Shown in pieces: positions 1 to 64,000 of a stretch of 64,000 bases of DNA. Source of the stretch: Synechococcus sp. MVIR-18-1 (GTDB taxonomy: Bacteria; Cyanobacteriota; Cyanobacteriia; PCC-6307; Cyanobiaceae). The first letter of the stretch is position 1. Every line of letters begins with the position of its first letter. The notes below the pieces were generated by a model, which was given only the letters and a program-made list of their open reading frames with translations, searched no databases and was not told the DNA's origin. The stretch lies in NCBI RefSeq assembly GCF_014279835.1, contig NZ_CP047942.1, forward strand, positions 1,302,001 to 1,366,000, written 5' to 3'. Position numbers and translations under genes: made by a program.

Positions 1-1
1 C

Positions 2-1240
2 AACTCCCGTCGGGTCGCCCGGTTGCTTGATGGTCTGCGGGAGCGGGGAAATCTCGCAGACGGTGTTCCATTAACGCCTGATGGTGACGGCACCCTCGAG
101 GTGGCGTTCTGCCGGGCTGAGACCTTGGCCCAGTTGCCACCGGAACTCCGCGGTGGCGGCGGCGACAACAACATCCTGGCTGTAGCTCTGGAACAGATGC
201 GGGCTAAGGGCCTAAGCGAAGCTCCAGAGGTGGTGTTGATCACCAAAGACACCAATTTGCGCATCAAAGCTGATGCCGTAGGCCTAGCCGCGCAGGATTA
301 CGCCAACGACAAAGTGGCGATCTCCGACCTCTATCCGGGGGCAAGAGGCGTGAAGGTCTCAGCTGATCTCATCGATGAGTTGCGTCAAAATGGACGTCTT
401 TCCCTGAAGGCCCTGCCCGCTGAAGCGGTGGCGTCATTGCAACCCAATGAGGGGGTGACGCTGATTGATCGAGACAGCTCAGACCACACCTTCCTGGCTC
501 GTCAACACGGCGATTCGGGAGAACTAGAACCTCTGGTTTGGCTGAAACGCGCCCGCCTCGGTCGCCTAAAGCCACGCAACCGCGAACAGAACTTTGCCCT
601 CGATTTGCTGCTGGACCCATCTGTGGAACTCGTCACCCTTGTGGGTAAAGCCGGAACCGGCAAAACCTTGCTAGCGATTGCAGCCGGCTTGCATCAGGTG
701 GCGGATGAGCATCGCTATGCCCGGCTGCTGGTGACCCGTCCGCCAATCTCACTCGGCAAAGAGATCGGCTTTCTGCCGGGAACTCTGGACGAGAAACTTG
801 CTCCTTGGATGCAACCGATCGTGGACAACCTGGATTTCCTGACGGGTGATGCCATGAGCAATGAGCAAAAGGATGATCGCCGCCGCCATGGTGGTGGTCC
901 AAAAAGCTCCTGGTCTGATCTCCGCGAGATGGGACTTCTAGAAGTAGAAGCCATCAATTACATCCGTGGACGATCGATTCCTCATCAATTCATGGTGGTC
1001 GACGAGGCACAAAATCTCACCCCTCATGAGGTGAAAACAATCGTGACTCGTGTGGGTGAAGGAACGAAGATCGTGTTCACCGGTGACCCTTATCAGATTG
1101 ATAATCCCTACGTGGATGCGGAGAGCAACGGTCTTACTTGGCTCGCAGAGCGCTTAAAAGGTCAAACCCTCGTGGGTCATATGACCTTGACGCGGGGGGA
1201 ACGAAGTGCATTGGCTGAACTAGCAGCCAACATGTTGTGA
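2..1240 (+). CDS. PhoH-like PIN-domain ATPase, 5' end outside window
   Basis: The reading frame is open to the first base, so the gene starts upstream of the window; a TTG at 23 is only an internal leucine. The visible N-terminal part reads as the end of a PIN-like nuclease domain. The C-terminal half is a PhoH ATPase with Walker A GKAGTGKT near 640-665 and a Walker B-like VVDEAQN near 1000. Such PIN-PhoH proteins are thought to act on RNA as ATP-dependent helicase/nucleases; the exact substrate in cyanobacteria is not known. The stop lies 11 bases before the ATG of the LOG-family gene, so the two are probably co-transcribed. The family call is strong; the cellular role is inferred only from the family. 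Confidence 0.9.
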   Translation, partial: NSRRVARLLDGLRERGNLADGVPLTPDGDGTLEVAFCRAETLAQLPPELRGGGGDNNILAVALEQMRAKGLSEAPEVVLITKDTNLRIKADAVGLAAQDYANDKVAISDLYPGARGVKVSADLIDELRQNGRLSLKALPAEAVASLQPNEGVTLIDRDSSDHTFLARQHGDSGELEPLVWLKRARLGRLKPRNREQNFALDLLLDPSVELVTLVGKAGTGKTLLAIAAGLHQVADEHRYARLLVTRPPISLGKEIGFLPGTLDEKLAPWMQPIVDNLDFLTGDAMSNEQKDDRRRHGGGPKSSWSDLREMGLLEVEAINYIRGRSIPHQFMVVDEAQNLTPHEVKTIVTRVGEGTKIVFTGDPYQIDNPYVDAESNGLTWLAERLKGQTLVGHMTLTRGERSALAELAANML

Positions 1241-1251
1241 AGGAGCAGCCC

Positions 1252-2148
1252 ATGGTTTCAAATTTCCTGGATTCAGGCTTGCCAAGTGAAGATCCAACCC
1301 GAGTGGCTCACAACCTTGAACAGATCATTCACTCGGACAACTATCGACTCGCGCATCAGGATCTTGATCTTCTCAATCGTTCCTCAATGCGTGGCGTAAG
1401 GATGTTGCTGGAAATCAGCAAGCCTGAGCTTTTCTTGGAGGAGGCTGGCATCACCTCAACAATCATTGTGTTTGGAGGTGCACGCTTACAGGAAAAGACA
1501 GCTGCAGAAGCGAGTCTTAAGGAAGCGATCAAAGAGCTGGATGCAAATCCAGATTCAGCAGAATGGAAGCGAAAGGTGAGTCGAGCCAGAAAGATGGTGA
1601 AACTCTCTTCGTATTACGACGCAGCACGAGAATTTGCATTTCTGGCGTCTCATTTTGGTCAATCAGGACCAATCTCAGGGCCTAGTTGTTCTACCCATGT
1701 GATTGTGACAGGAGGTGGTCCTGGAATTATGGAAGCAGCTAATCGTGGAGCTTTTGATGCTGGTTGCCGTTCAATCGGACTGAATATTGAACTACCCCAT
1801 GAACAAAATCCTAATCCATACATCACGCCAAATCTCTGCTTTAAATTTAATTATTTTGCACTGCGTAAATTTCACTTTGTGATGCGTGCCGTAGGTGCTG
1901 TTTTGTTTCCAGGTGGTTACGGCACCCTCGATGAGCTTTTTGAGTTATTAACGTTGCGGCAGGTGGGAACACAACATGCCATGCCTATTGTGCTCTTCGG
2001 TAAAGACTATTGGTCACGACTGATTGATTTTGAGTTTATGGCTGATTCAGGACTGATTGATGATAAAGATCTCAAACTAATCCAGTTTGCAGACACGGCT
2101 ACTGAAGCCTGGGATCTGATTCAAAATCAAACCTCTAATCCTGGATGA
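1252..2148 (+). CDS. LOG-family (lysine decarboxylase-like) protein
   Basis: This is a Rossmann-like protein of the LOG/TIGR00730 type, whose characterised members release free cytokinin-type bases from nucleoside 5'-monophosphates by phosphoribohydrolysis. The family signatures are visible: a GGGPGIMEAAN stretch in the middle and PGGYGTLDELFE near residue 220, which carries the PGGxGTxxE catalytic motif. The N-terminal ~100 residues are an extension over the short plant-type LOGs, as in other bacterial long forms. A GTG at 1237 is in frame, but the ATG at 1252 has a good AAGGAG ribosome site at 1240-1245 and is preferred. The true substrate in this organism is unknown. It directly follows the PhoH gene. 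Confidence 0.88.
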   Translation: MVSNFLDSGLPSEDPTRVAHNLEQIIHSDNYRLAHQDLDLLNRSSMRGVRMLLEISKPELFLEEAGITSTIIVFGGARLQEKTAAEASLKEAIKELDANPDSAEWKRKVSRARKMVKLSSYYDAAREFAFLASHFGQSGPISGPSCSTHVIVTGGGPGIMEAANRGAFDAGCRSIGLNIELPHEQNPNPYITPNLCFKFNYFALRKFHFVMRAVGAVLFPGGYGTLDELFELLTLRQVGTQHAMPIVLFGKDYWSRLIDFEFMADSGLIDDKDLKLIQFADTATEAWDLIQNQTSNPG

Positions 2149-2481
2149 GAGCTCCAAATTACAAATATTTGTCTTAATAACAACATCCCTTCTGCCTGAG
2201 TGTTTTGTAAATGAAAGATTCTCCGACAAGAAACAACTATGCTGGACAGCAAGCACTATTCATAAAAAACATATCTGCATATCAAGGCAATAGTTCTAGC
2301 CATCAACTGATCATTCAAGGACAGGGCGCCTGTATTCGCAATCCTTAAGCCGCAATCGCATCGATCCTCCTAAGGAAACAAAATAATGAAACCTCGAAAA
2401 CTCACATCGGTTTGATTTCTATGGAGCCTGAAGATGACGTAACACCCTTGCTAGGATTGAATCTGCATCAAGTTGATTGTC
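2149..2481. other. Non-coding AT-rich gap
   Basis: About 330 bases between the LOG gene and the ABC ATPase. It holds a 12-bp palindrome ACAAATATTTGT at 2161-2172. An ATG at 2421 opens a 26-codon frame that stops at about 2501, across the ATPase start in another frame. No convincing gene or terminator is seen. Confidence 0.5.
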
Positions 2482-3267
2482 ATGGGCGATATCTGGTTTG
2501 ACGCCAATCATCTCGAAGCCTGGCTTGGCGGACAGCCCGTAATCCACGACCTTTGCTTAAAATTAAAAATTGGAGAGTCAACAACAATACTGGGGCCAAA
2601 CGGGGCTGGCAAAAGCACAATCGTTAACCTGATTAATCGCAGTCTTTACCCAATCATTAAACAGGATTCTCATCTGGCAATTTTTGGAACGAGCACCATC
2701 AACATTTGGGAACTACGCTCCTCTATTGGAATCGTTAATAGTGACTTAGAAACAAGATTTCGTCCATCGATTCTTGCAAAAGAATTGATTCAAAGTGCCT
2801 TTTTTGGTTCAACACGACTAGGGCGTGACCAGAATCCCAGCCTGGATCAAATCGCCAAAAGCGACATGCTCCTGAACCAACTGAATCTTGAGGCCTTCGC
2901 AGAGAAGCCCTATGGACAGCTGTCAGACGGCCAGCGTCGCCGGTTGATGATTGCCAGGGCGCTCGTCCACAATCCCAAGGTGCTGGTTCTTGATGAACCA
3001 TGTAGAGCACTTGATCTCAAGGCATGCCATCAACTCTTGGAGACAATGCGAGAGCTGTGCCAAAAAGGCACCACCCTCCTGGTGATCACCCATCGGATTG
3101 ACACCATTCTCCCGGAAATGAGAAGGATTTTATTCGTCAAGCAGGGAAGAGTTTGCGCAGATGGCACTCCAGAGCAATTATTACAAGACCACGAACTAAG
3201 CAATCTGTTTAATACTCCCTTACGCGTACTCGAGCACAAGGGATTCAGACAGGTCTTGCCAGGTTGA
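2482..3267 (+). CDS. ABC transporter ATP-binding protein
   Basis: A single ABC ATPase domain of about 260 residues. Walker A GPNGAGKST lies near residue 40, the signature LSDGQRRR near 150 and Walker B VLVLDEP near 175, followed by the switch histidine in VITHR. No permease is adjacent, so the partner membrane protein must be encoded elsewhere, or the ATPase acts without one. The ATG at 2482 is chosen; an in-frame TTG at 2473 would add three residues, and a stop at 2458-2460 closes the frame upstream. No clear ribosome site precedes either start. The transported substrate cannot be read from the sequence. Confidence 0.85.
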   Translation: MGDIWFDANHLEAWLGGQPVIHDLCLKLKIGESTTILGPNGAGKSTIVNLINRSLYPIIKQDSHLAIFGTSTINIWELRSSIGIVNSDLETRFRPSILAKELIQSAFFGSTRLGRDQNPSLDQIAKSDMLLNQLNLEAFAEKPYGQLSDGQRRRLMIARALVHNPKVLVLDEPCRALDLKACHQLLETMRELCQKGTTLLVITHRIDTILPEMRRILFVKQGRVCADGTPEQLLQDHELSNLFNTPLRVLEHKGFRQVLPG

Positions 3268-3304
3268 GAACAAGTAGCTGATTGATGGTGTGGCCTTGAT
3301 TAAT

Positions 3305-3871
3305 TTATGACGGTAAAAGAGAATACTCTTGAAGGGTGGTACAAGCAGCTATGTCAGCTGAGCTGTTGATCGTAAGCGGATGCGTGACCGCGCTCACGCG
3401 CTCAAACAACAGCGGATATGTTGGAAGAGCAATACGCTTGGCAGCTTCCCGCCTGAACGCAAAAGGGGCTTGGCTGTAGAGCAAGCTCACGTGCGGATCA
3501 AGCTTGTAACCGAGTGCATTAGGAGAGCTGAGGCAAAACTGTTGGAACCAAGGCTGGAGTTCTCTGAGGGCTTCGGAGTTGAAACGCAGCACCAAACTCT
3601 GCGTGAATGTTTCGGTTGCCTCGATCGCTTTTGGGGAGAGCAAAACGGGTTGATGGCGATCGGCGAGTTGCTGGAGGCGATCGATCACCGCTCCTTCACT
3701 CTTGGGCTGATCAGCATCAAGAGGGTGGCTGTAAAGGGTGATATGTGGAGGCAACATGCAAAACCCTCCCCCATGCGACATCCCCTCACAGGCCAGAAGC
3801 GAGAGCTGATTCAACCTGACCTGCGCCTCTGGTCCAGGTAGCACCCAATACGACACAGCATGGCGAGACAT
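3305..3871 (-). CDS. 2H phosphoesterase (cyclic phosphodiesterase/RNA ligase-like)
   Basis: A 188-residue protein of the 2H phosphoesterase superfamily. Both hallmark tetrapeptides are present with normal spacing: H43-I-T45 in PPHITLYSHP and H127-V-S129 in DPHVSLLYS. Members hydrolyse or ligate 2',3'-cyclic phosphates, for example in RNA-end processing or on ADP-ribose 1'',2''-cyclic phosphate. The length fits the plant/cyanobacterial CPDase-like group. It stands alone on the minus strand and converges with the ABC ATPase. The family assignment is solid; the physiological substrate is unknown. Confidence 0.82.
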   Translation of the reverse strand: MSRHAVSYWVLPGPEAQVRLNQLSLLACEGMSHGGGFCMLPPHITLYSHPLDADQPKSEGAVIDRLQQLADRHQPVLLSPKAIEATETFTQSLVLRFNSEALRELQPWFQQFCLSSPNALGYKLDPHVSLLYSQAPFAFRREAAKRIALPTYPLLFERVSAVTHPLTINSSADIAACTTLQEYSLLPS

Positions 3872-3923
3872 TGATCCACCGTAGACAACTCAGTTCATCC
3901 ACCAAGATGGGGATCGGAAGGAA

Positions 3924-4067
3924 TCATGCAGCCTCTGCGTCTGGCTCCTCATACAAGTGTTTGAGCTGATCCAATTCGGCCATCAGATAGTGAATCTCGA
4001 GCCAGTCCGTAGACAATTCAATAGCGGTTTCCAACCGCTCAATCTGACGCTGTAGAAGCAAGGACAT
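3924..4067 (-). CDS. Small conserved-looking protein, 47 aa
   Basis: An ATG at 4067 opens a 47-codon frame ending with TGA at 3924. The product is acidic and leucine-rich, begins MSLLLQRQIERLETAIEL and ends in an acidic tail. It has the look of one amphipathic helical hairpin, without signal peptide, cysteines or known motif. A stop lies just upstream in frame, so the ORF cannot extend far. It is too short for standard gene calling, but it is strongly biased to helical, charged and leucine residues and resembles short soluble proteins of marine Synechococcus. Function unknown. Confidence 0.5.
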   Translation of the reverse strand: MSLLLQRQIERLETAIELSTDWLEIHYLMAELDQLKHLYEEPDAEAA

Positions 4068-4217
4068 CAGCCAGGGAACGGGTTTCGCTATAGAACCGCG
4101 ATCTCAAAGTTATGCAAGCCCCCGTAGTGCCAGAAAACAACGGCTGAATCCATCGCTATCTCTTGGGTTGGCGATTGCGAGAAGGCATGACGATTCACCC
4201 CATTCGACAGCTCTCGC

Positions 4218-4502
4218 ATGAACTCAGCCCTTGCTGGCATCCGGGGAATCCGTGACCACCTTCTCAAGGTGGATGTTGATCTCAACGCTCTGCCAAGCCT
4301 GCAACCAGACGCCATCGCTGCAGCTGTGATGCGCTGCGATCCGGATCCCGAATGGAGAGAACGCATTCTGCGAGAGATGACACTGGTTGCCATGTTCGAC
4401 AGTTCCCCAAGTCCGGAAGCTCTTGCGCTGTTGGAGCAAACAGCAACGGACTTCAAAGTGGTCTCCCACCATCCGTGTTTCGACATGACTGCTGCAATCT
4501 GA
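4218..4502 (+). CDS. Hypothetical protein, possibly frame-broken at both ends
   Basis: A 94-residue frame with a protein-like, acidic composition, including a CDPDPEWRERILREM stretch. There is no ribosome site before its ATG. An upstream ATG at 4187 is preceded by GAGAAGG and opens MTIHPIRQLSHEL, one frame away. Beyond the stop, another frame at about 4505-4624 continues with sensible sequence (DIDAWAHFADPIEIVRKRF). The pattern suggests a longer ancestral gene carrying two frameshifts, although a genuine short gene cannot be excluded. The long ORF on the opposite strand is rich in Ser/Arg and is judged a shadow. Confidence 0.45.
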   Translation: MNSALAGIRGIRDHLLKVDVDLNALPSLQPDAIAAAVMRCDPDPEWRERILREMTLVAMFDSSPSPEALALLEQTATDFKVVSHHPCFDMTAAI

Positions 4503-4826
4503 TTAAAGACATCGATGCATGGGCTCATTTCGCCGATCCCATTGAAATCGTACGGAAACGTTTCTACATCCCAGCGCGCGGTCGACATCCTGAATATCCC
4601 AACAAGGAAGTAGGTCTCAATTAAAAAAAGAGCTACAGATATTGACGCAACTGGATCAGACCGAGCGTAGTATTCTATTAAATACAGAACAATCAGCTAA
4701 AGATCAGCAGCCAGAGAATAAACAAAATAGGCACAACTCACATATAAAACATCTACATGCGAGCTCAATGACTGCCGATTCACTATAGCCTAAAGCTTGA
4801 ACATCTTAGATATAGCAGCGAACAAT

Positions 4827-5060
4827 TCAAATCTCTTTGAGAATCAACCTTGTACGAATAAATTTATAAAAAAGGTATTCAGGCGAATGATAAATCTTGG
4901 GAAGCGAAGAGTGCAATCGCTGAAGGTAATCCCAACAAATTGTTCGTTTAACCTTTTCAAGGCTGTTACCCGCCTCAACTAACAGTCTCAAGGCTTTGCA
5001 GTAGGAGGGGAAACCGCTTTCCAGATCTGCAATTGTTTTTGGCTTTATAGTCTTAGTCAT
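4827..5060 (-). CDS. Small protein, DUF3136-like
   Basis: A 77-residue basic protein with the central stretch KVKRTICWDYLQRLHSSLP. From memory this resembles the short picocyanobacterial DUF3136 family, in which a conserved KRT-x-CWD core precedes a Leu-rich helix. It has no signal peptide or membrane segment. It lies in an AT-rich stretch with no close neighbours and has no strong ribosome site. The opposite-strand ORF at 4797-4982 is weaker. Function unknown; the family match was not computed. Confidence 0.5.
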   Translation of the reverse strand: MTKTIKPKTIADLESGFPSYCKALRLLVEAGNSLEKVKRTICWDYLQRLHSSLPKIYHSPEYLFYKFIRTRLILKEI

Positions 5061-5485
5061 TGGTGATGACTAAAGGCCTGTTCAGTTTCAGCTGATGACA
5101 AGCTCTTTTGCTGTGTCAGGGATTACTTGATCAAGTATCAGAGTTTTGGGTGTATGGATCACGACATTGTTTTAGTATAATTCTATACGCAGATTGTTTA
5201 GATGTCGCGGAGGAAGTGATGCAAACGCAGAAGGGCTTAACAGACATTGACAGCTCTTTCTTTGCGATCCAATCCGCAATCAATAACGTCTAGGCGCCTG
5301 GTTAGATATAAACGCATGAAAGACGGCCAGTGACCAAAGAAGCTCTTGACATTGGTGACCACCCCTTGGCTTGGCGATGCTGCAGTCATGAGCCAAGTTG
5401 GTATTCACGAGGACCATGTAAATCCCAAAAACTTATGTATTCTAAACAACATTATGGTGTAGTATTTTTTGCAGGACATCGATGA
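5061..5485. other. Gap upstream of pstS; one short ORF possible
   Basis: No gene of normal size is visible here. An ATG at 5219 is preceded by GGAGGAAG and opens a 24-codon frame ending at 5293. A TATAAT hexamer lies at 5176-5181 without a good -35 element. These might make a short transcript, but this is weak evidence. Confidence 0.35.
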
Positions 5486-5526
5486 CTTAATCGAAAGTTA
5501 ACAATACCTTCAACTGTCCTTATCAG
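5486..5526 (+). promoter_or_regulatory. Candidate Pho box array upstream of pstS
   Basis: Four 8-bp units lie at exact 11-bp spacing: CTTAATCG (5486), GTTAACAA (5497), CTTCAACT (5508) and CTTATCAG (5519), each separated by 3 bp. They match the cyanobacterial Pho-box unit CTTAACCT at roughly 5-6 of 8 positions. The array ends 63 bases before the pstS ATG. Phasing, spacing and the downstream gene together support PhoB-type regulation; binding is inferred. Confidence 0.55.
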
Positions 5527-5589
5527 TGGCTGCATCTATCCGGAACTAGTTTTCAAAGGTGTCAAAAATGGCATCACCAAGCATTACTC

Positions 5590-6570
5590 ATGAACTCATT
5601 TAAGAAGCTTTCAATTGCCACTATTTTGGTTGCATTTGGAGCTGGAGTCTCTACACATGCAGCTCCTCGATTGACAGGAGCTGGCGCTTCCTTCCCAGCC
5701 AAGATCTACACACGCTGGCTTGCAGATTTAGCCAATTCTGGGGGGCCACAGGTGAACTACCAATCCGTTGGATCTGGTTCTGGCCGTCGTCAGTTCATGG
5801 CAAACACGGTTGACTTCGGTGCATCGGATGATCCGATGAAAAAGAAGGACATGGCCAAGGTGAAGCGCGGCGTGGTCCAAATCCCCATGGTGGGTGGCAC
5901 GATTGCGTTCGGCTACAACAAGCCTGGCTGCAACCTGAAGCTGACTCAGACTCAGGCTGTGCGTGTTGCAACAGGCAAGATCACCAACTGGAAGGATCTT
6001 GGTTGTTCCGGCGGCACGATTACTTGGGTGCATCGCTCAGACGGCTCTGGCACCACCAAGGCTTTCACAAACTCCATGCAGGCTTTTTCTCCTGAATGGA
6101 AGTTAGGAACTGGTAAGTCTGTGAAGTGGCCTGGCAAGAATGCTGTAGGCGCCAAAGGCAACGAAGGCGTTTCAGCCGTGATTCAAAACAAAGTTGGCGC
6201 CATTGGCTACGTCAACCAGTCCTATATCAGGGGCAAAGTTGTCGCTGCAGCACTACAGAACAAATCTGGCGAGTACCTGAAGCCCTCGGTTTCAGCTGGA
6301 GCCAAGGCACTCAACGGGATCAGCCTCGATAAGGACTTAGCAGGTAAAAACCCCAATCCATCTGCAAAAGGTGCCTACCCCATTGCAACTTTGACATGGG
6401 TCCTGGCTTACAAGACTGGTAACGGCGCCAAGGCCAAGACAGTTCAAGACACGTTGAACTACATGCTGAGCAGCAAAGCTCAGAAAGTTGCACCTTCTCT
6501 TGGTTTTGTTCCATTGAAGGGCAACATTTTGGCGAAGTCCAAAGCTGCGGTGAAAAAGATTGGCAAATAA
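5590..6570 (+). CDS. pstS: Phosphate ABC transporter substrate-binding protein PstS
   Basis: A 326-residue periplasmic phosphate-binding protein. The N-terminus is a classical signal peptide ending near THA-AP, with no lipobox cysteine, so a soluble periplasmic form is expected. The phosphate-binding motifs are visible: TGAGASFPAKIY near residue 29, SVGSGSGRRQF near 60 and RSDGSGTTKAF near 148. The pstCAB permease is not in this window, so this is a stand-alone copy like many in marine Synechococcus. A second, lipoprotein-type pstS lies at 51263. A phased Pho-box-like array precedes the gene and a strong intrinsic terminator follows it, so it is probably monocistronic and induced by phosphate starvation. 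Confidence 0.93.
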   Translation: MNSFKKLSIATILVAFGAGVSTHAAPRLTGAGASFPAKIYTRWLADLANSGGPQVNYQSVGSGSGRRQFMANTVDFGASDDPMKKKDMAKVKRGVVQIPMVGGTIAFGYNKPGCNLKLTQTQAVRVATGKITNWKDLGCSGGTITWVHRSDGSGTTKAFTNSMQAFSPEWKLGTGKSVKWPGKNAVGAKGNEGVSAVIQNKVGAIGYVNQSYIRGKVVAAALQNKSGEYLKPSVSAGAKALNGISLDKDLAGKNPNPSAKGAYPIATLTWVLAYKTGNGAKAKTVQDTLNYMLSSKAQKVAPSLGFVPLKGNILAKSKAAVKKIGK

Positions 6571-6636
6571 TCAAGAAAGATTGAGCCCATTCAATTTGGA
6601 TTGATTGTTGTCAACAATTTGCGTCTAAATCCCTAG

Positions 6637-6659
6637 CCCCGCCACCAGCGGGGTTTTTT
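6637..6659 (+). terminator. Intrinsic terminator after pstS
   Basis: A perfect 6-bp GC stem CCCCGC/GCGGGG with the 5-base loop CACCA is followed by six T. It lies 67 bases after the pstS stop. Confidence 0.9.
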
Positions 6660-6753
6660 ATTGCCCATGGACTTGGGAGTAGCGCGATGTGTTCTACGTA
6701 TCCAATGAAGCTTTAAAGACTTACTAGCCTTGTAAGGAGACGTTTCCTCCACT

Positions 6754-7938
6754 ATGTCTTCCTTGCTGGAGGTATTCCTTCAGTTTTTTGTATTGGGTTG
6801 CACGTCCTTTGGAGGCCCTGTGGCCCACCTTGGCTATTTTCATGAGCGCTTTGTGCTGCGCGAGCATTGGCTCAAGGCTGATGCTTACAGCGATCTTGTC
6901 GCGCTATGTCAATTGCTGCCAGGACCATCGAGTTCCCAGGTAGGGATGGGCATTGGCTTGATCAGGGCTGGATGGTTGGGAGGGTTAGCAGCCTGGGTTG
7001 GTTTCACTCTGCCGTCGGCAGTGTTGATGGTGGTAGCCGCAGCCTTGCTCTCGTCTCAACCGAGCTGGTTCACCGACGGCTGGGTGCATGGCCTGCTGGT
7101 GGCTGCAGTGGCTGTTGTGGCCCAGGCAGTTGTTTCGCTCCAGCAGAAACTTGCCCCAGATCGAGAGCGGGCCACCTTGATGGCTTTATCTGCCGTTCTG
7201 GTTCTGATGATTCCGCATGCTTGGGCGCAGCTACTGACCTTGGCTGTTGGCGGACTGGTGGGACTTGTGGTCCTAGCTCCTCCAGAGAACGCGTCCTTGC
7301 AGTCGAACCGACTTGTGGTTCCACTCAGTCGGTGGCTTGCTCTGGTGATGTTGGGATTTCTGTGGGTATTGTTGCTGGCTCTGCCTTGGCTTTCGGCGGC
7401 GGATAGACCAATCGTTGTTCAACAGCTCAGTGGATTTTTACGGACCGGTGCGCTGGTTTTCGGGGGTGGGCACGTGGTGCTGCCCCTTTTGGAGCAAACC
7501 CTTGTTCCCCACGGTTGGATCGGGATTGATCAATTTTTGGCGGGTTACGGATTTGCCCAAGCCCTACCGGGGCCGATGTTCAGCTTTGCGGCATTCCTTG
7601 GTTTTGACCTACAGGCGGGGCTTCATGGCCTCGGTGGCGCTTTGCTGGCCATAACGGCGCTCTTCCTTCCTTCTTTTTTGCTCATTGGTGGCATCTTGCC
7701 GTTCTGGAGTGACCTTGGCCGTCTGGGCATGATGCGTCGAGCTCTTGTTGGCATCAATGCAGCTGTTGTTGGCATCCTGCTGGCCGCATTCTTTCAACCT
7801 GTTTGGCAATCAGCAATTCGCGGTAGTGCGGAGTTCAGCCTTGCAATCACGGCCTTTCTGATGTTGATCTGCTGGAAGCAACCGGCATGGAGAGTTGTTC
7901 TGTTTTGTGCCTTGGTGGGGGACTTAATTTTCTCCTGA
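6754..7938 (+). CDS. chrA: ChrA-type chromate transporter
   Basis: A 394-residue membrane protein built of two related CHR halves. Each half has the family signatures: FGGPVAHLGYFHE and CQLLPGPSSSQ in the first, FGGGHVVLPLLEQ and FAQALPGPMFSF in the second. About ten to twelve hydrophobic segments are present. Characterised ChrA proteins export chromate, and some homologues are thought to move sulfate or other oxyanions; specificity here is inferred from the family. It stands alone and converges with the AraC-type regulator. Confidence 0.9.
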   Translation: MSSLLEVFLQFFVLGCTSFGGPVAHLGYFHERFVLREHWLKADAYSDLVALCQLLPGPSSSQVGMGIGLIRAGWLGGLAAWVGFTLPSAVLMVVAAALLSSQPSWFTDGWVHGLLVAAVAVVAQAVVSLQQKLAPDRERATLMALSAVLVLMIPHAWAQLLTLAVGGLVGLVVLAPPENASLQSNRLVVPLSRWLALVMLGFLWVLLLALPWLSAADRPIVVQQLSGFLRTGALVFGGGHVVLPLLEQTLVPHGWIGIDQFLAGYGFAQALPGPMFSFAAFLGFDLQAGLHGLGGALLAITALFLPSFLLIGGILPFWSDLGRLGMMRRALVGINAAVVGILLAAFFQPVWQSAIRGSAEFSLAITAFLMLICWKQPAWRVVLFCALVGDLIFS

Positions 7939-7982
7939 TGTTGCTTTTACAGAATCATGGAATCTGGCGTTGATGGCTATGG

Positions 7983-9002
7983 CTACTGCTGCGGCTGCAG
8001 CTGCAGCTTCAAATTCTCAGCGAGCGTGGTCTGCGGTTGTTCCTTGTATTGCTCCAAATACCGCCGTGCAAAGTGACCGCGGCTAGAGAAACCCATCGAT
8101 GCCGCGCTGTCACCAACACCCTTTACACCCAGGCTGGCGCGAAGGGCGGGCTCAAGCAGCAACTGCCTCACGCGGTCCATGCGGATGGAGCGCTGCAGCT
8201 CCAAAGGTGTGCGTTCGAAATGCTCGCGGGATCCTCGGAATAATGAGGTTCGAGATTGAAACAGCTCGGTGCTGAGGTCCTCCACGGTGACGGTTTTCAT
8301 AGGATTCTTGGCGCACCAGTGCAGCAGGTCGATGGCTGCTTCATGGCGTGCCTCTCGATTGGCGATGTGCATGGTGCGTGCCTGGGTTTGCTCAAAGCAG
8401 CGAATCACGATTTCGATCAACTGCTCGGGTTCTTCGTGGTTCGAATTCGAAGGGTTTTGCCCCTCTTGTATCGATTGGCTGAGCTGATCCTGCAGTGCCT
8501 GCCGAAGTTCCGGAAGCAGTTCGAGTTGGTTGGTGCTTTTCCAGCGTTCCAGGCTGAGCTGGCTTGCTCCCAGTCGGGCCAGGTGTTCCAGCAGAACGTC
8601 TTTGCCAATCACGATGGTGGCCAGCCGAGAACCAGCAGGCACCTTTAGATCGAAGTTGGTGAGTTGCTGGTTGTATCCCATCAGGGCTGGCCAAGACACG
8701 GGAATGCCCTGCGCGCGATAGGGCGATGTCGCATCGACATCATTTAGGGGGACAGCCAAGGTGCAAGCTGTCGATCGCCGGGTACCACTGAGAAACAGGC
8801 TTTGGTTCGTTTCGAGCAGATTGAAGCGAATGGCTCCGAGCTGATAGATGCGCAGTCGCCCTTGCAAAGGCCCGCGACTCATCTGCAGCGCGACAAGATC
8901 GGCAGACAGGGGCTTAAACAGCTCCTGCAGCCCATGGCAGCTGGAAAAGGGGCTGTCGAACTGAATCACCAAACAGGTGTCCTTAACAAGGCACGGATAC
9001 AA
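7983..9002 (-). CDS. AraC-family transcriptional regulator
   Basis: A protein of up to 339 residues with a C-terminal AraC/XylS double helix-turn-helix. The second helix region is seen in AASMGFSSRGHFARRYLEQY near the end, and the preceding one around SRTSLFRGSREHFERTPLEL. The N-terminal ~220 residues would sense a ligand, but no motif identifies it. The listed start is TTG at 9002; a stop closes the frame just upstream and no ATG occurs near, so the start is uncertain. It follows the secreted NHL protein by 70 bases on the same strand. It may regulate that gene or the nearby DUF1254 genes. Confidence 0.85.
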   Translation of the reverse strand: MYPCLVKDTCLVIQFDSPFSSCHGLQELFKPLSADLVALQMSRGPLQGRLRIYQLGAIRFNLLETNQSLFLSGTRRSTACTLAVPLNDVDATSPYRAQGIPVSWPALMGYNQQLTNFDLKVPAGSRLATIVIGKDVLLEHLARLGASQLSLERWKSTNQLELLPELRQALQDQLSQSIQEGQNPSNSNHEEPEQLIEIVIRCFEQTQARTMHIANREARHEAAIDLLHWCAKNPMKTVTVEDLSTELFQSRTSLFRGSREHFERTPLELQRSIRMDRVRQLLLEPALRASLGVKGVGDSAASMGFSSRGHFARRYLEQYKEQPQTTLAENLKLQLQPQQ

Positions 9003-9071
9003 CGAAGACTTTATTCAGCCTTCATTTGAGTCGCCACCTACAACGTGTTTTTGCGCGTGTTCAGTCGGGGG

Positions 9072-11093
9072 TTAATTGGGTTTACGCACCGCACCAAAGA
9101 GGGGATTTTGAACAGGTGCTGCTACGCCATACGTCACCACAAGTCCTTGGCCTCCTGGGAATGTTGAGGTGCGAGGGCTGTAGCTGTTGTTGATCACAAC
9201 ATCGGCGTCATACCAATTGTTGGCGCTCCAGATGTTGCCGGCATCATCCACAACAACATCTGTTGTGACTTGGATGACACCGCTTTGATAGTTGTGAATC
9301 ACATCGCCGGTGGTTTTCCCATCAGGGCATGTGGATGGGTCTGTTCCGCAGATGTGGATCAGGCTTTGACCGTAGAGGTTGCCAACCCAAACATTGTCGT
9401 TTCCGTCAATCGTGACGCCCCATGGCACGAAAGCGACTTCACCGGCCACTCCGTTTTTGATAATTTCAAGATTAGGAGAGATCAAGGCAAGATTGCCAAG
9501 AGTTTGGAGATTGGGGTTGGCCGCTGCAAAAGCAGCACCCGCCTCAAATTCCTGCATGATTGTCTTGGGCTGTTGAGGCGGGTTGGGTGTGCCAGGAGGC
9601 ATCACCGCACCTGCAGGTAGTGCTCCTGTCGGTGAATTGGATTGTTGAGAGATCCAGGCGTTGCCCTTGGAATCAATCGCAAGACCACGAGCTCCCAATG
9701 CCACCGTGACTGTTTTGTATTGATCAGGTGAATCACCCTGAATCACGGTGAGTTTGTTATTGAAGCTGCTGCTTACCCAAATGCGGTTTTGATCGTCTGT
9801 TGCCACTCCAAAGGGTGCTTGAAGGCCTTCGATGGAGATGCGTTCACCCTTCCTGAAATCTCCTCCAGGAAACTGAATCATGTAATTTCCAGTGTTGTCT
9901 GCTATCCAGACATCACCATTTTTAGATGTAGCAATTCCCTGAAGTTGGCCTACTTCTTTATCAATAGTGGCAGGTCCAAGTGCTGTTCCATCTTTGAGGT
10001 CAAACACACCAACTTTGTTGTTGAATGTGCCAACCCAAGCATAGTTTTCTGAGATTCCTGTTCCCCAGCCAACCCCGTCCAAGCCCTGTCCGTTGTAGCC
10101 AGTAATTGCCGGTGATTGCGCTGTTCCCGTTTGATCGAAGTGCGTCATGCCGCCACCAATGCTGTTCACCACACCGGATTGCGATCCGGGGATCCAGTTG
10201 GCTCCACTCCAGAGATGGCCCTTCTGGTCAAAGCTCAACTTTCCGAGTGCAAATGCACCACCACCCTGCAGTCTGATCGACAGGGAAAAACTCTCTGGTT
10301 GAAACAACAAATAGGGAAGCGATGCGGTTGTTCTTCGGTCAGAGTTTTGGCCAACAGGATAATTCTTATCAAATAGTCTGTATAACTTATCTGTATTTTT
10401 CCAGGGTAATTTCGCAATGCTTGTCATTGCATCAAGAGTATTCGTGGCTTCTGTTAGGGAGAAGAGCTGGGTGCAGGATTGTTGTTTTTGAGGATCCCCG
10501 CAAAGCGCTAAAAGGTTGGAAAGAACATTAATACGAGCAGCAGTTTCTGAATTAAGTAAGTTGAATCCATTGAGCAATGTCTCCCCAAATTCTCCTGTGC
10601 TTGGGTTGATTAGGTGCTTGACATGTCCTGAACCAATCGCCAAAGCATTTTTGCTGCCGATCAGTTGATCACCTTTTAATTGCTGAGCATTGGGCCAGAC
10701 AGATCCCACTGTGGTTCGTTCACTAATCGCGACAGTTCCATTCACTGTTTCATCGAGAACAGTGAGCATCGTGAGGCGATCAACCTTTGCATTGTTCACC
10801 GTTCCACCTGATGCGATCAGGTAGTGAACGGTTCCAGCGCTGGGCTTAACGGCCAGATCGAAACGTCCATCGCTTCTGGAACGCACAACGTTGACCCTCT
10901 TGGGCTGTGTCCCGCCTTGCGTTGTCCAGTGGGTGATCGAAGCATTAGCCACAGGTTGTCCCATCACAGAAACCTGGCCGCGTAGCGGCTTGTGGTCGCC
11001 AGCTTGTGCCGCTTGATCACCAGCAAAGCCAGCAAGGCTGATACCCAGGCCAGCGATCAACAGTCCTCGATTCAAGGCGTTGGTGAGGACCAT
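9072..11093 (-). CDS. Secreted NHL/Vgb-like beta-propeller protein
   Basis: A 673-residue exported protein. A signal peptide occupies about residues 1-31 (AGLGISLAGFAGDQAAQA). It is followed by a short carboxypeptidase-regulatory-like beta segment (LRGQVSVMGQPVANASI). From about residue 280 there are repeated blades of the form 'GNxWxAxNxxN' and 'WVGNLYGQS', typical of streptogramin-lyase/NHL beta-propellers. Such proteins bind or hydrolyse diverse ligands, and no catalytic set can be named here. It is upstream of the AraC gene on the same strand and divergent from the first DUF1254 gene. A 24-base perfect inverted repeat lies in the shared upstream region. Confidence 0.75.
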   Translation of the reverse strand: MVLTNALNRGLLIAGLGISLAGFAGDQAAQAGDHKPLRGQVSVMGQPVANASITHWTTQGGTQPKRVNVVRSRSDGRFDLAVKPSAGTVHYLIASGGTVNNAKVDRLTMLTVLDETVNGTVAISERTTVGSVWPNAQQLKGDQLIGSKNALAIGSGHVKHLINPSTGEFGETLLNGFNLLNSETAARINVLSNLLALCGDPQKQQSCTQLFSLTEATNTLDAMTSIAKLPWKNTDKLYRLFDKNYPVGQNSDRRTTASLPYLLFQPESFSLSIRLQGGGAFALGKLSFDQKGHLWSGANWIPGSQSGVVNSIGGGMTHFDQTGTAQSPAITGYNGQGLDGVGWGTGISENYAWVGTFNNKVGVFDLKDGTALGPATIDKEVGQLQGIATSKNGDVWIADNTGNYMIQFPGGDFRKGERISIEGLQAPFGVATDDQNRIWVSSSFNNKLTVIQGDSPDQYKTVTVALGARGLAIDSKGNAWISQQSNSPTGALPAGAVMPPGTPNPPQQPKTIMQEFEAGAAFAAANPNLQTLGNLALISPNLEIIKNGVAGEVAFVPWGVTIDGNDNVWVGNLYGQSLIHICGTDPSTCPDGKTTGDVIHNYQSGVIQVTTDVVVDDAGNIWSANNWYDADVVINNSYSPRTSTFPGGQGLVVTYGVAAPVQNPLFGAVRKPN

Positions 11094-11501
11094 GCAATGG
11101 ATGGGCGAATCCTTTCTTGTTAGAGGGGGTCACTGCCCTTGCCACCCCCTCAACGGGCATCTTGTACGAATGGGCTCATGGGAGCCCATTCAGCAGGTTT
11201 CGTTAGTGCTTCTCACTCGGTCAGTGCCGTTGAAAAACCTCACGGGCAGCGAACCGCTCGTGAGGCCAAGTGGAGCTCAGAAGTAGGTCCCGTGCAAGTC
11301 AGCCGGAATCTCGAGATTCTGAGGCTCATCGCATTGGCTGGCTTGTTCAGCCAGTTGTGCCAGAGCGATTGATTCCGGTGGAAGCGGAACGCTGCACGCC
11401 TCGAGAAGAAAAAGAATGCACGATCAGGACCATTTTTATATGTAGCTCGAATATCGTTTAAGTCAAATAAAAACGACTCAAACCAGAGTTTTTACATCTT
11501 C
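11094..11501. other. Divergent intergenic region with hairpins
   Basis: About 400 bases between the NHL gene (minus) and the DUF1254 gene (plus). It holds the 10-bp inverted repeat at 11168-11191 and a 7-bp one at 11240-11267 (CCTCACG with CGTGAGG). Short ORFs here look like non-coding shadows. Confidence 0.5.
11168..11191. repeat. Perfect 10-bp inverted repeat, 4-base loop
   Basis: GAATGGGCTC, loop ATGG, then GAGCCCATTC. No T-run follows on either strand, so it is not a standard terminator. Its position 75 bases upstream of the NHL gene fits an operator or a leader hairpin. Confidence 0.6.
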
Positions 11502-13061
11502 ATGCGTGCTCTCCCGATCGCTTTGACCTTGGGCCTTTTGTTTGGGGGATTAGCTGAGCGAGGACAGATCGCCCAAGCTCAATCCGTTGATGTCACAACC
11601 ATCAAAGATGAACTTAGCCCCAGTGAATTCAGGGCCTATGGAGAAAGTTCACCTAAGAAACTGAAATCTCGCCTTGGTGAACTCACATTCACCAAGGGCG
11701 GTTTTGCAGGCGGTTACCCCAGTCTTGAGACCATCGATACTCTTAAGAATGAGCTCGATTTTCAAAAGGCAACACAGGCGTACATCTGGGCCGCTCCGAT
11801 TGTCAGTTATGCCCGATGGCTTGAGTCCCATGAAGAGCTTTTCGGTGCCAAAGATGGCCAGATCGTGCGGCTCACCTCTCCTAAGGCGAAGCAGGGAATT
11901 CTGACGGCAAATGCCACAACTCCCTATGCAGTTGCCTTTGCCGATCTCTCTAGAACAGGGCCACTGGTTTTTGACATTCCCAAAGGACTGTCAGCAGGGG
12001 TTGTCAATGACATCTGGCAGCGTGGCATTCATGATTTCGGGATGTCTGGTCCGGATCAGGGCAATGGCGCGAAGCTGCTCGTCCTTGCGCCTCAGATGGC
12101 CATCCCCGATGGTTTGGATACCAATGAGTACACCGTCATTCGCAATGGCTCGAACATTGCGTTTTTTGGGATCAGGGCTCTGATGCCTGATCCTGCTGAG
12201 GCGGATCAGCTGTTATCAAGTTTCCGCATCTTTCCCTATGCAGAACGTGCCAATCCCACCCTGAATCCGATCATTGATGTGGATGAAAGCACGGAGTGGG
12301 GGCAATGGCAGCCCCATGGGATGGCCTACTGGAAGGCATTGAAAAAAATCATGGATCGCGAAGTTTTTGAAGATCGCGATCGCTTCTTTTTGAGCATGCT
12401 CGCCTCGCTTGGTCTGGAGAAGGGCCAACCCTTACAGCTCACGGCGACTCAGGCTGAGGTCTTGAAAGAAGCTGCCGTGATCGGTGAGGCCATGCTCAAA
12501 TCGATCACCTTTGACAAGCCCTTCTCAAACAATGATCTTTACAAGGGCACGAACTGGGATCAGCTGATGGTGGTCACAGTGGATGACCGAGATGGTGATA
12601 TGGATCAGCTATATCGCAGGGCTGCCTTTACCTGGGAGGCTGTTTCAAGGGGCAAGGCTTATTACATCGAGAAGGCAGGCATCGGACAGCAATACCGGAC
12701 GGCTTACAAGGATGGCAATGGCAACTTTTTGGAAGGCGACAAGCACTACAAGCTGACGATGCCGCCCAATGCGCCTGCGGAGGTGTTCTGGTCGATTGTG
12801 GTTTATGACGTCAATTCGCGCACGCTGATTCTCAACGATGAAGGCAGGGCTGCACTGAGCTCAAGAACGGGTCTGATTGAAAACGACGATGGTTCAGTGA
12901 CGATGCACTTCAGCCCTGAATTGCCGGACGGCGTTGAAAAAGCCAATTGGATTCAAACCAATCCCAAGGAGAGCTGGTTCTCCTATCTGCGCTTTTACGG
13001 ACCGACTCAGGCCTATTTCGATCAGACCTATCCCTTGCAGGACATCATGCCTGTGAACTAA
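11502..13061 (+). CDS. Periplasmic DUF1254/DUF1214 protein
   Basis: A 519-residue exported protein. The signal peptide covers about residues 1-26 (ALPIALTLGLLFGGL, then AQAQS). DUF1254 follows from about residue 60 (LGELTFTKGGFAGGYPS; TQAYIWAAPIVSYARW; TPYAVAFADLSRTGPLVFDIP). DUF1214 occupies the C-terminus (YKLTMPPNAPAEVFWSIVVYD; PKESWFSYLRFYGP). Function of these widespread exported proteins is not established. Downstream lies a broken paralogue with its own ribosome site, and a further DUF1254 gene sits on the opposite strand, so this is a small paralogue cluster. The start ATG and leader fit well. Confidence 0.88.
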   Translation: MRALPIALTLGLLFGGLAERGQIAQAQSVDVTTIKDELSPSEFRAYGESSPKKLKSRLGELTFTKGGFAGGYPSLETIDTLKNELDFQKATQAYIWAAPIVSYARWLESHEELFGAKDGQIVRLTSPKAKQGILTANATTPYAVAFADLSRTGPLVFDIPKGLSAGVVNDIWQRGIHDFGMSGPDQGNGAKLLVLAPQMAIPDGLDTNEYTVIRNGSNIAFFGIRALMPDPAEADQLLSSFRIFPYAERANPTLNPIIDVDESTEWGQWQPHGMAYWKALKKIMDREVFEDRDRFFLSMLASLGLEKGQPLQLTATQAEVLKEAAVIGEAMLKSITFDKPFSNNDLYKGTNWDQLMVVTVDDRDGDMDQLYRRAAFTWEAVSRGKAYYIEKAGIGQQYRTAYKDGNGNFLEGDKHYKLTMPPNAPAEVFWSIVVYDVNSRTLILNDEGRAALSSRTGLIENDDGSVTMHFSPELPDGVEKANWIQTNPKESWFSYLRFYGPTQAYFDQTYPLQDIMPVN

Positions 13062-13185
13062 CGATTGCATGAGAAAGCCCCATCAATGGGCTACTACAGG
13101 AAGGGCTACTCGGGGCGCGAGATCAGTCCTTCCTGTTACATCAATGTCTTCAGGCAATCCAACTCAACAATAAGGAGATAAGAAA

Positions 13186-13463
13186 ATGAGAACCAAGCAC
13201 TTCATCCTCACCGCCGCGGTTCTTGCAGGATCATTGCCGTTTCACCCCTTCAACCGTAGGAGAGTCCAACCTATAAAGCGAAGGTTCCCGAGGTATTGCT
13301 AACTCCCGACAAGATGGAGAGCAGCTATCTCGGTGAACTGAGATTTCAAGACGGTTTTCCAACGAAGGAAACTGCCTACAAAGTCAGCAACTTCGTAGAC
13401 ATCTCCCGTGCGGTCGAACTGTTCATCAATGGAACGCCAGGCGACTTCGAATCAGTTAAATAG
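13186..13463 (+). pseudogene. Truncated, frameshifted DUF1254 paralogue
   Basis: AAGGAG at 13172-13177 precedes an ATG at 13186 that opens a signal peptide (MRTKHFILTAAVLAGSLPF). The frame then runs into a TAA. One frame over, from about 13271 to the TAG at 13463, the sequence reads as the start of a DUF1254 domain: YKAKVPEVLLTPDKM, then SYLGELRFQDGFP. The latter aligns by eye to SRLGELTFTKGGFAGGYP of the intact gene just upstream. The signal peptide, spacing and domain start are thus present, but the frame is broken and more than 400 residues are missing. It is read as a decayed third copy. Confidence 0.7.
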
Positions 13464-13580
13464 CTGGACAATTAACATTTAAGAAACGCATTTGCTTTTG
13501 ATTGAAGTTGAGAGTGACTGGCTAGGTAAGCCAAGTTGTCTCTAGTTTTTTGTGCAACTGGTCGTGATTGCGAGCAACCG

Positions 13581-13607
13581 CTGGATGCAGCAACTGCATC
13601 CAGTTTT
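13581..13607 (+). terminator. Intrinsic terminator after the DUF1254 remnant
   Basis: A perfect 10-bp stem CTGGATGCAG/CTGCATCCAG with loop CAA is followed by TTTT. It would end plus-strand transcripts from the DUF1254 gene and its remnant. Confidence 0.7.
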
Positions 13608-13673
13608 CGAACGGCATGATTGTGCCGCTCGATTCGTCGTTCTTGAAGAAGCAGCTGTCTCAACCGTTTTTCA

Positions 13674-14723
13674 TTACTGCTTCTGGACCTTCACTTTCAT
13701 GATCGCTCCAGGGGCTGGCACGTACGCACGAAGGACTCCATAAAAGTCTTTGCCGGTGGGAATTCCGTTTTTTCCACCCCCACTAGGACTCAGCGTGATT
13801 GTTGTTGTGCCGTCTTGGTTCGGCTCTGAGGAAAATGTGGTCTGGTCGTAGATCTTCAGATCGTTTGGGATCAGCAGTTTGTTATCGGTTCCGTAGAGGG
13901 TCACTGAGAAGTAGCCGCCTGAGTTGTAGAGACCAGAGGGCACAGTCAGGGTGTAGGTCGCATCACCTCGAAGTGGTGCGCCAGTGTCGTCAACCATGAT
14001 CGCGCCGTAACGAACCGTGTCCGCTGGCGTTCCTAGTTGACCCAGCTTGACTCCGGCTGCGAGGTCCAGGAAGCTGATGTCGCCGCTGACCCGACCGAAG
14101 GCTTCATCCGGGTTGAGATAGGAGATCACCGTATCGATAACGGCCTGGGCGTTCTTTGTTGTCTCTGAACTGAATTGCTGAACCTCACGCTGCATGTCTC
14201 CCTTACCACCCTGCAACTGGAATTGGCTACGGGAGGCGACAACGGCGTCAAGGTTGTCGACAACCACCATCCTGGTCAACACAAGACCCTGATCCGTTTC
14301 AAGCTCGACCACCTCAAAGTCACCTGCGGGGACCGCCTGGCCTGGTCGCTTGAGCAGGATCGGCTTTGCTGGGTTGGTGATGACAGCCGGCACGTTGTGC
14401 TTCATATCGAAGACCGACACCGACAGGAATTTGTCGTAAGTCGGCGTTGTGAGAATCGCCGGGCCGTCTGAGATCGAAAACCAGTTGTAGCCGTAGTCAA
14501 CAGTGGCTTGAGGCGTAACCACCGTCGTGTCGCTGGGATCCACCAAACCGGTGAACTTGAAGCTCCCCTTCTCGTTTTTCTCCAGCCAAGTGTTCATCAT
14601 CTTGACCTGTTCCTGATTCGGATACTCCCTCAAGTACGACTCGACAGTTTCCTGCGCTGCTGCGATTGGACACAGAGTCAGCAGAGGCAGAAGACAGAGA
14701 AAACGACGAAGGCGGTGAGACAT
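13674..14723 (-). CDS. Exported DUF1254/DUF1214 protein
   Basis: With the ATG at 14723 the product has 349 residues and begins with a clean signal peptide (MSHRLRRFLCLLPLLTLCPIAAA). An in-frame start at 14768 would place 15 odd residues before it and is disfavoured. The DUF1254 part is seen in VTPQATVDYGYNWFSIS and TPTYDKFLSVSVFDM. The DUF1214-like C-terminus includes SGGYFSVTLYGTDNKLL and ends in a lysine-rich tail. It is shorter than the 519-residue relative at 11502 and faces it across the broken copy. Function unknown; export to the periplasm is inferred from the leader. Confidence 0.82.
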   Translation of the reverse strand: MSHRLRRFLCLLPLLTLCPIAAAQETVESYLREYPNQEQVKMMNTWLEKNEKGSFKFTGLVDPSDTTVVTPQATVDYGYNWFSISDGPAILTTPTYDKFLSVSVFDMKHNVPAVITNPAKPILLKRPGQAVPAGDFEVVELETDQGLVLTRMVVVDNLDAVVASRSQFQLQGGKGDMQREVQQFSSETTKNAQAVIDTVISYLNPDEAFGRVSGDISFLDLAAGVKLGQLGTPADTVRYGAIMVDDTGAPLRGDATYTLTVPSGLYNSGGYFSVTLYGTDNKLLIPNDLKIYDQTTFSSEPNQDGTTTITLSPSGGGKNGIPTGKDFYGVLRAYVPAPGAIMKVKVQKQ

Positions 14724-15095
14724 CTCAGAAATTCTTGAGGGGAGCGCGGTTTGGCTCCCTGATTGCAATATTTTTGCAGCTATCCGACTGATATCACCGA
14801 CTTTGTTATCGACAGCTCAATTCACTTTTGGGTTTGATCACCTACGTCTCGAGGTGTTGGTGGTGGCCCTATGAATGCCATTGAGGGCATCTCGGCAAAA
14901 GACTCAAGCTGGTCCCAAGTTGCCGCTACTGGCACCATCACAGGCCTAAGACATCGATCACCCACTGCTCCAAGAATTAGCTTCCGCCGTTGGAATCGTC
15001 TGAACCCGATTAGATCAACTGCAGTTTTTGCTTTTCTTTTTGCAGCAATGCATCTGTCTTTAAAAGCTATTGATCTCACTTCAAAACGATCCTTG
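14724..15095. other. Gap without a convincing gene
   Basis: About 370 bases. A minus-strand ORF at 14822-15079 lies 16 bases beyond the three-gene membrane operon, but its composition is not clearly protein-like. No terminator or promoter is recognised. Confidence 0.4.
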
Positions 15096-15368
15096 TTATC
15101 TGGAAGGTTTCAAAAGCATGGCAAGTCCTGACACTGTCACCAAGATGGTGAGCACCCCCAGCAGCATTGGATAAACAGGTTGGAGATTGAGCCAGCCAAA
15201 CTGCCCGGTATGGACTTTGAGGAGCCAAAAGGCATCAATTCCTTGCTCTAGAAGAAGGCTATAAAGCGAGCCTGTGCTCGCGGTAAGCAAAAGCGGTAGA
15301 GCAGCAAGCGGCACCAACCACCTGTGAATGCGTCGTGCTTTTCGCTGGGTCTGGACTCCAGGTTTCAT
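15096..15368 (-). CDS. Small PepSY-TM-like membrane protein
   Basis: A 90-residue protein with an Arg-rich start (RKARRIHRWL) and two hydrophobic segments, about residues 18-42 and 63-86. The RKxxRxxHRWL-type opening and the placement of the helices resemble a minimal PepSY-associated transmembrane unit, as found in iron/copper-related membrane reductases, but only the membrane part is present. Its ATG overlaps the TGA of the DUF3721 gene by 4 bases, so the two are translationally coupled. Specific function unknown. Confidence 0.65.
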   Translation of the reverse strand: MKPGVQTQRKARRIHRWLVPLAALPLLLTASTGSLYSLLLEQGIDAFWLLKVHTGQFGWLNLQPVYPMLLGVLTILVTVSGLAMLLKPSR

Positions 15369-15586
15369 TGCTTGCGTAGTTGTTGGTGCAGTTCTCGTTC
15401 ATCCGCACAAGGCATCCATTTCCCATTGTTTTGATGGACGCTCGTACAGCCAATGTCATCGGCTCGCGCCTGAGCCTCGGCCTCAGTGGAGTAAAGGCCT
15501 TTGCCATGGGCAAGCGCTGGGCTGCTCCCTACAAAGACTGCCACCAGAGCGATCGCAACTGACATCAATGACTCGGTCTTGATCAT
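15365..15586 (-). CDS. Exported DUF3721 protein
   Basis: Starting at the ATG at 15586, the product has 73 residues: a signal peptide to about SSPALA-HG, then a DUF3721 core with YSTEAEAQARADDIGC and GKWMPCADERE. Two cysteines, one in DDIGCTSVHQ and one in KWMPCADE, are the conserved pair of this family. An upstream in-frame start at 15700 would overlap the preceding gene and hide the signal peptide, so it is rejected. The protein is likely periplasmic; the family has no proven function. It is the middle gene of a three-gene minus-strand set. Confidence 0.78.
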   Translation of the reverse strand: MIKTESLMSVAIALVAVFVGSSPALAHGKGLYSTEAEAQARADDIGCTSVHQNNGKWMPCADERELHQQLRKQ

Positions 15587-15591
15587 CAAAT

Positions 15592-15849
15592 TCAGAGGCC
15601 TTCGCAGTGTTCCACGGCCTTGAGATAATTCATTGTGCCGGGAGTTGTTAGCCCCTTGGGGTTGATCGCCACACGCAAAGCAACCTGCGCATCGACGCAA
15701 CGGTTGTAGCGATGGGTCTTAACGGCTTGTGGAATCAAAAGAATGACGATTGACAGCAAGCTGATGCTGCTGATGAATGCCAACACCGGGTAGGCATGCG
15801 ACCGAACCATTTCCCGCGCGGTCAATCTTTGCTCGGTGTGATCACTCAT
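15592..15849 (-). CDS. Small single-pass membrane protein
   Basis: An 85-residue protein with one hydrophobic segment (about residues 20-42, VLAFISSISLLSIVILLIP) and a C-terminal domain containing two cysteines (NRCVDAQ and EHCEGL). The two cysteines would lie outside the cytoplasm if the N-terminus is inside. It is the first gene of the set with DUF3721 and the PepSY-TM-like protein, 5 bases before the DUF3721 ATG. No family is recognised. Co-transcription suggests a shared envelope role. Confidence 0.6.
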   Translation of the reverse strand: MSDHTEQRLTAREMVRSHAYPVLAFISSISLLSIVILLIPQAVKTHRYNRCVDAQVALRVAINPKGLTTPGTMNYLKAVEHCEGL

Positions 15850-15949
15850 GAAACATGTCGACTGTCCTCAACATGACCAAGATCGTCGAATGCTCAGTCA
15901 TGCCAGGTAGTTTAAGTGGAATGAATGACAGTTGGATTTCTGTGTTTTC

Positions 15950-17161
15950 GTGACTCAATCCGGTTCCGTAACGAAAACCGACCAACGCTGGCTCTGGTGG
16001 CCGCTGCTGCCGCTGTATCCCTACGGCAAGCGCGCCACCCACGTTGAAGAGCTGATTCCTGGCCAGGTCTGGAGCTTTGAGCAGCTCCAGGGCGTGTATT
16101 ACGTCGCCGTGCCGATCCGGCTCACCGTGGTGAAGGTGCCCGGCGGCTTGATGCTGGTAAATCCGCTGCCCCCCACTGCTGAATTGCTCGCAGGCCTTAG
16201 GGCCCTGGAAGCTGAGCATGGACCCGTGTGCACGATCGTGTTGCCCACCGCATCTGGCCTGGAGCACAAACTTCCTCTCGGCCCGCTCGCACGCGCCTTC
16301 CCCAAGGCTGAGGTCTGGGTGTGCCCAGGCCAATGGAGTTTTCCGGTGCAGCTTCCCCTGAGCTGGCTCGGGGTACCGGCTGCGCGCACCAAAATTTTGC
16401 TTACGGATGGTGTGCCCCATCCCGAGATCTGCCAATGGATCTCACTTGGCCCCCTCGATCTCGGTGTAGGCCGCTTTCAAGAGATCAGCTGCCTGCATCA
16501 ACCCAGCGGCGCCCTATTGATTACTGATGCCCTGGTGGGCATTCACGCAACACCACCCGCGATCTTTGATCGCGATCCCACGCCTCTGCTGTTTCATGCG
16601 CGCGATCGAGGTGATCAACCCCTCACTGATTCGCCAGAGGCTCGCCGGCGTGGCTGGGCCCGGTTGGTGTTGTTTGCCTCCTATCTCCGGCCCCATTGCC
16701 TGCGGGTGCCGCCGATCGCCGAGCTATTACGCCATGCCTTCCGACCTGGATTGCGGACCTGGAAAGCCCATTTCGGGGTGTATCCCTTCGATTGGCAAAC
16801 CGGATGGCGTGACGATGCTGCAGCCTTGATGGGGAAGGAAACCGCCAAGTTGCAGGTTGCTCCAGTGCTGGAACGGCTGGTGTTACCGCGAGCGCAACAG
16901 GCGATCAACGCCTGGCTTCAGCAACTGGAATCCAAATCAGATCTGCGCTGGTTGATCCCCGCCCACTACAGCGCGCCGCTTGCCTTTAGTGCGCAACAGG
17001 CATCGGCGTTGCGATCGGAACTGAAACAGAAAAACTGGGCACCCAATGAAGGAAATTGGACCTTCCTCAGTGGTATCGATCAGCGGCTTTTAGAGCTTGG
17101 ATTTGTCCCAGAAAATCCATTAAAAAAGACTGATCTTTCAAAAGATCAGTCTTTCGATTAA
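15950..17161 (+). CDS. DUF4336 domain protein
   Basis: About 403 residues from the GTG at 15950; a TTG at 15932 is also possible and neither has a strong ribosome site. The sequence shows the DUF4336 pattern of cyanobacteria and plants: PLYPYGKRATHVEELIPG, then WSFEQLQGVYYVAVPIR, and TIVLPTASGLEHKLPLGP, with a metallo-beta-lactamase-like layout but no clear HxHxDH zinc motif. Function is unknown. The last 12 codons contain a perfect 14-bp inverted repeat that appears to serve as terminator for the convergent DUF760 gene. Confidence 0.8.
   Translation: MTQSGSVTKTDQRWLWWPLLPLYPYGKRATHVEELIPGQVWSFEQLQGVYYVAVPIRLTVVKVPGGLMLVNPLPPTAELLAGLRALEAEHGPVCTIVLPTASGLEHKLPLGPLARAFPKAEVWVCPGQWSFPVQLPLSWLGVPAARTKILLTDGVPHPEICQWISLGPLDLGVGRFQEISCLHQPSGALLITDALVGIHATPPAIFDRDPTPLLFHARDRGDQPLTDSPEARRRGWARLVLFASYLRPHCLRVPPIAELLRHAFRPGLRTWKAHFGVYPFDWQTGWRDDAAALMGKETAKLQVAPVLERLVLPRAQQAINAWLQQLESKSDLRWLIPAHYSAPLAFSAQQASALRSELKQKNWAPNEGNWTFLSGIDQRLLELGFVPENPLKKTDLSKDQSFD
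17125..17154 (-). terminator. Terminator embedded in the end of the DUF4336 gene
   Basis: AAAGACTGATCTTT, two bases, AAAGATCAGTCTTT: a perfect 14-bp inverted repeat. On the minus strand it is followed by a run of six T (17122-17127 complement), so it fits an intrinsic terminator for the minus-strand DUF760/lepB genes. It lies inside the coding sequence of the opposite gene. Confidence 0.65.
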
Positions 17162-17218
17162 ACAATTGGCAGACATTTAAAAAAGAGCTATTGCACTCTT
17201 AGACCAAAGCAAAAGAGC

Positions 17219-17572
17219 TCAAAGATTGAGATCGTCGTCTGGATTCACGGCCATTTCATCATCAGCGAAAAGCGTTTCTTCCAGTTCTTTGCGCTGCTCC
17301 ATCTGACGCAGGAAGTATCCAGTCATCATCGCGGAAGCCAGCATGTTGGCCAAGTTGTCGCGATTCGCCGTGACCTTGACCTCAAATTGCTCGCCGGGAA
17401 GCATGCCGAGCAAACCCTGAACGTTGTGGCGAATAATGTCTTGAATATCGTTACTGGCAGAACGGGCCACTCGCTGCAGCACGTCCGGCGATTGGTCCTG
17501 GAGATATTGGATCAAGCTATTAACGGGCTGGCCGTCCTGGCTGTCCGTGGTTAGGAACTCTGGATTGAACAT
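17219..17572 (-). CDS. DUF760 protein
   Basis: A 117-residue soluble protein. The DUF760 pattern is visible: NSLIQYLQDQSPDVLQRVA, then a central NVQGLLGMLPGEQFEV, a helix with NLANMLASAMMTGYFLR, and an acidic C-terminal tail. The family is conserved in cyanobacteria and plastids and has no firm function. The ATG at 17572 is preferred over an in-frame GTG at 17581, because an AGG-rich ribosome site lies upstream. It follows lepB closely on the same strand. Confidence 0.85.
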   Translation of the reverse strand: MFNPEFLTTDSQDGQPVNSLIQYLQDQSPDVLQRVARSASNDIQDIIRHNVQGLLGMLPGEQFEVKVTANRDNLANMLASAMMTGYFLRQMEQRKELEETLFADDEMAVNPDDDLNL

Positions 17573-17587
17573 CCTGCCCACCTGTCG

Positions 17588-18232
17588 TCAGTCACTGGAC
17601 CCTATCGCAGCTGCGATCTGGGGCACCTCCGAATCTTGGTGTGAGAACCGAATCGGACCGAACCGGTTCAAGGGCCAATAACGCCACACCGCGGTGCCAA
17701 TCACCCTCTCATCAGGCAGTGCACCCCATACATGGGAATCAAGGCTGGCATTGCGGTTGTCGCCCAGCACCCAGTACTGCCCCTGGGGAACAGTGAGGGG
17801 CCCCTGGTCGTAATCCATCTCCGCAGGCTTCCAGTCTTCTGGCACAGGGATGTTGTTGCGCAGCAACGCGCCATCTCGCACTTCAATCGTGTCTCCTGGG
17901 CGGCCCACCACACGCTTAATCAGAGCGGCATTGGCGTCGTAGCCAGCCTCTACGAGCTGGGTGGGCACCGCAAACACCACAATTTGATCCAGGCCAATCG
18001 GTTTGTGCCGTTGACGGTTCAATTTGGGCGTGATTTTCTCCACCAGGATCCGGTCTTGCAACTGCAAGGTGGGCAACATTGAACCGGAGGGAATCCAGCG
18101 GGGTTCGATCACCTGCCAACGCAGGAGCAGGGCCAAAACCACCCACACCAGTAGGCCTATCCAACTGTTGCGCTTGGGTTCTGAGTTGGGAGTGGGTGCC
18201 ATGGCAGGTTCTGCGTTAGCCGAGGATCGCAT
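17588..18232 (-). CDS. lepB: Signal peptidase I
   Basis: A type I leader peptidase that cleaves signal peptides at the thylakoid or cytoplasmic membrane. The N-terminal anchor is at about residues 24-38. The catalytic serine is S51 in WIPSGSMLPTL, the general-base lysine is K106 in ALIKRVVGRPGD, and the C-terminal GDNRNASLDSHVWG box is present. A second ATG at 18202 (MAPTPNSEP) is an equally good start. It would leave room for a menD promoter between the divergent genes and may be the real one. Length is normal for cyanobacterial LepB. Confidence 0.93.
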   Translation of the reverse strand: MRSSANAEPAMAPTPNSEPKRNSWIGLLVWVVLALLLRWQVIEPRWIPSGSMLPTLQLQDRILVEKITPKLNRQRHKPIGLDQIVVFAVPTQLVEAGYDANAALIKRVVGRPGDTIEVRDGALLRNNIPVPEDWKPAEMDYDQGPLTVPQGQYWVLGDNRNASLDSHVWGALPDERVIGTAVWRYWPLNRFGPIRFSHQDSEVPQIAAAIGSSD

Positions 18233-18288
18233 TAGCCATCACCGCTCCCCTGACGCAGGCCCTCGCCAATCTGCAAGCTGCTGTCCTG

Positions 18289-20022
18289 TTGCTCCAGACC
18301 CTGCAGCAACAGGGTCTGCGCCACGTGGTGCTTTGTCCTGGGAGTCGATCCGGCCCCTTAGCCCTTGCCGCCGCTGGCTTGCAGCGCGCTGGGCTGATCA
18401 CGCTCAGCACGGCGATCGATGAACGCTCTGCTGGGTTTCATGCCCTCGGTCGCTCCAGCGCCTCTGGTACTGCCACGGCCGTGATCACCACCTCCGGAAC
18501 CGCGGTGGCCAATCTTCTCCCCGCCGCCGTTGAAGCGGATCGCTCCAGCCAGCCGCTGCTGCTGATCAGCGCCGATCGGCCCCTACGGCTCAAAAACAAA
18601 GGGGCCAATCAAACCGTGAATCAGGAAGCCTTCCTCACCCCGGTGTGCCGCTGGTGTGGGTCAGGTCCCTTGGATGGCCTCAACGCAGGGATGGAGCAGG
18701 AGCTGCAAGCCCTGGCTCACAAGGCCTGGCGGCATCTGCATCAGCAGCCCGGACCTGTGCATCTCAACGTTCCCTTTGAAGAGCCCCTGCTCCCGGATCT
18801 GAATCAGCAGAACGCGTTTTGGAGCCAGTGGAACCGTTCAGAGCCTGAGGCCATCACCCAAAGCGCTGAACCCTGGAGGCCAACGAGCAACAACGCCCCG
18901 CCAGCACTCGATCCTGACCAGCCCGGTGTGATCGTTGCCGGGCCCTGGCGAGGACTGAGCTCCACGCTTGCGCCCTATCAAGCCGCCTTAATCGACTGGC
19001 AACAGCGCAGTGGCTGGCCCGTACTCGCCGATCCCCTCGCCGCGATCCCAAACGGCTTAGGGGGCGTGATTCGCTATTGGGATCTGCTGCTCCCCAATGG
19101 TTTGAGCCAGCTGCCCGCCAACGCCCAGGTGCTGCGACTGGGCTCGATGCCGGCCAGTCGACGCCTGGAGGCCTGGCTAGCGAGCCAGCAAGGGCCACAA
19201 CTTCTGATCACAGAAGGTGATCCACGGCCCCTCGATCCGCTCGACGTCGCCCAGCAATGGAGCGGCGGCCTAGCGCAGTGGTGGCAACAGCTCAGCCCCC
19301 AGCTCAGTCGCTCTCCTACTGAGGCCTCGGCTGGCGCACAGCAAACACGGTCGCTGCTCAACGCCTGGAAAAACGCAGACGCTGATGTTGGCAAGCGCCT
19401 CTCGGCCCTGCTGCCGATCCAGGGAGCCGCCAATGAACCCGCCTTGATGCTGGCCCTAGCGCAGCTGTTGCCAGCTGCGCTGCCTGTGATGCTCGCTGCC
19501 AGCAGTCCGGTGCGTGATTGGCAAGCCTTTGCCGCAGGCGATACCGGGAGCCGGCGCTGTTTCAGCTTTCGGGGTGCCTCCGGCATCGATGGCACCCTCT
19601 CCCTGGCCATGGGTCTAGCGGCCGAGCTCGGTCCAACGGTGTTGATCACAGGTGATTTAGCGCTGTTGCATGACAGCAACGGCTGGCTCCTGGCCAGCGC
19701 TCACCAACTGCCCTTGTTCGTGCTGTTGATCGACAACGCCGGCGGCGGCATTTTCGAACAACTGCCCATAGAAACCACCCCCAGCGATGGCTTTGATCAG
19801 CTGTTTGCCATGCCCCAACGGGTGGACCCCCTCGCTCTGGCCGCAGCCCATTCCATCCCCGTGCGTCAGCTCGCCTGCCTAGACGATCTGCCTACCGCCC
19901 TGGAATGGGGGTTGGATAGATCTGGACCAGCACTCCTACGGGTGTGCACCGATCGCCGCAACGACGCCCAGCTTCGCCGCAATCTGCGTGAGGCGTTACA
20001 ACAGGATTCCAGCCTTTCCTGA
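18289..20022 (+). CDS. menD: SEPHCHC synthase MenD
   Basis: A thiamine-diphosphate enzyme that joins isochorismate and 2-oxoglutarate early in phylloquinone (menaquinone-pathway) synthesis. Seen are [14 protein letters not shown] at the N-terminus, the [15 protein letters not shown] region, and the ThDP-binding [15 protein letters not shown] near residue 455. The listed start is TTG at 18289, which leaves the first helix short. Sensible sequence ([15 protein letters not shown]) continues in frame upstream to about 18250 but meets no ATG or GTG before a stop at 18217. The true start may be non-standard. menB follows after 5 bases. Confidence 0.92.
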
Positions 20023-20027
20023 TCGCC

Positions 20028-20903
20028 ATGCCAGAGCCCGTCATCCGGCAGGTGCTCCCTGGATCCAGCGGAGTGAACTGGCAGCCCTGGGGAACCTACG
20101 AGGATGTGCTGCTGGATCGCTGTGATGAGGGCATTGCCCGCTTAGCGATCAATCGACCCACCAAGCGCAATGCCTTCCGGCCCCGCACGGTCTCAGAGCT
20201 CTGTGACGCCTTTGCCCGGATCCGCGATGACAGCCGCATCGGCGTGGTGCTGCTCACCGGTGTGGGCCCCGCCGCCGATGGGGGCTACGCCTTTTGTTCA
20301 GGTGGTGATCAAAGCGTGCGCGGCGATGGGGGCTATCTCGACGAAACAGGCCTGCCCCGCCTCAACGTGCTCGACCTTCAACGCATCATTCGCAGCCTGC
20401 CCAAGGTGGTGATCGCTCTGGTGGCGGGGTATGCGATCGGTGGCGGTCAGGTGCTGCATCTGCTCTGCGACCTCAGCCTGGCGGCGGAGAACGCTGTGTT
20501 TGGTCAAACCGGGCCACGGGTTGGCAGTTTTGATGGCGGCTTTGGTGCCGGCTATCTGGCTCGCGTGGTGGGCCAGCGCAAAGCCAAGGAGATCTGGTTT
20601 CTCTGCCGTCAATACGGCGCCGACGAGGCCCTAGGCATGGGCCTTGTGAATGCGGTTGTTCCCTTAGAGGCTCTCGAGGCCGAAGGGGTGCGTTGGGCCA
20701 GAGAGGTGCTGCAACACAGCCCAACGGCGATTCGCTGCCTCAAAGCAGCGTTCAATGCAGAAACCGATGGCTTAGCTGGCATCCAGGAATTGGCCGGACA
20801 GGCCACCCACCTCTTCTATCGAACCGAAGAGGGCCAGGAGGGCCGCAATGCCTTCCTGGAGAAGCGCAATCCAGATTTTTCCGACACCCCATGGCTGCCT
20901 TAG
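20028..20903 (+). CDS. menB: Naphthoate synthase MenB
   Basis: A 291-residue crotonase-fold enzyme that cyclises o-succinylbenzoyl-CoA to 1,4-dihydroxy-2-naphthoyl-CoA for phylloquinone, the photosystem I quinone. The MenB signatures are present: [11 protein letters not shown] near residue 42, the oxyanion-hole region [14 protein letters not shown] near 90, [12 protein letters not shown] near 134, and [17 protein letters not shown] near 168. The start ATG is 5 bases after menD, so the two form an operon and act on successive parts of the same pathway. Full length for the family. Confidence 0.95.
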
Positions 20904-20946
20904 CCACAAAAGTCGCTAAAAAAAGAAAGCTGTTGCGCCCCTTCGG

Positions 20947-21636
20947 ATGCGGTTTCAAAAGCCTGCTCAGTTGATGCCTGCTGCGCTGCTCACCGCCTCG
21001 CTGCTCACCGCAGCGGCAGGAGTGGCCTCAGGACAAGAGGTTGGCGAAACCCTCCGAACAGAGGTGAAGGGCGAGATTTTGGTGGAGGCTCCAGAGGAGG
21101 GTCCTAAACGCAAATCCGATCCGATCCCGCCCCTGGCGATCCCCTTGAGCGATGCCGCCTCCCTGGCCCGTGTTCCGAGCGATGTGATGGAGCGTGATGG
21201 GCTGCAGCTTGTGCTCGACCGCAAGCACCATCAACTTCTCGTTCTGAGGGATGGCCGGATGACGCGCCGGTTTCCAGCCGCGGTGGGCACCACAGGCTGG
21301 GAGACCCCTGCCGGACGCTTCAGGGTCTTTGAAAAAGTGAAAAAACCGGTGTGGACCCATCCGGTGAGCGGTGATCTTGTGGATGCGGAAAGTGAAGGAA
21401 ATCCCTTGGGTTCACGCTGGATTGGCTTCTACCGCGACTGCAATGGACGCTCGGGTTGGGACGGCGAGCAATACCTCGATATCAATGGCTGCACCGTGGC
21501 CGGATTCCATGGCACCCCTTACCGCTGGACGGTGGGACGGGCCGTTTCCCATGGCTGCGTGCGTCTTTATGAGGAGAACGTTCAGGAGGTGTTCGATCTC
21601 GTCAGGGTTGGAACTCAGGTGACCGTGGTCCCGTGA
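20947..21636 (+). CDS. L,D-transpeptidase (YkuD family)
   Basis: A 229-residue exported enzyme expected to form 3-3 cross-links or protein attachments in peptidoglycan. A signal peptide (MPAALLTASLLTAAAGVASG) ends near residue 30. The YkuD domain runs from about residue 85, with the catalytic motif HG...SHGCVRLYEEN near residue 203-213 including the active-site cysteine. An internal ATG at 20974 is an alternative start that still keeps the leader. It lies between menB and glgA with no clear functional link to either. Confidence 0.88.
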   Translation: MRFQKPAQLMPAALLTASLLTAAAGVASGQEVGETLRTEVKGEILVEAPEEGPKRKSDPIPPLAIPLSDAASLARVPSDVMERDGLQLVLDRKHHQLLVLRDGRMTRRFPAAVGTTGWETPAGRFRVFEKVKKPVWTHPVSGDLVDAESEGNPLGSRWIGFYRDCNGRSGWDGEQYLDINGCTVAGFHGTPYRWTVGRAVSHGCVRLYEENVQEVFDLVRVGTQVTVVP

Positions 21637-21694
21637 AAGTGATACCAACGCAGTAATGCGTCTACAGTCTCGCGGCTTACAGGTTTGATCGTCC

Positions 21695-23251
21695 ATGCGC
21701 GTGCTCTTTGCCGCCGCCGAATGCGCCCCCATGGTGAAAGTCGGTGGGATGGGCGATGTAGTTGGATCCCTTCCCCCTGCCCTGAAGGCTCTGGGGCACG
21801 ACGTTCGCTTGATCATGCCGGGATACGGCAAGCTCTGGTCTCGATTGGAGATCCCTACGGAACCGATCTGGCGAGGCCAGACCATGGGCACCGATTTTGC
21901 GGTCTTTGAGACCCGCCATCCCACCAATGGCTTCACCATTTATCTGGTTGGTCACCCCGTCTTTGATCCAGAACGGATTTATGGCGGAGAAGATGAAGAT
22001 TGGCGCTTCACCTTTTTTGCCAGTGCTGCGGCTGAATTTTCCTGGAACGTCTGGAAGCCGAATGTTCTCCATTGCCATGACTGGCACACCGGCATGATTC
22101 CGGTCTGGATGCACCAAGACCCAGAGATCAGCACCGTTTACACGATCCACAACCTCAAATATCAGGGGCCCTGGCGCTGGAAGCTGGACAAGATGGCCTG
22201 GTGCCCTTGGTACATGCAAGGCGACCACACCATGGCTGCCGCCCTGCTCTATGCCGATGGCGTGAATGCGGTGTCACCCACCTATTCCAGAGAGATCCGC
22301 ACCTCGGAATACGGCGAAAAGCTAGATGGGTTGCTCAATTACATCTCCGGCAAACTGCGCGGGATCCTGAACGGGATTGATCTGGAGGCCTGGAATCCAG
22401 CCACCGATCGGGCCTTACCCGCCACCTTCAGTGCCGATGATTTGTCGGGTCGCGCCCGCAACAAGCAGGTGCTCCAGGAACGCATGGGTCTCGAGGTCAG
22501 ATCCGATGCCTATTTGCTGGGCATGGTGAGCCGTCTGGTGGATCAAAAAGGCGTTGATCTGCTGTTGCAAGTGGCGGATCGTTTGCTCGCCTACACCGAC
22601 ACCCAGATCGTGGTGCTTGGCACCGGTGATCGCGGCTTGGAATCCGGTCTTTGGCAGATGGCCTCCCGCTATCCAGGTCGCGTTTCTGTTTTTCTCACCT
22701 ACGACGACGACCTCTCACGCTTGATTTACGCCGGCAGTGACGCCTTCCTGATGCCCAGTCGGTTTGAGCCCTGCGGCATCAGCCAATTGCTCGCCATGCG
22801 CTACGGATGCGTGCCCGTGGTGAGAAAGGTGGGTGGTTTGGTCGATACGGTTCCACCGCATGATCCTGCCCAGCACAGCGGCACAGGGTTCTGCTTCGAT
22901 CGGTTCGATCCCGTGGACTTCTACACCGCCCTCGTGCGCTCCTGGGAAGCCTTCCGCCATCAAGACAGCTGGCGTGAACTGCAGCGCAGGGGCATGCAGC
23001 AGGACTACAGCTGGGCGCGTTCAGCCTTGGAATACGACCAGATGTACCGGGAGGTCTGTGGCCTCAAGGAGCCAGGTCCCGATGCCGCTGCCGTTGAACA
23101 GTTTTCCCAAGGCCAGAGTGCCGATCCCTCCTTGGACCCAGGCCAACGCGGAGCCCCCACCAGCCCCCCCGAACAACCCACAGACAACTCGCCCAAGGAA
23201 CCTGGCTCACGCAACCCGCTAGCCAGACTGTTTGGCGGTCAGCGACGCTAA
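21695..23251 (+). CDS. glgA: Glycogen synthase GlgA
   Basis: A 518-residue GT5 glycosyltransferase that extends alpha-1,4-glucan from ADP-glucose. The N-terminal substrate loop [13 protein letters not shown] (the KxGG motif) starts at residue 15, and [10 protein letters not shown] appears near 130. The C-terminal catalytic region contains [17 protein letters not shown] near 353. The last ~50 residues are a Pro/Ser-rich tail beyond the catalytic fold, as in other marine Synechococcus. It is followed 18 bases later by a membrane-anchored hypothetical protein and then murF. Confidence 0.95.
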
Positions 23252-23269
23252 TGCTGCAGGCAACCACGA

Positions 23270-24055
23270 ATGCAGGATTCCTTCGAACCGCAGCCATCTG
23301 ACAACGACAGCGCCCTCCCAGCTCCTTACAACAGCCCCTGGAAGGCCCTTGGCCAAGATCTGAGGGCCGTGAGCGCCGATCTGCGTCTTCGCAGCCAAGA
23401 GCTGTGGCGCCGTAACCGCGAGGGAGATCTGTCGGTTCCAGCGTTTTGGCCAGAGTCATTCGCAGCGTTGTTTTGGCCTGTGCTGCTGGGATTCGGCCTC
23501 GCAGTCCTGATCCTGGGCGGCATTCAATTGCGTCAGTCCCTTCAAGAGCAGTCGCCACCAGCAGCTCCAGAGGTGGAACGTGTCCGCACCACCCCCTTCC
23601 CAGAAGCACGCCCCCTACCGATCACCACCAGCGGCGCATCCGATCTCAACAACCAAGGCTTGGCGCAGGAACCAACAACTAGCGATCAGCCCCCTGCCCT
23701 GAGCGACCTGGAACGCGAGCCGGCATCAGCAGAAACTGACGCAGACCTATTGCGCTTTGATCCACTCCTCGAGCTTTTGGCAGAGGAGGGTGGCACCGAT
23801 AGCGGTCAGGGATCAGCTCTGATTGTTTCCGCCAAACCCCAACCAGAGCGGAACGCTGTGATTCTGCAAATCGATGCTGCCGCTTGGATGCAACAGTCTC
23901 CTGACCAACGCCAACACCTAGCCGAAACCTGGTGGACCCGACTGGAAGACCAGGGCTATGCCGATCTGCGTCTTGTGAATGAACAACAAGAGCTCTTGGC
24001 TCGACCCGCCAGGATCGGTGGCGGCATGATCGTGTTCGATCCAAAGAGGGTTTAA
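23270..24055 (+). CDS. Membrane-anchored hypothetical protein
   Basis: A 261-residue protein of unknown function. It has an N-terminal cytoplasmic part of about 60 residues, one transmembrane helix at about 65-84 (LFWPVLLGFGLAVLILGG), a Pro/Ala/Glu-rich linker to about 165, and a compact C-terminal domain of about 80 residues (VILQIDAAAWMQQSP to the end). The layout suggests a periplasmic or lumenal domain on a flexible stalk. It is 2 bases from murF, pointing to a cell-envelope role, but no family is recognised. Confidence 0.7.
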   Translation: MQDSFEPQPSDNDSALPAPYNSPWKALGQDLRAVSADLRLRSQELWRRNREGDLSVPAFWPESFAALFWPVLLGFGLAVLILGGIQLRQSLQEQSPPAAPEVERVRTTPFPEARPLPITTSGASDLNNQGLAQEPTTSDQPPALSDLEREPASAETDADLLRFDPLLELLAEEGGTDSGQGSALIVSAKPQPERNAVILQIDAAAWMQQSPDQRQHLAETWWTRLEDQGYADLRLVNEQQELLARPARIGGGMIVFDPKRV

Positions 24056-24057
24056 AC

Positions 24058-25428
24058 GTGCTGGATCTAGCTGATCTCGTTTCGCTCTGGGGGCCGCCAC
24101 AACGTGGCGATGGCGCTGCACCCAACCTCCAGCAACGCTTAGGCCCTGTCTGCACAGACAGCCGACTGCTCACGGCAAACGCCTTTTTTGTGCCGTTACA
24201 CGGTGAGCGCTTTGATGGTCATCGCTTCCTCGCCACTGCAACGGAGCAAGGCGTGCAGGCCGCCGTGGTGGCCCGTGATAGTGACATCCCAATACCGCCA
24301 AGCTTGCTGCACTGGACCGTGGACGACACGCTGGAGGCCTACCAACAGATCGCCTGCTTGGTGCGGCGCAACTTCAACAGCGCTGTTGTGGCCGTCACCG
24401 GGTCCGCCGGCAAAACCACAACAAGAGAACTGATTCGTGCCGCGTTAACACCCCTTGGAGCCGTTCAAGCCAGTGTCGGCAACAACAATAACGACGTTGG
24501 CGTACCACTCACCTTGCTTGGTGTAGACGAACAGCATGCTGCTGTGGTGGTGGAGATGGGAATGCGCGGTCCTGGTGAAATTGAACGCTTATCGCGTTGT
24601 GCGGAACCTGAGATTGCCGTGATCACCAATATCGGTACGGCGCACATTGGCCGCTTGGGCAGTCGCGAAGCAATTGCCGCAGCAAAATGTGAAATCACTG
24701 CAGCGCTTTCAGCCGATGGCCTTGTGGTGATTCCAGCCGGAGATCCTCTCCTCGATGCAACCCTCGCCCGATGTTGGAGTGGTCGTGTGCGGCGTGTTTC
24801 GCTTGTAGGCGATACCAACAACTCTGGTCAACCCGCTGATGATCTCGGCGACTACAACCCTGCAACGGGACAGATCCAACTGGGGAATGACAGCTATCGC
24901 TGCCCCCTAGAGGGGAAACACAATGCACGCAATTTCATGCTGGCACTTGCCGTTGCCAACACCCTTGGCGTTGCACCCTCAGACCTACAACAGCTCGATG
25001 TCGAGGTACCGGGAGGTCGCAATCGCCGCCAACAAATCGGTGCCTTAACGGTTCTCGATGAGACGTATAACGCTTCACCGGAAGCAGTGTTTGCGGCGTT
25101 GGATTTATTAGCAGCTCAGCCAGGTCGACGGTTTGCAGTACTCGGCACCATGCTGGAGCTAGGACCAGACAGTGAACGCTTACACAAGGCGGTGATCGAT
25201 CACGCCGCAGCCTTGAAGCTTGATGGACTGGTGGCTGTGGCCACTGGCTTGGAGGCCAAGGCCATGAGCAACGCAAGTGCAGCATTGCCACTGTTTCGGC
25301 AGGTGGAAACACCCGAACAGGCCGCTGAACCTTTAATCGAGTGGCTCAGGCCTGGAGACACCGTGCTCTTAAAAGCCAGTCGAGGGATTGCACTGGAACG
25401 ATTGCTTCCGTTATTGCCACAGCTTTAG
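24058..25428 (+). CDS. murF: UDP-MurNAc-tripeptide:D-Ala-D-Ala ligase MurF
   Basis: A Mur ligase that adds the D-Ala-D-Ala dipeptide in the last cytoplasmic step of peptidoglycan precursor synthesis. The ATP-binding P-loop VTGSAGKTTTRE lies near residue 115. Further family features are NNNNDVGVPLTLL, EMGMRGPGEI near 163, and the C-terminal DETYNASPEAV region near 332. The start is GTG at 24058, two bases after the preceding stop. Length, 456 residues, is normal. The stop nearly abuts the convergent small gene at 25430. Confidence 0.95.
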   Translation: MLDLADLVSLWGPPQRGDGAAPNLQQRLGPVCTDSRLLTANAFFVPLHGERFDGHRFLATATEQGVQAAVVARDSDIPIPPSLLHWTVDDTLEAYQQIACLVRRNFNSAVVAVTGSAGKTTTRELIRAALTPLGAVQASVGNNNNDVGVPLTLLGVDEQHAAVVVEMGMRGPGEIERLSRCAEPEIAVITNIGTAHIGRLGSREAIAAAKCEITAALSADGLVVIPAGDPLLDATLARCWSGRVRRVSLVGDTNNSGQPADDLGDYNPATGQIQLGNDSYRCPLEGKHNARNFMLALAVANTLGVAPSDLQQLDVEVPGGRNRRQQIGALTVLDETYNASPEAVFAALDLLAAQPGRRFAVLGTMLELGPDSERLHKAVIDHAAALKLDGLVAVATGLEAKAMSNASAALPLFRQVETPEQAAEPLIEWLRPGDTVLLKASRGIALERLLPLLPQL

Positions 25429-25429
25429 G

Positions 25430-25624
25430 TCAGGCGGCTCTCAGCGCGTCCGGTGGGTCTTCGCAGCGAATCAAATCGATCGCATGGGGATGGTCATGGA
25501 TGTAGCGAATTTCCTCCATCGCCAACACCCTTGCTTCAAAGGCATCTCCCGCATAAAAACATTCTTCTTGATGATCACTGGTGGCATCGCGATAGCGAAC
25601 AGTGAAACGCTTTTGATCGGACAT
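25430..25624 (-). CDS. Small conserved-looking protein, 64 aa
   Basis: From the ATG at 25624 the product begins MSDQKRFTVRYRDATS. It is a charged soluble protein with predicted beta then helix (FYAGDAFEARVLAMEEIRYI) and a conserved-looking C-terminus (IDLIRCEDPPDA). An in-frame start eight residues upstream is less likely. It converges with murF with a one-base gap and is followed upstream by glmU on the same strand. The composition is protein-like and unlike the shadow frames. Function unknown. Confidence 0.65.
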   Translation of the reverse strand: MSDQKRFTVRYRDATSDHQEECFYAGDAFEARVLAMEEIRYIHDHPHAIDLIRCEDPPDALRAA

Positions 25625-25708
25625 GGAAGTATCAACCTGTCGCCCCACGCTTACGCATCAACGAACGCAGGCCAAGGGCATGCTGTGAAAAAAGTCTGTT
25701 GATTCAGC

Positions 25709-27061
25709 TCACTCGGCGTTGCGATCCCAGCCTTCCTTGATCAATTGCTTCGCACGACCGATCGCAAGGGATCCATCAGGAACAGCTTTGGTGATCGTCG
25801 ACCCCGCAGCGATCGTGACATTTTTACCGATCACAACAGGTGCAACCAATACGGAGTTAGCCCCAGTCTTGCTGCCCGCACCAATCACGGTGAGATGCTT
25901 ATTTTTGCCATCGAAATTGGCCGTAATCGTGCCCGCTCCCACATTCACATTGGCGCCTAACTCTGCATCTCCGATGTAACTGAGGTGATTCACCTTGCTA
26001 CCAGCAGCGATCACACTCTTTTTAATCTCCACAAAATTTCCAATCTTGCAGGAATCACCAACGGTGGTGGCAGGTCGAATATGGGCGAAGGGGCCAATCG
26101 CAACATCGTTACCAACACGTGCATCACGCACGACGGATTGCACAACAGAGACATCACAACCGAGTTCGGCATTGTCAAGCAAACTGCCTGGGCCTAGGCG
26201 GCAGTTATCGCCAATTCGGCAGGTGCCTCGCAGATGAGTTTGGGGTTCGATCACCACGTCACAGCCAAAGCTGCAGTCCTCACTCAGGGTGCAACTGGCG
26301 GGGTCCACAAAGGTCACACCCTCATCCATCCAGTGATCACGCAAGCGCTGTTGCAAGACACCCTCACACTGAGCGAGTTGTCTGCGGTTATTGATTCCAT
26401 TCACCTCATCGGGATCACTCACCTCCATCTGCATCGCCACGCCTAAGAGCTGCACCGTATCGGTGAGGTAGAGCTCGCCCTGATCGTTGTCGGTGCTCAA
26501 TTTCGGCAACACCTCTGCCAACTTTTCCCAGTTGAAGCAATAAATGCCCGCATTGGTGAGGTTGTTGGCCCGTTGCTCGTCGCTGCAATCGCGATGTTCA
26601 ATAATTCCGCTCACCCGGCCATTGGCATCCGCAAACACGCGGCCATATCCAGTGGGATCGTCGAGCCTTGCCGTTAACAAGGTCACATCTGCCTTGCTGC
26701 TGCGGTGCGTGCTCACCAATGCATCAATGGTCTCGGCTCGCAGAAGTGGAACATCACCGTTCAGCACTAATAATTCGCCTCGAAAGCCCTGGAGAGGCTC
26801 CAACAGCTGTTGGACAGCATGCCCAGTGCCATTCTGTGGCTGTTGCAGCACAAATTCCAAGCCGCCATTGGAGCTGAGCTGCTCTTCCACACGCTCCGCT
26901 TGATGGCCAACGATCAACAGCCGGCGCTCTGGCGCAAGGTTCCGGGCACTGGCGAGCACGCGTTCCACCAAAGTAGCTCCCGCTAGGGGTTGAAGCACTT
27001 TCGGAAGCGCACTTTTCATACGCGTGCCTTTCCCAGCGGCAAGAACGGCAACGGCGAGCAT
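25709..27061 (-). CDS. glmU: Bifunctional UDP-GlcNAc pyrophosphorylase GlmU
   Basis: A two-domain enzyme making UDP-GlcNAc: an acetyltransferase and a uridylyltransferase in one chain. The uridylyltransferase starts with [20 protein letters not shown], and the LbH acetyltransferase with its hexapeptide repeats occupies about residues 250-450 ([35 protein letters not shown]). The ATG at 27061 gives the canonical N-terminus; a TTG at 27127 would add 22 residues unlike the family and is rejected. It supplies precursor for the same pathway as murF, which is encoded nearby on the other strand. Confidence 0.95.
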
Positions 27062-27442
27062 GGAACAGGAGCAAGACCGGCGAAATCTACCGGTGGAAGC
27101 AGATTCTGGGAATACACCAACAGTCAACTGCGGTTATCAGATCTCCACTTAAAACTTAGTGATCGGCGAAAAGGCTGTGCCAGCACTCCCACCGCTACTA
27201 GACCAGCAAAAACAACACTCAGACGTAAAACTCAAAGCGAGAAGACTCAACAAGTATCGCCATCACACTCCCTAAGCATCATCAAGCCAAAACATCAAAA
27301 GGTGCCGTACAAGGCTGGCCTTGAACAAGTGAAGAATCTGGAACAAGAAAGTCCTGTGAGGAGACTTAATCCGCCAGGCAAACCTTAAGCACAACAAAAG
27401 AATGAAAACAACGTGTTAAAATAGATCAAAGAAATAACAAAA
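27062..27442. other. AT-rich gap between glmU and the Coq4-like gene
   Basis: About 380 bases of divergent intergenic DNA. The plus-strand ORF at 26990-27388 is Lys/Thr/Ser-rich, overlaps glmU and is judged non-coding. A TTAAAAT near 27415 could be a -10 element for the plus-strand gene. Confidence 0.45.
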
Positions 27443-28453
27443 ATGTCAAGTAAACTGCATTTCCACTCCATAGTTTCTGGCCTCAAAGACCTAATTGATT
27501 GCGGTGATAACGGGACTGAAGAGCAAATCAATGTACTCAAAGCGATCGCATTAGGAATCTTCAAAATACCAATAGAGGCTTATAACAATCTGGAATCGAT
27601 AAACCAGCAACAACTAGCGAAGGTTGTGGTAGAGCCATTCATACGCAGACGCTATATCCAACTCGCAGTCATGCTTGAACTATGCAGACACCCTAAATCC
27701 CATCAACAACTCAGCAAACTTGAATCATCAGCCGAAGAACTCGGCCTCAATGGAAATGCATTAACAGTTTGCAGAAAAATGATCGACATGTCCGCACTTG
27801 AAGCCACCACAGATTACATCAGACGCTACAAACAATATTTCTTAGTACTGCAGGAACAGCATGGACCGGAGGCTTTTAATCATGAAGGCGGCCGCCAATA
27901 TGATGAATCATTCTTTCAAACACTCGATTCATTTTCAATCATGAGTCCGGGCAGCTTAGGTAGAGAATTTTTCAACTTCTACGAGCGCAATGGAATGCAT
28001 TTACCAAGTAGAACATCGATCAACCCTGGCTATTATGTTTGTCATGATATGAATCATGTTATTGCCGGCTATGAACCGACTGGGATCGGGGAAATTTGCT
28101 TGGGTGCGTTTAAATTAAGCATGAATGATTGTGATGCCAATTGGATGGCATCCATGACCAATTTTTTAATTCACGAGGCGGGGGTTTTCAAGCCTGGGAA
28201 AAGCGCTCAATACGAACCACTCGGCGTGGATGGAGATCCTTTTGATGGACTTAATGGAAAACAGGGTGTGATGACGTTGAAGGGAGCTCCTGAAATGTTG
28301 GCTGATGCATTGGAAAGAGGAACCAAGTGCAACAACGACTTCAGCACAATGGATCATATCGAAATGGCCACTGTTCCCCTGAAAGAAGTGCGAGAAAAGT
28401 ACAATGTTGTACCCCCACTGATGAGTGTTGCCGATGCAAGCATTCACTGGTAG
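27443..28453 (+). CDS. Coq4-like protein
   Basis: A 336-residue protein without signal peptide or membrane helices. Residues 201-217 read HDMNHVIAGYEPTGIGE, which fits exactly the Coq4 metal-ligand pattern HDxxH-x11-E (H201, D202, H205, E217). In eukaryotes and some bacteria Coq4 acts in ubiquinone synthesis, where it has been linked to C1 decarboxylation/hydroxylation of the quinone ring. Cyanobacteria make plastoquinone rather than ubiquinone, so the role here is open. The N-terminal ~150 residues are mainly helical and carry no recognised motif. It stands alone in an AT-rich stretch. Confidence 0.7.
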   Translation: MSSKLHFHSIVSGLKDLIDCGDNGTEEQINVLKAIALGIFKIPIEAYNNLESINQQQLAKVVVEPFIRRRYIQLAVMLELCRHPKSHQQLSKLESSAEELGLNGNALTVCRKMIDMSALEATTDYIRRYKQYFLVLQEQHGPEAFNHEGGRQYDESFFQTLDSFSIMSPGSLGREFFNFYERNGMHLPSRTSINPGYYVCHDMNHVIAGYEPTGIGEICLGAFKLSMNDCDANWMASMTNFLIHEAGVFKPGKSAQYEPLGVDGDPFDGLNGKQGVMTLKGAPEMLADALERGTKCNNDFSTMDHIEMATVPLKEVREKYNVVPPLMSVADASIHW

Positions 28454-28574
28454 ATTACGACATTAAGAGGTTCAAATTCCTTATTGAATTAAACCTTTTG
28501 AGGCTGAAGCGGTTCAACAGTCTGATCACGATTCAGATGGTATTGGCTCTGATATTTCTCCCTAAAAAACAGAC

Positions 28575-28931
28575 TTAATCGCCTTCATCAAACGCTTCCG
28601 GCCAGATTGCCTTACAGCCTGGGTCTCGGGCTAATGCGGCAGCCTTCACATCATCCACCTCCAAATTTCCGATTTGGTGGGCAGCAATCAACAGCATCAA
28701 ACGTTTTAAAGCCTGACGACCCTGATCAGGCTGGAGCCAACCGAGCCCGTAATACTTGCAAGTGGCATTCAACCAACCTTGGGCCTCTCCGCGCAACTTG
28801 ATCTCGAGACCGTCGAGAGCAGAAGTGGCAATCGATGGAGTGGCCGTGAGCAAAGACGTTGCAGCAACGACTGATAAAAGCTTGCGCAAACGAAATCCGA
28901 CTAATTCTCCAGTATGAACGAGGCAATTCAT
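28575..28931 (-). CDS. Small exported hypothetical protein
   Basis: From the ATG at 28931 the product has 118 residues. It has a signal peptide-like N-terminus (RKLLSVVAATSLLTATPSIATS) and a helical mature domain with two cysteines (NATCKYYGLG and DPGCKAIW) that could pair in the periplasm. An in-frame TTG at 28955 is less likely. The GLGWLQPDQGRQALKRLMLL stretch looks conserved, but no family name can be given. It converges with the Coq4-like gene. Confidence 0.6.
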   Translation of the reverse strand: MNCLVHTGELVGFRLRKLLSVVAATSLLTATPSIATSALDGLEIKLRGEAQGWLNATCKYYGLGWLQPDQGRQALKRLMLLIAAHQIGNLEVDDVKAAALARDPGCKAIWPEAFDEGD

Positions 28932-29150
28932 TAACACTGCCACTTTCGCGGCCAAGCACGCGTACTGGGCCTATCAGAGAAACCTGCTGAGGCCCTTGCA
29001 AAACAATTTATTGATTCGCAAAAGGAACAAGCTGTAAAGATAGAGGCATACCAACACACCACAAAATAAATATTGATTAGATGGTATCAACCGCTACATC
29101 GCAACAGGACAAAATCTTCAAAGTTGAATTGATACTCAATTAACGAGACA

Positions 29151-29474
29151 TTGAAAAAAGTTCAAGTACAAATGTCCGACCAATATCATAGTCTTTTAAA
29201 AGATTATGCGAATGCGTGGAATATGACAATGTCAGAAGTAATGCATGAATGCACAAGTCATCACATGAATGAGCATTCAAACAGGTGTAAATACATAGAC
29301 GCACTATTTCGATTTAAAGCTATCAAGAAAGACAAACGGTTATCCAAGGACTGCTATGGCAGTGCTTGCTTTGCTTGCAATCACGTTACGAGCTGCAGAA
29401 CAGGCGTCTACCAAGGGGCCTGGGAGATGAATCCAGACTTTGAGAGCTATGCGGACATGACTGTACAAAGTTGA
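29151..29474 (+). CDS. RHH-like small protein with Cys cluster
   Basis: A 107-residue protein. The N-terminus (KKVQVQMSDQYHSLLKDYA...MTMSEVM) has the length and pattern of a ribbon-helix-helix DNA-binding motif: a short basic beta strand, a helix, then an 'xxMSEVM' second helix. The C-terminal half carries a cysteine cluster at residues 68, 73, 76 and 82 (CYGSACFACNHVTSC), which could hold a metal or an Fe-S centre. The start is TTG at 29151, favoured because the strand residues precede the ATG at 29172; the ribosome site is weak. If correct, this is a small metal- or redox-sensing regulator, but that is inference. Confidence 0.55.
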   Translation: MKKVQVQMSDQYHSLLKDYANAWNMTMSEVMHECTSHHMNEHSNRCKYIDALFRFKAIKKDKRLSKDCYGSACFACNHVTSCRTGVYQGAWEMNPDFESYADMTVQS

Positions 29475-29584
29475 AACAACAATCAATACTATTTGCGGTC
29501 AGCAACATATTTTTCAAGAACAAGCAGGAAGATATCAAAGACTGCGAGTAAAGTCATCAAGAATCAATGTATTGACGAAAAGTG

Positions 29585-29863
29585 ATGAATCAGGAGAACG
29601 TATACGCTGCCAACAGAAGATCCAGATTTATCGAACAAGCGAATGAAGCCATCTACCACATTGAAGAAAGAGAGCGCCTTGGGATTGATATCACAGACGA
29701 TGACAAGCCAATTACAATAGAACAAAGAAAAAAGGAAATCACTCGTATTCGCAAGAGTTTTACACGTATTAAACAGTCCAACCTGATGGAGAACGCCAAA
29801 GAAGCAATCATAATCAACGATTCTAAGCAAAAAGTGCTGCCCTTCAATGAAGAAAGCAACTAA
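29585..29863 (+). CDS. Small charged helical protein
   Basis: A 92-residue, highly charged soluble protein beginning MNQENVYAANRRSRF. It is probably an all-helical structure with a coiled-coil-like middle (EQRKKEITRIRKSF). It lies just downstream of the Cys-cluster protein on the same strand, in AT-rich DNA. The opposite frame is Phe/Tyr-rich and judged to be its shadow. An in-frame GTG three bases earlier is possible. No function can be assigned. Confidence 0.5.
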   Translation: MNQENVYAANRRSRFIEQANEAIYHIEERERLGIDITDDDKPITIEQRKKEITRIRKSFTRIKQSNLMENAKEAIIINDSKQKVLPFNEESN

Positions 29864-29982
29864 GACGAAGAAAGAACAGTAATCATAAAAAGTAAGCAAC
29901 AAATTAAAGAACAACTGATGGATTCAAGCATGTTTTGTTCGCCATCATGTCCATCTAGTCGGATGATTCCAAGGTTTTAATT

Positions 29983-30891
29983 TCAAGCTTGTCTCAGCAA
30001 CCCCCACTTTCGCTGCCAAGCGCTGGTACTAGGCCGATAAGACAAAGCCTGTTCTTGTTGGCGTCGCTTCAAAATCGAAGCGGCCAAGTCGGTGCCTGAC
30101 GGGTCTCGGTAGGGCACACCCGCCCTCGTCTGAAGATGTTCCTCTTCCATCACGCTTAAGCCACACCAACCAGGGCCCGTTTCAGGTGGAGTCTGATCGC
30201 GATCTTTAGAACATAACGCCAGAGTTCCAGAGCTCCACTCTGATTTTTCTCCTGCCTTTGGAAGCAGCGAGCGCAACTCGAGACCGGCATGGCGCAAACT
30301 ATTTCGTACTGCTGCTGCTCTGCAATAGGTCAACAACCGCCCCCCAGGTGCGAGTAAAGAGGCAAGGCTCTGCAGAAATTCTTCACTCCAGAGCTGGGGA
30401 CATTTTCCAGGAGAAAAAGCATCCAACAGGATCAAATCCAGTTGTAAATCCTTGGGTAGGTTCTGCAGCTCCTGACGCGCATCACCCCAAAGCATCTGCA
30501 CCGAATGCTGCCGGAGCGAATCCTGCCAATAGCCATCAGTAGCAACTGCCCCTAAGGCAGCAACAACATGCTTAGGCCAAAGGTCTATAAATCTCGGCTC
30601 AGCAAGGGCCAGTCTTAAAGGCGATCGATCAAGTTCTAACCCCCAACATTCCAAACGTGGCCCGCCTGCATTGGGAAGGGCCGCCATCAGGGCAGCCGTG
30701 TTGTAACCCAAGCCAAAACAGACATCTAAAACACGTAAACAACAACCGCTGGGAAAGCGATCAAGCTGAGCCGGCAGCACAAATTTACTATTGGCTTCTT
30801 GAAGAGCACCGCCAGAACTGTGGAAGCCTTCAGCAAAACGATCGCTATGCAAACTGAAGCTTCCGTCGGCTGTGAAGCGCGTACTCAGCAC
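29983..30891 (-). CDS. MnmD/MnmC1-like tRNA methyltransferase
   Basis: An SAM-dependent methyltransferase of the MnmD type, which completes the mnm5s2U modification at the tRNA wobble position in other bacteria. The SAM-binding motif VLDVCFGLGYNTAAL lies near residue 55, and LILLDAFSPGKCPQLW near 150 is typical of the family. The GTG at 30891 is preferred because it lies directly after the aroA stop; an in-frame TTG at 30918 would overlap aroA. The FAD-dependent oxidase half (MnmC2) is absent, so it is the stand-alone form. It forms an operon with aroA. Confidence 0.82.
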   Translation of the reverse strand: MLSTRFTADGSFSLHSDRFAEGFHSSGGALQEANSKFVLPAQLDRFPSGCCLRVLDVCFGLGYNTAALMAALPNAGGPRLECWGLELDRSPLRLALAEPRFIDLWPKHVVAALGAVATDGYWQDSLRQHSVQMLWGDARQELQNLPKDLQLDLILLDAFSPGKCPQLWSEEFLQSLASLLAPGGRLLTYCRAAAVRNSLRHAGLELRSLLPKAGEKSEWSSGTLALCSKDRDQTPPETGPGWCGLSVMEEEHLQTRAGVPYRDPSGTDLAASILKRRQQEQALSYRPSTSAWQRKWGLLRQA

Positions 30892-30898
30892 AGAGGAA

Positions 30899-32218
30899 TC
30901 AGCGACGCAATCTCTCAAGATCGTCCCAGAAGGTGGGGTAACTCACAGCCGCTGCTTCGCTGCGGGTAATTCTTGAATCACCCTCGGCCATTAAGCCAGC
31001 AACAGCAAGACTCATCGCCACACGGTGGTCTGTCTCACTATCCAATTCAGCACCTTTCAGAGAGCGGCCACCACGAATGGTGAGACCATCAGGATGTTCA
31101 TCAATGTCGGCACCCATGGCTTTAAGTTGCCGCGCCATTACAGCAAGTCGATCCGTTTCTTTCACACGCAACTCAGCTGCACCACGAATACGACTTTCTC
31201 CATCACAAAAACAGGCCGCGACACTCAGGATTGGAACTTCATCCACCAAACGCGGCATGATCTCCTCTCCAAACTGAAAGGCCTTGAGAGGACCATGACT
31301 CACCTGCAGATCGCCAACAGGTTCACCCGCAACATCGCGGCGATTCAACACGTTGATCGAAGCGCCCATCATCTCCAACACGTCCAGAATCCCAGTACGC
31401 GTGGGATTTAAACCCACATTTTCCACCGTAATCTGATCGCCAGGAACGAGGGCACCTGCCACAAGCCAGAAAGCCGCTGAACTGATATCTCCCGGCACCA
31501 CAACATGCTGACCTTTCAATGTGGCACCAGGACGAACCAAAATATGTCGTCCCATCTCACCACCAACTTCAAGGTCAGCACCAAAGGCTCTGAGCATGCG
31601 CTCGCTGTGATCACGAGAATGGGCAGGTTCGATCACACTCGTTGCCCCATCCGCCGTGAGAGCAGCCAAGAGAATGGCGGATTTCACTTGAGCACTGGCA
31701 ACAGGGGTCCCCACAACAGCACCCCTCAACCTTTGACCCTGGACAGCCAGCGGAGCCAAATTTCCTCGATCGCGACCACGCACATCTGCCCCTAAGAGGG
31801 AGAGGGGTTGACCAACCCTGTTCATCGGCCGGCGACAAAGAGAAGCATCACCGGTCAAAACAAAATGGCGCCCCTCGCGTCCAGCAAGAAGACCAAGCAT
31901 CAACCGCATGGTTGTGCCCGAATTACCGCAATCGAGAATCTCCGAAGGCTCTTGCAAACCATCAAGACCAACGCCCTCAATGGTCACCATTTCACCGCTC
32001 TGAATCGGCGAAATCATTGTCCCCATCGAGCGCAGGCAAGCAGCTGTACTAATCGGATCCTCTGCTGGTAAAAGACCTTCGATTGTGGTTGTGCCCTCAG
32101 CGATGGCACCAAAGAGCAGTGCCCGATGAGAAATAGATTTATCGCCTGGAACACGGACCCGGCCATGGAGGCTGCCACCTGCCTTCAGATCCCTAGGGGA
32201 GCCATTTGATCCCGACAC
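30899..32218 (-). CDS. aroA: EPSP synthase AroA
   Basis: 5-Enolpyruvylshikimate-3-phosphate synthase of the shikimate pathway. The phosphoenolpyruvate-site motif [18 protein letters not shown] begins near residue 20, and [18 protein letters not shown] lies near 100. Near the C-terminus is the [21 protein letters not shown] motif. The GTG at 32218 yields the normal length of about 439 residues; the longer frame to 32344 adds an unlikely 42-residue extension. The stop is 8 bases from the MnmD-like start. Confidence 0.94.
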
Positions 32219-32598
32219 CGTTGAACAGCCTGTGGTTGATGAAAACAATCCTATTAGCCCAATCTTCAAAGGCTCAGGCTTGTTGTTAAAGTTGTCACCA
32301 ACTCCTGCTGTAAAAGCAAAAACCTTCGCTAACAACCCAGACAAAAAGCAATAACGATCACATCAACAAAGAAATAGCCCTGAAAATATAAACTCAATCA
32401 TTCCAATATGCTCATAGAAAACAAATAACAGGAGAATTGAGATCACATCCAAGCGATGATTAGGTCGCCAAAACCTCCGAATAAAGCCAGCAAAATAACT
32501 GTGAGTTGATATATCATTTTATACAATCTGATGATTCATATGACGACCATGATGTCGTGAAATTTGGGTAAGCTACCCAGAACATTAGCCAGCATCAA
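32219..32598. other. AT-rich divergent gap
   Basis: About 380 bases between aroA and the first Crp/Fnr gene. It holds an interrupted repeat ACGAC-6-GTCGT at 32543-32558, about 40 bases before the regulator start, that could be an operator. No gene is evident. Confidence 0.4.
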
Positions 32599-33195
32599 TT
32601 GCATTGCCTCAAAAGGGGTCAGAGTTTAGATATCACATTCTTGGATCTTGATGAAGCCAAAACTTGCAAATTTTTAGGCATAGAAGAAGGAGTCTTACGC
32701 GTCTGCCTCGTCTCAACAATCAATTCCGAACTATTTCCAATTGGTTTTTTTGGTTCAGAGTGGTTGAGGCTTGAGAAAAACAGACTTAGAAATTTTGATC
32801 TGCGCCTAGAAGCACTAAATGAAGTAAAATTTAAAATAACATCCACCCATGATTGTGCAAACGAAGTGGATTCCATCTTTCACAATCACTGGCTACTAAT
32901 ATTGTGCATGATAAAATCATCCACTCAAGTTGAGATCAGAATCTGTCGTTTAATCGCGATTCTAGTATTTTCGTTTGGAAGAAGGAATAAAGAGAGTTAT
33001 ACACTGCCATTCGAATTAAGCCATTCACAAATCGCCCTCTTAGTTGGCTGCACCCGATCAACTGTAACGCGTCAAATTGGCTTCATGAAAGAGAAGGGAT
33101 TAATCTGCTCAGAAAAATACCAGTTTGGAATCTTAGTTAGCGAGAAACTAATCGCACAGGAATCAACATTTGTAGAGTATTTGCAATTCACTTGA
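32599..33195 (+). CDS. Crp/Fnr-family regulator
   Basis: A 198-residue regulator with a degenerate cyclic-nucleotide-type N-terminal domain and a clear C-terminal winged helix. The DNA-recognition helix is within LSHSQIALLVGCTRSTVTRQI near residue 155. The ligand-binding motif for cAMP is not conserved, as in many picocyanobacterial family members. The start is TTG at 32599; a stop at 32569 limits upstream extension, so the N-terminus is uncertain. It converges tightly with the Cys-rich mini-gene (stop positions adjacent) and is followed by ferritin on the same strand, so iron or redox control is plausible. Confidence 0.82.
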   Translation: MHCLKRGQSLDITFLDLDEAKTCKFLGIEEGVLRVCLVSTINSELFPIGFFGSEWLRLEKNRLRNFDLRLEALNEVKFKITSTHDCANEVDSIFHNHWLLILCMIKSSTQVEIRICRLIAILVFSFGRRNKESYTLPFELSHSQIALLVGCTRSTVTRQIGFMKEKGLICSEKYQFGILVSEKLIAQESTFVEYLQFT

Positions 33196-33357
33196 TTAAC
33201 CACGACCACATTTACAATGGCCACCTTTCCACTTCGAACATTTTGATTTCTTACAGCCTTTTTTCTTACTAAAAAAGCTCAAAATTGAAAGTCTTTTCGT
33301 CATTTTATCGATCCCAAGGCCTTCTTGTGAACCCTGAAGTCGTGCCATTCGAGTCAT
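33196..33357 (-). CDS. Cys/Lys-rich mini-protein
   Basis: A short minus-strand frame ending in KKGCKKSKCSKWKGGHCKC followed by GRG, with four Cys and one His in the last 20 residues among many lysines. This is a metallothionein-like or metal-binding pattern. In-frame ATGs occur at 33357, 33348 and 33303; the last would give 35 residues and leave a 64-base leader. A TATAAT (complement of 33374-33379) and a 15-base Fur-like palindrome sit directly upstream, and ferritin is divergent. The longer frame to 33438 begins upstream of the promoter and is rejected. Function inferred only from composition and context. Confidence 0.5.
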   Translation of the reverse strand: MTRMARLQGSQEGLGIDKMTKRLSILSFFSKKKGCKKSKCSKWKGGHCKCGRG

Positions 33358-33359
33358 CT

Positions 33360-33379
33360 TGAGATTGACTCTCATTATA
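33360..33379 (-). promoter_or_regulatory. Fur-like palindrome abutting a TATAAT promoter
   Basis: TGAGATTGACTCTCA at 33360-33374 is a 7-1-7 imperfect palindrome, with each half matching the Fur half-site TGATAAT at about five of seven positions. It begins where a TATAAT (complement of 33374-33379) ends on the minus strand and covers the expected transcription start for the Cys-rich mini-gene. Repression by a Fur-family protein is inferred. Confidence 0.45.
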
Positions 33380-33413
33380 CATGGTCGAAAGCGCACAAAA
33401 TAAACAATGTTGC

Positions 33414-33442
33414 TTGACGAAACAGTGGAAAAAGTCAATAAT
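33414..33442 (+). promoter_or_regulatory. Sigma-70 promoter of ferritin
   Basis: TTGACG at 33414-33419, a 17-base spacer, and AATAAT at 33437-33442. The expected start near 33449 gives a leader of about 30 bases before the ferritin ATG, with a ribosome site at 33463-33469. Confidence 0.7.
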
Positions 33443-33477
33443 TAATAAGTGATTTTTGATTCAGAGGAGTGTTCAAT

Positions 33478-34053
33478 ATGACGATCTCAGATTCGTCAAC
33501 GCAGATGGCAACGAACGTTGCACAGGGACCTAACGGAAGGGCACTGGCTGAATCCATGAATCCAGATTTGCTCAGTGCAATCCAGCAACACATTTCAATC
33601 GAAAGGCATGCCTCAATCACTTATTTGGCAATGTCCATCTGGTGTGCTGAACGTGAACTTGCTGGTTTCTATCAATTCTTCGATGGTGAAGCGAAGAGCG
33701 AGCAGTCCCATGCCGTGCACTTCACCCAGTATTTGATAGCACGCAGTCAATCCAACGACCTGCAACTATTAGCTGCTCCAAGGCAAAGCTGGGACAATTT
33801 GGCTGCATTAATGGCAACAGCCTTTCAGATGGAAGCTGATACAACGTCTTCGATCCAAAGCGTGTATGCCATGGCTGAAAGAAACAGCGATACCAGAACT
33901 AGCGTATTCCTAGATCCACTCATTGAAGCCCAAATTCAATCCGAAGATCAATTCGCTTACTTGCTCGGGCGGGTGAAGTTCGCGAATGGTGACCCCACAG
34001 CGTTGCTTGTCATCGATAACGAATTAAGAGCAGGTCAAACGCAGCGAGGTTGA
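33478..34053 (+). CDS. ftn: Ferritin
   Basis: A four-helix ferritin that oxidises and stores iron. Counting from the second in-frame ATG (33505), the residues known to matter in the studied Synechococcus ferritin are present: E33, Y40, E62 in [16 protein letters not shown], and the C-terminal [14 protein letters not shown] helix. The ATG at 33478 is chosen because AGAGGAG at 33463-33469 sits 8 bases before it. That adds nine residues (MTISDSSTQ) relative to the shorter form, which has no ribosome site. The tail overlaps the convergent small gene by 30 bases. A good promoter and a nearby Fur-like site support metal-responsive expression. Confidence 0.92.
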
Positions 34054-34311
34054 CCTGAGCATTGCTCGTTTGCTTTGTTCGTAGAGCAAACGAGCACTAA
34101 TCGTGAGCTGCTCAAGATTAAGGACGTCAAAAGTTTCATAAATTTCCACGAGCCTGATGTGAATCGATTCCAAATCGTCTCTTAAACGCTTCTTCAGCAA
34201 TGGGCTGATCGATTTAATTGTTCTTTCAATGGCGATGCACTGGTAACTCGTTAAATGTTCAACCTCCTGACTCAAGGTCAGAACCAGGCTCTCACTAGCA
34301 ATTCCTTCCAC
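34024..34311 (-). CDS. Small helical protein next to Crp/Fnr gene
   Basis: A 95-residue protein, mostly amphipathic helix ([37 protein letters not shown]), with no known motif. The start is GTG at 34311, 8 bases after the upstream Crp/Fnr stop, with AGGTGA just ahead, so the pair is probably an operon. Its last ten codons overlap the ferritin 3' end on the other strand. Role unknown; linkage to the regulator suggests a partner or target. Confidence 0.6.
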
Positions 34312-34319
34312 GTAATCAC

Positions 34320-34913
34320 CTAAAATCCGAGCGGACTTGATTCAATCAATCTGGGAGAGAGTTTCATAGAAGCTTCACCAGAGTTGGTCACCAACATTTC
34401 ACCATTGCGAAGTTTGGAGATCAAGCGCGTAGACGTCACTCTGGTGGAGCCAATCAATTCACCAATTCGGTCGTGTGTAAGTCGAAAGGGAAGATTGCAC
34501 CACTCTCCATAGCGCTTACCCAAGCGATTCACTAACAGACTCAGCAAGGCGTGAAGTCTCTGTTCTGCTTGTCCTAAGTGACGAATTCTCAGAAGTTGCA
34601 GCGTCCACTCATTCACTGAGTCATACCCATTTGGGGATGGCTCCATCGATTTCGTTTCGATTCTCAGTGGAGTCATCGCTTCAACGCAAATACCATCACT
34701 GCACAAACAATCAGTCCTGAGCTGATCACCTGTCTGTAGGAAGGCAAGCGTCATCCCTTCTGTTTCTTCGCAAGGGCAATACACCCTGGCAATCCCTTCG
34801 AGCACATTTAATTTCATGCAATCACTGCGCCCGTGGGTGTCGACAAGCACGGTTTGCCCCGTCGGGATTTGGATCGACGACGTGGGGTCGTCAGGCAGGA
34901 AGCGGAAGCTCAC
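34320..34913 (-). CDS. Crp/Fnr-family regulator
   Basis: A 197-residue Crp/Fnr protein. The N-terminal beta-roll region contains a run of cysteines (RVYCPCEETEG and RTDCLCSDGICVE). The C-terminal winged helix has LTHDRIGELIGSTRVTSTRLI as its recognition region. Four to five cysteines in the sensor domain could bind a metal or Fe-S cluster, as in FNR, but the spacing is not the classical one. The ATG at 34913 overlaps the stop of the upstream membrane-protein gene by 4 bases. With ferritin next door, iron or redox sensing is a reasonable but unproven guess. Confidence 0.82.
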   Translation of the reverse strand: MSFRFLPDDPTSSIQIPTGQTVLVDTHGRSDCMKLNVLEGIARVYCPCEETEGMTLAFLQTGDQLRTDCLCSDGICVEAMTPLRIETKSMEPSPNGYDSVNEWTLQLLRIRHLGQAEQRLHALLSLLVNRLGKRYGEWCNLPFRLTHDRIGELIGSTRVTSTRLISKLRNGEMLVTNSGEASMKLSPRLIESSPLGF

Positions 34914-35204
34914 GGAGTGGTTTTAACGCTAATGAGAATTGATAGCAACATAGCCGAAACAGAGCCTTTCTGCAATCGATTCTCAATAGCTATTGCTTGT
35001 TGAAGGGGTTCGTGTGCGATCTCGACCTTTTTTGATCCAAAACGACTGACTTTGCGTCTGATCGCCAACAAAGTCATCCCTGCCACCAATGGAGTCACGT
35101 CGAACAAGAACGAACGCGACCGCTACAAGCGCTGCGAGAGCGAACAAAGAGGTTCTAAGTATGAATTTTGTAGTGTCCAAGTCTCGAGTTAATTTCGAGG
35201 CCAT
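34910..35204 (-). pseudogene. Two-helix membrane protein with a frameshift
   Basis: Two overlapping frames look like one gene. The first (from 35204) starts MASKLTRDL, then a hydrophobic helix with LFALAALVAVAFVLV. Near 35105-35115 the sensible sequence shifts by +1 into DVTPLVAGMTLLAIRRKVS and a charged C-terminal part, ending in another helix and a stop at 34910 that overlaps the Crp/Fnr ATG. The overlap argues that the second frame is translated. The break sits in GTTCGTTCTTGTTCG, a repetitive stretch prone to slippage. It could be a mutation, a sequencing error or programmed frameshifting. Confidence 0.55.
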
Positions 35205-35371
35205 TGTCTAGCGACAAAAACAGAATTGAATTCGCTTGTATCAAATGACGTGCATCAATGTGCCTTATGTAAAAAAGAATTGTGCTATACAAGGGGACTA
35301 AAGTGTCTTATTTACGTCGCAACTTCGGCAAAGAGCAATTAAATTTGCGTCGACGCATTTTGCGTCATCTT

Positions 35372-35380
35372 GTGTGAGGA
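35372..35380 (+). promoter_or_regulatory. SOM leader with Yfr1-complementary site
   Basis: GTGTGAGGA at the ribosome-binding site of the SOM gene is perfectly complementary to the core UCCUCACAC of the cyanobacterial small RNA Yfr1, which is known to repress som mRNAs in Prochlorococcus. The same string occurs before the second SOM gene. Confidence 0.6.
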
Positions 35381-35385
35381 TCAAT

Positions 35386-37032
35386 TTGAAACTTTTCCAT
35401 CAACTGCTGGTGGCCCCAGCTGCCCTGGGCCTTTTGGCACCTGTGGCTGCTAACGCCACTGAGCTGAACATCAACGGTGTTTCTGACTACGCCGCTACAG
35501 GCGAGCAAGTCACCAGCATCACTCAGTTTTCAGACGTCTACCCAACCGACTGGGCTTATCAGGCACTTAGCAACCTGATCGAGCGCTACGGCTGTGTTGC
35601 CGGTTACCCCAACGGCACCTACCGCGGTAACAGGGCCATGACCCGCTTTGAAGCGGCTGCTCTGCTTAACGCCTGCCTCGACCGCGTCACTGAAGTGACC
35701 GACGAGCTCAAGCGCCTGATGAAAGAGTTCGAAAAGGAACTCGCCATCCTCAAGGGCCGTGTTGACGGACTTGAAGCCCGCGTTGGCGAACTGGAAGCCA
35801 CTCAGTTCTCCACCACCACCAAGCTCAGCGGCAAGGCCGAAATGACCATCGGTGCCACCTCATACGGAGGGGACGAAACCGATGAGCTTTACGACGAAGA
35901 CGGCAATTATTTAGGAGACACGGCTACAACTTTCTCGTATCGCACCACTCTGAATCTTAATACAAGCTTCACCGGGAAGGATCTGCTCTACACACGCTTG
36001 AGAACAGGTAACTTCAACGAGAACGCTTTCTCAGGAAATGGCTACACCGGTAAGCAAACGCAAATCGAAGCTTCCAAAAGCAGCGCTAACAGCCTGAAAG
36101 TTGACAAGCTTTGGTATCAGTTCCCACTTGGTAATGATTTCCAAGTGTTTGGTGGTCCTCTAATCGAAAACTACTACATGCTTGCCGCCACACCTGGCGT
36201 CTACAAGCATGTACTTAAACAGTTCAAGCTCGGTGGTTACTACGGTGCCTATGGCGCAAGTACCTCACCAGGTTTTGGTATCAACTGGATCAGCAACAGA
36301 AATGCTGATTACAGCGATCCAAAGCTTAAATTAAGCGCTAACTATGTATCCAAAAATGGAATGGTTAGCCAGACCAGAGATCAATTCGATTCTGATGGTG
36401 AGAAAATTTCCAGCGGCGGCGGCTTTGGAACAGAAAATGGTAAGGGCAAATTCCTGAGCCAAATTGCTTATGGAACACCTTCATGGCAAGTTTCTGCAGC
36501 ATATGCTTATTCACAAAAAGGTATGACTGTTGGCGGTGCTGGAACACCTCTTGGTGCGTCAACTAAGGGGTACTCTGATGCTAATCAGTTCAACCTGAAT
36601 GCTTATTATCAGCCTCTCGATAGTGGCTGGATCCCAAGCATCAGTGTTGGTTGGAGTCTCTCAAGTTATAACCTTCCCGATGGGACTGCTGATGGAACAC
36701 GTAGCCAAACACAAGGTTGGCTTGTTGGTTTGAACTGGCAGGATGCATTCATGCGCGGTAACCGCTTAGGTTTTGCTGTTGGTCAACCTCAGTTTGTAAC
36801 TGCAATCAAGGGACAAGGTAAGAACGACACCGGGTATGCAGACGATGGCAACTATGCCTTCGAATTGTATTATGACTTCCAGGTCACCGATAACATCACC
36901 GTGACTCCTGCATTGTTCTATCTGAGCCGTCCTTTTGGACAAAGGACTGGTGAAAGTGGAGAGTACGGCGGCACTGGTGCTGACACCTTCAGCACTCTTG
37001 GTGGTCTTGTCCTGACTACATTTAAGTTCTAA
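35386..37032 (+). CDS. som: SLH-OprB outer-membrane porin (SOM)
   Basis: A 548-residue cyanobacterial porin. Signal peptide about 1-24 (VAANA-TE). An SLH domain around residues 45-105 (VYPTDWAYQALSNLIERYGCV; NRAMTRFEAAALLNACLD) anchors to peptidoglycan. A coiled coil covers about 108-140, followed by an OprB-type beta-barrel ending in a typical C-terminal Phe. The start is TTG at 35386, decided by alignment with the paralogue at 58438, which uses ATG at the same place (KLFHQLLVAP) with the same ribosome-site string. The 5' 441 bases are almost identical to that paralogue. Confidence 0.92.
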   Translation: MKLFHQLLVAPAALGLLAPVAANATELNINGVSDYAATGEQVTSITQFSDVYPTDWAYQALSNLIERYGCVAGYPNGTYRGNRAMTRFEAAALLNACLDRVTEVTDELKRLMKEFEKELAILKGRVDGLEARVGELEATQFSTTTKLSGKAEMTIGATSYGGDETDELYDEDGNYLGDTATTFSYRTTLNLNTSFTGKDLLYTRLRTGNFNENAFSGNGYTGKQTQIEASKSSANSLKVDKLWYQFPLGNDFQVFGGPLIENYYMLAATPGVYKHVLKQFKLGGYYGAYGASTSPGFGINWISNRNADYSDPKLKLSANYVSKNGMVSQTRDQFDSDGEKISSGGGFGTENGKGKFLSQIAYGTPSWQVSAAYAYSQKGMTVGGAGTPLGASTKGYSDANQFNLNAYYQPLDSGWIPSISVGWSLSSYNLPDGTADGTRSQTQGWLVGLNWQDAFMRGNRLGFAVGQPQFVTAIKGQGKNDTGYADDGNYAFELYYDFQVTDNITVTPALFYLSRPFGQRTGESGEYGGTGADTFSTLGGLVLTTFKF

Positions 37033-37063
37033 AGCTTAAATCCAATCGGGTTAATCAATAAGT

Positions 37064-37089
37064 AGGAGGGTACATCCCTCCTTTTTTTT
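37064..37089 (+). terminator. Intrinsic terminator after SOM
   Basis: GGAGGG/CCCTCC stem with a short loop, followed by eight T. Confidence 0.88.
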
Positions 37090-37105
37090 GCCATAAGTTG
37101 CCATT

Positions 37106-37133
37106 AAGAAAGGAGGGACTGATAAGTCCCTCC
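37106..37133 (-). terminator. Intrinsic terminator for the small exported protein
   Basis: A perfect 9-bp stem GGAGGGACT/AGTCCCTCC with loop GATA. The minus strand continues as TTTCTT, so it serves the minus-strand gene at 37157. Confidence 0.7.
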
Positions 37134-37156
37134 AAAAAACCGTCAAAGACTCTGTA

Positions 37157-37396
37157 TTACCAGCAATTCTCACCCTCTCCAATGGGAATACAAATATCCT
37201 GCTCCGCTGCTTTTTTAGCTGCAGCCTTGGCATCAGCATCTTTCTTAGCTGCAGCATCGAGATCTTGATCTGTCGACCATTCTTGAAGGCCACCCGTCGG
37301 TGCTTGATCAGCTTGAACAGGGTCCACTATGGCTAGCTGACCTGACAATGCAGCTGCACTAGCAAGAAATATTGAAAGAGCAGTTGTCTTTTTCAT
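37157..37396 (-). CDS. Small exported Ala/Lys-rich protein
   Basis: A 79-residue protein starting MKKTTALSIFLASAAALS, a clear signal peptide ending near VQA-DQ. The mature part has an Asp/Ala/Lys-rich helix (DAAAKKDADAKAAAKKAAE) and a short C-terminal cap with two cysteines (ICIPIGEGENCW), which could form a disulfide. An in-frame ATG six codons upstream is not needed. It lies between the SOM porin and the PKHD gene, in an envelope/iron context. Function unknown. Confidence 0.65.
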   Translation of the reverse strand: MKKTTALSIFLASAAALSGQLAIVDPVQADQAPTGGLQEWSTDQDLDAAAKKDADAKAAAKKAAEQDICIPIGEGENCW

Positions 37397-37462
37397 GAAA
37401 TTTTGAGCATACAACCTAGCTTAGTGACAACAGCGAAAGAGGCCGCATCTTTTTATACATGC

Positions 37463-38125
37463 CTAATGACCTAAACGGCGCAACAGATTTGTATAAGCCA
37501 AAAAGATCAAATCAAGTTCATCACTACGACCGTGCTTTGCCAAAATTGCTCGCGCACCACTTTCTAGTTGAAACAAACAAAGACGATCATTTTCACCTTT
37601 AACATAGCTCTCAATCCAACCCACACAAACAGTACGAACACCACTCATTACAGTACAAACGCGATGCAACGATGTGCTGGGATAGATCACAATTTCTCCC
37701 TGCTTCAGCTTGATAGGAAAAGACTCAGAAATACTATCGATTTCCAATTCACCACCCTCATATCTTGTCTCATCAGTTAAAGATAGAGTAAAAGACAAAT
37801 CACTTCTTCCACTGCTCATATAGGCATTGTCAACATGCGTTTCATACCCACCATCCTTTTCTGTTTTAGAAATTAAGAATCGGTGGAGCTTGCGCGGAAG
37901 GCAAAATCCCTTCACGACGGGATGATTCCACATGGCACGTTCTACGAGCTCATGAATCTCTTCTCGCAATGGAGACTCATCGTTAAGTTGTGAATTTCGT
38001 TTCCCCCCCTTAGCGTGAGCACCAGCGGTCAGCGAACCATCCTGCCATTCCGCTTCATGAGCAAGTCTCTCAAGCAAGCGTTCGCAGGTTATTGAGTCCA
38101 GTATTTGCAATTGCAAGTGATTCAT
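37463..38125 (-). CDS. PKHD-type Fe(II)/2-oxoglutarate dioxygenase (PiuC/YbiX-like)
   Basis: A 220-residue oxygenase. The iron triad H97-x-D99...H154 is visible in ETHVDNAYM and STSLHRVCTVM, with the 2-oxoglutarate arginine R164 in SGVRTVCVG. PiuC/YbiX homologues are repeatedly found with iron-uptake genes and induced by iron limitation; their substrate is not established. It is divergent from the iron-binding protein gene, with a perfect palindrome between them, which supports shared iron control. Confidence 0.85.
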   Translation of the reverse strand: MNHLQLQILDSITCERLLERLAHEAEWQDGSLTAGAHAKGGKRNSQLNDESPLREEIHELVERAMWNHPVVKGFCLPRKLHRFLISKTEKDGGYETHVDNAYMSSGRSDLSFTLSLTDETRYEGGELEIDSISESFPIKLKQGEIVIYPSTSLHRVCTVMSGVRTVCVGWIESYVKGENDRLCLFQLESGARAILAKHGRSDELDLIFLAYTNLLRRLGH

Positions 38126-38174
38126 TGTTCAACCCTTGTATCTCTGAAAAAATCGACGAAGCGTAGCCCTGTGA

Positions 38175-38189
38175 CAAATGATTCATTTG
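38175..38189. promoter_or_regulatory. Perfect 15-bp palindrome, candidate Fur-type operator
   Basis: CAAATGATTCATTTG is a perfect 7-1-7 palindrome between the divergent PKHD and futA genes. It overlaps the -35 region of the likely futA promoter, whose TATAAT is at 38206-38211. It differs from the textbook Fur box, but position and symmetry fit an iron-responsive repressor. Confidence 0.5.
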
Positions 38190-38232
38190 CGTCCCAACAG
38201 GCTTCTATAATAAAAGAAAATGCTTTATTGAG

Positions 38233-39237
38233 ATGAAACCTTTTTTGTTTCTCACATCTCTTTTGCCTCTAGCACTATTTGCGCCAGCTTTTGCGGCAGA
38301 AGAAGTCAGAGTGTACTCAGGTCGTCATTACAATACTGACCGTCAAGTTTACAAAAAGTTTTCAGATCAAACCGGAATCAAAGTTCGCCTAGTTGAAGCC
38401 TCAGGGATTTCATTGGTTCAGAGATTAAAGAGCGAAGGTAAGAATACAAAAGCTGATGTCATTATCTTAGTTGATGCTGCACGCATCAATAATGCAGCCA
38501 ATGCAGGACTCTTTGGCAATATTCAATCCTCATCTTTGGATCAATCTGTACCATCTCGCTATCGCGATCCTAAGAAAAGGTGGTTTGGCTTAACCCGACG
38601 CGTACGCGCGATTATTGTTAATCCAGCACTCGTTTCTCCATCCTCAGTCACGTCATATTCACAACTAGCGAGCCCAGCCCTAAAGGGGAAAGTTTGTCTT
38701 AGAAAGAGAAAAAATGTCTACAATCAATCACTTGTTGCCGATCAACTAGCACTAAAGGGAACAGCCAAGGTTAAAACCTGGCTGAAAGGTCTTACGAACA
38801 ATGTTCGTCAACCCTATTTTGGTGGTGATATCGGGCTCATTCGGGCTGTTGCCCAAGGCCAGTGTGGCGTCGGAGTTGTGAATCACTACTATTTAGCGCG
38901 CATGAGAGCGGGAGTCAACGGAAAAAAAGATCAGCAATTTGCTAACAAAGTAAAAATCGTGATGCCTAAACCTGCTCATGTCAACATTAGTGCTGCAGCA
39001 GTTTCACGTTATTCTAAGAACAAGAAAAATGCAGTTAAATTGATCGAATATCTCTCATCCCCTCAGGGAAGCGCTGGACTTGCAGGGCCAACCTATGAGT
39101 TCCCCTTAAAAGGAGTTGGCGGCTCAACCTACCTCAAAGGAATGACGAAATTCACTCCTGATCGCGTTACTATTTCGCAACTGAGTCGCTACAACAAAGA
39201 AGCGATTCGTCTTATGACCGAGGCTGGATGGAAATAA
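38233..39237 (+). CDS. futA: Iron(III) ABC transporter substrate-binding protein FutA/IdiA type
   Basis: A 334-residue periplasmic iron-binding protein. Signal peptide about 1-21 (LPLALFAPAFA-AEE). The mature protein begins EVRVYSGRHYNTDRQVYKKF, the classical start of the FutA/AfuA/IdiA family, in which Tyr residues coordinate ferric iron; more tyrosines appear in NHYYLARMRAG. The permease and ATPase are not in the window. The gene converges with ubiD and overlaps its 3' end by 26 bases. A TATAAT at 38206-38211 and an overlapping palindrome suggest regulation by a Fur-type repressor. Confidence 0.92.
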   Translation: MKPFLFLTSLLPLALFAPAFAAEEVRVYSGRHYNTDRQVYKKFSDQTGIKVRLVEASGISLVQRLKSEGKNTKADVIILVDAARINNAANAGLFGNIQSSSLDQSVPSRYRDPKKRWFGLTRRVRAIIVNPALVSPSSVTSYSQLASPALKGKVCLRKRKNVYNQSLVADQLALKGTAKVKTWLKGLTNNVRQPYFGGDIGLIRAVAQGQCGVGVVNHYYLARMRAGVNGKKDQQFANKVKIVMPKPAHVNISAAAVSRYSKNKKNAVKLIEYLSSPQGSAGLAGPTYEFPLKGVGGSTYLKGMTKFTPDRVTISQLSRYNKEAIRLMTEAGWK

Positions 39238-40771
39238 GCTTGTCTAAGACATAACCAAAGAGTGCAGGATCTGGTTCAGCATCTTCCAGATCTGACAAGC
39301 CAAGCTCCTCGAGCCGGTCAGTAACTTTTTGCTCTAAATCTGCTGGACGGCTCAGTGGCTCACCCCACTCATGATTTTTTTCTGGTCCAATTTTGGTCGT
39401 AGCATCAATGGCCATCCTTCCACCCAGGCCCAGTTGTTCGCTAGCAAAGTCAAGGGTGTCAAAGGGTGTATTTTCTAAGACAAATAGATCCCGTTGTGGA
39501 TCAACTTGTGCTGCAATAGCCCAGACAACCTGACGTGGATCACGCACATTGATGTGCTTGTCAACAACAACAACGAACTTCGTATAAGTAAACTGGGGAA
39601 GCGCACTCCAGAAAGCCATTGCAGCTCTCTTTGCCTGGCCAGGATAGGCTTTGTCAATCGAAATAACTGCTAATTTATAACTTAGCGCCTCCATTGGCAA
39701 AAAGAAATCTTTGATTTCTGGAATTTGTTGACGCAGTATTGGCGTATAAATTCTGTTTAAAGCAATGGCCAACATCGCTTCTTCTTTCGGTGGCCGGCCA
39801 CTGAACGTGGTGAGAAAGATCGGCGACCGCCGTTGCGTCATGCAGTGGAAACGCACCAAAGGTGAATCTTCCACACCACCGTAAAAACCCATGTGGTCGC
39901 CAAACGGACCGTCCGGGCCTACCTCTCCAGGGGTGATCGTTCCCTCTAACACCACCTCACTGCAACTTGGTACCTGCAGATCAATTGTTTTGCAAGGGGT
40001 GAGACGCACGCCCTCCCCTGCATAAATTCCCGCAAACAGCCATTCACTGAGTTGCACAGGGATTGGTGTTGCTGCTGCCATCACAAGCAAAGGGTGAACA
40101 CCAATAGCGATGGCGACCTCCAGCTTTTTGCCCATTGCCGCCGCCTTACGTAAATGACGAGCACCTCCACGAACGCTCAACCAATGCACGGTCATGGTGT
40201 TGACCGATTGACGCTGCAACCGATAGACCCCCACGTTTGGGACTCCGGTTTCAGGATCTTTCGTGATCACAAGACCCAGCGTGATCACACCACCGGCATC
40301 ACCCGGCCAAGGCCTGATCAGCGGGATTTGATCAAGATTGACGTCATCTCCCAAAAAGATCTGCTGACGGCAGGGAGGGACAAGATCGCGGTCTGGTCGT
40401 GCCTTCACCAAATCCCAAAACACCCTTGCAAATTGCTTGGTCTCCTTGAGGTCTTTTGGAGGCCTTGGTTGCTGCAGGATGGCGAGTCTGGATCCAAGCT
40501 CCTCGAGCTGTTCAGCCCGCTCCAAACCCATGCTCCAAACCACACGCTCCACAGTGCCGAGCGTGTTGACGGCTACGGGCATGCTGGAGCCAATCACGTT
40601 CTCAAACAGCAGGGCTGGTCCACCAGCAGCAAGAACCCGATCAGCAATGGCTGCAAGCTCAAGATCTGGATCAACTGGCGCCGTAATCCGCCGCAGCTGA
40701 CCGCGCTCTTCCAGCAGCTTGAGGAAGTCCCGCAAATCTCTCGTTCCAGGGCCGGGTCCAATCAAAGCCAT
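39212..40771 (-). CDS. ubiD: UbiD-family decarboxylase
   Basis: A prenylated-FMN-dependent decarboxylase. In cyanobacteria the homologue is expected to decarboxylate the prenylated 4-hydroxybenzoate in plastoquinone synthesis. Family features are DLRDFLKLLEERGQLRRI at the start, GVYRLQRQSVNTMTVHWL near residue 185, and PDGPFGDHMGFYGGVED near 285. The ATG at 40771 (MALIGPGPGTRD) is preferred to a TTG at 40798. About 519 residues, normal for the family. The Coq4-like protein at 27443 and the prenyl synthase at 44372 may serve the same quinone pathway. Confidence 0.9.
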   Translation of the reverse strand: MALIGPGPGTRDLRDFLKLLEERGQLRRITAPVDPDLELAAIADRVLAAGGPALLFENVIGSSMPVAVNTLGTVERVVWSMGLERAEQLEELGSRLAILQQPRPPKDLKETKQFARVFWDLVKARPDRDLVPPCRQQIFLGDDVNLDQIPLIRPWPGDAGGVITLGLVITKDPETGVPNVGVYRLQRQSVNTMTVHWLSVRGGARHLRKAAAMGKKLEVAIAIGVHPLLVMAAATPIPVQLSEWLFAGIYAGEGVRLTPCKTIDLQVPSCSEVVLEGTITPGEVGPDGPFGDHMGFYGGVEDSPLVRFHCMTQRRSPIFLTTFSGRPPKEEAMLAIALNRIYTPILRQQIPEIKDFFLPMEALSYKLAVISIDKAYPGQAKRAAMAFWSALPQFTYTKFVVVVDKHINVRDPRQVVWAIAAQVDPQRDLFVLENTPFDTLDFASEQLGLGGRMAIDATTKIGPEKNHEWGEPLSRPADLEQKVTDRLEELGLSDLEDAEPDPALFGYVLDKLISIQPRS

Positions 40772-40836
40772 GGAGTCGAAAGGGTGATCAGGAAGCAATC
40801 TGGTTACTGTGACGCACGCTGATCGAGATCGTGGCC

Positions 40837-41577
40837 ATGAAGGTTTCCTATTTCCACGTTGCTGGTGACGTGCCAGACACCATCAACGGTTCAGACGGTC
40901 CTGACGCCGCTGTTGTCATCGATGTCCTGCGCGCCACCACCACCATTGCCTGGGCCTTGCACAACGGAGCGGAAGCCGTTCAAACCTTTGCTGATCTCGA
41001 TGAACTTCGAGCGGAAGCCAATGCTTGGCCCGAGGCAAAGCGTCTGCTGGTGGGCGAGAGGGGAGGTTCCAAGCTGGATGGATTTGATCTCGGCAATTCC
41101 CCCGTTTCCGTTGTCCCCGAGACCGTGAAGGGCAAACGCCTCTTTATGAGCACCACCAATGGCACCCGCTCCTTGCACCGGGTTCGAGAGGTGGCCTGTG
41201 TGCTCACGGCGGCTTTACCAAACCGAGAAGCGGTGGCACAACGACTGATCCGCGATCAGCCCCAGCAGGTATGGATGGTGGGAAGCGGCTGGGAAGGGAC
41301 CTATTCCTTGGAGGATTCGTTGGCAGCCGGCGCCCTCGCCGACTCTCTCCTGGCAGCAGGGGCCACCGTTGCGAACGATGAAATGCAAGCAGCACTTGCG
41401 CTGTGGTCCCAATGGAAAGACAACCCGGAAGCCTGTTTACGAATCGCATCCCACGGACAGCGTTTAATTGGCTTGGGTGATCACAACGCGGATTTCCAAC
41501 GCTGTTCTGGCCTTGATCAGCTGTCGGTGGTGCCCACGCAGGCCGAACCAGGCGTGCTTCGTGCTGTTTCTGGGTAG
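40837..41577 (+). CDS. comB: 2-phosphosulfolactate phosphatase ComB
   Basis: A ComB-family phosphatase, named for the step from 2-phosphosulfolactate to sulfolactate in methanogen coenzyme M synthesis; the cyanobacterial role is less clear. The signatures are [18 protein letters not shown] near residue 27 and NSPVSVV followed by [10 protein letters not shown] near 110. The chosen ATG at 40837 follows a GTG at 40831 in the same frame. It is divergent from ubiD. The sequence shows normal length, about 246 residues. Confidence 0.88.
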
Positions 41578-41624
41578 CCGCACGGCTGTAAGCCAATACC
41601 ATTTGCGAATCGGATTAAACGCAC

Positions 41625-42446
41625 GTGAGTGACTTTTTGGCTGCGGCCCTACAACTCACCAGTACCACTGACCCTGAAAGCAATTTTGCGGCCGCTGAGG
41701 AGCAAATCGATTTAGCGGCGCGTCGTGGCGCCGAGCTCATCGCTTTGCCCGAAAACTTTGCCTTTATGGGTGACGACGCTCAGCGACTCGAGCTGGCACC
41801 GGCTTTGTCTGAACAGGCATCTCGCTTTTTGGTCACCATGGCTCGTCGCTATCAGGTCGTGATCCTGGGTGGTGGCTTCCCCGTTCCCGTCGGTGATGGC
41901 CAACGCCACTTTCAAAGGTCACAGCTGGTAGGCCGTGACGGTCAAGTGCTGGCTAGTTACGACAAGATCCACCTCTTTGATGTGGACCTCCCAGACGGGA
42001 GCTCCTACCGGGAATCAGCGAGCTTCAGCCCGGGGACATCCCCCCCACCCGTCGTGGATGTGCCTGGACTATGTCGTGTGGGGCTGTCCATTTGCTACGA
42101 CGTGCGCTTTCCTGAGCTCTATCGCCACCTCGTTGGAGCCGGAGCTGAGTTGTTAATGATTCCCGCTGCCTTCACAGCCTTCACAGGGAAGGACCATTGG
42201 CAAGTTTTGCTCCAATCACGGGCGATCGAAAACACGGCCTACGTGCTGGCTCCAGCCCAGACAGGCGTGCACTACAAGCGACGACAGAGCCACGGGCATT
42301 CACTGGTGGTGGATCCTTGGGGCACGGTGTTGTCCGATGCCGGGGTGGCTCCAGGGGCCGCCATCGCTCCCATTGACCCCAGCCATCTCCAGCGCATTCG
42401 CGGGCAGATGCCGAGCCTGCAGCACCGCCAACCCTCGCTGTTCTGA
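41625..42446 (+). CDS. Nitrilase-family carbon-nitrogen hydrolase
   Basis: A 273-residue C-N hydrolase of the Nit1/Nit2-like group. The catalytic triad is visible: Glu in LIALPENFAF near residue 43, Lys in SYDKIHLFDV near 112, and Cys in LSICYDVRFPELYRHL near 150. Nit-type members repair damaged metabolites such as deaminated glutathione, which is a possible role here. The GTG start at 41625 is the only one available. It is 5 bases from the amidase gene. Confidence 0.87.
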   Translation: MSDFLAAALQLTSTTDPESNFAAAEEQIDLAARRGAELIALPENFAFMGDDAQRLELAPALSEQASRFLVTMARRYQVVILGGGFPVPVGDGQRHFQRSQLVGRDGQVLASYDKIHLFDVDLPDGSSYRESASFSPGTSPPPVVDVPGLCRVGLSICYDVRFPELYRHLVGAGAELLMIPAAFTAFTGKDHWQVLLQSRAIENTAYVLAPAQTGVHYKRRQSHGHSLVVDPWGTVLSDAGVAPGAAIAPIDPSHLQRIRGQMPSLQHRQPSLF

Positions 42447-42451
42447 AGGGC

Positions 42452-43546
42452 ATGGCTCCGCTGACCTTCCGCTTCAGTGCGCTCATTCTTGCGGCGGCTG
42501 TCCAAGCGTCATCCCTGCTTCTCAGCCTGCCGGCCCAAGCCGCCAGTGCCCTGGCAGCCTGGAAACTCAGTTCTTCAGGGGAGCTCCTGCTGCGCACCGC
42601 AGCGGGTGCGCGACTTCAAGCCTTCTTCGAAGCCGGGGATCGCACCCGCGGTCCAAGGGTGTGGATCGATTTTCCAGGTGAGCTCAGTCGATCGAGAAGC
42701 CTGCCCGGGTCCGGCCCCGTTCGCGAAATTCGGCTTGGAAAACCGAGCGCAGGTGAAACCCGATTGGTGATCGAGTTTCAGCCAGGGGTCGATCTCGATC
42801 CCAGTCAATTGAAATTGATCGGTACTGCTTCCAATCGCTGGAAGCTCAGCTTTCAAGGGCTTTCCACCACAGGGTTAAGGCCGATCGGGGAAGGAGATCT
42901 CAACCGTGCATCCTCGGGGTCCTGGGCGGGTGGCCTGCGCATCCAACCCAGCAAAACTCCAGTGAATGCGGCGGGCTTACCCACCGTGACGCGAGGAAAA
43001 TACCGCGTTGTTATCGACCCAGGCCATGGTGGTCCCGATCCGGGCGCTGTGGGAATCCGAGGGATCAGGGAAAGTGAAATCGTTCTCGATATCTCCCTTC
43101 AAGTCGCTCGATTGCTGGAAGCCAAGGGGGTCCAGGTGATCATGACGCGAACAGCTGAAGTGGATGTCGATCTTCCGCCTCGGGTTTCAATTGCCAATCG
43201 GGCTGGTGCGGATGCTTTCGTCAGCACTCATGCCAATGCACTAAGCATGGCCAGGCCTGATGTAAACGGTATCGAGACGTTTTTTTACTCCGACCGTCGT
43301 TCCGCCCGCTTAGCCGCTCACCTTCAGCAGCAAATGCTAAATGTGTCCCCCGGCAGCCCGAATCGAGGTGTTAAGCGAGGTCGATTTTTTGTGATTAGGC
43401 GCACCACAATGCCAGCAGCTCTCGTGGAGATGGGATTCGTCACTGGCAACATTGATTCTCCGCGCCTGGCCACCTCGTCCCATCGTCAGAGGCTGGCTTT
43501 AGCCCTTGCCACCGGCATTCTTGATTTTCTGAAAGGAGTGCGTTGA
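42452..43546 (+). CDS. N-acetylmuramoyl-L-alanine amidase
   Basis: A 364-residue exported zinc amidase that cuts between MurNAc and the stem peptide. A signal peptide (ILAAAVQASSLLLSLPAQA) precedes an AMIN-like beta domain (about residues 35-140). The Amidase_3 catalytic domain starts at VIDPGHGGPDPGAVG near residue 187, with the second motif STHANALS and the C-terminal VEMGFVTG. This is the AmiC type used in cell separation. Its stop overlaps the murI start by 4 bases. Confidence 0.92.
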   Translation: MAPLTFRFSALILAAAVQASSLLLSLPAQAASALAAWKLSSSGELLLRTAAGARLQAFFEAGDRTRGPRVWIDFPGELSRSRSLPGSGPVREIRLGKPSAGETRLVIEFQPGVDLDPSQLKLIGTASNRWKLSFQGLSTTGLRPIGEGDLNRASSGSWAGGLRIQPSKTPVNAAGLPTVTRGKYRVVIDPGHGGPDPGAVGIRGIRESEIVLDISLQVARLLEAKGVQVIMTRTAEVDVDLPPRVSIANRAGADAFVSTHANALSMARPDVNGIETFFYSDRRSARLAAHLQQQMLNVSPGSPNRGVKRGRFFVIRRTTMPAALVEMGFVTGNIDSPRLATSSHRQRLALALATGILDFLKGVR

Positions 43547-44334
43547 CCATTCGTCTCGGACTGTTTGACAGCGGCATTGGCGGGCTCACCGTCCTGCGCA
43601 GAATCCTCGAGCGTCACGGTGCGGTACCCGTGACCTACCTAGGCGACACCGCCCGTGTTCCTTACGGCAGTCGCTCTCCTTCAGAAATTCGTTCGATTGC
43701 GGCTGAGGTTGTGGCTTGGTTGCGAGCCCAGAAGGTCTCCACCGTCGTCATGGCTTGCAACACCACCAATGCTCTCGCCAGGGACGTCACCGAAGGACAA
43801 GCCGGCGTTCCGGTTGTAGGGCTGATTGGAGCTGCCGCTGCGTTGGTGAAAGAATCCCGCGTTGGTGTTCTTGCCACTCCTGCAACAGTTGCCTCTGGCG
43901 CCTACCGGGAGAGCATCGAAGCGCTCCATCCCGGCACCTTGGTGGTTCAACAGGCCTGTCCAGACTTTGTTCCGCTGATCGAATCCGGAGATCTCCGTTC
44001 TGATGAACTTCGTGAAGCAGCCATTCGATATTTACAACCCCTGCTTGAAGCCTCGGTCGATTCGGTGGTGCTTGGTTGCACCCATTACCCGCTGCTAGTG
44101 CCACTCCTTGCGAACTTATTGCCTCCTCACATGCGTCTGATCGACCCGGCTGTCGCCGTCGCAACCCAACTCGATGCCTTTTTGGGCCAACCGTTACCCG
44201 GAAGCCAAAATCAGCCGGTATCACTGGAAGCCACCCACATTTGCGTGACGAAAGATGCCCAAGGCTTTGCGGAGAGAGCCACGGCTTGGCTGGGCCAAAG
44301 GCCTTGCGTTGATCTCGTGAATCTGCAGCCATAG
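43543..44334 (+). CDS. murI: Glutamate racemase MurI
   Basis: Supplies D-glutamate for peptidoglycan. LFDSGIGGLTVL holds the N-terminal Asp, and the two catalytic cysteines are C71 in VMACNTTNA and C178 in VLGCTHYPLL. The start is TTG at 43543 in the sequence TTGA overlapping the amidase stop. The operon with the amidase couples precursor synthesis and wall remodelling. Normal length, 263 residues. Confidence 0.93.
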   Translation: MTIRLGLFDSGIGGLTVLRRILERHGAVPVTYLGDTARVPYGSRSPSEIRSIAAEVVAWLRAQKVSTVVMACNTTNALARDVTEGQAGVPVVGLIGAAAALVKESRVGVLATPATVASGAYRESIEALHPGTLVVQQACPDFVPLIESGDLRSDELREAAIRYLQPLLEASVDSVVLGCTHYPLLVPLLANLLPPHMRLIDPAVAVATQLDAFLGQPLPGSQNQPVSLEATHICVTKDAQGFAERATAWLGQRPCVDLVNLQP

Positions 44335-44371
44335 GTCTGCGTTTCCTAGGATCTCAGCACCGAGGGGATTC

Positions 44372-45343
44372 ATGGCCACCGTCACCGAGTTGCTGCAGCC
44401 GGTCGAGGCGGATCTTGAGATCCTGCTAAGCGACCTTCGCAGCCTGATAGGAGCCGGTCACCCGATTCTCCAAGCAGCTGCTGAACACCTCTTCAGTGCA
44501 GGTGGGAAGCGACTCAGGCCTGGAATTGTCTTACTGATTTCAAGGGCGCTTTCAGCAGACGGAGAGTTGAGTTCACGGCATCGACGCCTGGCTGAGATCA
44601 CTGAGATGATCCACACCGCATCGCTTGTCCACGACGATGTTGTTGATGAAGCGTCAACACGACGGGGCGTTGAGACCGTTCACAGCCGTTTTAATTACAG
44701 AGTTGCCGTTCTCGCCGGTGACTTTTTGTTTGCTCAAGCGAGTTGGCACCTCGCAAATCTCGACAATCTCGATGTCGTGAAATTGCTTAGTCGCGTGATC
44801 ATGGATCTCGCCGATGGAGAAGTTAAACAAGGCTTGTTTCGCTTCGATACAGGCCAATCATTCGAGACCTATTTCGAAAAGAGTTACTGCAAAACCGCAT
44901 CTTTAATTGCCAATAGTGCAAAAGCAGCAGGTGTTTTAAGCGACTTGTCAGAGCCACAACTTGAATCGCTTTATCACTACGGCCGTCAGCTCGGCTTGGC
45001 TTTCCAAGTTGTCGATGACATCCTTGACTTCACTGGCAGTGATCAACAGCTCGGAAAACCGGCAGCTAGTGATCTATCCAGTGGCTACCTCACAGCTCCT
45101 GCTCTCTACGCCCTTGAGGAGCGCCCTGCTCTGTCGGGTTTGATTGAACGCGAGTTCAGTGGAGAGGGTGACCTTGAAACCGCTTTGGCTTTCGTTCGTG
45201 AGTCAGAAGCAATCCCCCGCACCCGCGAACTCGCCAAAACATTCGCTCGAGAAGCAAGAGAATCCTTGGATTGGATGCCCGAATCCCCATCACGCACTGC
45301 CTTGCTCGAATTACCAGACTTCGTTCTTAGTCGTTTGTACTAA
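44372..45343 (+). CDS. Long-chain polyprenyl (solanesyl) diphosphate synthase
   Basis: A 323-residue trans-prenyl synthase, in cyanobacteria making the plastoquinone side chain. The first Asp-rich motif is D88-D-V-V-D92 in VHDDVVDEAS, with GGKRLRPG before it, and the second is D215-D-I-L-D219 in FQVVDDILDF. Chain length is determined by residues before the first motif and cannot be read with certainty by eye. Together with UbiD it fits quinone biosynthesis. Its tail overlaps the convergent HAD gene by 17 bases. Confidence 0.92.
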   Translation: MATVTELLQPVEADLEILLSDLRSLIGAGHPILQAAAEHLFSAGGKRLRPGIVLLISRALSADGELSSRHRRLAEITEMIHTASLVHDDVVDEASTRRGVETVHSRFNYRVAVLAGDFLFAQASWHLANLDNLDVVKLLSRVIMDLADGEVKQGLFRFDTGQSFETYFEKSYCKTASLIANSAKAAGVLSDLSEPQLESLYHYGRQLGLAFQVVDDILDFTGSDQQLGKPAASDLSSGYLTAPALYALEERPALSGLIEREFSGEGDLETALAFVRESEAIPRTRELAKTFAREARESLDWMPESPSRTALLELPDFVLSRLY

Positions 45344-46016
45344 GGCTGTTCCGGAGTTGTTGCTCCCCTTCGCCCAAGCTGGTGATGAAGGTGAGCTGGG
45401 AATGGTGAATTGCAGCGGGTTCGCTGAGCGCATCGACCAACTGCCAGACCCAGCAGCCTGCCTCTAAAGCCGACTGACAGCCAGCCTCGGAATCCTCAAA
45501 CACCCAACATTCCCCTGGCGACAACCCCAGCCTTTGGGTCGCTAAGACGTAGGGATCAGGAGCTGGTTTTCCCGCACGAAGTTCAGAGTCATCGCCCAAC
45601 ACACGGCTTTGAATTAAATCCAGCCATGGATGACCGGAGATTTTGTAGAGCAGAGACGCCTTTTTACTGCTGGTGACTAGAACCATGGGCAATGTCTTAG
45701 AGCTGCAAAATCGGATCAGTTGCTCCGCACCAGGAACGGCTGGAGCCTCAGCCACTAAACGCCTGGCAATCGGCTCCCGCACCTTCAGGAGTTGTTCCGC
45801 TGAAACGGACTGCTGCAACCATGAGCACACCAAGTTGGCATTGTCCTCCCGGCGACGTCCCTTGAGTTGTTGCAGTTGCTGACGCGACAAGGATCCGTTG
45901 AAGCATGCTGCCGCTTCCTTCCAAGCCTTTGCCTGTAAAGGTTCGGTATCAAGCAGGAGACCATCAAGATCAAACAGGCATGCTTTTGGCGCTGACAAGG
46001 ATCCTGCCTTTGGCAT
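45327..46016 (-). CDS. HAD-superfamily phosphatase/phosphoglucomutase-like
   Basis: A HAD hydrolase with a helical cap, resembling beta-phosphoglucomutase and sugar phosphatases. Catalytic D16-x-D18 occurs in LFDLDGLLLDTEP, the second motif at VLVTSSKKAS, and the fourth in VFEDSEAGCQSALEAG. The ATG at 46016 gives 229 residues; the longer frame adds an unrelated 40 residues. Substrate cannot be fixed from the sequence. Confidence 0.82.
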   Translation of the reverse strand: MPKAGSLSAPKACLFDLDGLLLDTEPLQAKAWKEAAACFNGSLSRQQLQQLKGRRREDNANLVCSWLQQSVSAEQLLKVREPIARRLVAEAPAVPGAEQLIRFCSSKTLPMVLVTSSKKASLLYKISGHPWLDLIQSRVLGDDSELRAGKPAPDPYVLATQRLGLSPGECWVFEDSEAGCQSALEAGCWVWQLVDALSEPAAIHHSQLTFITSLGEGEQQLRNSLSTND

Positions 46017-46116
46017 CGTTGCCGCATCACTCTTCTGTGGATTCTGACAACGCGACTGGTCAGGATGCTGAAAGCATCGATAGTGTTGTCCTGTCAGTGC
46101 ATTTGAGCAGCAAGCG

Positions 46117-48087
46117 ATGAGTGAGGGTTCCACCATTGAGAGCGTGCTTCAAGAACAGCGTGTCTTTGATCCACCAGCGGACCTCGCCAGGGATGCGCGT
46201 ATTTCTGGGATGGAGTCTTATCGCGCTCTAGCTGAAGCAGCGAAATCCGATCCAGACACGTTCTGGGGAGAAGCAGCCCGTCGTGAATTGCATTGGTTCG
46301 AACCGTTTCACACCGTTCTCGACTGGGACAACCCACCCTTTGCACGCTGGTTTGAAGGGGGAACAACCAACCTCTCCTACAACTGTCTTGACCGTCATCT
46401 GAATGGCCCCAAGGCCAACAAGACAGCCCTGATCTGGGAGGGAGAGCCCGGGGATGTGCGCACCTTCACCTACCAAGAGCTGCATGCCGAGGTGTGCCGT
46501 GCCGCCAACGCCCTCAAGGCCATCGGAATTGGCAAAGGTGACCTTGTCGCTCTGTACATGCCGATGGTGCCTGAGGCCGCCATCGCGATGCTCGCCTGTG
46601 CGCGCATTGGCGCTCCTCACTCTGTGGTGTTTGGTGGGTTCTCTGCAGAAGCCCTGCGTGATCGCCTGATCGACGGTGAAGTGAAAGCGGTGATCACCGC
46701 CGATGGCGGTTTCCGCAAGGACAAACCTGTGTCACTTAAGCCGGCTGTAAATGCAGCGCTTGCCGATGGTGCATGCCCAACGGTGCACTCCGTGCTGGTT
46801 GTGAAGCGCACCGATCAACCGGTGGAGATGGTGGATGGGAGAGATCAGTGGTGGCATGACCTGGTCGCCAATCAAGAGGATGCATGCGTCGCGGAGCCCA
46901 TGGCGAGCGAAGACCGCTTGTTTGTGCTTTACACCTCTGGATCAACAGGAAAACCCAAAGGTGTGGTCCACACCACCGCGGGGTACAACCTTTGGGCCCA
47001 TTTGACCTTTCAATGGATCTTCGACATCCGTGACGACGATGTGTTTTGGTGCACGGCCGATGTGGGCTGGATCACCGGACACAGCTACATCGTCTATGGG
47101 CCTCTGTCGAACGGCGCCACCACAGTGATGTACGAGGGAGCTCCTCGACCCTCCAAGCCAGGGGCCTTCTGGGAAATGATCCAGAAGCACAAAGTGAGCA
47201 TTTTCTACACCGCTCCTACCGCCATTCGCGCCTTTATGAGGAGTGGACGTGCGGTGCCTGATCAGTACGACATGAGCAGCCTGCGCCTGCTCGGCACCGT
47301 CGGTGAGCCGATCAACCCTGAAGCCTGGATGTGGTATCGCGATGTGGTGGGCGGTGAACGCTGCCCAATCGTCGACACCTGGTGGCAAACCGAAACCGGT
47401 GGCGTAATGATCAGCCCACTCCCTGGAGCGACCCCCACCAAGCCAGGCTCTGCCACCTTGCCCTTACCTGGAATCCAAGCCGACATCATCGATGCCGAAG
47501 GCAAGAGCTGCGGACCAAACGAAGGCGGATACCTAGCGGTGCGAGCCCCTTGGCCAGGAATGATGCGCACCGTTCATGGAAATCCGCAGCGGTACCGGGA
47601 GAGCTACTGGGAAGCCATTCGCCCTGCAGATGGATCCCACCTCTACTTCGCTGGTGATGGGGCACGCCGGGATACCGACGGATATTTCTGGATCATGGGT
47701 CGTGTGGATGACGTGATCAATGTCTCGGGTCATCGTCTTGGCACGATGGAAATCGAGTCGGCCTTGGTGAGCCATCCCGCCGTAGCCGAAGCGGCTGTCG
47801 TCGGTCGACCCGATGATCTCAAAGGTGAGGGCATCGTTGCCTTCGTGACGCTGGAACTGGGACGAGAGTCCAACGACGCCCTCGTTGCCGAACTGCGCGC
47901 CCATGTCGGCAAGGAGATCGGACCGATCGCCAGGCCCGACGAGATTCGCTGCAGCGATGCGTTGCCAAAAACGCGTAGTGGCAAGATCATGCGCCGGATT
48001 CTCCGCGCTCTTGCTGCCGGTGAAGAGGTCACAGGCGATACCAGCACGCTGGAAGACCGCTCCGTTCTTGATCGTCTACGCGGCTAA
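46117..48087 (+). CDS. acs: Acetyl-CoA synthetase
   Basis: A 656-residue AMP-forming acetate-CoA ligase. The N-terminal segment [17 protein letters not shown], the adenylation P-loop [22 protein letters not shown] near residue 423, the [16 protein letters not shown] hinge, and the acetylation-site lysine in [11 protein letters not shown] near 618 are all seen. It lets the cell activate acetate to acetyl-CoA; the SGKIMRR lysine is the usual regulatory site. Convergent with the TerB-like gene, with an 11-bp inverted repeat between them. Confidence 0.95.
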
Positions 48088-48097
48088 GTCCAGACAT

Positions 48098-48133
48098 CCG
48101 ATGCAGCATCAGCGGCGAGGGCTGCTGCATCGG
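48098..48133. terminator. Inverted repeat between acs and the TerB-like gene
   Basis: CCGATGCAGCA and TGCTGCATCGG, a perfect 11-bp stem with a 14-base loop between convergent genes. No strong T-run follows, so it may be an imperfect bidirectional terminator. Confidence 0.5.
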
Positions 48134-48139
48134 TTGATC

Positions 48140-48613
48140 TCAAATCATTGGAAAGTCGGGTGGGAGCAGCGCTTGATCGGGCCAGCCATCTTTGCCATAA
48201 ATGGCATCCAAAATCATGTTGAGAAGAGAGGGTTTCTGCTGAAGCTCCTCTTTGGCAGCCCATTGGATTTCGTTTAATTCCTCATCCGAAACTTGAAGCG
48301 CAGCGATTAACTCTCGATAAGCCGTTCGTTCTTTTGCATTGATATCAGCGTTATCGCCTGGATTCCGCGACACACCCGCCACCAAACAAGCCACCCTGAC
48401 CGCTGTGCATTGATCGGTGTGATTGGTGAGCAATTTGGCGAGCTCAGTCAAACTTTGAGGCTGATTGGGCCTGTAATCAGGAGTGCTCTCCTCGAGATAT
48501 AAGCGCTCAGGCAAGTCTTTGAGCAAACGATCTTCCTCGTCTGAGATCGTGCCATCACTCAGCGCGATACACCTTGCAATCTGCAGAAGTACTTTTTGTG
48601 GGTTGGCGCTCAC
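48140..48613 (-). CDS. TerB-like helical protein
   Basis: A 157-residue soluble, all-helical protein. The N-terminal region (LLQIARCIALSDGTISDEEDRLLKDL) has the pattern of TerB/DUF533-like domains, in which an acidic D-G-x-I-x-x-E-E turn can bind a metal; the function is not known. It follows the DUF1350 gene on the same strand by 25 bases and converges with acs. The family match is made by eye and is tentative. Confidence 0.6.
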   Translation of the reverse strand: MSANPQKVLLQIARCIALSDGTISDEEDRLLKDLPERLYLEESTPDYRPNQPQSLTELAKLLTNHTDQCTAVRVACLVAGVSRNPGDNADINAKERTAYRELIAALQVSDEELNEIQWAAKEELQQKPSLLNMILDAIYGKDGWPDQALLPPDFPMI

Positions 48614-48638
48614 AACGGTCTAAACAGGGCTTCTTCAA

Positions 48639-49382
48639 TCATCGCTGACGTTCAAGGCCGAGTCCAAGATTGCTAATGGATTCAATCAAGTTGCCGATCA
48701 CCCTGGCTCTTGATGGATCATCGGCCCAATCTCCCAAGAGCCCTTGTCGAAGTCCAGCACTCGCAGGGGTGAGGTGATCTCCCTTCATAGGAACAAACTG
48801 ACTTTGGTCGCCGGAGCGCTTGCTGAGCGCCTGCATCAGATCCTGGCTTTGATCGAGCTGATCAGAGCCAAAACGAATCACCAGGTTGTGAGGCTGGAGG
48901 TAATAGCGTTCGATCAAGCGCAGTGTTTCCTCAGGTCCAGGGCTGAATTCCGTGACCACACCAAGGCTTGGCGCCAATGTGCCCAGTAGGGGAATCGAGC
49001 GTTCAGCGGTGAAGTTGTTGAAGCTCAAGGCGGCCATCGCAAGACTGTTGCGACCTCCATCCGGGGCCAGCAAATGCAACTTGCAGCCCAAGCTGTGACC
49101 CACACGCACCGGAACGAGATCCTTACCCAAGCGTTGGTTGAGGACTGAGCGACAGGCGCGTAAAGCCTGCCAAGCTTCTCTGGCCTGCAGCTGATGGTCG
49201 AAACCTGGCACATAGCTCCAAGCGTGAACCGCGAGCTGACGGGCAGCCAATCCTTCCAATAGGCGTCGGTAACTGATCTGGGGATTAGTGGCTAAATAGC
49301 TCCCACCAATAAATTCAACGAGCCCTTGCGCTGAAGCAGGCCAGAGGCACCAACAGCCCTGTTGTCGCTGCCAGCGGCTCAT
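48639..49382 (-). CDS. DUF1350 alpha/beta-hydrolase-like protein
   Basis: A 247-residue protein of DUF1350, found in cyanobacteria and plants and likely an alpha/beta hydrolase fold. VEFIGGSYLATNPQISY at the start and VRVGHSLGCKLHLL near residue 93, with a nucleophile-elbow-like GHSLG, are typical. Whether it is an active esterase is not established. Its ATG overlaps the peroxiredoxin stop by 4 bases. Confidence 0.85.
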   Translation of the reverse strand: MSRWQRQQGCWCLWPASAQGLVEFIGGSYLATNPQISYRRLLEGLAARQLAVHAWSYVPGFDHQLQAREAWQALRACRSVLNQRLGKDLVPVRVGHSLGCKLHLLAPDGGRNSLAMAALSFNNFTAERSIPLLGTLAPSLGVVTEFSPGPEETLRLIERYYLQPHNLVIRFGSDQLDQSQDLMQALSKRSGDQSQFVPMKGDHLTPASAGLRQGLLGDWADDPSRARVIGNLIESISNLGLGLERQR

Positions 49383-49837
49383 CCTTTGGACAACTCCTTC
49401 ACGATCCGTTCCGCTTCACGCACGTGCGCTGGCCCATCGAGCATGTTGTTGAAGATATGGCGAATGGTGCCCTCGGCATCAATCACATAGGTCACCCGTC
49501 CTGGAAGCAAGCCAAGAACTTTGGGAACGCCAAAACTTGTACGTAGGCGTTGCCCTTGATCACTGAGGAGAGGAAAGGGCAATTGGTAACGCTGGGCAAA
49601 TTTTCGATGGCTCACAGCATCGTCGCTACTCACACCCCACACAACAGCACCGAGAGCCTCGAAAGAGGAATAGGTATCGCGGAAGGCACACGCTTCAGCA
49701 GTGCAGCCGGGAGTGTCGTCCTTAGGGTAAAAAAACAGCACCAACACCTTGTTTTGCAGCTCATCACGACGACGCAGCACGCCGTCTTGATCTTCGAGGG
49801 CAATCTCTGGTGCCCGGTCTCCGATCGTGAGAGCCAT
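49379..49837 (-). CDS. Peroxiredoxin (BCP/PrxQ type)
   Basis: A 152-residue thiol peroxidase removing hydroperoxides. The peroxidatic C45 and resolving C50 occur in DTPGCTAEACAFRD, five residues apart, which is the PrxQ arrangement. The ATG at 49837 begins MALTIGDRAPEI; a TTG four codons earlier is unlikely. It is translationally coupled with the DUF1350 gene. Expected in the cytoplasm, reduced by thioredoxin. Confidence 0.93.
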   Translation of the reverse strand: MALTIGDRAPEIALEDQDGVLRRRDELQNKVLVLFFYPKDDTPGCTAEACAFRDTYSSFEALGAVVWGVSSDDAVSHRKFAQRYQLPFPLLSDQGQRLRTSFGVPKVLGLLPGRVTYVIDAEGTIRHIFNNMLDGPAHVREAERIVKELSKG

Positions 49838-49921
49838 AAAGGAAATCAAGAATTGGCGGCACCCTAGGAAGCACCTAGGGCGAGACGGGAGAATGGTTTT
49901 AAGAACGAGCGAGCTGGAGTG

Positions 49922-50713
49922 ATGGAGTCAGGCGCTGTTCCTGGTCAATTGAATCTTCTGGGTGAATTCCAGGTTGAAGAGCCGCAACCTTTACCGAAAC
50001 AAGCAAAGCAAGAGCGCAATACATCGGCAGCGCGCACCCTGCTGATCATTGATACCGAAACCTCTGGCCTCGAACCTGAAGCGCATCACTGCCTTGAGAT
50101 TGGGGCGATTTTGTTTGATGTCCCAAGCCGGCAGATCCTGGCCCAGATGTCTTGCTTGTTACCCGTTGCGACCAATGCAGCTGAGGCCATCAATCGCATC
50201 CCCGCAGCAGTGACGCGCTTGCCGCAACCCTGGAAACCAGGATTGGATTACTTCCAAGAGCTGCTGAACGCTGCTGATCTTTTAGTGGCACACAATGCGG
50301 CCTTCGATCGGCAATGGTTTGGCAGGGGCCATCTTCCTGGAACAGATCTGCCCTGGCTCTGCAGCATGGAGGACATGCGTTGGCCGAAAGAAAAACAACT
50401 GCGGTCACGCCCTTCCGTCCGAGATTTGGCATTGGCCTACGAGATTCCGGTTTGGGCAGCCCATCGCGCTCTCAGCGATTGCATTTATTTGGCCGAAGTG
50501 TTCCGCCGTTGCAGTCAATTGGAACAACTCATTGAACATGGGCGCGAACCCCGTTCCCTCATGCGAGCTCAGGTCTCCTACGACGATCGCCAGCTTGCTC
50601 GAGATGCAGGCTTCCGCTGGAATGATCCTGTGAAAGGAGCCTGGACAAGGCGTCTCAGCACCCGTGAAGTGGAAGAACTGCCATTTCCAGTCGTGCAACA
50701 AGAGGAAATTTGA
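49922..50713 (+). CDS. DnaQ-like 3'-5' exonuclease
   Basis: A DEDDh exonuclease of 263 residues. D44 and E46 occur in LLIIDTETSGLEPE, HNAAFDRQW near 122, and AHRALSD near 180 gives the final His-Asp. The C-terminal ~55 residues (DDRQLARDAGFRWND, then GAWTRRLS) form a separate small domain resembling the DUF5710-type 'GxRWD...W' motif. A GTG one codon earlier is also possible. It stands alone; a role in repair or RNA/DNA trimming is inferred. Confidence 0.85.
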   Translation: MESGAVPGQLNLLGEFQVEEPQPLPKQAKQERNTSAARTLLIIDTETSGLEPEAHHCLEIGAILFDVPSRQILAQMSCLLPVATNAAEAINRIPAAVTRLPQPWKPGLDYFQELLNAADLLVAHNAAFDRQWFGRGHLPGTDLPWLCSMEDMRWPKEKQLRSRPSVRDLALAYEIPVWAAHRALSDCIYLAEVFRRCSQLEQLIEHGREPRSLMRAQVSYDDRQLARDAGFRWNDPVKGAWTRRLSTREVEELPFPVVQQEEI

Positions 50714-50825
50714 CGTCAACCACCTGGTTTTGTTTCAGCAATCCGAAGGCAGGTAGGGGATTTTTCACGGAGAAGGTCCGCGGCATCAGGCTGTCAGTAC
50801 GGTTGTTCTCTACCTTCGTCCCAGC

Positions 50826-51128
50826 GTGCAGAGACCACTCAGCCACTGCGAATTCAGGACCTTTGACCCCTTACGGCGTCGTTTGAGGCGCTGGCAACAA
50901 GCGCGCACTTGGGCGCGTTTAATCCGAGAAGCAGAATCCCTTTGGCACGTGGATGTTCGCGAGTTAAGACGGCTCGGGGCGATTGAACTTTCACAATTGG
51001 TGGAGGAGGTTCCTCCCATCCAGCGCACCCGAGTGAACCGCTGGCTCAATCGCTATGCCGTTGCAACGCGTTTGATTTGCACTCAAAACTACAAACCCGA
51101 CCCCCTCCAAGACAGCCACAGCACATGA
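50826..51128 (+). CDS. Small basic helical protein
   Basis: A 100-residue Arg/Leu-rich protein (FDPLRRRLRRWQQARTWARLI) with no signal peptide, probably all helix and possibly nucleic-acid binding by charge. The start is GTG at 50826. The minus-strand frame here is Ser/Arg-rich and judged a shadow. No family recognised; it lies before the pstS gene. Confidence 0.55.
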   Translation: MQRPLSHCEFRTFDPLRRRLRRWQQARTWARLIREAESLWHVDVRELRRLGAIELSQLVEEVPPIQRTRVNRWLNRYAVATRLICTQNYKPDPLQDSHST

Positions 51129-51185
51129 CCAGACGATTCAGATATGGAGATCCCAAAGATCCTGAGAGGCTGGGGAAACCAAACT

Positions 51186-51226
51186 GATAACCATTTCTTA
51201 ATGCTCACTTTAATTGCTTATGAAGA
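51186..51226 (+). promoter_or_regulatory. Candidate Pho box array upstream of second pstS
   Basis: Phased at 11 bp: GATAACCA (51186), CTTAATGC (51197), CTTTAATT (51208) and a poorer TATGAAGA (51219). The first three match the CTTAACCT unit at about five of eight positions. It lies about 40 bases before the gene. Confidence 0.5.
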
Positions 51227-51262
51227 TCAGCTCTTAAAACAAGCGAGCAGTGATTTCGCAGC

Positions 51263-52267
51263 ATGCGTCGTCCTTTCATGATTCGCTCATCCCTCACTCT
51301 CATGGGTGTGGCTGCAGGCCTCAGCCTTGCAGCGTGTACAAGTACAGAAAACAGCAACAAAAACATTGAAGGGACACTCTCTGCAGCAGGTGCATCCTTT
51401 CCCGCTGCGATTTATCAACGCTGGTTTTCGGATCTAGCGCCACAAGGGATGGAAGTCAATTATCAATCTGTAGGTTCTGGAGCAGGAGTACGCCAATTCA
51501 CTGCAGGAACGGTCGACTTCGGGGCTTCTGACAAGCCAATGAAACCCGAAGCCATTGACAAAGTGAGTCGAGGTGTTGTTCAGATCCCGATGACAGCTGG
51601 CGCAATCGCCGTTGCTTACAACAACTCAGATTGTGAACTGAAGCTTACGCAAGATCAATTATCCGGCATCTTTTTAGGCACGATTAAAAACTACAGCGAA
51701 CTGGGTTGCGATCCAAAAGCCATCAAGATTGTGCATCGATCCGATGGATCTGGAACCACATACAACTTCACCAAGCACCTTTCAGCAATTAGTCCTGAAT
51801 GGAAAGATAATGTGGGCGCAGACAAATCTGTGCAGTGGCCATCTGGAATTGGAGCCAAAGGAAACGAAGGTGTTTCTGCTCAACTTCAACAAATCGATGG
51901 CGGCATTGGCTACGTCGAACTGGCCTATGTGAAAGGAGACTTGCAAGCAGCAGCTGTTCAAAACGGCTCAGGGAAGCAAGTTGTTCCCACCAACAAAACT
52001 GCCAGTGAAGCATTGGGATCCATCGATCTTGGACCAGATCTGATCGGTGGGAACCCCAATCCTATGGGTGGATATCCAATCGTGACGTTCACGTGGGTGC
52101 TGGCCTACGCCAACGGCAATGCTGAAAAGCTGCCTCTGCTTCAGAAGACCTTTAACTACATGCTCTCTGAAGAGGCCCAGTCCATAGCTCCAGAACTTGG
52201 CTACGTTTCACTTCCGCCGGAAGTGGTTAGCAAAGCCAAAGAAGCTGTCAACACAATCAAGGAGTAA
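51263..52267 (+). CDS. pstS: Phosphate-binding lipoprotein PstS
   Basis: A 334-residue phosphate-binding protein with a lipobox: signal peptide to SLAA-C near residue 25, so it is likely lipid-anchored, unlike the copy at 5590. The phosphate-site motifs are AAGASFPAAIYQRW, SVGSGAGVRQF and RSDGSGTTYNF. No permease genes follow. It lies at the edge of an arsenate/phosphate cluster, behind a phased Pho-box-like array and in front of a very strong terminator. Two differently anchored copies may serve different affinities or places. Confidence 0.93.
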   Translation: MRRPFMIRSSLTLMGVAAGLSLAACTSTENSNKNIEGTLSAAGASFPAAIYQRWFSDLAPQGMEVNYQSVGSGAGVRQFTAGTVDFGASDKPMKPEAIDKVSRGVVQIPMTAGAIAVAYNNSDCELKLTQDQLSGIFLGTIKNYSELGCDPKAIKIVHRSDGSGTTYNFTKHLSAISPEWKDNVGADKSVQWPSGIGAKGNEGVSAQLQQIDGGIGYVELAYVKGDLQAAAVQNGSGKQVVPTNKTASEALGSIDLGPDLIGGNPNPMGGYPIVTFTWVLAYANGNAEKLPLLQKTFNYMLSEEAQSIAPELGYVSLPPEVVSKAKEAVNTIKE

Positions 52268-52295
52268 TCCTTCGTCGAATAACGACAAAGGGTAT

Positions 52296-52335
52296 AAAAA
52301 ATAGGGGGGAGAACAAATTCTCCCCCCTATTTTTT
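52296..52335 (+). terminator. Strong intrinsic terminator after pstS
   Basis: TAGGGGGGAGAA, loop CAAA, TTCTCCCCCCTA, extended by an A-run and a T-run to 18 base pairs. It is palindromic and could serve both strands. Confidence 0.92.
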
Positions 52336-52478
52336 ATGAGTAAAAGTTAGACACATGAAGAGCCGCAGGATGCCCTGCCCGCTACAAAATCATCGCAAAT
52401 ACATCATAGGAGCGCAAAAAGACCTCGCCTAAATGGTACACACAAAAAAAATCTATAGAGAAGTATCAATAAAGAGAA

Positions 52479-53735
52479 TCACACAGACTGGATGGTATTG
52501 ACGCAATGTCTAGGAGGTGGCGGTAATTGACAACTGCTCAAAAATGCCAAACCGACAAGAACGGAAGACATCAACAAACAAGCCTCCATTCCCCCTACAA
52601 AGAAAATAGCTCCAGACAACAAGGTGCCCGTTAAACGGCCAGCTGCATTCGCCATGTAATAGAAACCAACGTTAAGGCTGACGTTCTCGGAATCGGTGTA
52701 CGACAGAACCATGTAGGAATGAATGGAGGAGTTCATTGCAAACACCACCCCAAAAACAGCCAGTCCTGCAGTGATCGCAATCGACACATCAACTTCTCGC
52801 CATAGGGAAACAGCGATGAGGGCCGGGACCGCAGTTAACAAGGCACTCCAAAACTGCAGGGATGAAACCCCAGGTGGAGTGGTCTTACCCCAAAGACGAC
52901 GTAAAGCAGGGGCGGCCCCCTGGACGAGGCCGTAACCAATCACCCAAAGGCCCAGAAAACCACCGATCTCCCAGAAGCTCCAACCCAAAGAAGCCTCTAG
53001 AAAAACAGGCAGAGCCACCACAAACCAGACATCCCTAGCCCCAAACAAGAAGAAACGAGCCAAGGACAAAACGTTGATCCCCTCAGATTTAGAGAACAGT
53101 GACGAGATCGAAGGCTTGTCCTTCATCTTGCCGAAATCAGCTGGCAAAACCAAAGTTGGCAGAAATACAAATGCCAAACCTGCCGCCATCCAGGCAACTG
53201 CAAGATTGAATCCAAAGGATGTGAGAAGAACCCCTCCCAGAAAAAAACCGACTCCCTTCAGTGCATTTTTAGAGCCAGTAAGAATCGCAACCCATTTAAA
53301 TAGTTGTGATTCACCCGTTTCTGCCTCATCTGCATTCACGGGAACAACCACCTTAATTGCACTTTTGGCGCTCATTTTATTGAGGTCCTTTGCAATGCCA
53401 CTGATTGCCTGAGCCACCATCACATAGCTCACACTCAACAACTTGGGCCAACTAGCAGCCACAGGTATCAACATCAACAACGCAAAGATCTGCAGCAACG
53501 TGCCAACCCAAAGCGTGAGACGTAACCCATAACGAGCACCTATCAAACCACCATAGAGATTGGTCAGGATGCCAAAAAATTCATAAAAGAGAAATAGAAA
53601 CGCAATCTCAAGGGTGGAATAACCAAGTTCATGGAAGTGAAACAACACCAACATGCGCAAGGCACCATCGGTAAGCGTGAACGCCCAGTAATTGGCGGTC
53701 ACGACGCTGTATTGCTGCAGCGAAGAGAGCCTCAT
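52479..53735 (-). CDS. arsJ: Organoarsenical efflux MFS transporter ArsJ
   Basis: A 418-residue MFS transporter that exports 1-arseno-3-phosphoglycerate, made by the partner GAPDH, as established for ArsJ systems. It has about twelve hydrophobic helices and starts MRLSSLQQYSVVTANYW. The ATG at 53735 overlaps the gapdh stop by 4 bases; the longer frame adds residues that lie inside gapdh and is rejected. The identity rests on the strong pairing with GAPDH and on sequence features such as SVVTANYWAFTLTDGALRM. Confidence 0.9.
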   Translation of the reverse strand: MRLSSLQQYSVVTANYWAFTLTDGALRMLVLFHFHELGYSTLEIAFLFLFYEFFGILTNLYGGLIGARYGLRLTLWVGTLLQIFALLMLIPVAASWPKLLSVSYVMVAQAISGIAKDLNKMSAKSAIKVVVPVNADEAETGESQLFKWVAILTGSKNALKGVGFFLGGVLLTSFGFNLAVAWMAAGLAFVFLPTLVLPADFGKMKDKPSISSLFSKSEGINVLSLARFFLFGARDVWFVVALPVFLEASLGWSFWEIGGFLGLWVIGYGLVQGAAPALRRLWGKTTPPGVSSLQFWSALLTAVPALIAVSLWREVDVSIAITAGLAVFGVVFAMNSSIHSYMVLSYTDSENVSLNVGFYYMANAAGRLTGTLLSGAIFFVGGMEACLLMSSVLVGLAFLSSCQLPPPPRHCVNTIQSV

Positions 53736-54754
53736 TCCTCGAAGGAGACCACATGGCATGCCAGATCTGCCATTCGTGAGCTGTACCCCCACTCATTGTC
53801 ATACCAGGCATAAATCTTGACTTGAGTGCCGTTGATAACCATGGTCGACAACGCATCAACAATGGTACTGCGATTATCATTGACATAATCCACTGACACC
53901 AACGGTCGAGTTTCATAGCCAAGAATGCCATGAAGGTCTCCATTGGCAGCAGCCTCAAAGGCTCCATTAACATCCTCAACGCATACTTCCTTCTCAAGCT
54001 CAAACACTGCATCAGTGAGCGATGCATTCAAGAGTGGAATCCTCACCGCATGACCATTCAACTTTCCCTCTAATTCAGGAAAGATAAGACCGATAGCTTT
54101 TGCTGATCCTGTCGTCGTTGGGATCACACTTTGGAGACAGGATCGAGCACGTCGCAAGTCGTTGTGAAACCCATCTACAACAACCTGAGTATTGGTGACA
54201 TCGTGCAATGTAGTAATCGAACCATGCTTAATCCCAAAGCTATTATGAATAACCTGCACAATGGGTGCAAGACAATTGGTTGTACAAGATGCAGCCGTTA
54301 CGACCCTATTCCGACTGGGATCATAGAGATGATGATTAATCCCATAAACGATATTAAGGATTTCGACATCATCAACAGACCCCTTAACTGGACATGCAAC
54401 AAGTATTCTTTTTAGGTTAAGGATATTTAAAAATGATTGAAGCAATTCTGATGATTTGAACTTCCCACTGCACTCAAGCAACATCTCCACGCCAGAGTCA
54501 CTCCAGCCTGCTTTTGTAGGATCAATCTCTGAGCTGAATCGCACCTCCTGGTCGCCAACGAGGAAGCCCGTTGCATGGGGGCGAACCTCATGTTGCCAGC
54601 GTCCATGAACAGAATCGAAGTGAAGCAGATGGGCTGCAGCTGCGGCATCACCAGCGCAATCGTTCACATGAACGATATTAATTCCGGGTCGACCCCATAG
54701 AGCACGAAAAACGAGCCGACCAATCCGGCCAAAACCATTGATGCCAATGCGCAT
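53732..54754 (-). CDS. ArsJ-associated glyceraldehyde-3-phosphate dehydrogenase
   Basis: A 340-residue GAPDH acting in arsenate export: it uses arsenate in place of phosphate to form 1-arseno-3-phosphoglycerate. Rossmann motif INGFGRIGRLVFRAL at the N-terminus; the catalytic cysteine is in TAASCTTNCLAPIV near residue 150. The C-terminus YDNEWGYSSRMADLA is typical. The ATG at 54754 is preferred to a start 12 codons earlier. Operon with arsJ; a Pho-box-like array lies upstream on this strand, which would tie arsenate export to phosphate stress. Confidence 0.9.
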   Translation of the reverse strand: MRIGINGFGRIGRLVFRALWGRPGINIVHVNDCAGDAAAAAHLLHFDSVHGRWQHEVRPHATGFLVGDQEVRFSSEIDPTKAGWSDSGVEMLLECSGKFKSSELLQSFLNILNLKRILVACPVKGSVDDVEILNIVYGINHHLYDPSRNRVVTAASCTTNCLAPIVQVIHNSFGIKHGSITTLHDVTNTQVVVDGFHNDLRRARSCLQSVIPTTTGSAKAIGLIFPELEGKLNGHAVRIPLLNASLTDAVFELEKEVCVEDVNGAFEAAANGDLHGILGYETRPLVSVDYVNDNRSTIVDALSTMVINGTQVKIYAWYDNEWGYSSRMADLACHVVSFEE

Positions 54755-54804
54755 CGAAGTTGAGCAAGAGATAACACCACAAATACTCAACAGTTGGAGG
54801 CGCT

Positions 54805-54845
54805 GTGTTTAGAAAGGGTTAAAGCATTCGACAGGATAGGTAAAG
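54805..54845 (-). promoter_or_regulatory. Candidate Pho box array upstream of gapdh-arsJ
   Basis: Read on the minus strand at 11-bp phase: CTTTACCT (seven of eight to CTTAACCT), CTGTCGAA (poor), TTTAACCC (six of eight), CTAAACAC (five of eight). It is 51 bases upstream of the gapdh ATG. Confidence 0.5.
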
Positions 54846-54988
54846 ATATCCAGCACTTCACGTCGAGATGGCAAAAAGCGAGACATCAGCGCTGAAGACA
54901 AAAATTCTTAAACAAACCATTACCAGCTCTTTGCTCAGTGCTGAATCAGGCTCCATAGGGTTACCGCATACCACTCGTATATCGAGAA

Positions 54989-55636
54989 ATGGTTTGCACG
55001 CCTAGCAGCTCCAGCGGATTCCTCGGAGATCTAGAAAACAGTTATCGACGTCGCTCCATTCATTTTGATTCAGGAGTGAAGGTACCCTTACTCCCAGATC
55101 ACATTTGGATCGTTGTACGAGGCATTGTGAAATTAAGTTGCCTCAACGAGCAAGGTGATGATGTTTTGCTTGCAATTGCAGGACCCAATGAGCCCTTTGG
55201 AGAGCCATTAACGCATTTGGACCTGTTCGAGGCCACAACTCTTGATCACTGCGACTTGCTGGGTTTGTCCATTCAAGATGTGAATACTACGCCTCATCTG
55301 AGCAACAATTTGATGAAGGCAATGATGCATAGAACCCGTCAGTCGGAAGCTCTGATCGCCCTATTGGGCCTGCGTGGTGTTGAAAATCGTGTAAAAAGCT
55401 TTTTAGAGCTGATGGCAGAAGATTATGGTCAACCTTGCGATCAAGGCCTCAAACTAAATTTACGCCTAACCCATCAAGAAATCGCTAGTGCTGTAAGCAC
55501 AACCCGAGTCACAATCACAAAGGTACTAGGACAACTCAAAGAGAGTGGTTGGCTTCAATATGACAGCAAACAAAAGATCATCGTAAGCCACCTTCCGAGT
55601 AGAAATACAAGCGAAAACAAAAAGATCTTGGCTTAA
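54989..55636 (+). CDS. ptrA: PtrA-like Crp/Fnr regulator
   Basis: A 215-residue Crp/Fnr protein with a beta-roll N-terminus (VKLSCLNEQGDDVLLAIAGP) and a winged helix (LTHQEIASAVSTTRVTITK). Its place beside pstS, gapdh-arsJ and a PhoB-family regulator matches the PtrA regulator of phosphate stress described in marine Synechococcus; the name is inferred from context and overall similarity. It is divergent from gapdh, and convergent with the PhoB-like gene. Confidence 0.75.
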   Translation: MVCTPSSSSGFLGDLENSYRRRSIHFDSGVKVPLLPDHIWIVVRGIVKLSCLNEQGDDVLLAIAGPNEPFGEPLTHLDLFEATTLDHCDLLGLSIQDVNTTPHLSNNLMKAMMHRTRQSEALIALLGLRGVENRVKSFLELMAEDYGQPCDQGLKLNLRLTHQEIASAVSTTRVTITKVLGQLKESGWLQYDSKQKIIVSHLPSRNTSENKKILA

Positions 55637-55714
55637 ACGAAGTCCTGAACGTAGATACGGAGCAAATATATAACCATGAAGATCACTATCAATTGCGTTT
55701 AATACAGGAAACTA

Positions 55715-56428
55715 TCAACAGAATCGGTAGCCAAAACCGCGTACAGTGAATATTTTTGTTGGACTAGATGGATTGACTTCAATTTTTTCACGTAACCAAC
55801 GAATATGAACATCAACAGTTTTTTTGTCGCCGATATAGTCGACTCCCCATATCTGATCTAGCAACTCGTCTCTGCTCCAGACTCTCTTAGGATGTTGCAT
55901 AAATAGTTCAAGGAGTTTAAACTCCTTAGGCGATAATTTAATATCAAAGCCATCACGAGAAGCTCTACATTCATCAGAAAATAGCTTCAAATCGCAACAC
56001 TCAAATTTTTCAAAAACAGGTGCCGCTCCACTTAATGGGTGACGCCGCAGTAGGGCTCTACAACGAGCCAAAAACTCTCGACTCCCAAATGGCTTCACTA
56101 AGTAGTCATCGGCACCAACTTCAAGGCCCATGACACGATCAGCTTCTGTATCCAAATGACTAATCATTAAAACAAGAGATTGATTATTTTGCATTCTGAG
56201 TTTTCTGCAAAGATCAAAGCCACTAACCCCAGGAAGCTTTCGATCAAGAACAATCAATTCAAACTCTTCATCCTGTAGCAGCTCCCATGCAAGTAGTCCA
56301 TTGTCCAGAGCTTTAACGTCAAAGCCTTCTTCCGAAAGAACGCCACAGATGAGATCACGGGTGTCTGCATCGTGATCCACAATCAACAGACGGGCTGCAT
56401 GGGAGATATCAAAAAAATCTGTTGTCAT
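55715..56428 (-). CDS. PhoB/OmpR-family response regulator
   Basis: A 237-residue two-domain regulator. Receiver domain 1-125 with phospho-acceptor D62 in LIVLDRKLPG and K112 in DDYLVKPFG. OmpR-type winged helix from about 140 (LSPKEFKLLELFMQHPKRVWSRDELLDQ; DKKTVDVHIRWLREKIE). In the acidic pocket the expected Asp next to D18 is His (IVDHDAD), so one usual magnesium ligand is replaced. No histidine kinase is adjacent. It is probably PhoB by context. Confidence 0.82.
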   Translation of the reverse strand: MTTDFFDISHAARLLIVDHDADTRDLICGVLSEEGFDVKALDNGLLAWELLQDEEFELIVLDRKLPGVSGFDLCRKLRMQNNQSLVLMISHLDTEADRVMGLEVGADDYLVKPFGSREFLARCRALLRRHPLSGAAPVFEKFECCDLKLFSDECRASRDGFDIKLSPKEFKLLELFMQHPKRVWSRDELLDQIWGVDYIGDKKTVDVHIRWLREKIEVNPSSPTKIFTVRGFGYRFC

Positions 56429-56691
56429 GCAGGTTTGAACACCTTAAAAAATCTTTTAGGGATGACCCCATTTACTGTAGCCAAAGAGCTATTCCTTTGC
56501 AGGTCTGTGTCCATCCATCTAGAAATAGATGGGCATCAAGCAGGAGTGAGCAAGTGAACAACAGTCGATCAAAAAATGTTGATACAACACGCCCAAATGT
56601 GCGGATGGATATCAAAATACTAACAGACAATGACACTTATCATCAACATTGCGCATCAACAACAAAGACTGAATTGTATGGCAATAAAAAA

Positions 56692-56713
56692 GCCCTTAGC
56701 AAATACTAAGGGC
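56692..56713 (-). terminator. Intrinsic terminator after the second SOM
   Basis: GCCCTTAG and CTAAGGGC form an 8-bp stem with a 6-base loop. On the minus strand it is followed by a run of T, so it ends the SOM transcript. Confidence 0.85.
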
Positions 56714-56755
56714 CGTAAAATCAACAAGCTAACCTTAATTAGCATCAACCAAACT

Positions 56756-58438
56756 TTAGAATTTAAAGGTTGTTTGAACCAATCCTCCGAAAACATTAAA
56801 CTGGCCATCATAGCCGCTTCCATTCTTTACGAAAGCTTGCGTGTCTTGTCCTTCAGGACGAGACAGATAGAACAGTGCTGGGGTAATAGCAATGTTATCC
56901 GTCACCTGGAAGTTGTAATACAACTCGAAGACATAGTTGCCATCGTAGGGAGTATCACCGCCCTTGAGAGCCGTCGCAAACGTAGGTTGACCAACAGCGA
57001 AGCCAAGATCATTGCCTTTCAAGAAGACATCATCCCACTTAAGACCAGCCATCCAGCTCTGAGTTGTCAGCGCAGTTCCGTCAGCCTTGTCGTTAGAACT
57101 CACAGTATTCAAACCCCAACCAAGAGAGATGGAGGGGATGAAACCAGGATCTTCAGGAGCCCAGTAAGCATTGATTGCATAACTGTTGGTGCTACTTGAA
57201 CGACGTGCGTCCTTAACACCCTTGCTATTTGTATATTCGCAATCGTTGTTCCAGTCATCGGACTTAGCGAAGCTAGTTCCACGACGGAAGCCATTACCGC
57301 TGTCGCACTGTCCATAGCGGTAACCAAGTGCTACACCCCAACGAGGACCCGCATAACCCAGCTGAGCCATCAAGCTGGCTTCAGAGTTGGAGGTCATAAA
57401 ACCGCCCTTATTGGGATCAGAAATATTTCCGTTCTTATCATCGGCAACATAGTTAACCGAGAAACTGAAGTTGTTGTCTCCCTTATCAACTTTTTGCTGC
57501 CAATAAGCACCAATCAACTGACCTGTTTCTTTATTATAAACGCCACTGGTTCCCATCAATGCCGTCCAATCAAGGATTTTGGCACCACCTTTATTGTACT
57601 TAGAAGGCCATAGAGCAATGGATTCAGTATTACGAGCAACAGCGCCAGCAATGAATGTGAACTGATCACCTACAGGGAATTTGTAGTACAGACGATCAAC
57701 AATCACATTATTGCTTACATTGCTGTCAACAGCACCAGAGTCGGTCGCGACGTCGAGCGCAGCAAGGTTCACGCCTGAACCAGCAAAAGCATTTTTGCCT
57801 TTTTTAAAGTTGCCCGCACGCAAACGAGCAAGCAATTTGTCTTTACCAGTAAAGCTTGTATTAAAAACTAACCGTTGATCATAGTTAAAAGATGTAGCTC
57901 CGAAATTGCTGTTGTAAGCATCAGCGCCAGCCTTGCTACCTCCAGCATTCGTTGCACCGATTACAAAGGTGCTCTTGCCCTTGAGTTTGGTGGTGGTGGA
58001 GAACTGAGTGGCTTCCAGTTCGCCAACGCGGGCTTCAAGCCCGTCAACACGGCCCTTGAGGATGGCGAGTTCCTTTTCGAACTCTTTCATCAGGCGCTTC
58101 AGCTCGTCGGTCACTTCAGTGACGCGGTCGAGGCAAGCGTTCAACAGAGCAGCCGCTTCAAAGCGGGTCATGGCCCTGTTACCGCGGTAGGTGCCGTTGG
58201 GGTAACCGGCAACACAGCCGTAGCGCTCGATCAGGTTGCTAAGTGCCTGATAAGCCCAGTCGGTTGGGTAGACGTCTGAAAACTGAGTGATGCTGGTGAC
58301 TTGCTCGCGGCTGCTCGATGCAGAGGTAGCGGCGTAGTCAGAAACACCGTTGATGTTCAGCTCAGTGGCATTAGCAGCCACAGGTGCCAAAAGGCCCAAG
58401 GCAGCTGGGGCCACCAGCAGTTGATGGAAAAGTTTCAT
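56756..58438 (-). CDS. som: SLH-OprB outer-membrane porin (SOM), second copy
   Basis: A 560-residue porin with the same layout as the copy at 35386: leader to VAANA-TE, SLH domain about 50-110, coiled coil, then OprB barrel ending in LVQTTFKF. It differs by a six-residue insert (SASSSR) after the leader and by a largely different barrel. The ATG at 58438 is preceded by GTGTGAGGA as ribosome site. Next to phoB and pstS, it may be a phosphate-stress porin, but that is inference. Confidence 0.93.
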   Translation of the reverse strand: MKLFHQLLVAPAALGLLAPVAANATELNINGVSDYAATSASSSREQVTSITQFSDVYPTDWAYQALSNLIERYGCVAGYPNGTYRGNRAMTRFEAAALLNACLDRVTEVTDELKRLMKEFEKELAILKGRVDGLEARVGELEATQFSTTTKLKGKSTFVIGATNAGGSKAGADAYNSNFGATSFNYDQRLVFNTSFTGKDKLLARLRAGNFKKGKNAFAGSGVNLAALDVATDSGAVDSNVSNNVIVDRLYYKFPVGDQFTFIAGAVARNTESIALWPSKYNKGGAKILDWTALMGTSGVYNKETGQLIGAYWQQKVDKGDNNFSFSVNYVADDKNGNISDPNKGGFMTSNSEASLMAQLGYAGPRWGVALGYRYGQCDSGNGFRRGTSFAKSDDWNNDCEYTNSKGVKDARRSSSTNSYAINAYWAPEDPGFIPSISLGWGLNTVSSNDKADGTALTTQSWMAGLKWDDVFLKGNDLGFAVGQPTFATALKGGDTPYDGNYVFELYYNFQVTDNIAITPALFYLSRPEGQDTQAFVKNGSGYDGQFNVFGGLVQTTFKF

Positions 58439-58822
58439 TTTCGGTCCTCACACCAAAAATTAATGAGGGAATTAACCCGCAATCAAATTATTCGACCAGC
58501 AAATAATACTCTGTATGCTCGACGCCAATAGGATGTATTCCAAACTACAATTACCCCCAATTAGCCCTCTTCATTAATCTTTTACCACCGGTTAACTTCT
58601 TCTTAACAAAACCCTTTTAATCTTTTATCTTATCAGCTTTAAAAAGAAATTTTAGAGTCAAAGATCCTTTGTTCAAAAAGGATAGAAATGGCTCCGATGA
58701 TCTCCGTGTCCATCTAGGCCCTGTTGTTGAGTGCGTTGCTGAACGCTCTCAGCTGTCATTGAGCAGTCCAATACGTACTATCCATTAAGACGTCTGCCAG
58801 CCCTGAGTAGCTCGATTCGTCC
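58439..58822. other. AT-rich SOM upstream region
   Basis: About 380 bases. It holds the SOM leader and paired TTAAC motifs 11 bases apart around 58591-58607, a weak Pho-box-like signal. No gene is visible. Confidence 0.45.
58445..58453 (-). promoter_or_regulatory. Second SOM leader with Yfr1-complementary site
   Basis: GTGTGAGGA (complement of TCCTCACAC) lies at the ribosome site of the second SOM gene, identical to the first copy and complementary to the Yfr1 core. Confidence 0.6.
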
Positions 58823-59050
58823 TTAACTCTCCTTCTCAGATCCTGCGGGACATAAACGATCAATCGGAATTAAAAATGTGCCTCGCCGAAAGCGGACAGC
58901 GGCAATTTCGAGGGGATGGAGAGCAACCACAGACCCTGATTCATCACTGCCAACGAGATCGGAAGGCCGAAGCATTGGCATGGGATCTGCCGTTTTGAGA
59001 TAGGGCATCGGGCTGATCAGTTGGACTTGGTCACCAATAGAAACGGTCAT
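58823..59050 (-). CDS. DUF3148 / SipA-like small protein
   Basis: A 75-residue SH3-like protein. SIGDQVQLISPMPYLKTADPMPMLRPSDLV is the typical DUF3148 opening. SipA in other cyanobacteria interacts with the histidine kinase NblS in high-light signalling; that role here is inferred from the family. Stand-alone, divergent from bioY. Confidence 0.82.
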   Translation of the reverse strand: MTVSIGDQVQLISPMPYLKTADPMPMLRPSDLVGSDESGSVVALHPLEIAAVRFRRGTFLIPIDRLCPAGSEKES

Positions 59051-59106
59051 GACACCTGGGCAATCACCCTCTCCTACAGCAGGATGGGGTCAGCTGTTAT
59101 TTGCCC

Positions 59107-59679
59107 GTGCGGGCTCTTGCCACTTGGAGCGGTGCGATCGCGGGAGTGCTCCTGATCCTTGTTGGAAGTTTGATCCCGGCCGCCGTCCTGGTGCCGGTTG
59201 CAGAACTTCCCCCCCGATTGCTGAGTTTGCCCAGCACCTGGCAAGTGCCGGCACTGTTGTTATGCGCTCTTGTCTGCGGCCCACGATCAGGCGTAATAGC
59301 AGCGGTTGCATACATCACCGTGGGGCTGGTTGATCTTCCCGTCTTTCATGACGGTGGAGGTCTTGGCTATGTCCTCACTCCCGCCTTTGGTTATCTCGCA
59401 GGCTTTGTGCCGGCTGCCTGGCTCACCGGACGGCTTGCGCATCAAGAAGGAATGAACGACTTAGCGCGTCTCACGTTGGCGGGTCTTGCCGGAGTGGTCA
59501 CGATTCAGCTATGCGGAATTCTTAATTTGCTTCTCGGTGCAGGTGTGAATCGTTGGAGTGAATCACTCCCTGATCTGTTATTCAGTTACAGCTTGGGTCC
59601 CTTGCTGGCCCAACTGGCTCTTTGCGTCGCAATCGCCTTGATTGCACTTCCGATTCGTCGTCTGCTCTGGATCGAATGA
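59107..59679 (+). CDS. bioY: BioY-type biotin transporter
   Basis: About 190 residues with six hydrophobic segments and the BioY-type glycine-rich loops (GPRSGVIAAVAYITVGLVDLPVF; GLGYVLTPAFGYLAGFV). BioY is the substrate-binding membrane unit of an ECF biotin transporter; here it may act with shared ECF ATPases or alone. GTG at 59107 or TTG at 59101 could be the start. Its stop overlaps the lspA ATG by 4 bases. Confidence 0.85.
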   Translation: MRALATWSGAIAGVLLILVGSLIPAAVLVPVAELPPRLLSLPSTWQVPALLLCALVCGPRSGVIAAVAYITVGLVDLPVFHDGGGLGYVLTPAFGYLAGFVPAAWLTGRLAHQEGMNDLARLTLAGLAGVVTIQLCGILNLLLGAGVNRWSESLPDLLFSYSLGPLLAQLALCVAIALIALPIRRLLWIE

Positions 59680-60164
59680 TCAGCCGCAGCAACCGAGTGA
59701 TCCGGCGTCGCACAGTTGTCTTCATCAGCCTATTGATCCTGCTGCTGGATCAAGCATCCAAAATTTGGGCTCGATCCCATCTGCTTCCAAATCTGTCGCA
59801 ACCGTTCCTGCCGGGGTTACTGCAGTTGCGGCTCGTGCGCAACACCGGCGCCGCCTTCAGCATGCTGAGTGATTCCACGGCCTTACTCGGACTGCTCAGC
59901 CTGCTCGTTTCGCTGGGTTTGCTGGCCTGGATCTGGCGATCCAAGCGACTCGATCTCTGGTTAGGTCTGGCCCTGGCCTGCCTGCTGGGAGGAACGCTTG
60001 GCAATGGCATCGACCGCTGGCAATTGGGATATGTCACCGACTTCATCGAGCTGGTGCCCTTCCGTTTTCCCATCTTCAATGGCGCGGACATCGCCATCAA
60101 CCTCGCCGTCCTCTGCTTCGCCATCGACGCTCTCTCCCAACGCCATGGACAAGCGAAATCCTGA
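59676..60164 (+). CDS. lspA: Signal peptidase II LspA
   Basis: A 162-residue lipoprotein signal peptidase with four helices. The catalytic aspartates lie in NGIDRWQLGYVTDF and FPIFNGADIAINLAV. The ATG at 59676 is coupled to the bioY stop; the longer frame to 59622 overlaps bioY and is rejected. It processes lipoproteins such as the PstS at 51263. The 3' end overlaps the PBP gene. Confidence 0.93.
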   Translation: MISRSNRVIRRRTVVFISLLILLLDQASKIWARSHLLPNLSQPFLPGLLQLRLVRNTGAAFSMLSDSTALLGLLSLLVSLGLLAWIWRSKRLDLWLGLALACLLGGTLGNGIDRWQLGYVTDFIELVPFRFPIFNGADIAINLAVLCFAIDALSQRHGQAKS

Positions 60165-62310
60165 CGGCCCGTCCTCAGCCCAACTGATCATTCATCAGAG
60201 CGATCAGGCGGATCGGACCATTCCATTGCATGGCGATGGCTATCGGATTGGACGCGATGGTCCTCTGGAAGTGAGCATCGATCATCCAGCCGTCAGCCGC
60301 CAACACGCGTTGCTGCATCGCCAGGGGCGGCGGCAATGGATCCTTCAAGATTTGGACTCCACGAATGGCTTGTGGTGGAAAGGCCGCCGGGTGTCGCAGC
60401 TGGAACTGCGCGATGGAGACGTTGTTCAGTTTGCGCCAGCTCTAGACGAAAAGGCTCCCTTCCTACAGTTCAACGATGCAGCCGGCCGCCGACGCCATCG
60501 AGTTGAGCGCTGGTTGGGCCTGCTCTTGTTCGGATGCCTGGGTGCAGGAGGAGCGCTGCTATTGCTGTCCAATCTCACCATGCCGATCCGCGGGCAACTG
60601 GCGCGCGTGCGCGGTCCGGTGGCCATTTACGACGGCAATAACCAACCGCTGACCTCTGTTGACTCCAGTCGTCATCGCGAGCTCAAATCGGTCAATGGGT
60701 TCTCCCCCTTGCTGGTTGATGCTCTGCTCAGCAGTGAAGACAACCGTTTCTGGTGGCATCCAGGGGTCGATCCGATTGGCACGCTGAGAGCTTTCAGCAC
60801 CAATTTGATCGGCGGCAAGGTGCTGGAGGGAGGCAGCAGTCTCACGCAGCAATTAGCTCGCAGCCTCTATCCCAATTACGTAGGAGATGGAGACACCCTG
60901 GAGAGGAAATGGAAAGAGCTGCTTGTGTCCTTGCAGTTGGAAAGTCGTTTCAGCAAAAGCCAATTGCTGCTGAGCTATCTCAATCGCGTGTACTTAGGCG
61001 TTGGCTGGGGATTTGAAGATGCCTCACGCGTGTTTTTTGATCAATCCGCAGCAGATCTAAACGTGCAGCAGGCTGCACTTCTTGTGGGTTTATTGCCATC
61101 ACCCAATGGGCACGATCCCTGTCAGTTTCCCCAGCGCGCTTTAAAAGCGCGTAATCGGGTGATCAACAAAATGGCCGATGGTGGTCGACTCTCCCTGGAG
61201 CAAGCGCGACTGGCGCGTCGTCAACCGATTCAGCTTGCAAAAGAGGCCTGCAGTCGGGAGCAGGTCAGTCGCTCAGCACCTTTCTACACCGATCAAGTGC
61301 GCCGAGACCTCACAGCGCTCGTGGGTCCAGACGTGGCGGATGAAGGAAATTTCTTGATCGAAACGCACTTAGACCCTGTTCTGCAATCTGTGCTGGAACG
61401 CCAATTGAGCGGTTTGTTGGCCAACAATTCCAGGCTTGGCGTTCAGGAGGGGGCCGCTGTTGTGCTCGACAGCCGCACGGGCGGAGTTCTCGCCATCGCC
61501 GGAGGTCGTGACTACAACGCGAGCCAGTTCAACCGTGCCTCAATGGCGTTACGGCAACCAGGAAGCACCTTCAAACTCATCACTTACTTGGCGGCCCTGG
61601 AACAAGGCCTGAAACCCAACGACACCTTGGATTGCAGCCCCCTTCGCTGGGGAGGACAGCGCTTCGACAGCACCTGTTCGGGCCAACTGACCTTGGCCAG
61701 TGCCTTCGCCTCAAGCCACAACACCGCAGCGCTGCGCTTGGCCCAACGCGTGGGCCTGGAGCAAGTGGTGAGTCTGGCAAAACGCCTGGGAATCACCACT
61801 CCCTTAGATCCTGTACCGGGGCTCGCTCTTGGACAGAGTGAAGTTCGCTTAATTGAGCTCACCAGTGCCTATGCCGCTGTGGCCAATGGCGGCATCTGGC
61901 AAGCGCCCACCACCATTCGTCGTTTGCTTGATGCTGAAACCTGCCGCTTGGATCGACCGAGTGGCTGCGGCAGCCTCAATGGAGATGGCGAAGCTGGACA
62001 GCGCCAAACGTCTCGTCGTGTGCTGAAGGCACAGACCACTCAGCAGATGCAGGGCTTGATGCGAGCGGTCATTCGCAGCGGCACAGGGCGTGCCGCCTCG
62101 CTCGGTGGTCAAGAAGGGGGAAAAACAGGAACCACAAATGATGGGCGGGACCTGCTGTTCATTGGCTACGAGCCGAGTCGCCATTGGGTGCTGGGAATCT
62201 GGCTGGGCAACGATGACAACAGTCCTTCCGCTAGTTCCAGCGTCTTAGCAGCCTCTCTCTGGAGTCGCATCATGCGTGCCGCAGGACAGGGCGGTGTGGT
62301 GGGCCGATGA
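60145..62310 (+). CDS. FHA-domain class A penicillin-binding protein
   Basis: A 721-residue bifunctional peptidoglycan synthase with an unusual N-terminal FHA domain. The FHA domain is about 20-95 (YRIGRDGP near 33; SRQHALL; STNGLWWKGR), which binds phosphothreonine peptides. One transmembrane helix follows at about 123-146. The transglycosylase has SSEDNRFWWHPGVD near 195 and GGSSLTQQLARSLYP. The transpeptidase has SxxK in GSTFKLI near 474, SHN near 523 and GKTGTT near 659. The cytoplasmic FHA domain suggests control by a Ser/Thr kinase. It overlaps lspA by 20 bases and is coupled to the next gene. Confidence 0.9.
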   Translation: MDKRNPDGPSSAQLIIHQSDQADRTIPLHGDGYRIGRDGPLEVSIDHPAVSRQHALLHRQGRRQWILQDLDSTNGLWWKGRRVSQLELRDGDVVQFAPALDEKAPFLQFNDAAGRRRHRVERWLGLLLFGCLGAGGALLLLSNLTMPIRGQLARVRGPVAIYDGNNQPLTSVDSSRHRELKSVNGFSPLLVDALLSSEDNRFWWHPGVDPIGTLRAFSTNLIGGKVLEGGSSLTQQLARSLYPNYVGDGDTLERKWKELLVSLQLESRFSKSQLLLSYLNRVYLGVGWGFEDASRVFFDQSAADLNVQQAALLVGLLPSPNGHDPCQFPQRALKARNRVINKMADGGRLSLEQARLARRQPIQLAKEACSREQVSRSAPFYTDQVRRDLTALVGPDVADEGNFLIETHLDPVLQSVLERQLSGLLANNSRLGVQEGAAVVLDSRTGGVLAIAGGRDYNASQFNRASMALRQPGSTFKLITYLAALEQGLKPNDTLDCSPLRWGGQRFDSTCSGQLTLASAFASSHNTAALRLAQRVGLEQVVSLAKRLGITTPLDPVPGLALGQSEVRLIELTSAYAAVANGGIWQAPTTIRRLLDAETCRLDRPSGCGSLNGDGEAGQRQTSRRVLKAQTTQQMQGLMRAVIRSGTGRAASLGGQEGGKTGTTNDGRDLLFIGYEPSRHWVLGIWLGNDDNSPSASSSVLAASLWSRIMRAAGQGGVVGR

Positions 62311-63902
62311 AGGGATCCAACCGCCTGATCTTGTTTGGCGCCGCTGGGCTGATCGTCCTCTTGGTGCTTGGCCTGGTGCTCCAGGCGATTCGCAATCTGC
62401 TCTGGGATCTCAGCTACATCCTTCCTCCCTGGCTTGTAGGACCCGTGCTGCTGATCGGCACCATTTTGGTGATTGCCTTCGTGGTGCAGATTGGCTGGCC
62501 CGTGTGGAAGGGATGGAAAAGCCGTCGCGGAGCGACAAAAGCCGGCACTACAGCCCCTTTGCCGCCTGGGTCGCGTCGTCAAGCGGCTGAACAAAGCCTG
62601 GAAAGCATTGATCGCCTCCTGGAGCGTCTCCAAGACGATGTAGCCCGGCAGGCTTTGCATCTGGAGCGCGAGCGCGTGGCGCGTGAGTTAGCACGCGGCG
62701 ATTTAGTGGTGGTGGTGTTTGGCACGGGCTCTAGCGGCAAAACCTCCCTGATTCGTGCCCTGCTCCAAGACATTGTTGGGAAGGTTGGAGCACCGATGGG
62801 CTCCACAACCGGCAGCCAGACCTATCGGCTTCGTCTCAACAAGCTGGAGCGCGGACTGCAATTGGTGGACACACCTGGAATCCTTGAAAGCGGACTGGAT
62901 GGAAGAGATCGGGAACAAGAAGCCCGTGAACGCGCCAGCCGGGCCGACTTAATGCTGGTGGTGGTGGATGGTGATCTTCGCTCTGCCGAATGGGATGTAG
63001 TGCGCAGCCTTGCGGGGTTAGGCAAGCGCTTGATGTTGGTCTTGAACAAATGCGATTTACGGGGAGAGGAGGAGGAGAAGCGTCTTCTGGCCTTGCTGCG
63101 CGGACGTTGCCAAGGCCTGCTGGCTGCTGAGGACGTCATCCCAACCAGTGCCTCTCCCCAATCGTTGCCAAGACCTGGCCAGAAACCCTGGCAACCTCCA
63201 GCAGAAGTGGCAGTGCTACTTCAACGCATGGCCGTGGTGCTCCATGCCGACGGCGAAGAGCTCTTGGCCGACAACATTCTTCTGCAATGCAGAACGCTGG
63301 GCGACAAGGGGCGTTCACTCCTCAACCAACAGCGACAGAGCGAAGCAAGACGGATCGTGGACCGTTACAGCTGGATTAGTGCAGGCGTCGTGGCAGCAAC
63401 ACCACTACCCGGCATCGACTTGCTTGGTACTGCTGCCGTCAATGCCCAGATGGTGATGGAGGTGGCGAAGGTCTACAACGTGCAGCTCACTCGCGCCAAA
63501 GCGCAGGAGTTGGCCGTATCCGTGGGAAGAACCCTGGCAGGTCTGGGGGTCGTCAAAGGTGGTGTCGCCTTGATTGGCACCGCACTGAGCGTGAATCTGC
63601 CCACCCTGTTACTGGGAAAAGCCGTTCAAGGTGTTGCTGCTGCATGGTTAACGCGGATCGCAGGAGCCAGTTTCATCACTTACTTCCAGCAAGATCAAGA
63701 TTGGGGGGATGGTGGCGTGCAAGACGTTGTGCAACAGCACTACGACCTCAACCGTCGCGATAGTGCCCTCCAACGATTCCTCGATACCGCTCTCAGACAG
63801 GTGGTGGAACCACTGCGGCAAAAGGCAAAGAAGCGCTTACCACCCCAACCAGGGCCTCGGGCGGAGGGGGACGCATCGGGCCGCGGGCATCGAGAACGGT
63901 AA
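62307..63902 (+). CDS. DUF697 membrane GTPase
   Basis: A 531-residue protein with two N-terminal helices (about 5-55), a central GTPase domain (P-loop GTGSSGKTSL near 147, G3 VDTPGIL near 189, G4 LNKCD near 246) and a C-terminal DUF697 domain with hydrophobic segments (GGVALIGTALSVNLPTLLLG). Such proteins are widely conserved in cyanobacteria, with no settled function. The ATG overlaps the PBP stop by 4 bases. Confidence 0.85.
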   Translation: MKGSNRLILFGAAGLIVLLVLGLVLQAIRNLLWDLSYILPPWLVGPVLLIGTILVIAFVVQIGWPVWKGWKSRRGATKAGTTAPLPPGSRRQAAEQSLESIDRLLERLQDDVARQALHLERERVARELARGDLVVVVFGTGSSGKTSLIRALLQDIVGKVGAPMGSTTGSQTYRLRLNKLERGLQLVDTPGILESGLDGRDREQEARERASRADLMLVVVDGDLRSAEWDVVRSLAGLGKRLMLVLNKCDLRGEEEEKRLLALLRGRCQGLLAAEDVIPTSASPQSLPRPGQKPWQPPAEVAVLLQRMAVVLHADGEELLADNILLQCRTLGDKGRSLLNQQRQSEARRIVDRYSWISAGVVAATPLPGIDLLGTAAVNAQMVMEVAKVYNVQLTRAKAQELAVSVGRTLAGLGVVKGGVALIGTALSVNLPTLLLGKAVQGVAAAWLTRIAGASFITYFQQDQDWGDGGVQDVVQQHYDLNRRDSALQRFLDTALRQVVEPLRQKAKKRLPPQPGPRAEGDASGRGHRER

Positions 63903-63993
63903 TCAGAGCCAAATAGGCCACACCAATCAGCACAGACACAATGCCTGTGACGATCGCCACCCAGCGGCCACGTTGCTGCTTTGGGGCAGCCAT
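63793..63993 (-). CDS. Small membrane protein overlapping the GTPase end
   Basis: A 66-residue protein: basic N-terminus (MAAPKQQRGRWVAI), one transmembrane helix (about 10-33) and a Pro-rich tail (ARGPMRPPPPEALV). The composition strongly suggests a real small membrane protein, probably conserved in marine Synechococcus. Its last 110 bases overlap the convergent GTPase gene. Function unknown. Confidence 0.65.
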   Translation of the reverse strand: MAAPKQQRGRWVAIVTGIVSVLIGVAYLALITVLDARGPMRPPPPEALVGVVSASLPFAAVVPPPV

Positions 63994-64000
63994 CAGGGCA

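Follow-up and report, generated by a model that had tools for sequence, protein, structure and literature searches.

A conserved cysteine- and lysine-rich microprotein gene linked to ferritin in picocyanobacteria

Genes and control elements at the ferritin locus

The window analyzed here, a 64,000-nucleotide stretch of the Synechococcus sp. MVIR-18-1 genome taken as a whole, contains a short gene for a Cys/Lys-rich microprotein between a ferritin gene and a Crp/Fnr-type regulator gene, crpA (Table 1). The first-pass annotation of this DNA had described a short Cys/Lys-rich reading frame divergent from ferritin, with a TATAAT element and a palindrome over its expected start, and the coordinates confirm that description, with six of the seven arm pairs of the palindrome matching when counted by eye. 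The 15-base box reads TGAGATTGACTCTCA (TGAGAGTCAATCTCA on the minus strand), and the TATAAT runs directly into it.

Table 1. Coordinates of the genes and sequence elements around the microprotein gene, in window positions.
Feature	Position	Strand	Remarks
crpA, Crp/Fnr-type regulator gene	32599..33195	+	Convergent with the microprotein gene; HTH_Crp_2 (E 3.6e-9) and synteny
Cys/Lys-rich microprotein gene	33196..33348	-	Span includes the stop codon; 50 aa from the preferred start (MARLQGSQEGLGIDKMTKRLSILSFFSKKKGCKKSKCSKWKGGHCKCGRG)
Conserved C-terminal core KKKGCKKSKCSKWKGGHCKCGRG	33199..33267	-	56-sequence alignment and pN/pS
Fur-family-type 7-1-7 box (putative)	33360..33374	-	Overlaps the -10 element/expected start of the microprotein promoter
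TATAAT, -10 element of the microprotein gene	33374..33379	-	Perfect consensus
Promoter-like TTGACG-17-AATAAT of ferritin	33414..33442	+	Consensus match only
Ferritin gene, SynFtn class	33478..34053	+	Divergent from the microprotein gene; Pfam PF00210, E 3.2e-23
95-aa ORF	34024..34311	-	No Pfam match; overlaps the ferritin 3' end
crpB, second Crp/Fnr-type regulator gene	34320..34913	-	Far side of ferritin; best NCBIfam match PtrA, below its cut-off

Read from the preferred ATG (33348-33346, minus strand) to the stop codon (33198-33196), the microprotein would have 50 residues, with 14 Lys/Arg and 4 Cys, and it ends in the tail KKKGCKKSKCSKWKGGHCKCGRG. The window and its six nearest relatives (L002-L007) all share this start. 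The choice among start codons is uncertain: past the box, the first ATG in frame would give 53 residues, and the longest in-frame ORF begins further upstream, at a TTG, and gives 80. The gene has no clear Shine-Dalgarno sequence, and its stop codon abuts that of crpA on the opposite strand. Among the 734 window ORFs of 25-90 aa it alone combines at least four Cys with at least nine Lys/Arg over the last 25 residues, and a tail of this type occurred in none of the 9316 ORFs from ten mononucleotide shuffles of the window.

The ferritin belongs to the SynFtn class, an assignment drawn from its ferritin domain and its best PDB matches, the SynFtn chains 7pf7, 5ouz and 5ouw (near-full-length, E about 1e-110 to 1e-107); its ATG at 33478 is preceded by AGGAG. 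Two different Crp/Fnr-type genes, crpA and crpB, flank it. Relatives of crpB occur in 40 of 50 hand-picked family genomes and adjoin ferritin in many loci, the 95-aa ORF is conserved in L001-L007 of the 23 genus loci, which represent the window and six near relatives, and the 552-aa ORF beyond crpB is presumably a porin, judging from its sequence. Upstream of the latter, at window positions 35238-35247, lies GTATCAAATG, which occurs exactly at only five places in the genome (none for the reversed control). It also begins 26 bases ahead of the start codon (ATG) of a rubrerythrin-rubredoxin gene (L142); no obvious iron gene accompanies the remaining three sites. It is found near the microprotein in 14 of the 23 genus loci (L008-L018, L020-L022) and upstream of a flavodoxin gene (L134), and a Crp-type regulator, crpB for instance, possibly binds there.

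Ferritin shares a locus of about 3 kb with the microprotein in 20 of the 23 genus loci (all except L008, L009 and L023). Another 41 loci of 3-6 kb, partly from the same genomes, include ferritin in 31 cases; in these 31 the two genes are divergent in 27, convergent in three (L058, L066, L073) and on the same strand in one (L076). The reading that the microprotein is strictly a neighbor of ferritin is ruled out by genomes in which the genes are separated: six g5 loci (L054, L057, L090, L092, L094, L127) have the microprotein between a Crp-type gene and a porin gene, with ferritin about 4.2-4.4 kb away, and the distance is about 91 kb in G013 and about 270 kb in G085. One genome (G001) has five ferritin matches, three with identical scores (48% identity), and ferritin seems to have expanded there.

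A microprotein family of the picocyanobacteria

Relatives of the microprotein were found in 23 of the 31 genomes of its own genus and in 279 of 400 genomes, or 49 of 59 genera, of the family, including genera with genomes of 1.6-1.9 Mb. In a sample of the phylum 30 of 291 genomes gave a match, all 30 of them within the same family, and a scan of genome contigs returned two relatives, apparently on contigs already counted. No relative was found in phage records, searched with one 40-aa member at E ≤ 1, or in IMG/VR contigs.

Eight positions are invariant across 56 aligned sequences (C32, K36, C37, W40, K41, G42, C45 and C47). The Cys pattern, whose conservation had been set beforehand as a check on the first-pass annotation, is Cx4Cx7CxC, with all four Cys within 16 residues, and it is the same in every one of the 56. 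Members differ in the length of their N-terminus, where a short (I/L)G motif is frequent, and total about 28-54 aa, lengths that rest on start codons picked by us. For the core, pN/pS is about 0.14 (mean pS 1.0, mean pN 0.14; 1830 pairs from 61 core sequences), a ratio to be read knowing that the residues of the search pattern are conserved by construction; pN was below pS in 99.9% of these pairs and in every pair among 21 sequences from the genus. The microprotein is conserved and under purifying selection, and its conservation together with pN/pS rules out a chance ORF. The gene is best explained as encoding a translated, lineage-specific protein of marine and related picocyanobacteria.

Searches of family and structure databases gave little. 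At E ≤ 1, Pfam returned a weak match for the 80-aa frame (PF12387, E 0.034, below its cut-off), and for the 56 members only weak, scattered matches that involved at most two members per family (RNF180_C, best E 0.027; DUF1540, E 0.03, one member). NCBIfam likewise matched at most two of the 56 members per family (best E 0.11), a PDB profile search gave two chance matches only (E 4.7 and 5.4), and Rfam gave no match within the window at gathering thresholds. The AlphaFold2 model of the microprotein, with a possible hairpin, is of low confidence (mean pLDDT 62, about 75 over the last 20 residues), too weak for a decision on a metal site. None of the matches in Pfam, NCBIfam or PDB is convincing for the family, and single genomes may annotate it as a hypothetical protein.

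The microprotein was not found described in the available portions of the literature consulted, the SynFtn papers included (PMC9723758, PMC9337993, PMC8743623, PMC7762939, PMC3475125, PMC3744912, PMC2518516, PMC5126843). One of these (PMC2518516) lists 113 new ORFs, 33-130 aa long, for Prochlorococcus MED4, and a Prochlorococcus member of the family may be among them. The NsiR6 micro-protein is likewise a short cyanobacterial protein with four conserved Cys, but it is described as phylum-wide, with a CPVC pair and nitrogen induction (PMC5126843), whereas the microprotein has another Cys pattern and was found in one family only.

Promoter box and co-inheritance with ferritin

When two mismatches to TGAGAATNATTCTCA are allowed, the genome has 14 sites, the box among them; with up to three mismatches there are 104, versus 41 for a reversed control. 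The best sites elsewhere, with at most two mismatches, precede a gene for a zinc/manganese-type binding protein (L103) and one for an ABC permease whose substrate is unproven (L104), and several others fall within ORFs, so that the box is predicted to be a regulator site of Fur-family type (Fur, Zur or PerR) and is not provably Fur's. Upstream regions of flavodoxin genes, read to tell Fur from PerR or Zur, contained a site scoring at least 12/14 in one of six genomes. A promoter scan of the window DNA did not report the minus-strand TATAAT with any -35 element; its sole minus-strand match was inside the microprotein ORF, and its two matches in total compare with 1.3 expected.

Ahead of the microprotein, a box scoring at least 11/14 is present in 39 of 73 unique upstream regions, versus 1.1% of mononucleotide shuffles, and the first in-frame start codon of these regions follows 17-44 bases after the box start. 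In these 39 regions the sequence agrees with the Fur-like promoter of the first-pass annotation; in the remaining 34, including all eight from g5, the box is missing, and control of the microprotein is accordingly not uniform. In G033 (L125), which has a ferritin and in which no microprotein was found, a perfect 9-1-9 palindrome, ATTGAGATTGAATCTCAAT, lies upstream of ferritin.

To assess co-inheritance, we compared the microprotein survey of 400 genomes with a search for the window ferritin (E ≤ 1e-33) in 222 family genomes at least 95% complete, and 71 genomes were re-tested for ferritin at E ≤ 1e-8. Scoring covered 210 genomes, leaving out G656, which is not in the microprotein survey, and 11 ferritin-negative genomes not matched to that survey. 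Ferritin was present in 180 of 185 microprotein-positive genomes (171 with a SynFtn-class match and nine with a more distant ferritin; none in G019, G237, G310, G319 and G354) and in four of 25 microprotein-negative ones (G033, G171, G207 and G234), the other 21 having none at the lenient threshold. A pattern search near the ferritins of those four genomes found no missed microprotein. The Fisher exact test gives 1.8e-20 for this association, a value that ignores shared ancestry. Five genera (g1, g5, g6, g45 and g51) each include genomes with both genes and genomes with neither, and several events are therefore needed to account for this.

In a hand-picked set of 50 genomes, G019 is the only one of 36 microprotein-positive genomes without ferritin, and its microprotein has an in-frame stop. 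Ferritin occurs in one of the 14 microprotein-negative genomes of this set and crpB in five, indicating that the microprotein tracks ferritin more closely than it tracks the regulator; crpB is kept in four of the 13 genomes that lack both microprotein and ferritin. In related genomes the microprotein is thus mostly kept or lost together with ferritin, which supports the link with iron storage proposed in the first-pass annotation, with the caveat that one deletion can remove neighboring genes and that the genomes are not independent.

The association extends to a second class of ferritin. In seven genomes (G290, G093, G160, G189, G200, G229 and G133) the microprotein adjoins a different ferritin, 31-32% identical to that of the window and convergent with the microprotein rather than divergent from it (loci L145-L149, L152 and L066), and the box (TGCGATTGATTCTCA or TGCGAACGATTCTCA) is still found ahead of the microprotein. 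Since the box stays with the microprotein across this exchange, it belongs to the microprotein gene, and the exchange itself points to a tie with ferritin as such and not with one promoter or one ferritin class. In G091 and G115 the distant ferritin is located elsewhere, away from the microprotein.

Possible roles of the microprotein

The microprotein resembles Bfd (bacterioferritin-associated ferredoxin; PF04324, Fer2_BFD), the usual small four-Cys partner in ferritin systems, in being a small four-Cys protein encoded beside a ferritin-family gene, under its own control and with a plausible role in iron release. It differs in that its Cys all lie within 16 residues, in that it is shorter and in that its partner is a non-haem ferritin; the Cys spacing of Bfd is wider. 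Bfd is a small [2Fe-2S] protein that is expressed differently from the adjacent bfr, and its loss traps iron (PMC7762939). PF04324 was not among the matches at E ≤ 1 of the window ORF or of the 56 members, and a search for Fer2_BFD (E ≤ 0.001) in 40 family genomes with both microprotein and ferritin gave no match in 39 and, in the other, a match only inside a 928-aa frame. The linkage with ferritin genes supports a protein that works like Bfd, not membership of the Bfd family, and the Bfd-like anatomy combined with the absence of a free-standing Bfd favors a Bfd-like role filled by a non-homologous protein.

Our preferred reading, to which we assign a probability of roughly 0.4, is accordingly that the microprotein is metal- or redox-active and serves ferritin. 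On the mechanism that we infer, the four invariant Cys would coordinate either a single metal ion or a small center, Fe-S or Fe(II), in a compact C-terminal hairpin, and the Lys-rich surface would dock on the acidic ferritin cage (computed charges of about +11 for the microprotein and about -10, pI 4.7, for the ferritin subunit). The microprotein would then move electrons, ferrous iron or both into or out of the mineral core, chiefly so that stored iron is released. A Fur-family repressor bound over the TATAAT and the transcription start would allow it to be made under iron shortage, with ferritin driven from its own promoter. A single four-Cys cluster, opposite charges and a promoter of its own that a Fur-family repressor could shut are features that suit a small protein carrying metal or electrons for ferritin. 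In a metatranscriptome, CC9311-like ferritin transcripts were higher at low iron, which taken alone does not point to opposite control of microprotein and ferritin; others were higher at high iron (PMC9723758).

The microprotein might instead be a metallothionein-like buffer that sequesters Cu(I), Zn(II) or Fe(II) under metal or oxidative stress, with ferritin a co-stress gene and not a partner, a view we hold to be rather unlikely. Its four closely spaced invariant Cys speak for such a buffer, and SmtA/BmtA metallothioneins are likewise small and Cys-rich, the bmtA of strain WH8102 being placed under the Fur-family regulator Zur (PMC9337993). SynFtn, a class described in marine picocyanobacteria, has also been tied to copper or general stress: the CC9311 SynFtn is raised by elevated copper and a stress role has been suggested for it (PMC7762939), which keeps the buffer alive as an explanation. 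The CC9311 protein is of the same class as the window ferritin and thus corresponds to the neighboring gene, not to the microprotein. The first-pass label of metallothionein-like, taken as a family, is not supported, as no metallothionein model in Pfam or NCBIfam was matched and the microprotein has one tight four-Cys cluster and many Lys/Arg; nor would a general buffer be expected to be co-inherited with ferritin, a different ferritin class included. We consider it unlikely that the microprotein binds nucleic acid, as a small basic protein of zinc-knuckle-like type, and in this way controls ferritin or an iron-sparing response. Such a binder would recall the Fbp proteins of Bacillus subtilis, Fur-controlled small basic proteins proposed to act in this manner, and it would suit the strong positive charge, the invariant Trp and Lys, the possible hairpin and the box that overlies the promoter in 39 of the 73 upstream regions. 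The Pfam matches of the members are, however, weak and scattered, and an exchange of ferritin class and arrangement would exchange any RNA or DNA target in ferritin as well.

That the microprotein is a mere neighbor in an iron or stress regulon, its joint presence and absence with ferritin arising from deletion of a single locus and from shared ancestry, strikes us as quite improbable. Most loci do place the two genes close enough for one deletion to remove both, but the pair persists where they lie kilobases to hundreds of kilobases apart and across differing ferritin class and orientation, and crpB is retained in some genomes that lack both. We give very little credence to the conserved element being an RNA or DNA feature and not a protein. 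The ORF is very short, with a variable N-terminus and no clear Shine-Dalgarno sequence; against this stand the core pS near 1.0 with pN of 0.14, and the Rfam search of the window, which gave nothing at gathering thresholds.

A bolder form of the preferred reading, the Bfd-like ferritin accessory, is that the microprotein is a ferritin partner of a new class, with no structural relation to Bfd but replacing it across the picocyanobacterial family. It would be a minimal metallo-microprotein, about 28 aa in its shortest form, able to open or reduce the cores of two ferritin classes. We regard this as doubtful; if true, some of the ocean's most abundant phototrophs would rely on an uncatalogued gene for storing iron.

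A microprotein kept with ferritin despite an exchange of ferritin class offers a direct handle on the route by which iron leaves bacterial non-haem ferritins and on the role of SynFtn in marine picocyanobacteria, which has been raised as a question (PMC7762939). Pfam and NCBIfam leave uncovered here a widespread gene of these ocean phototrophs, one that is probably an unrecognized part of their handling of stored iron.
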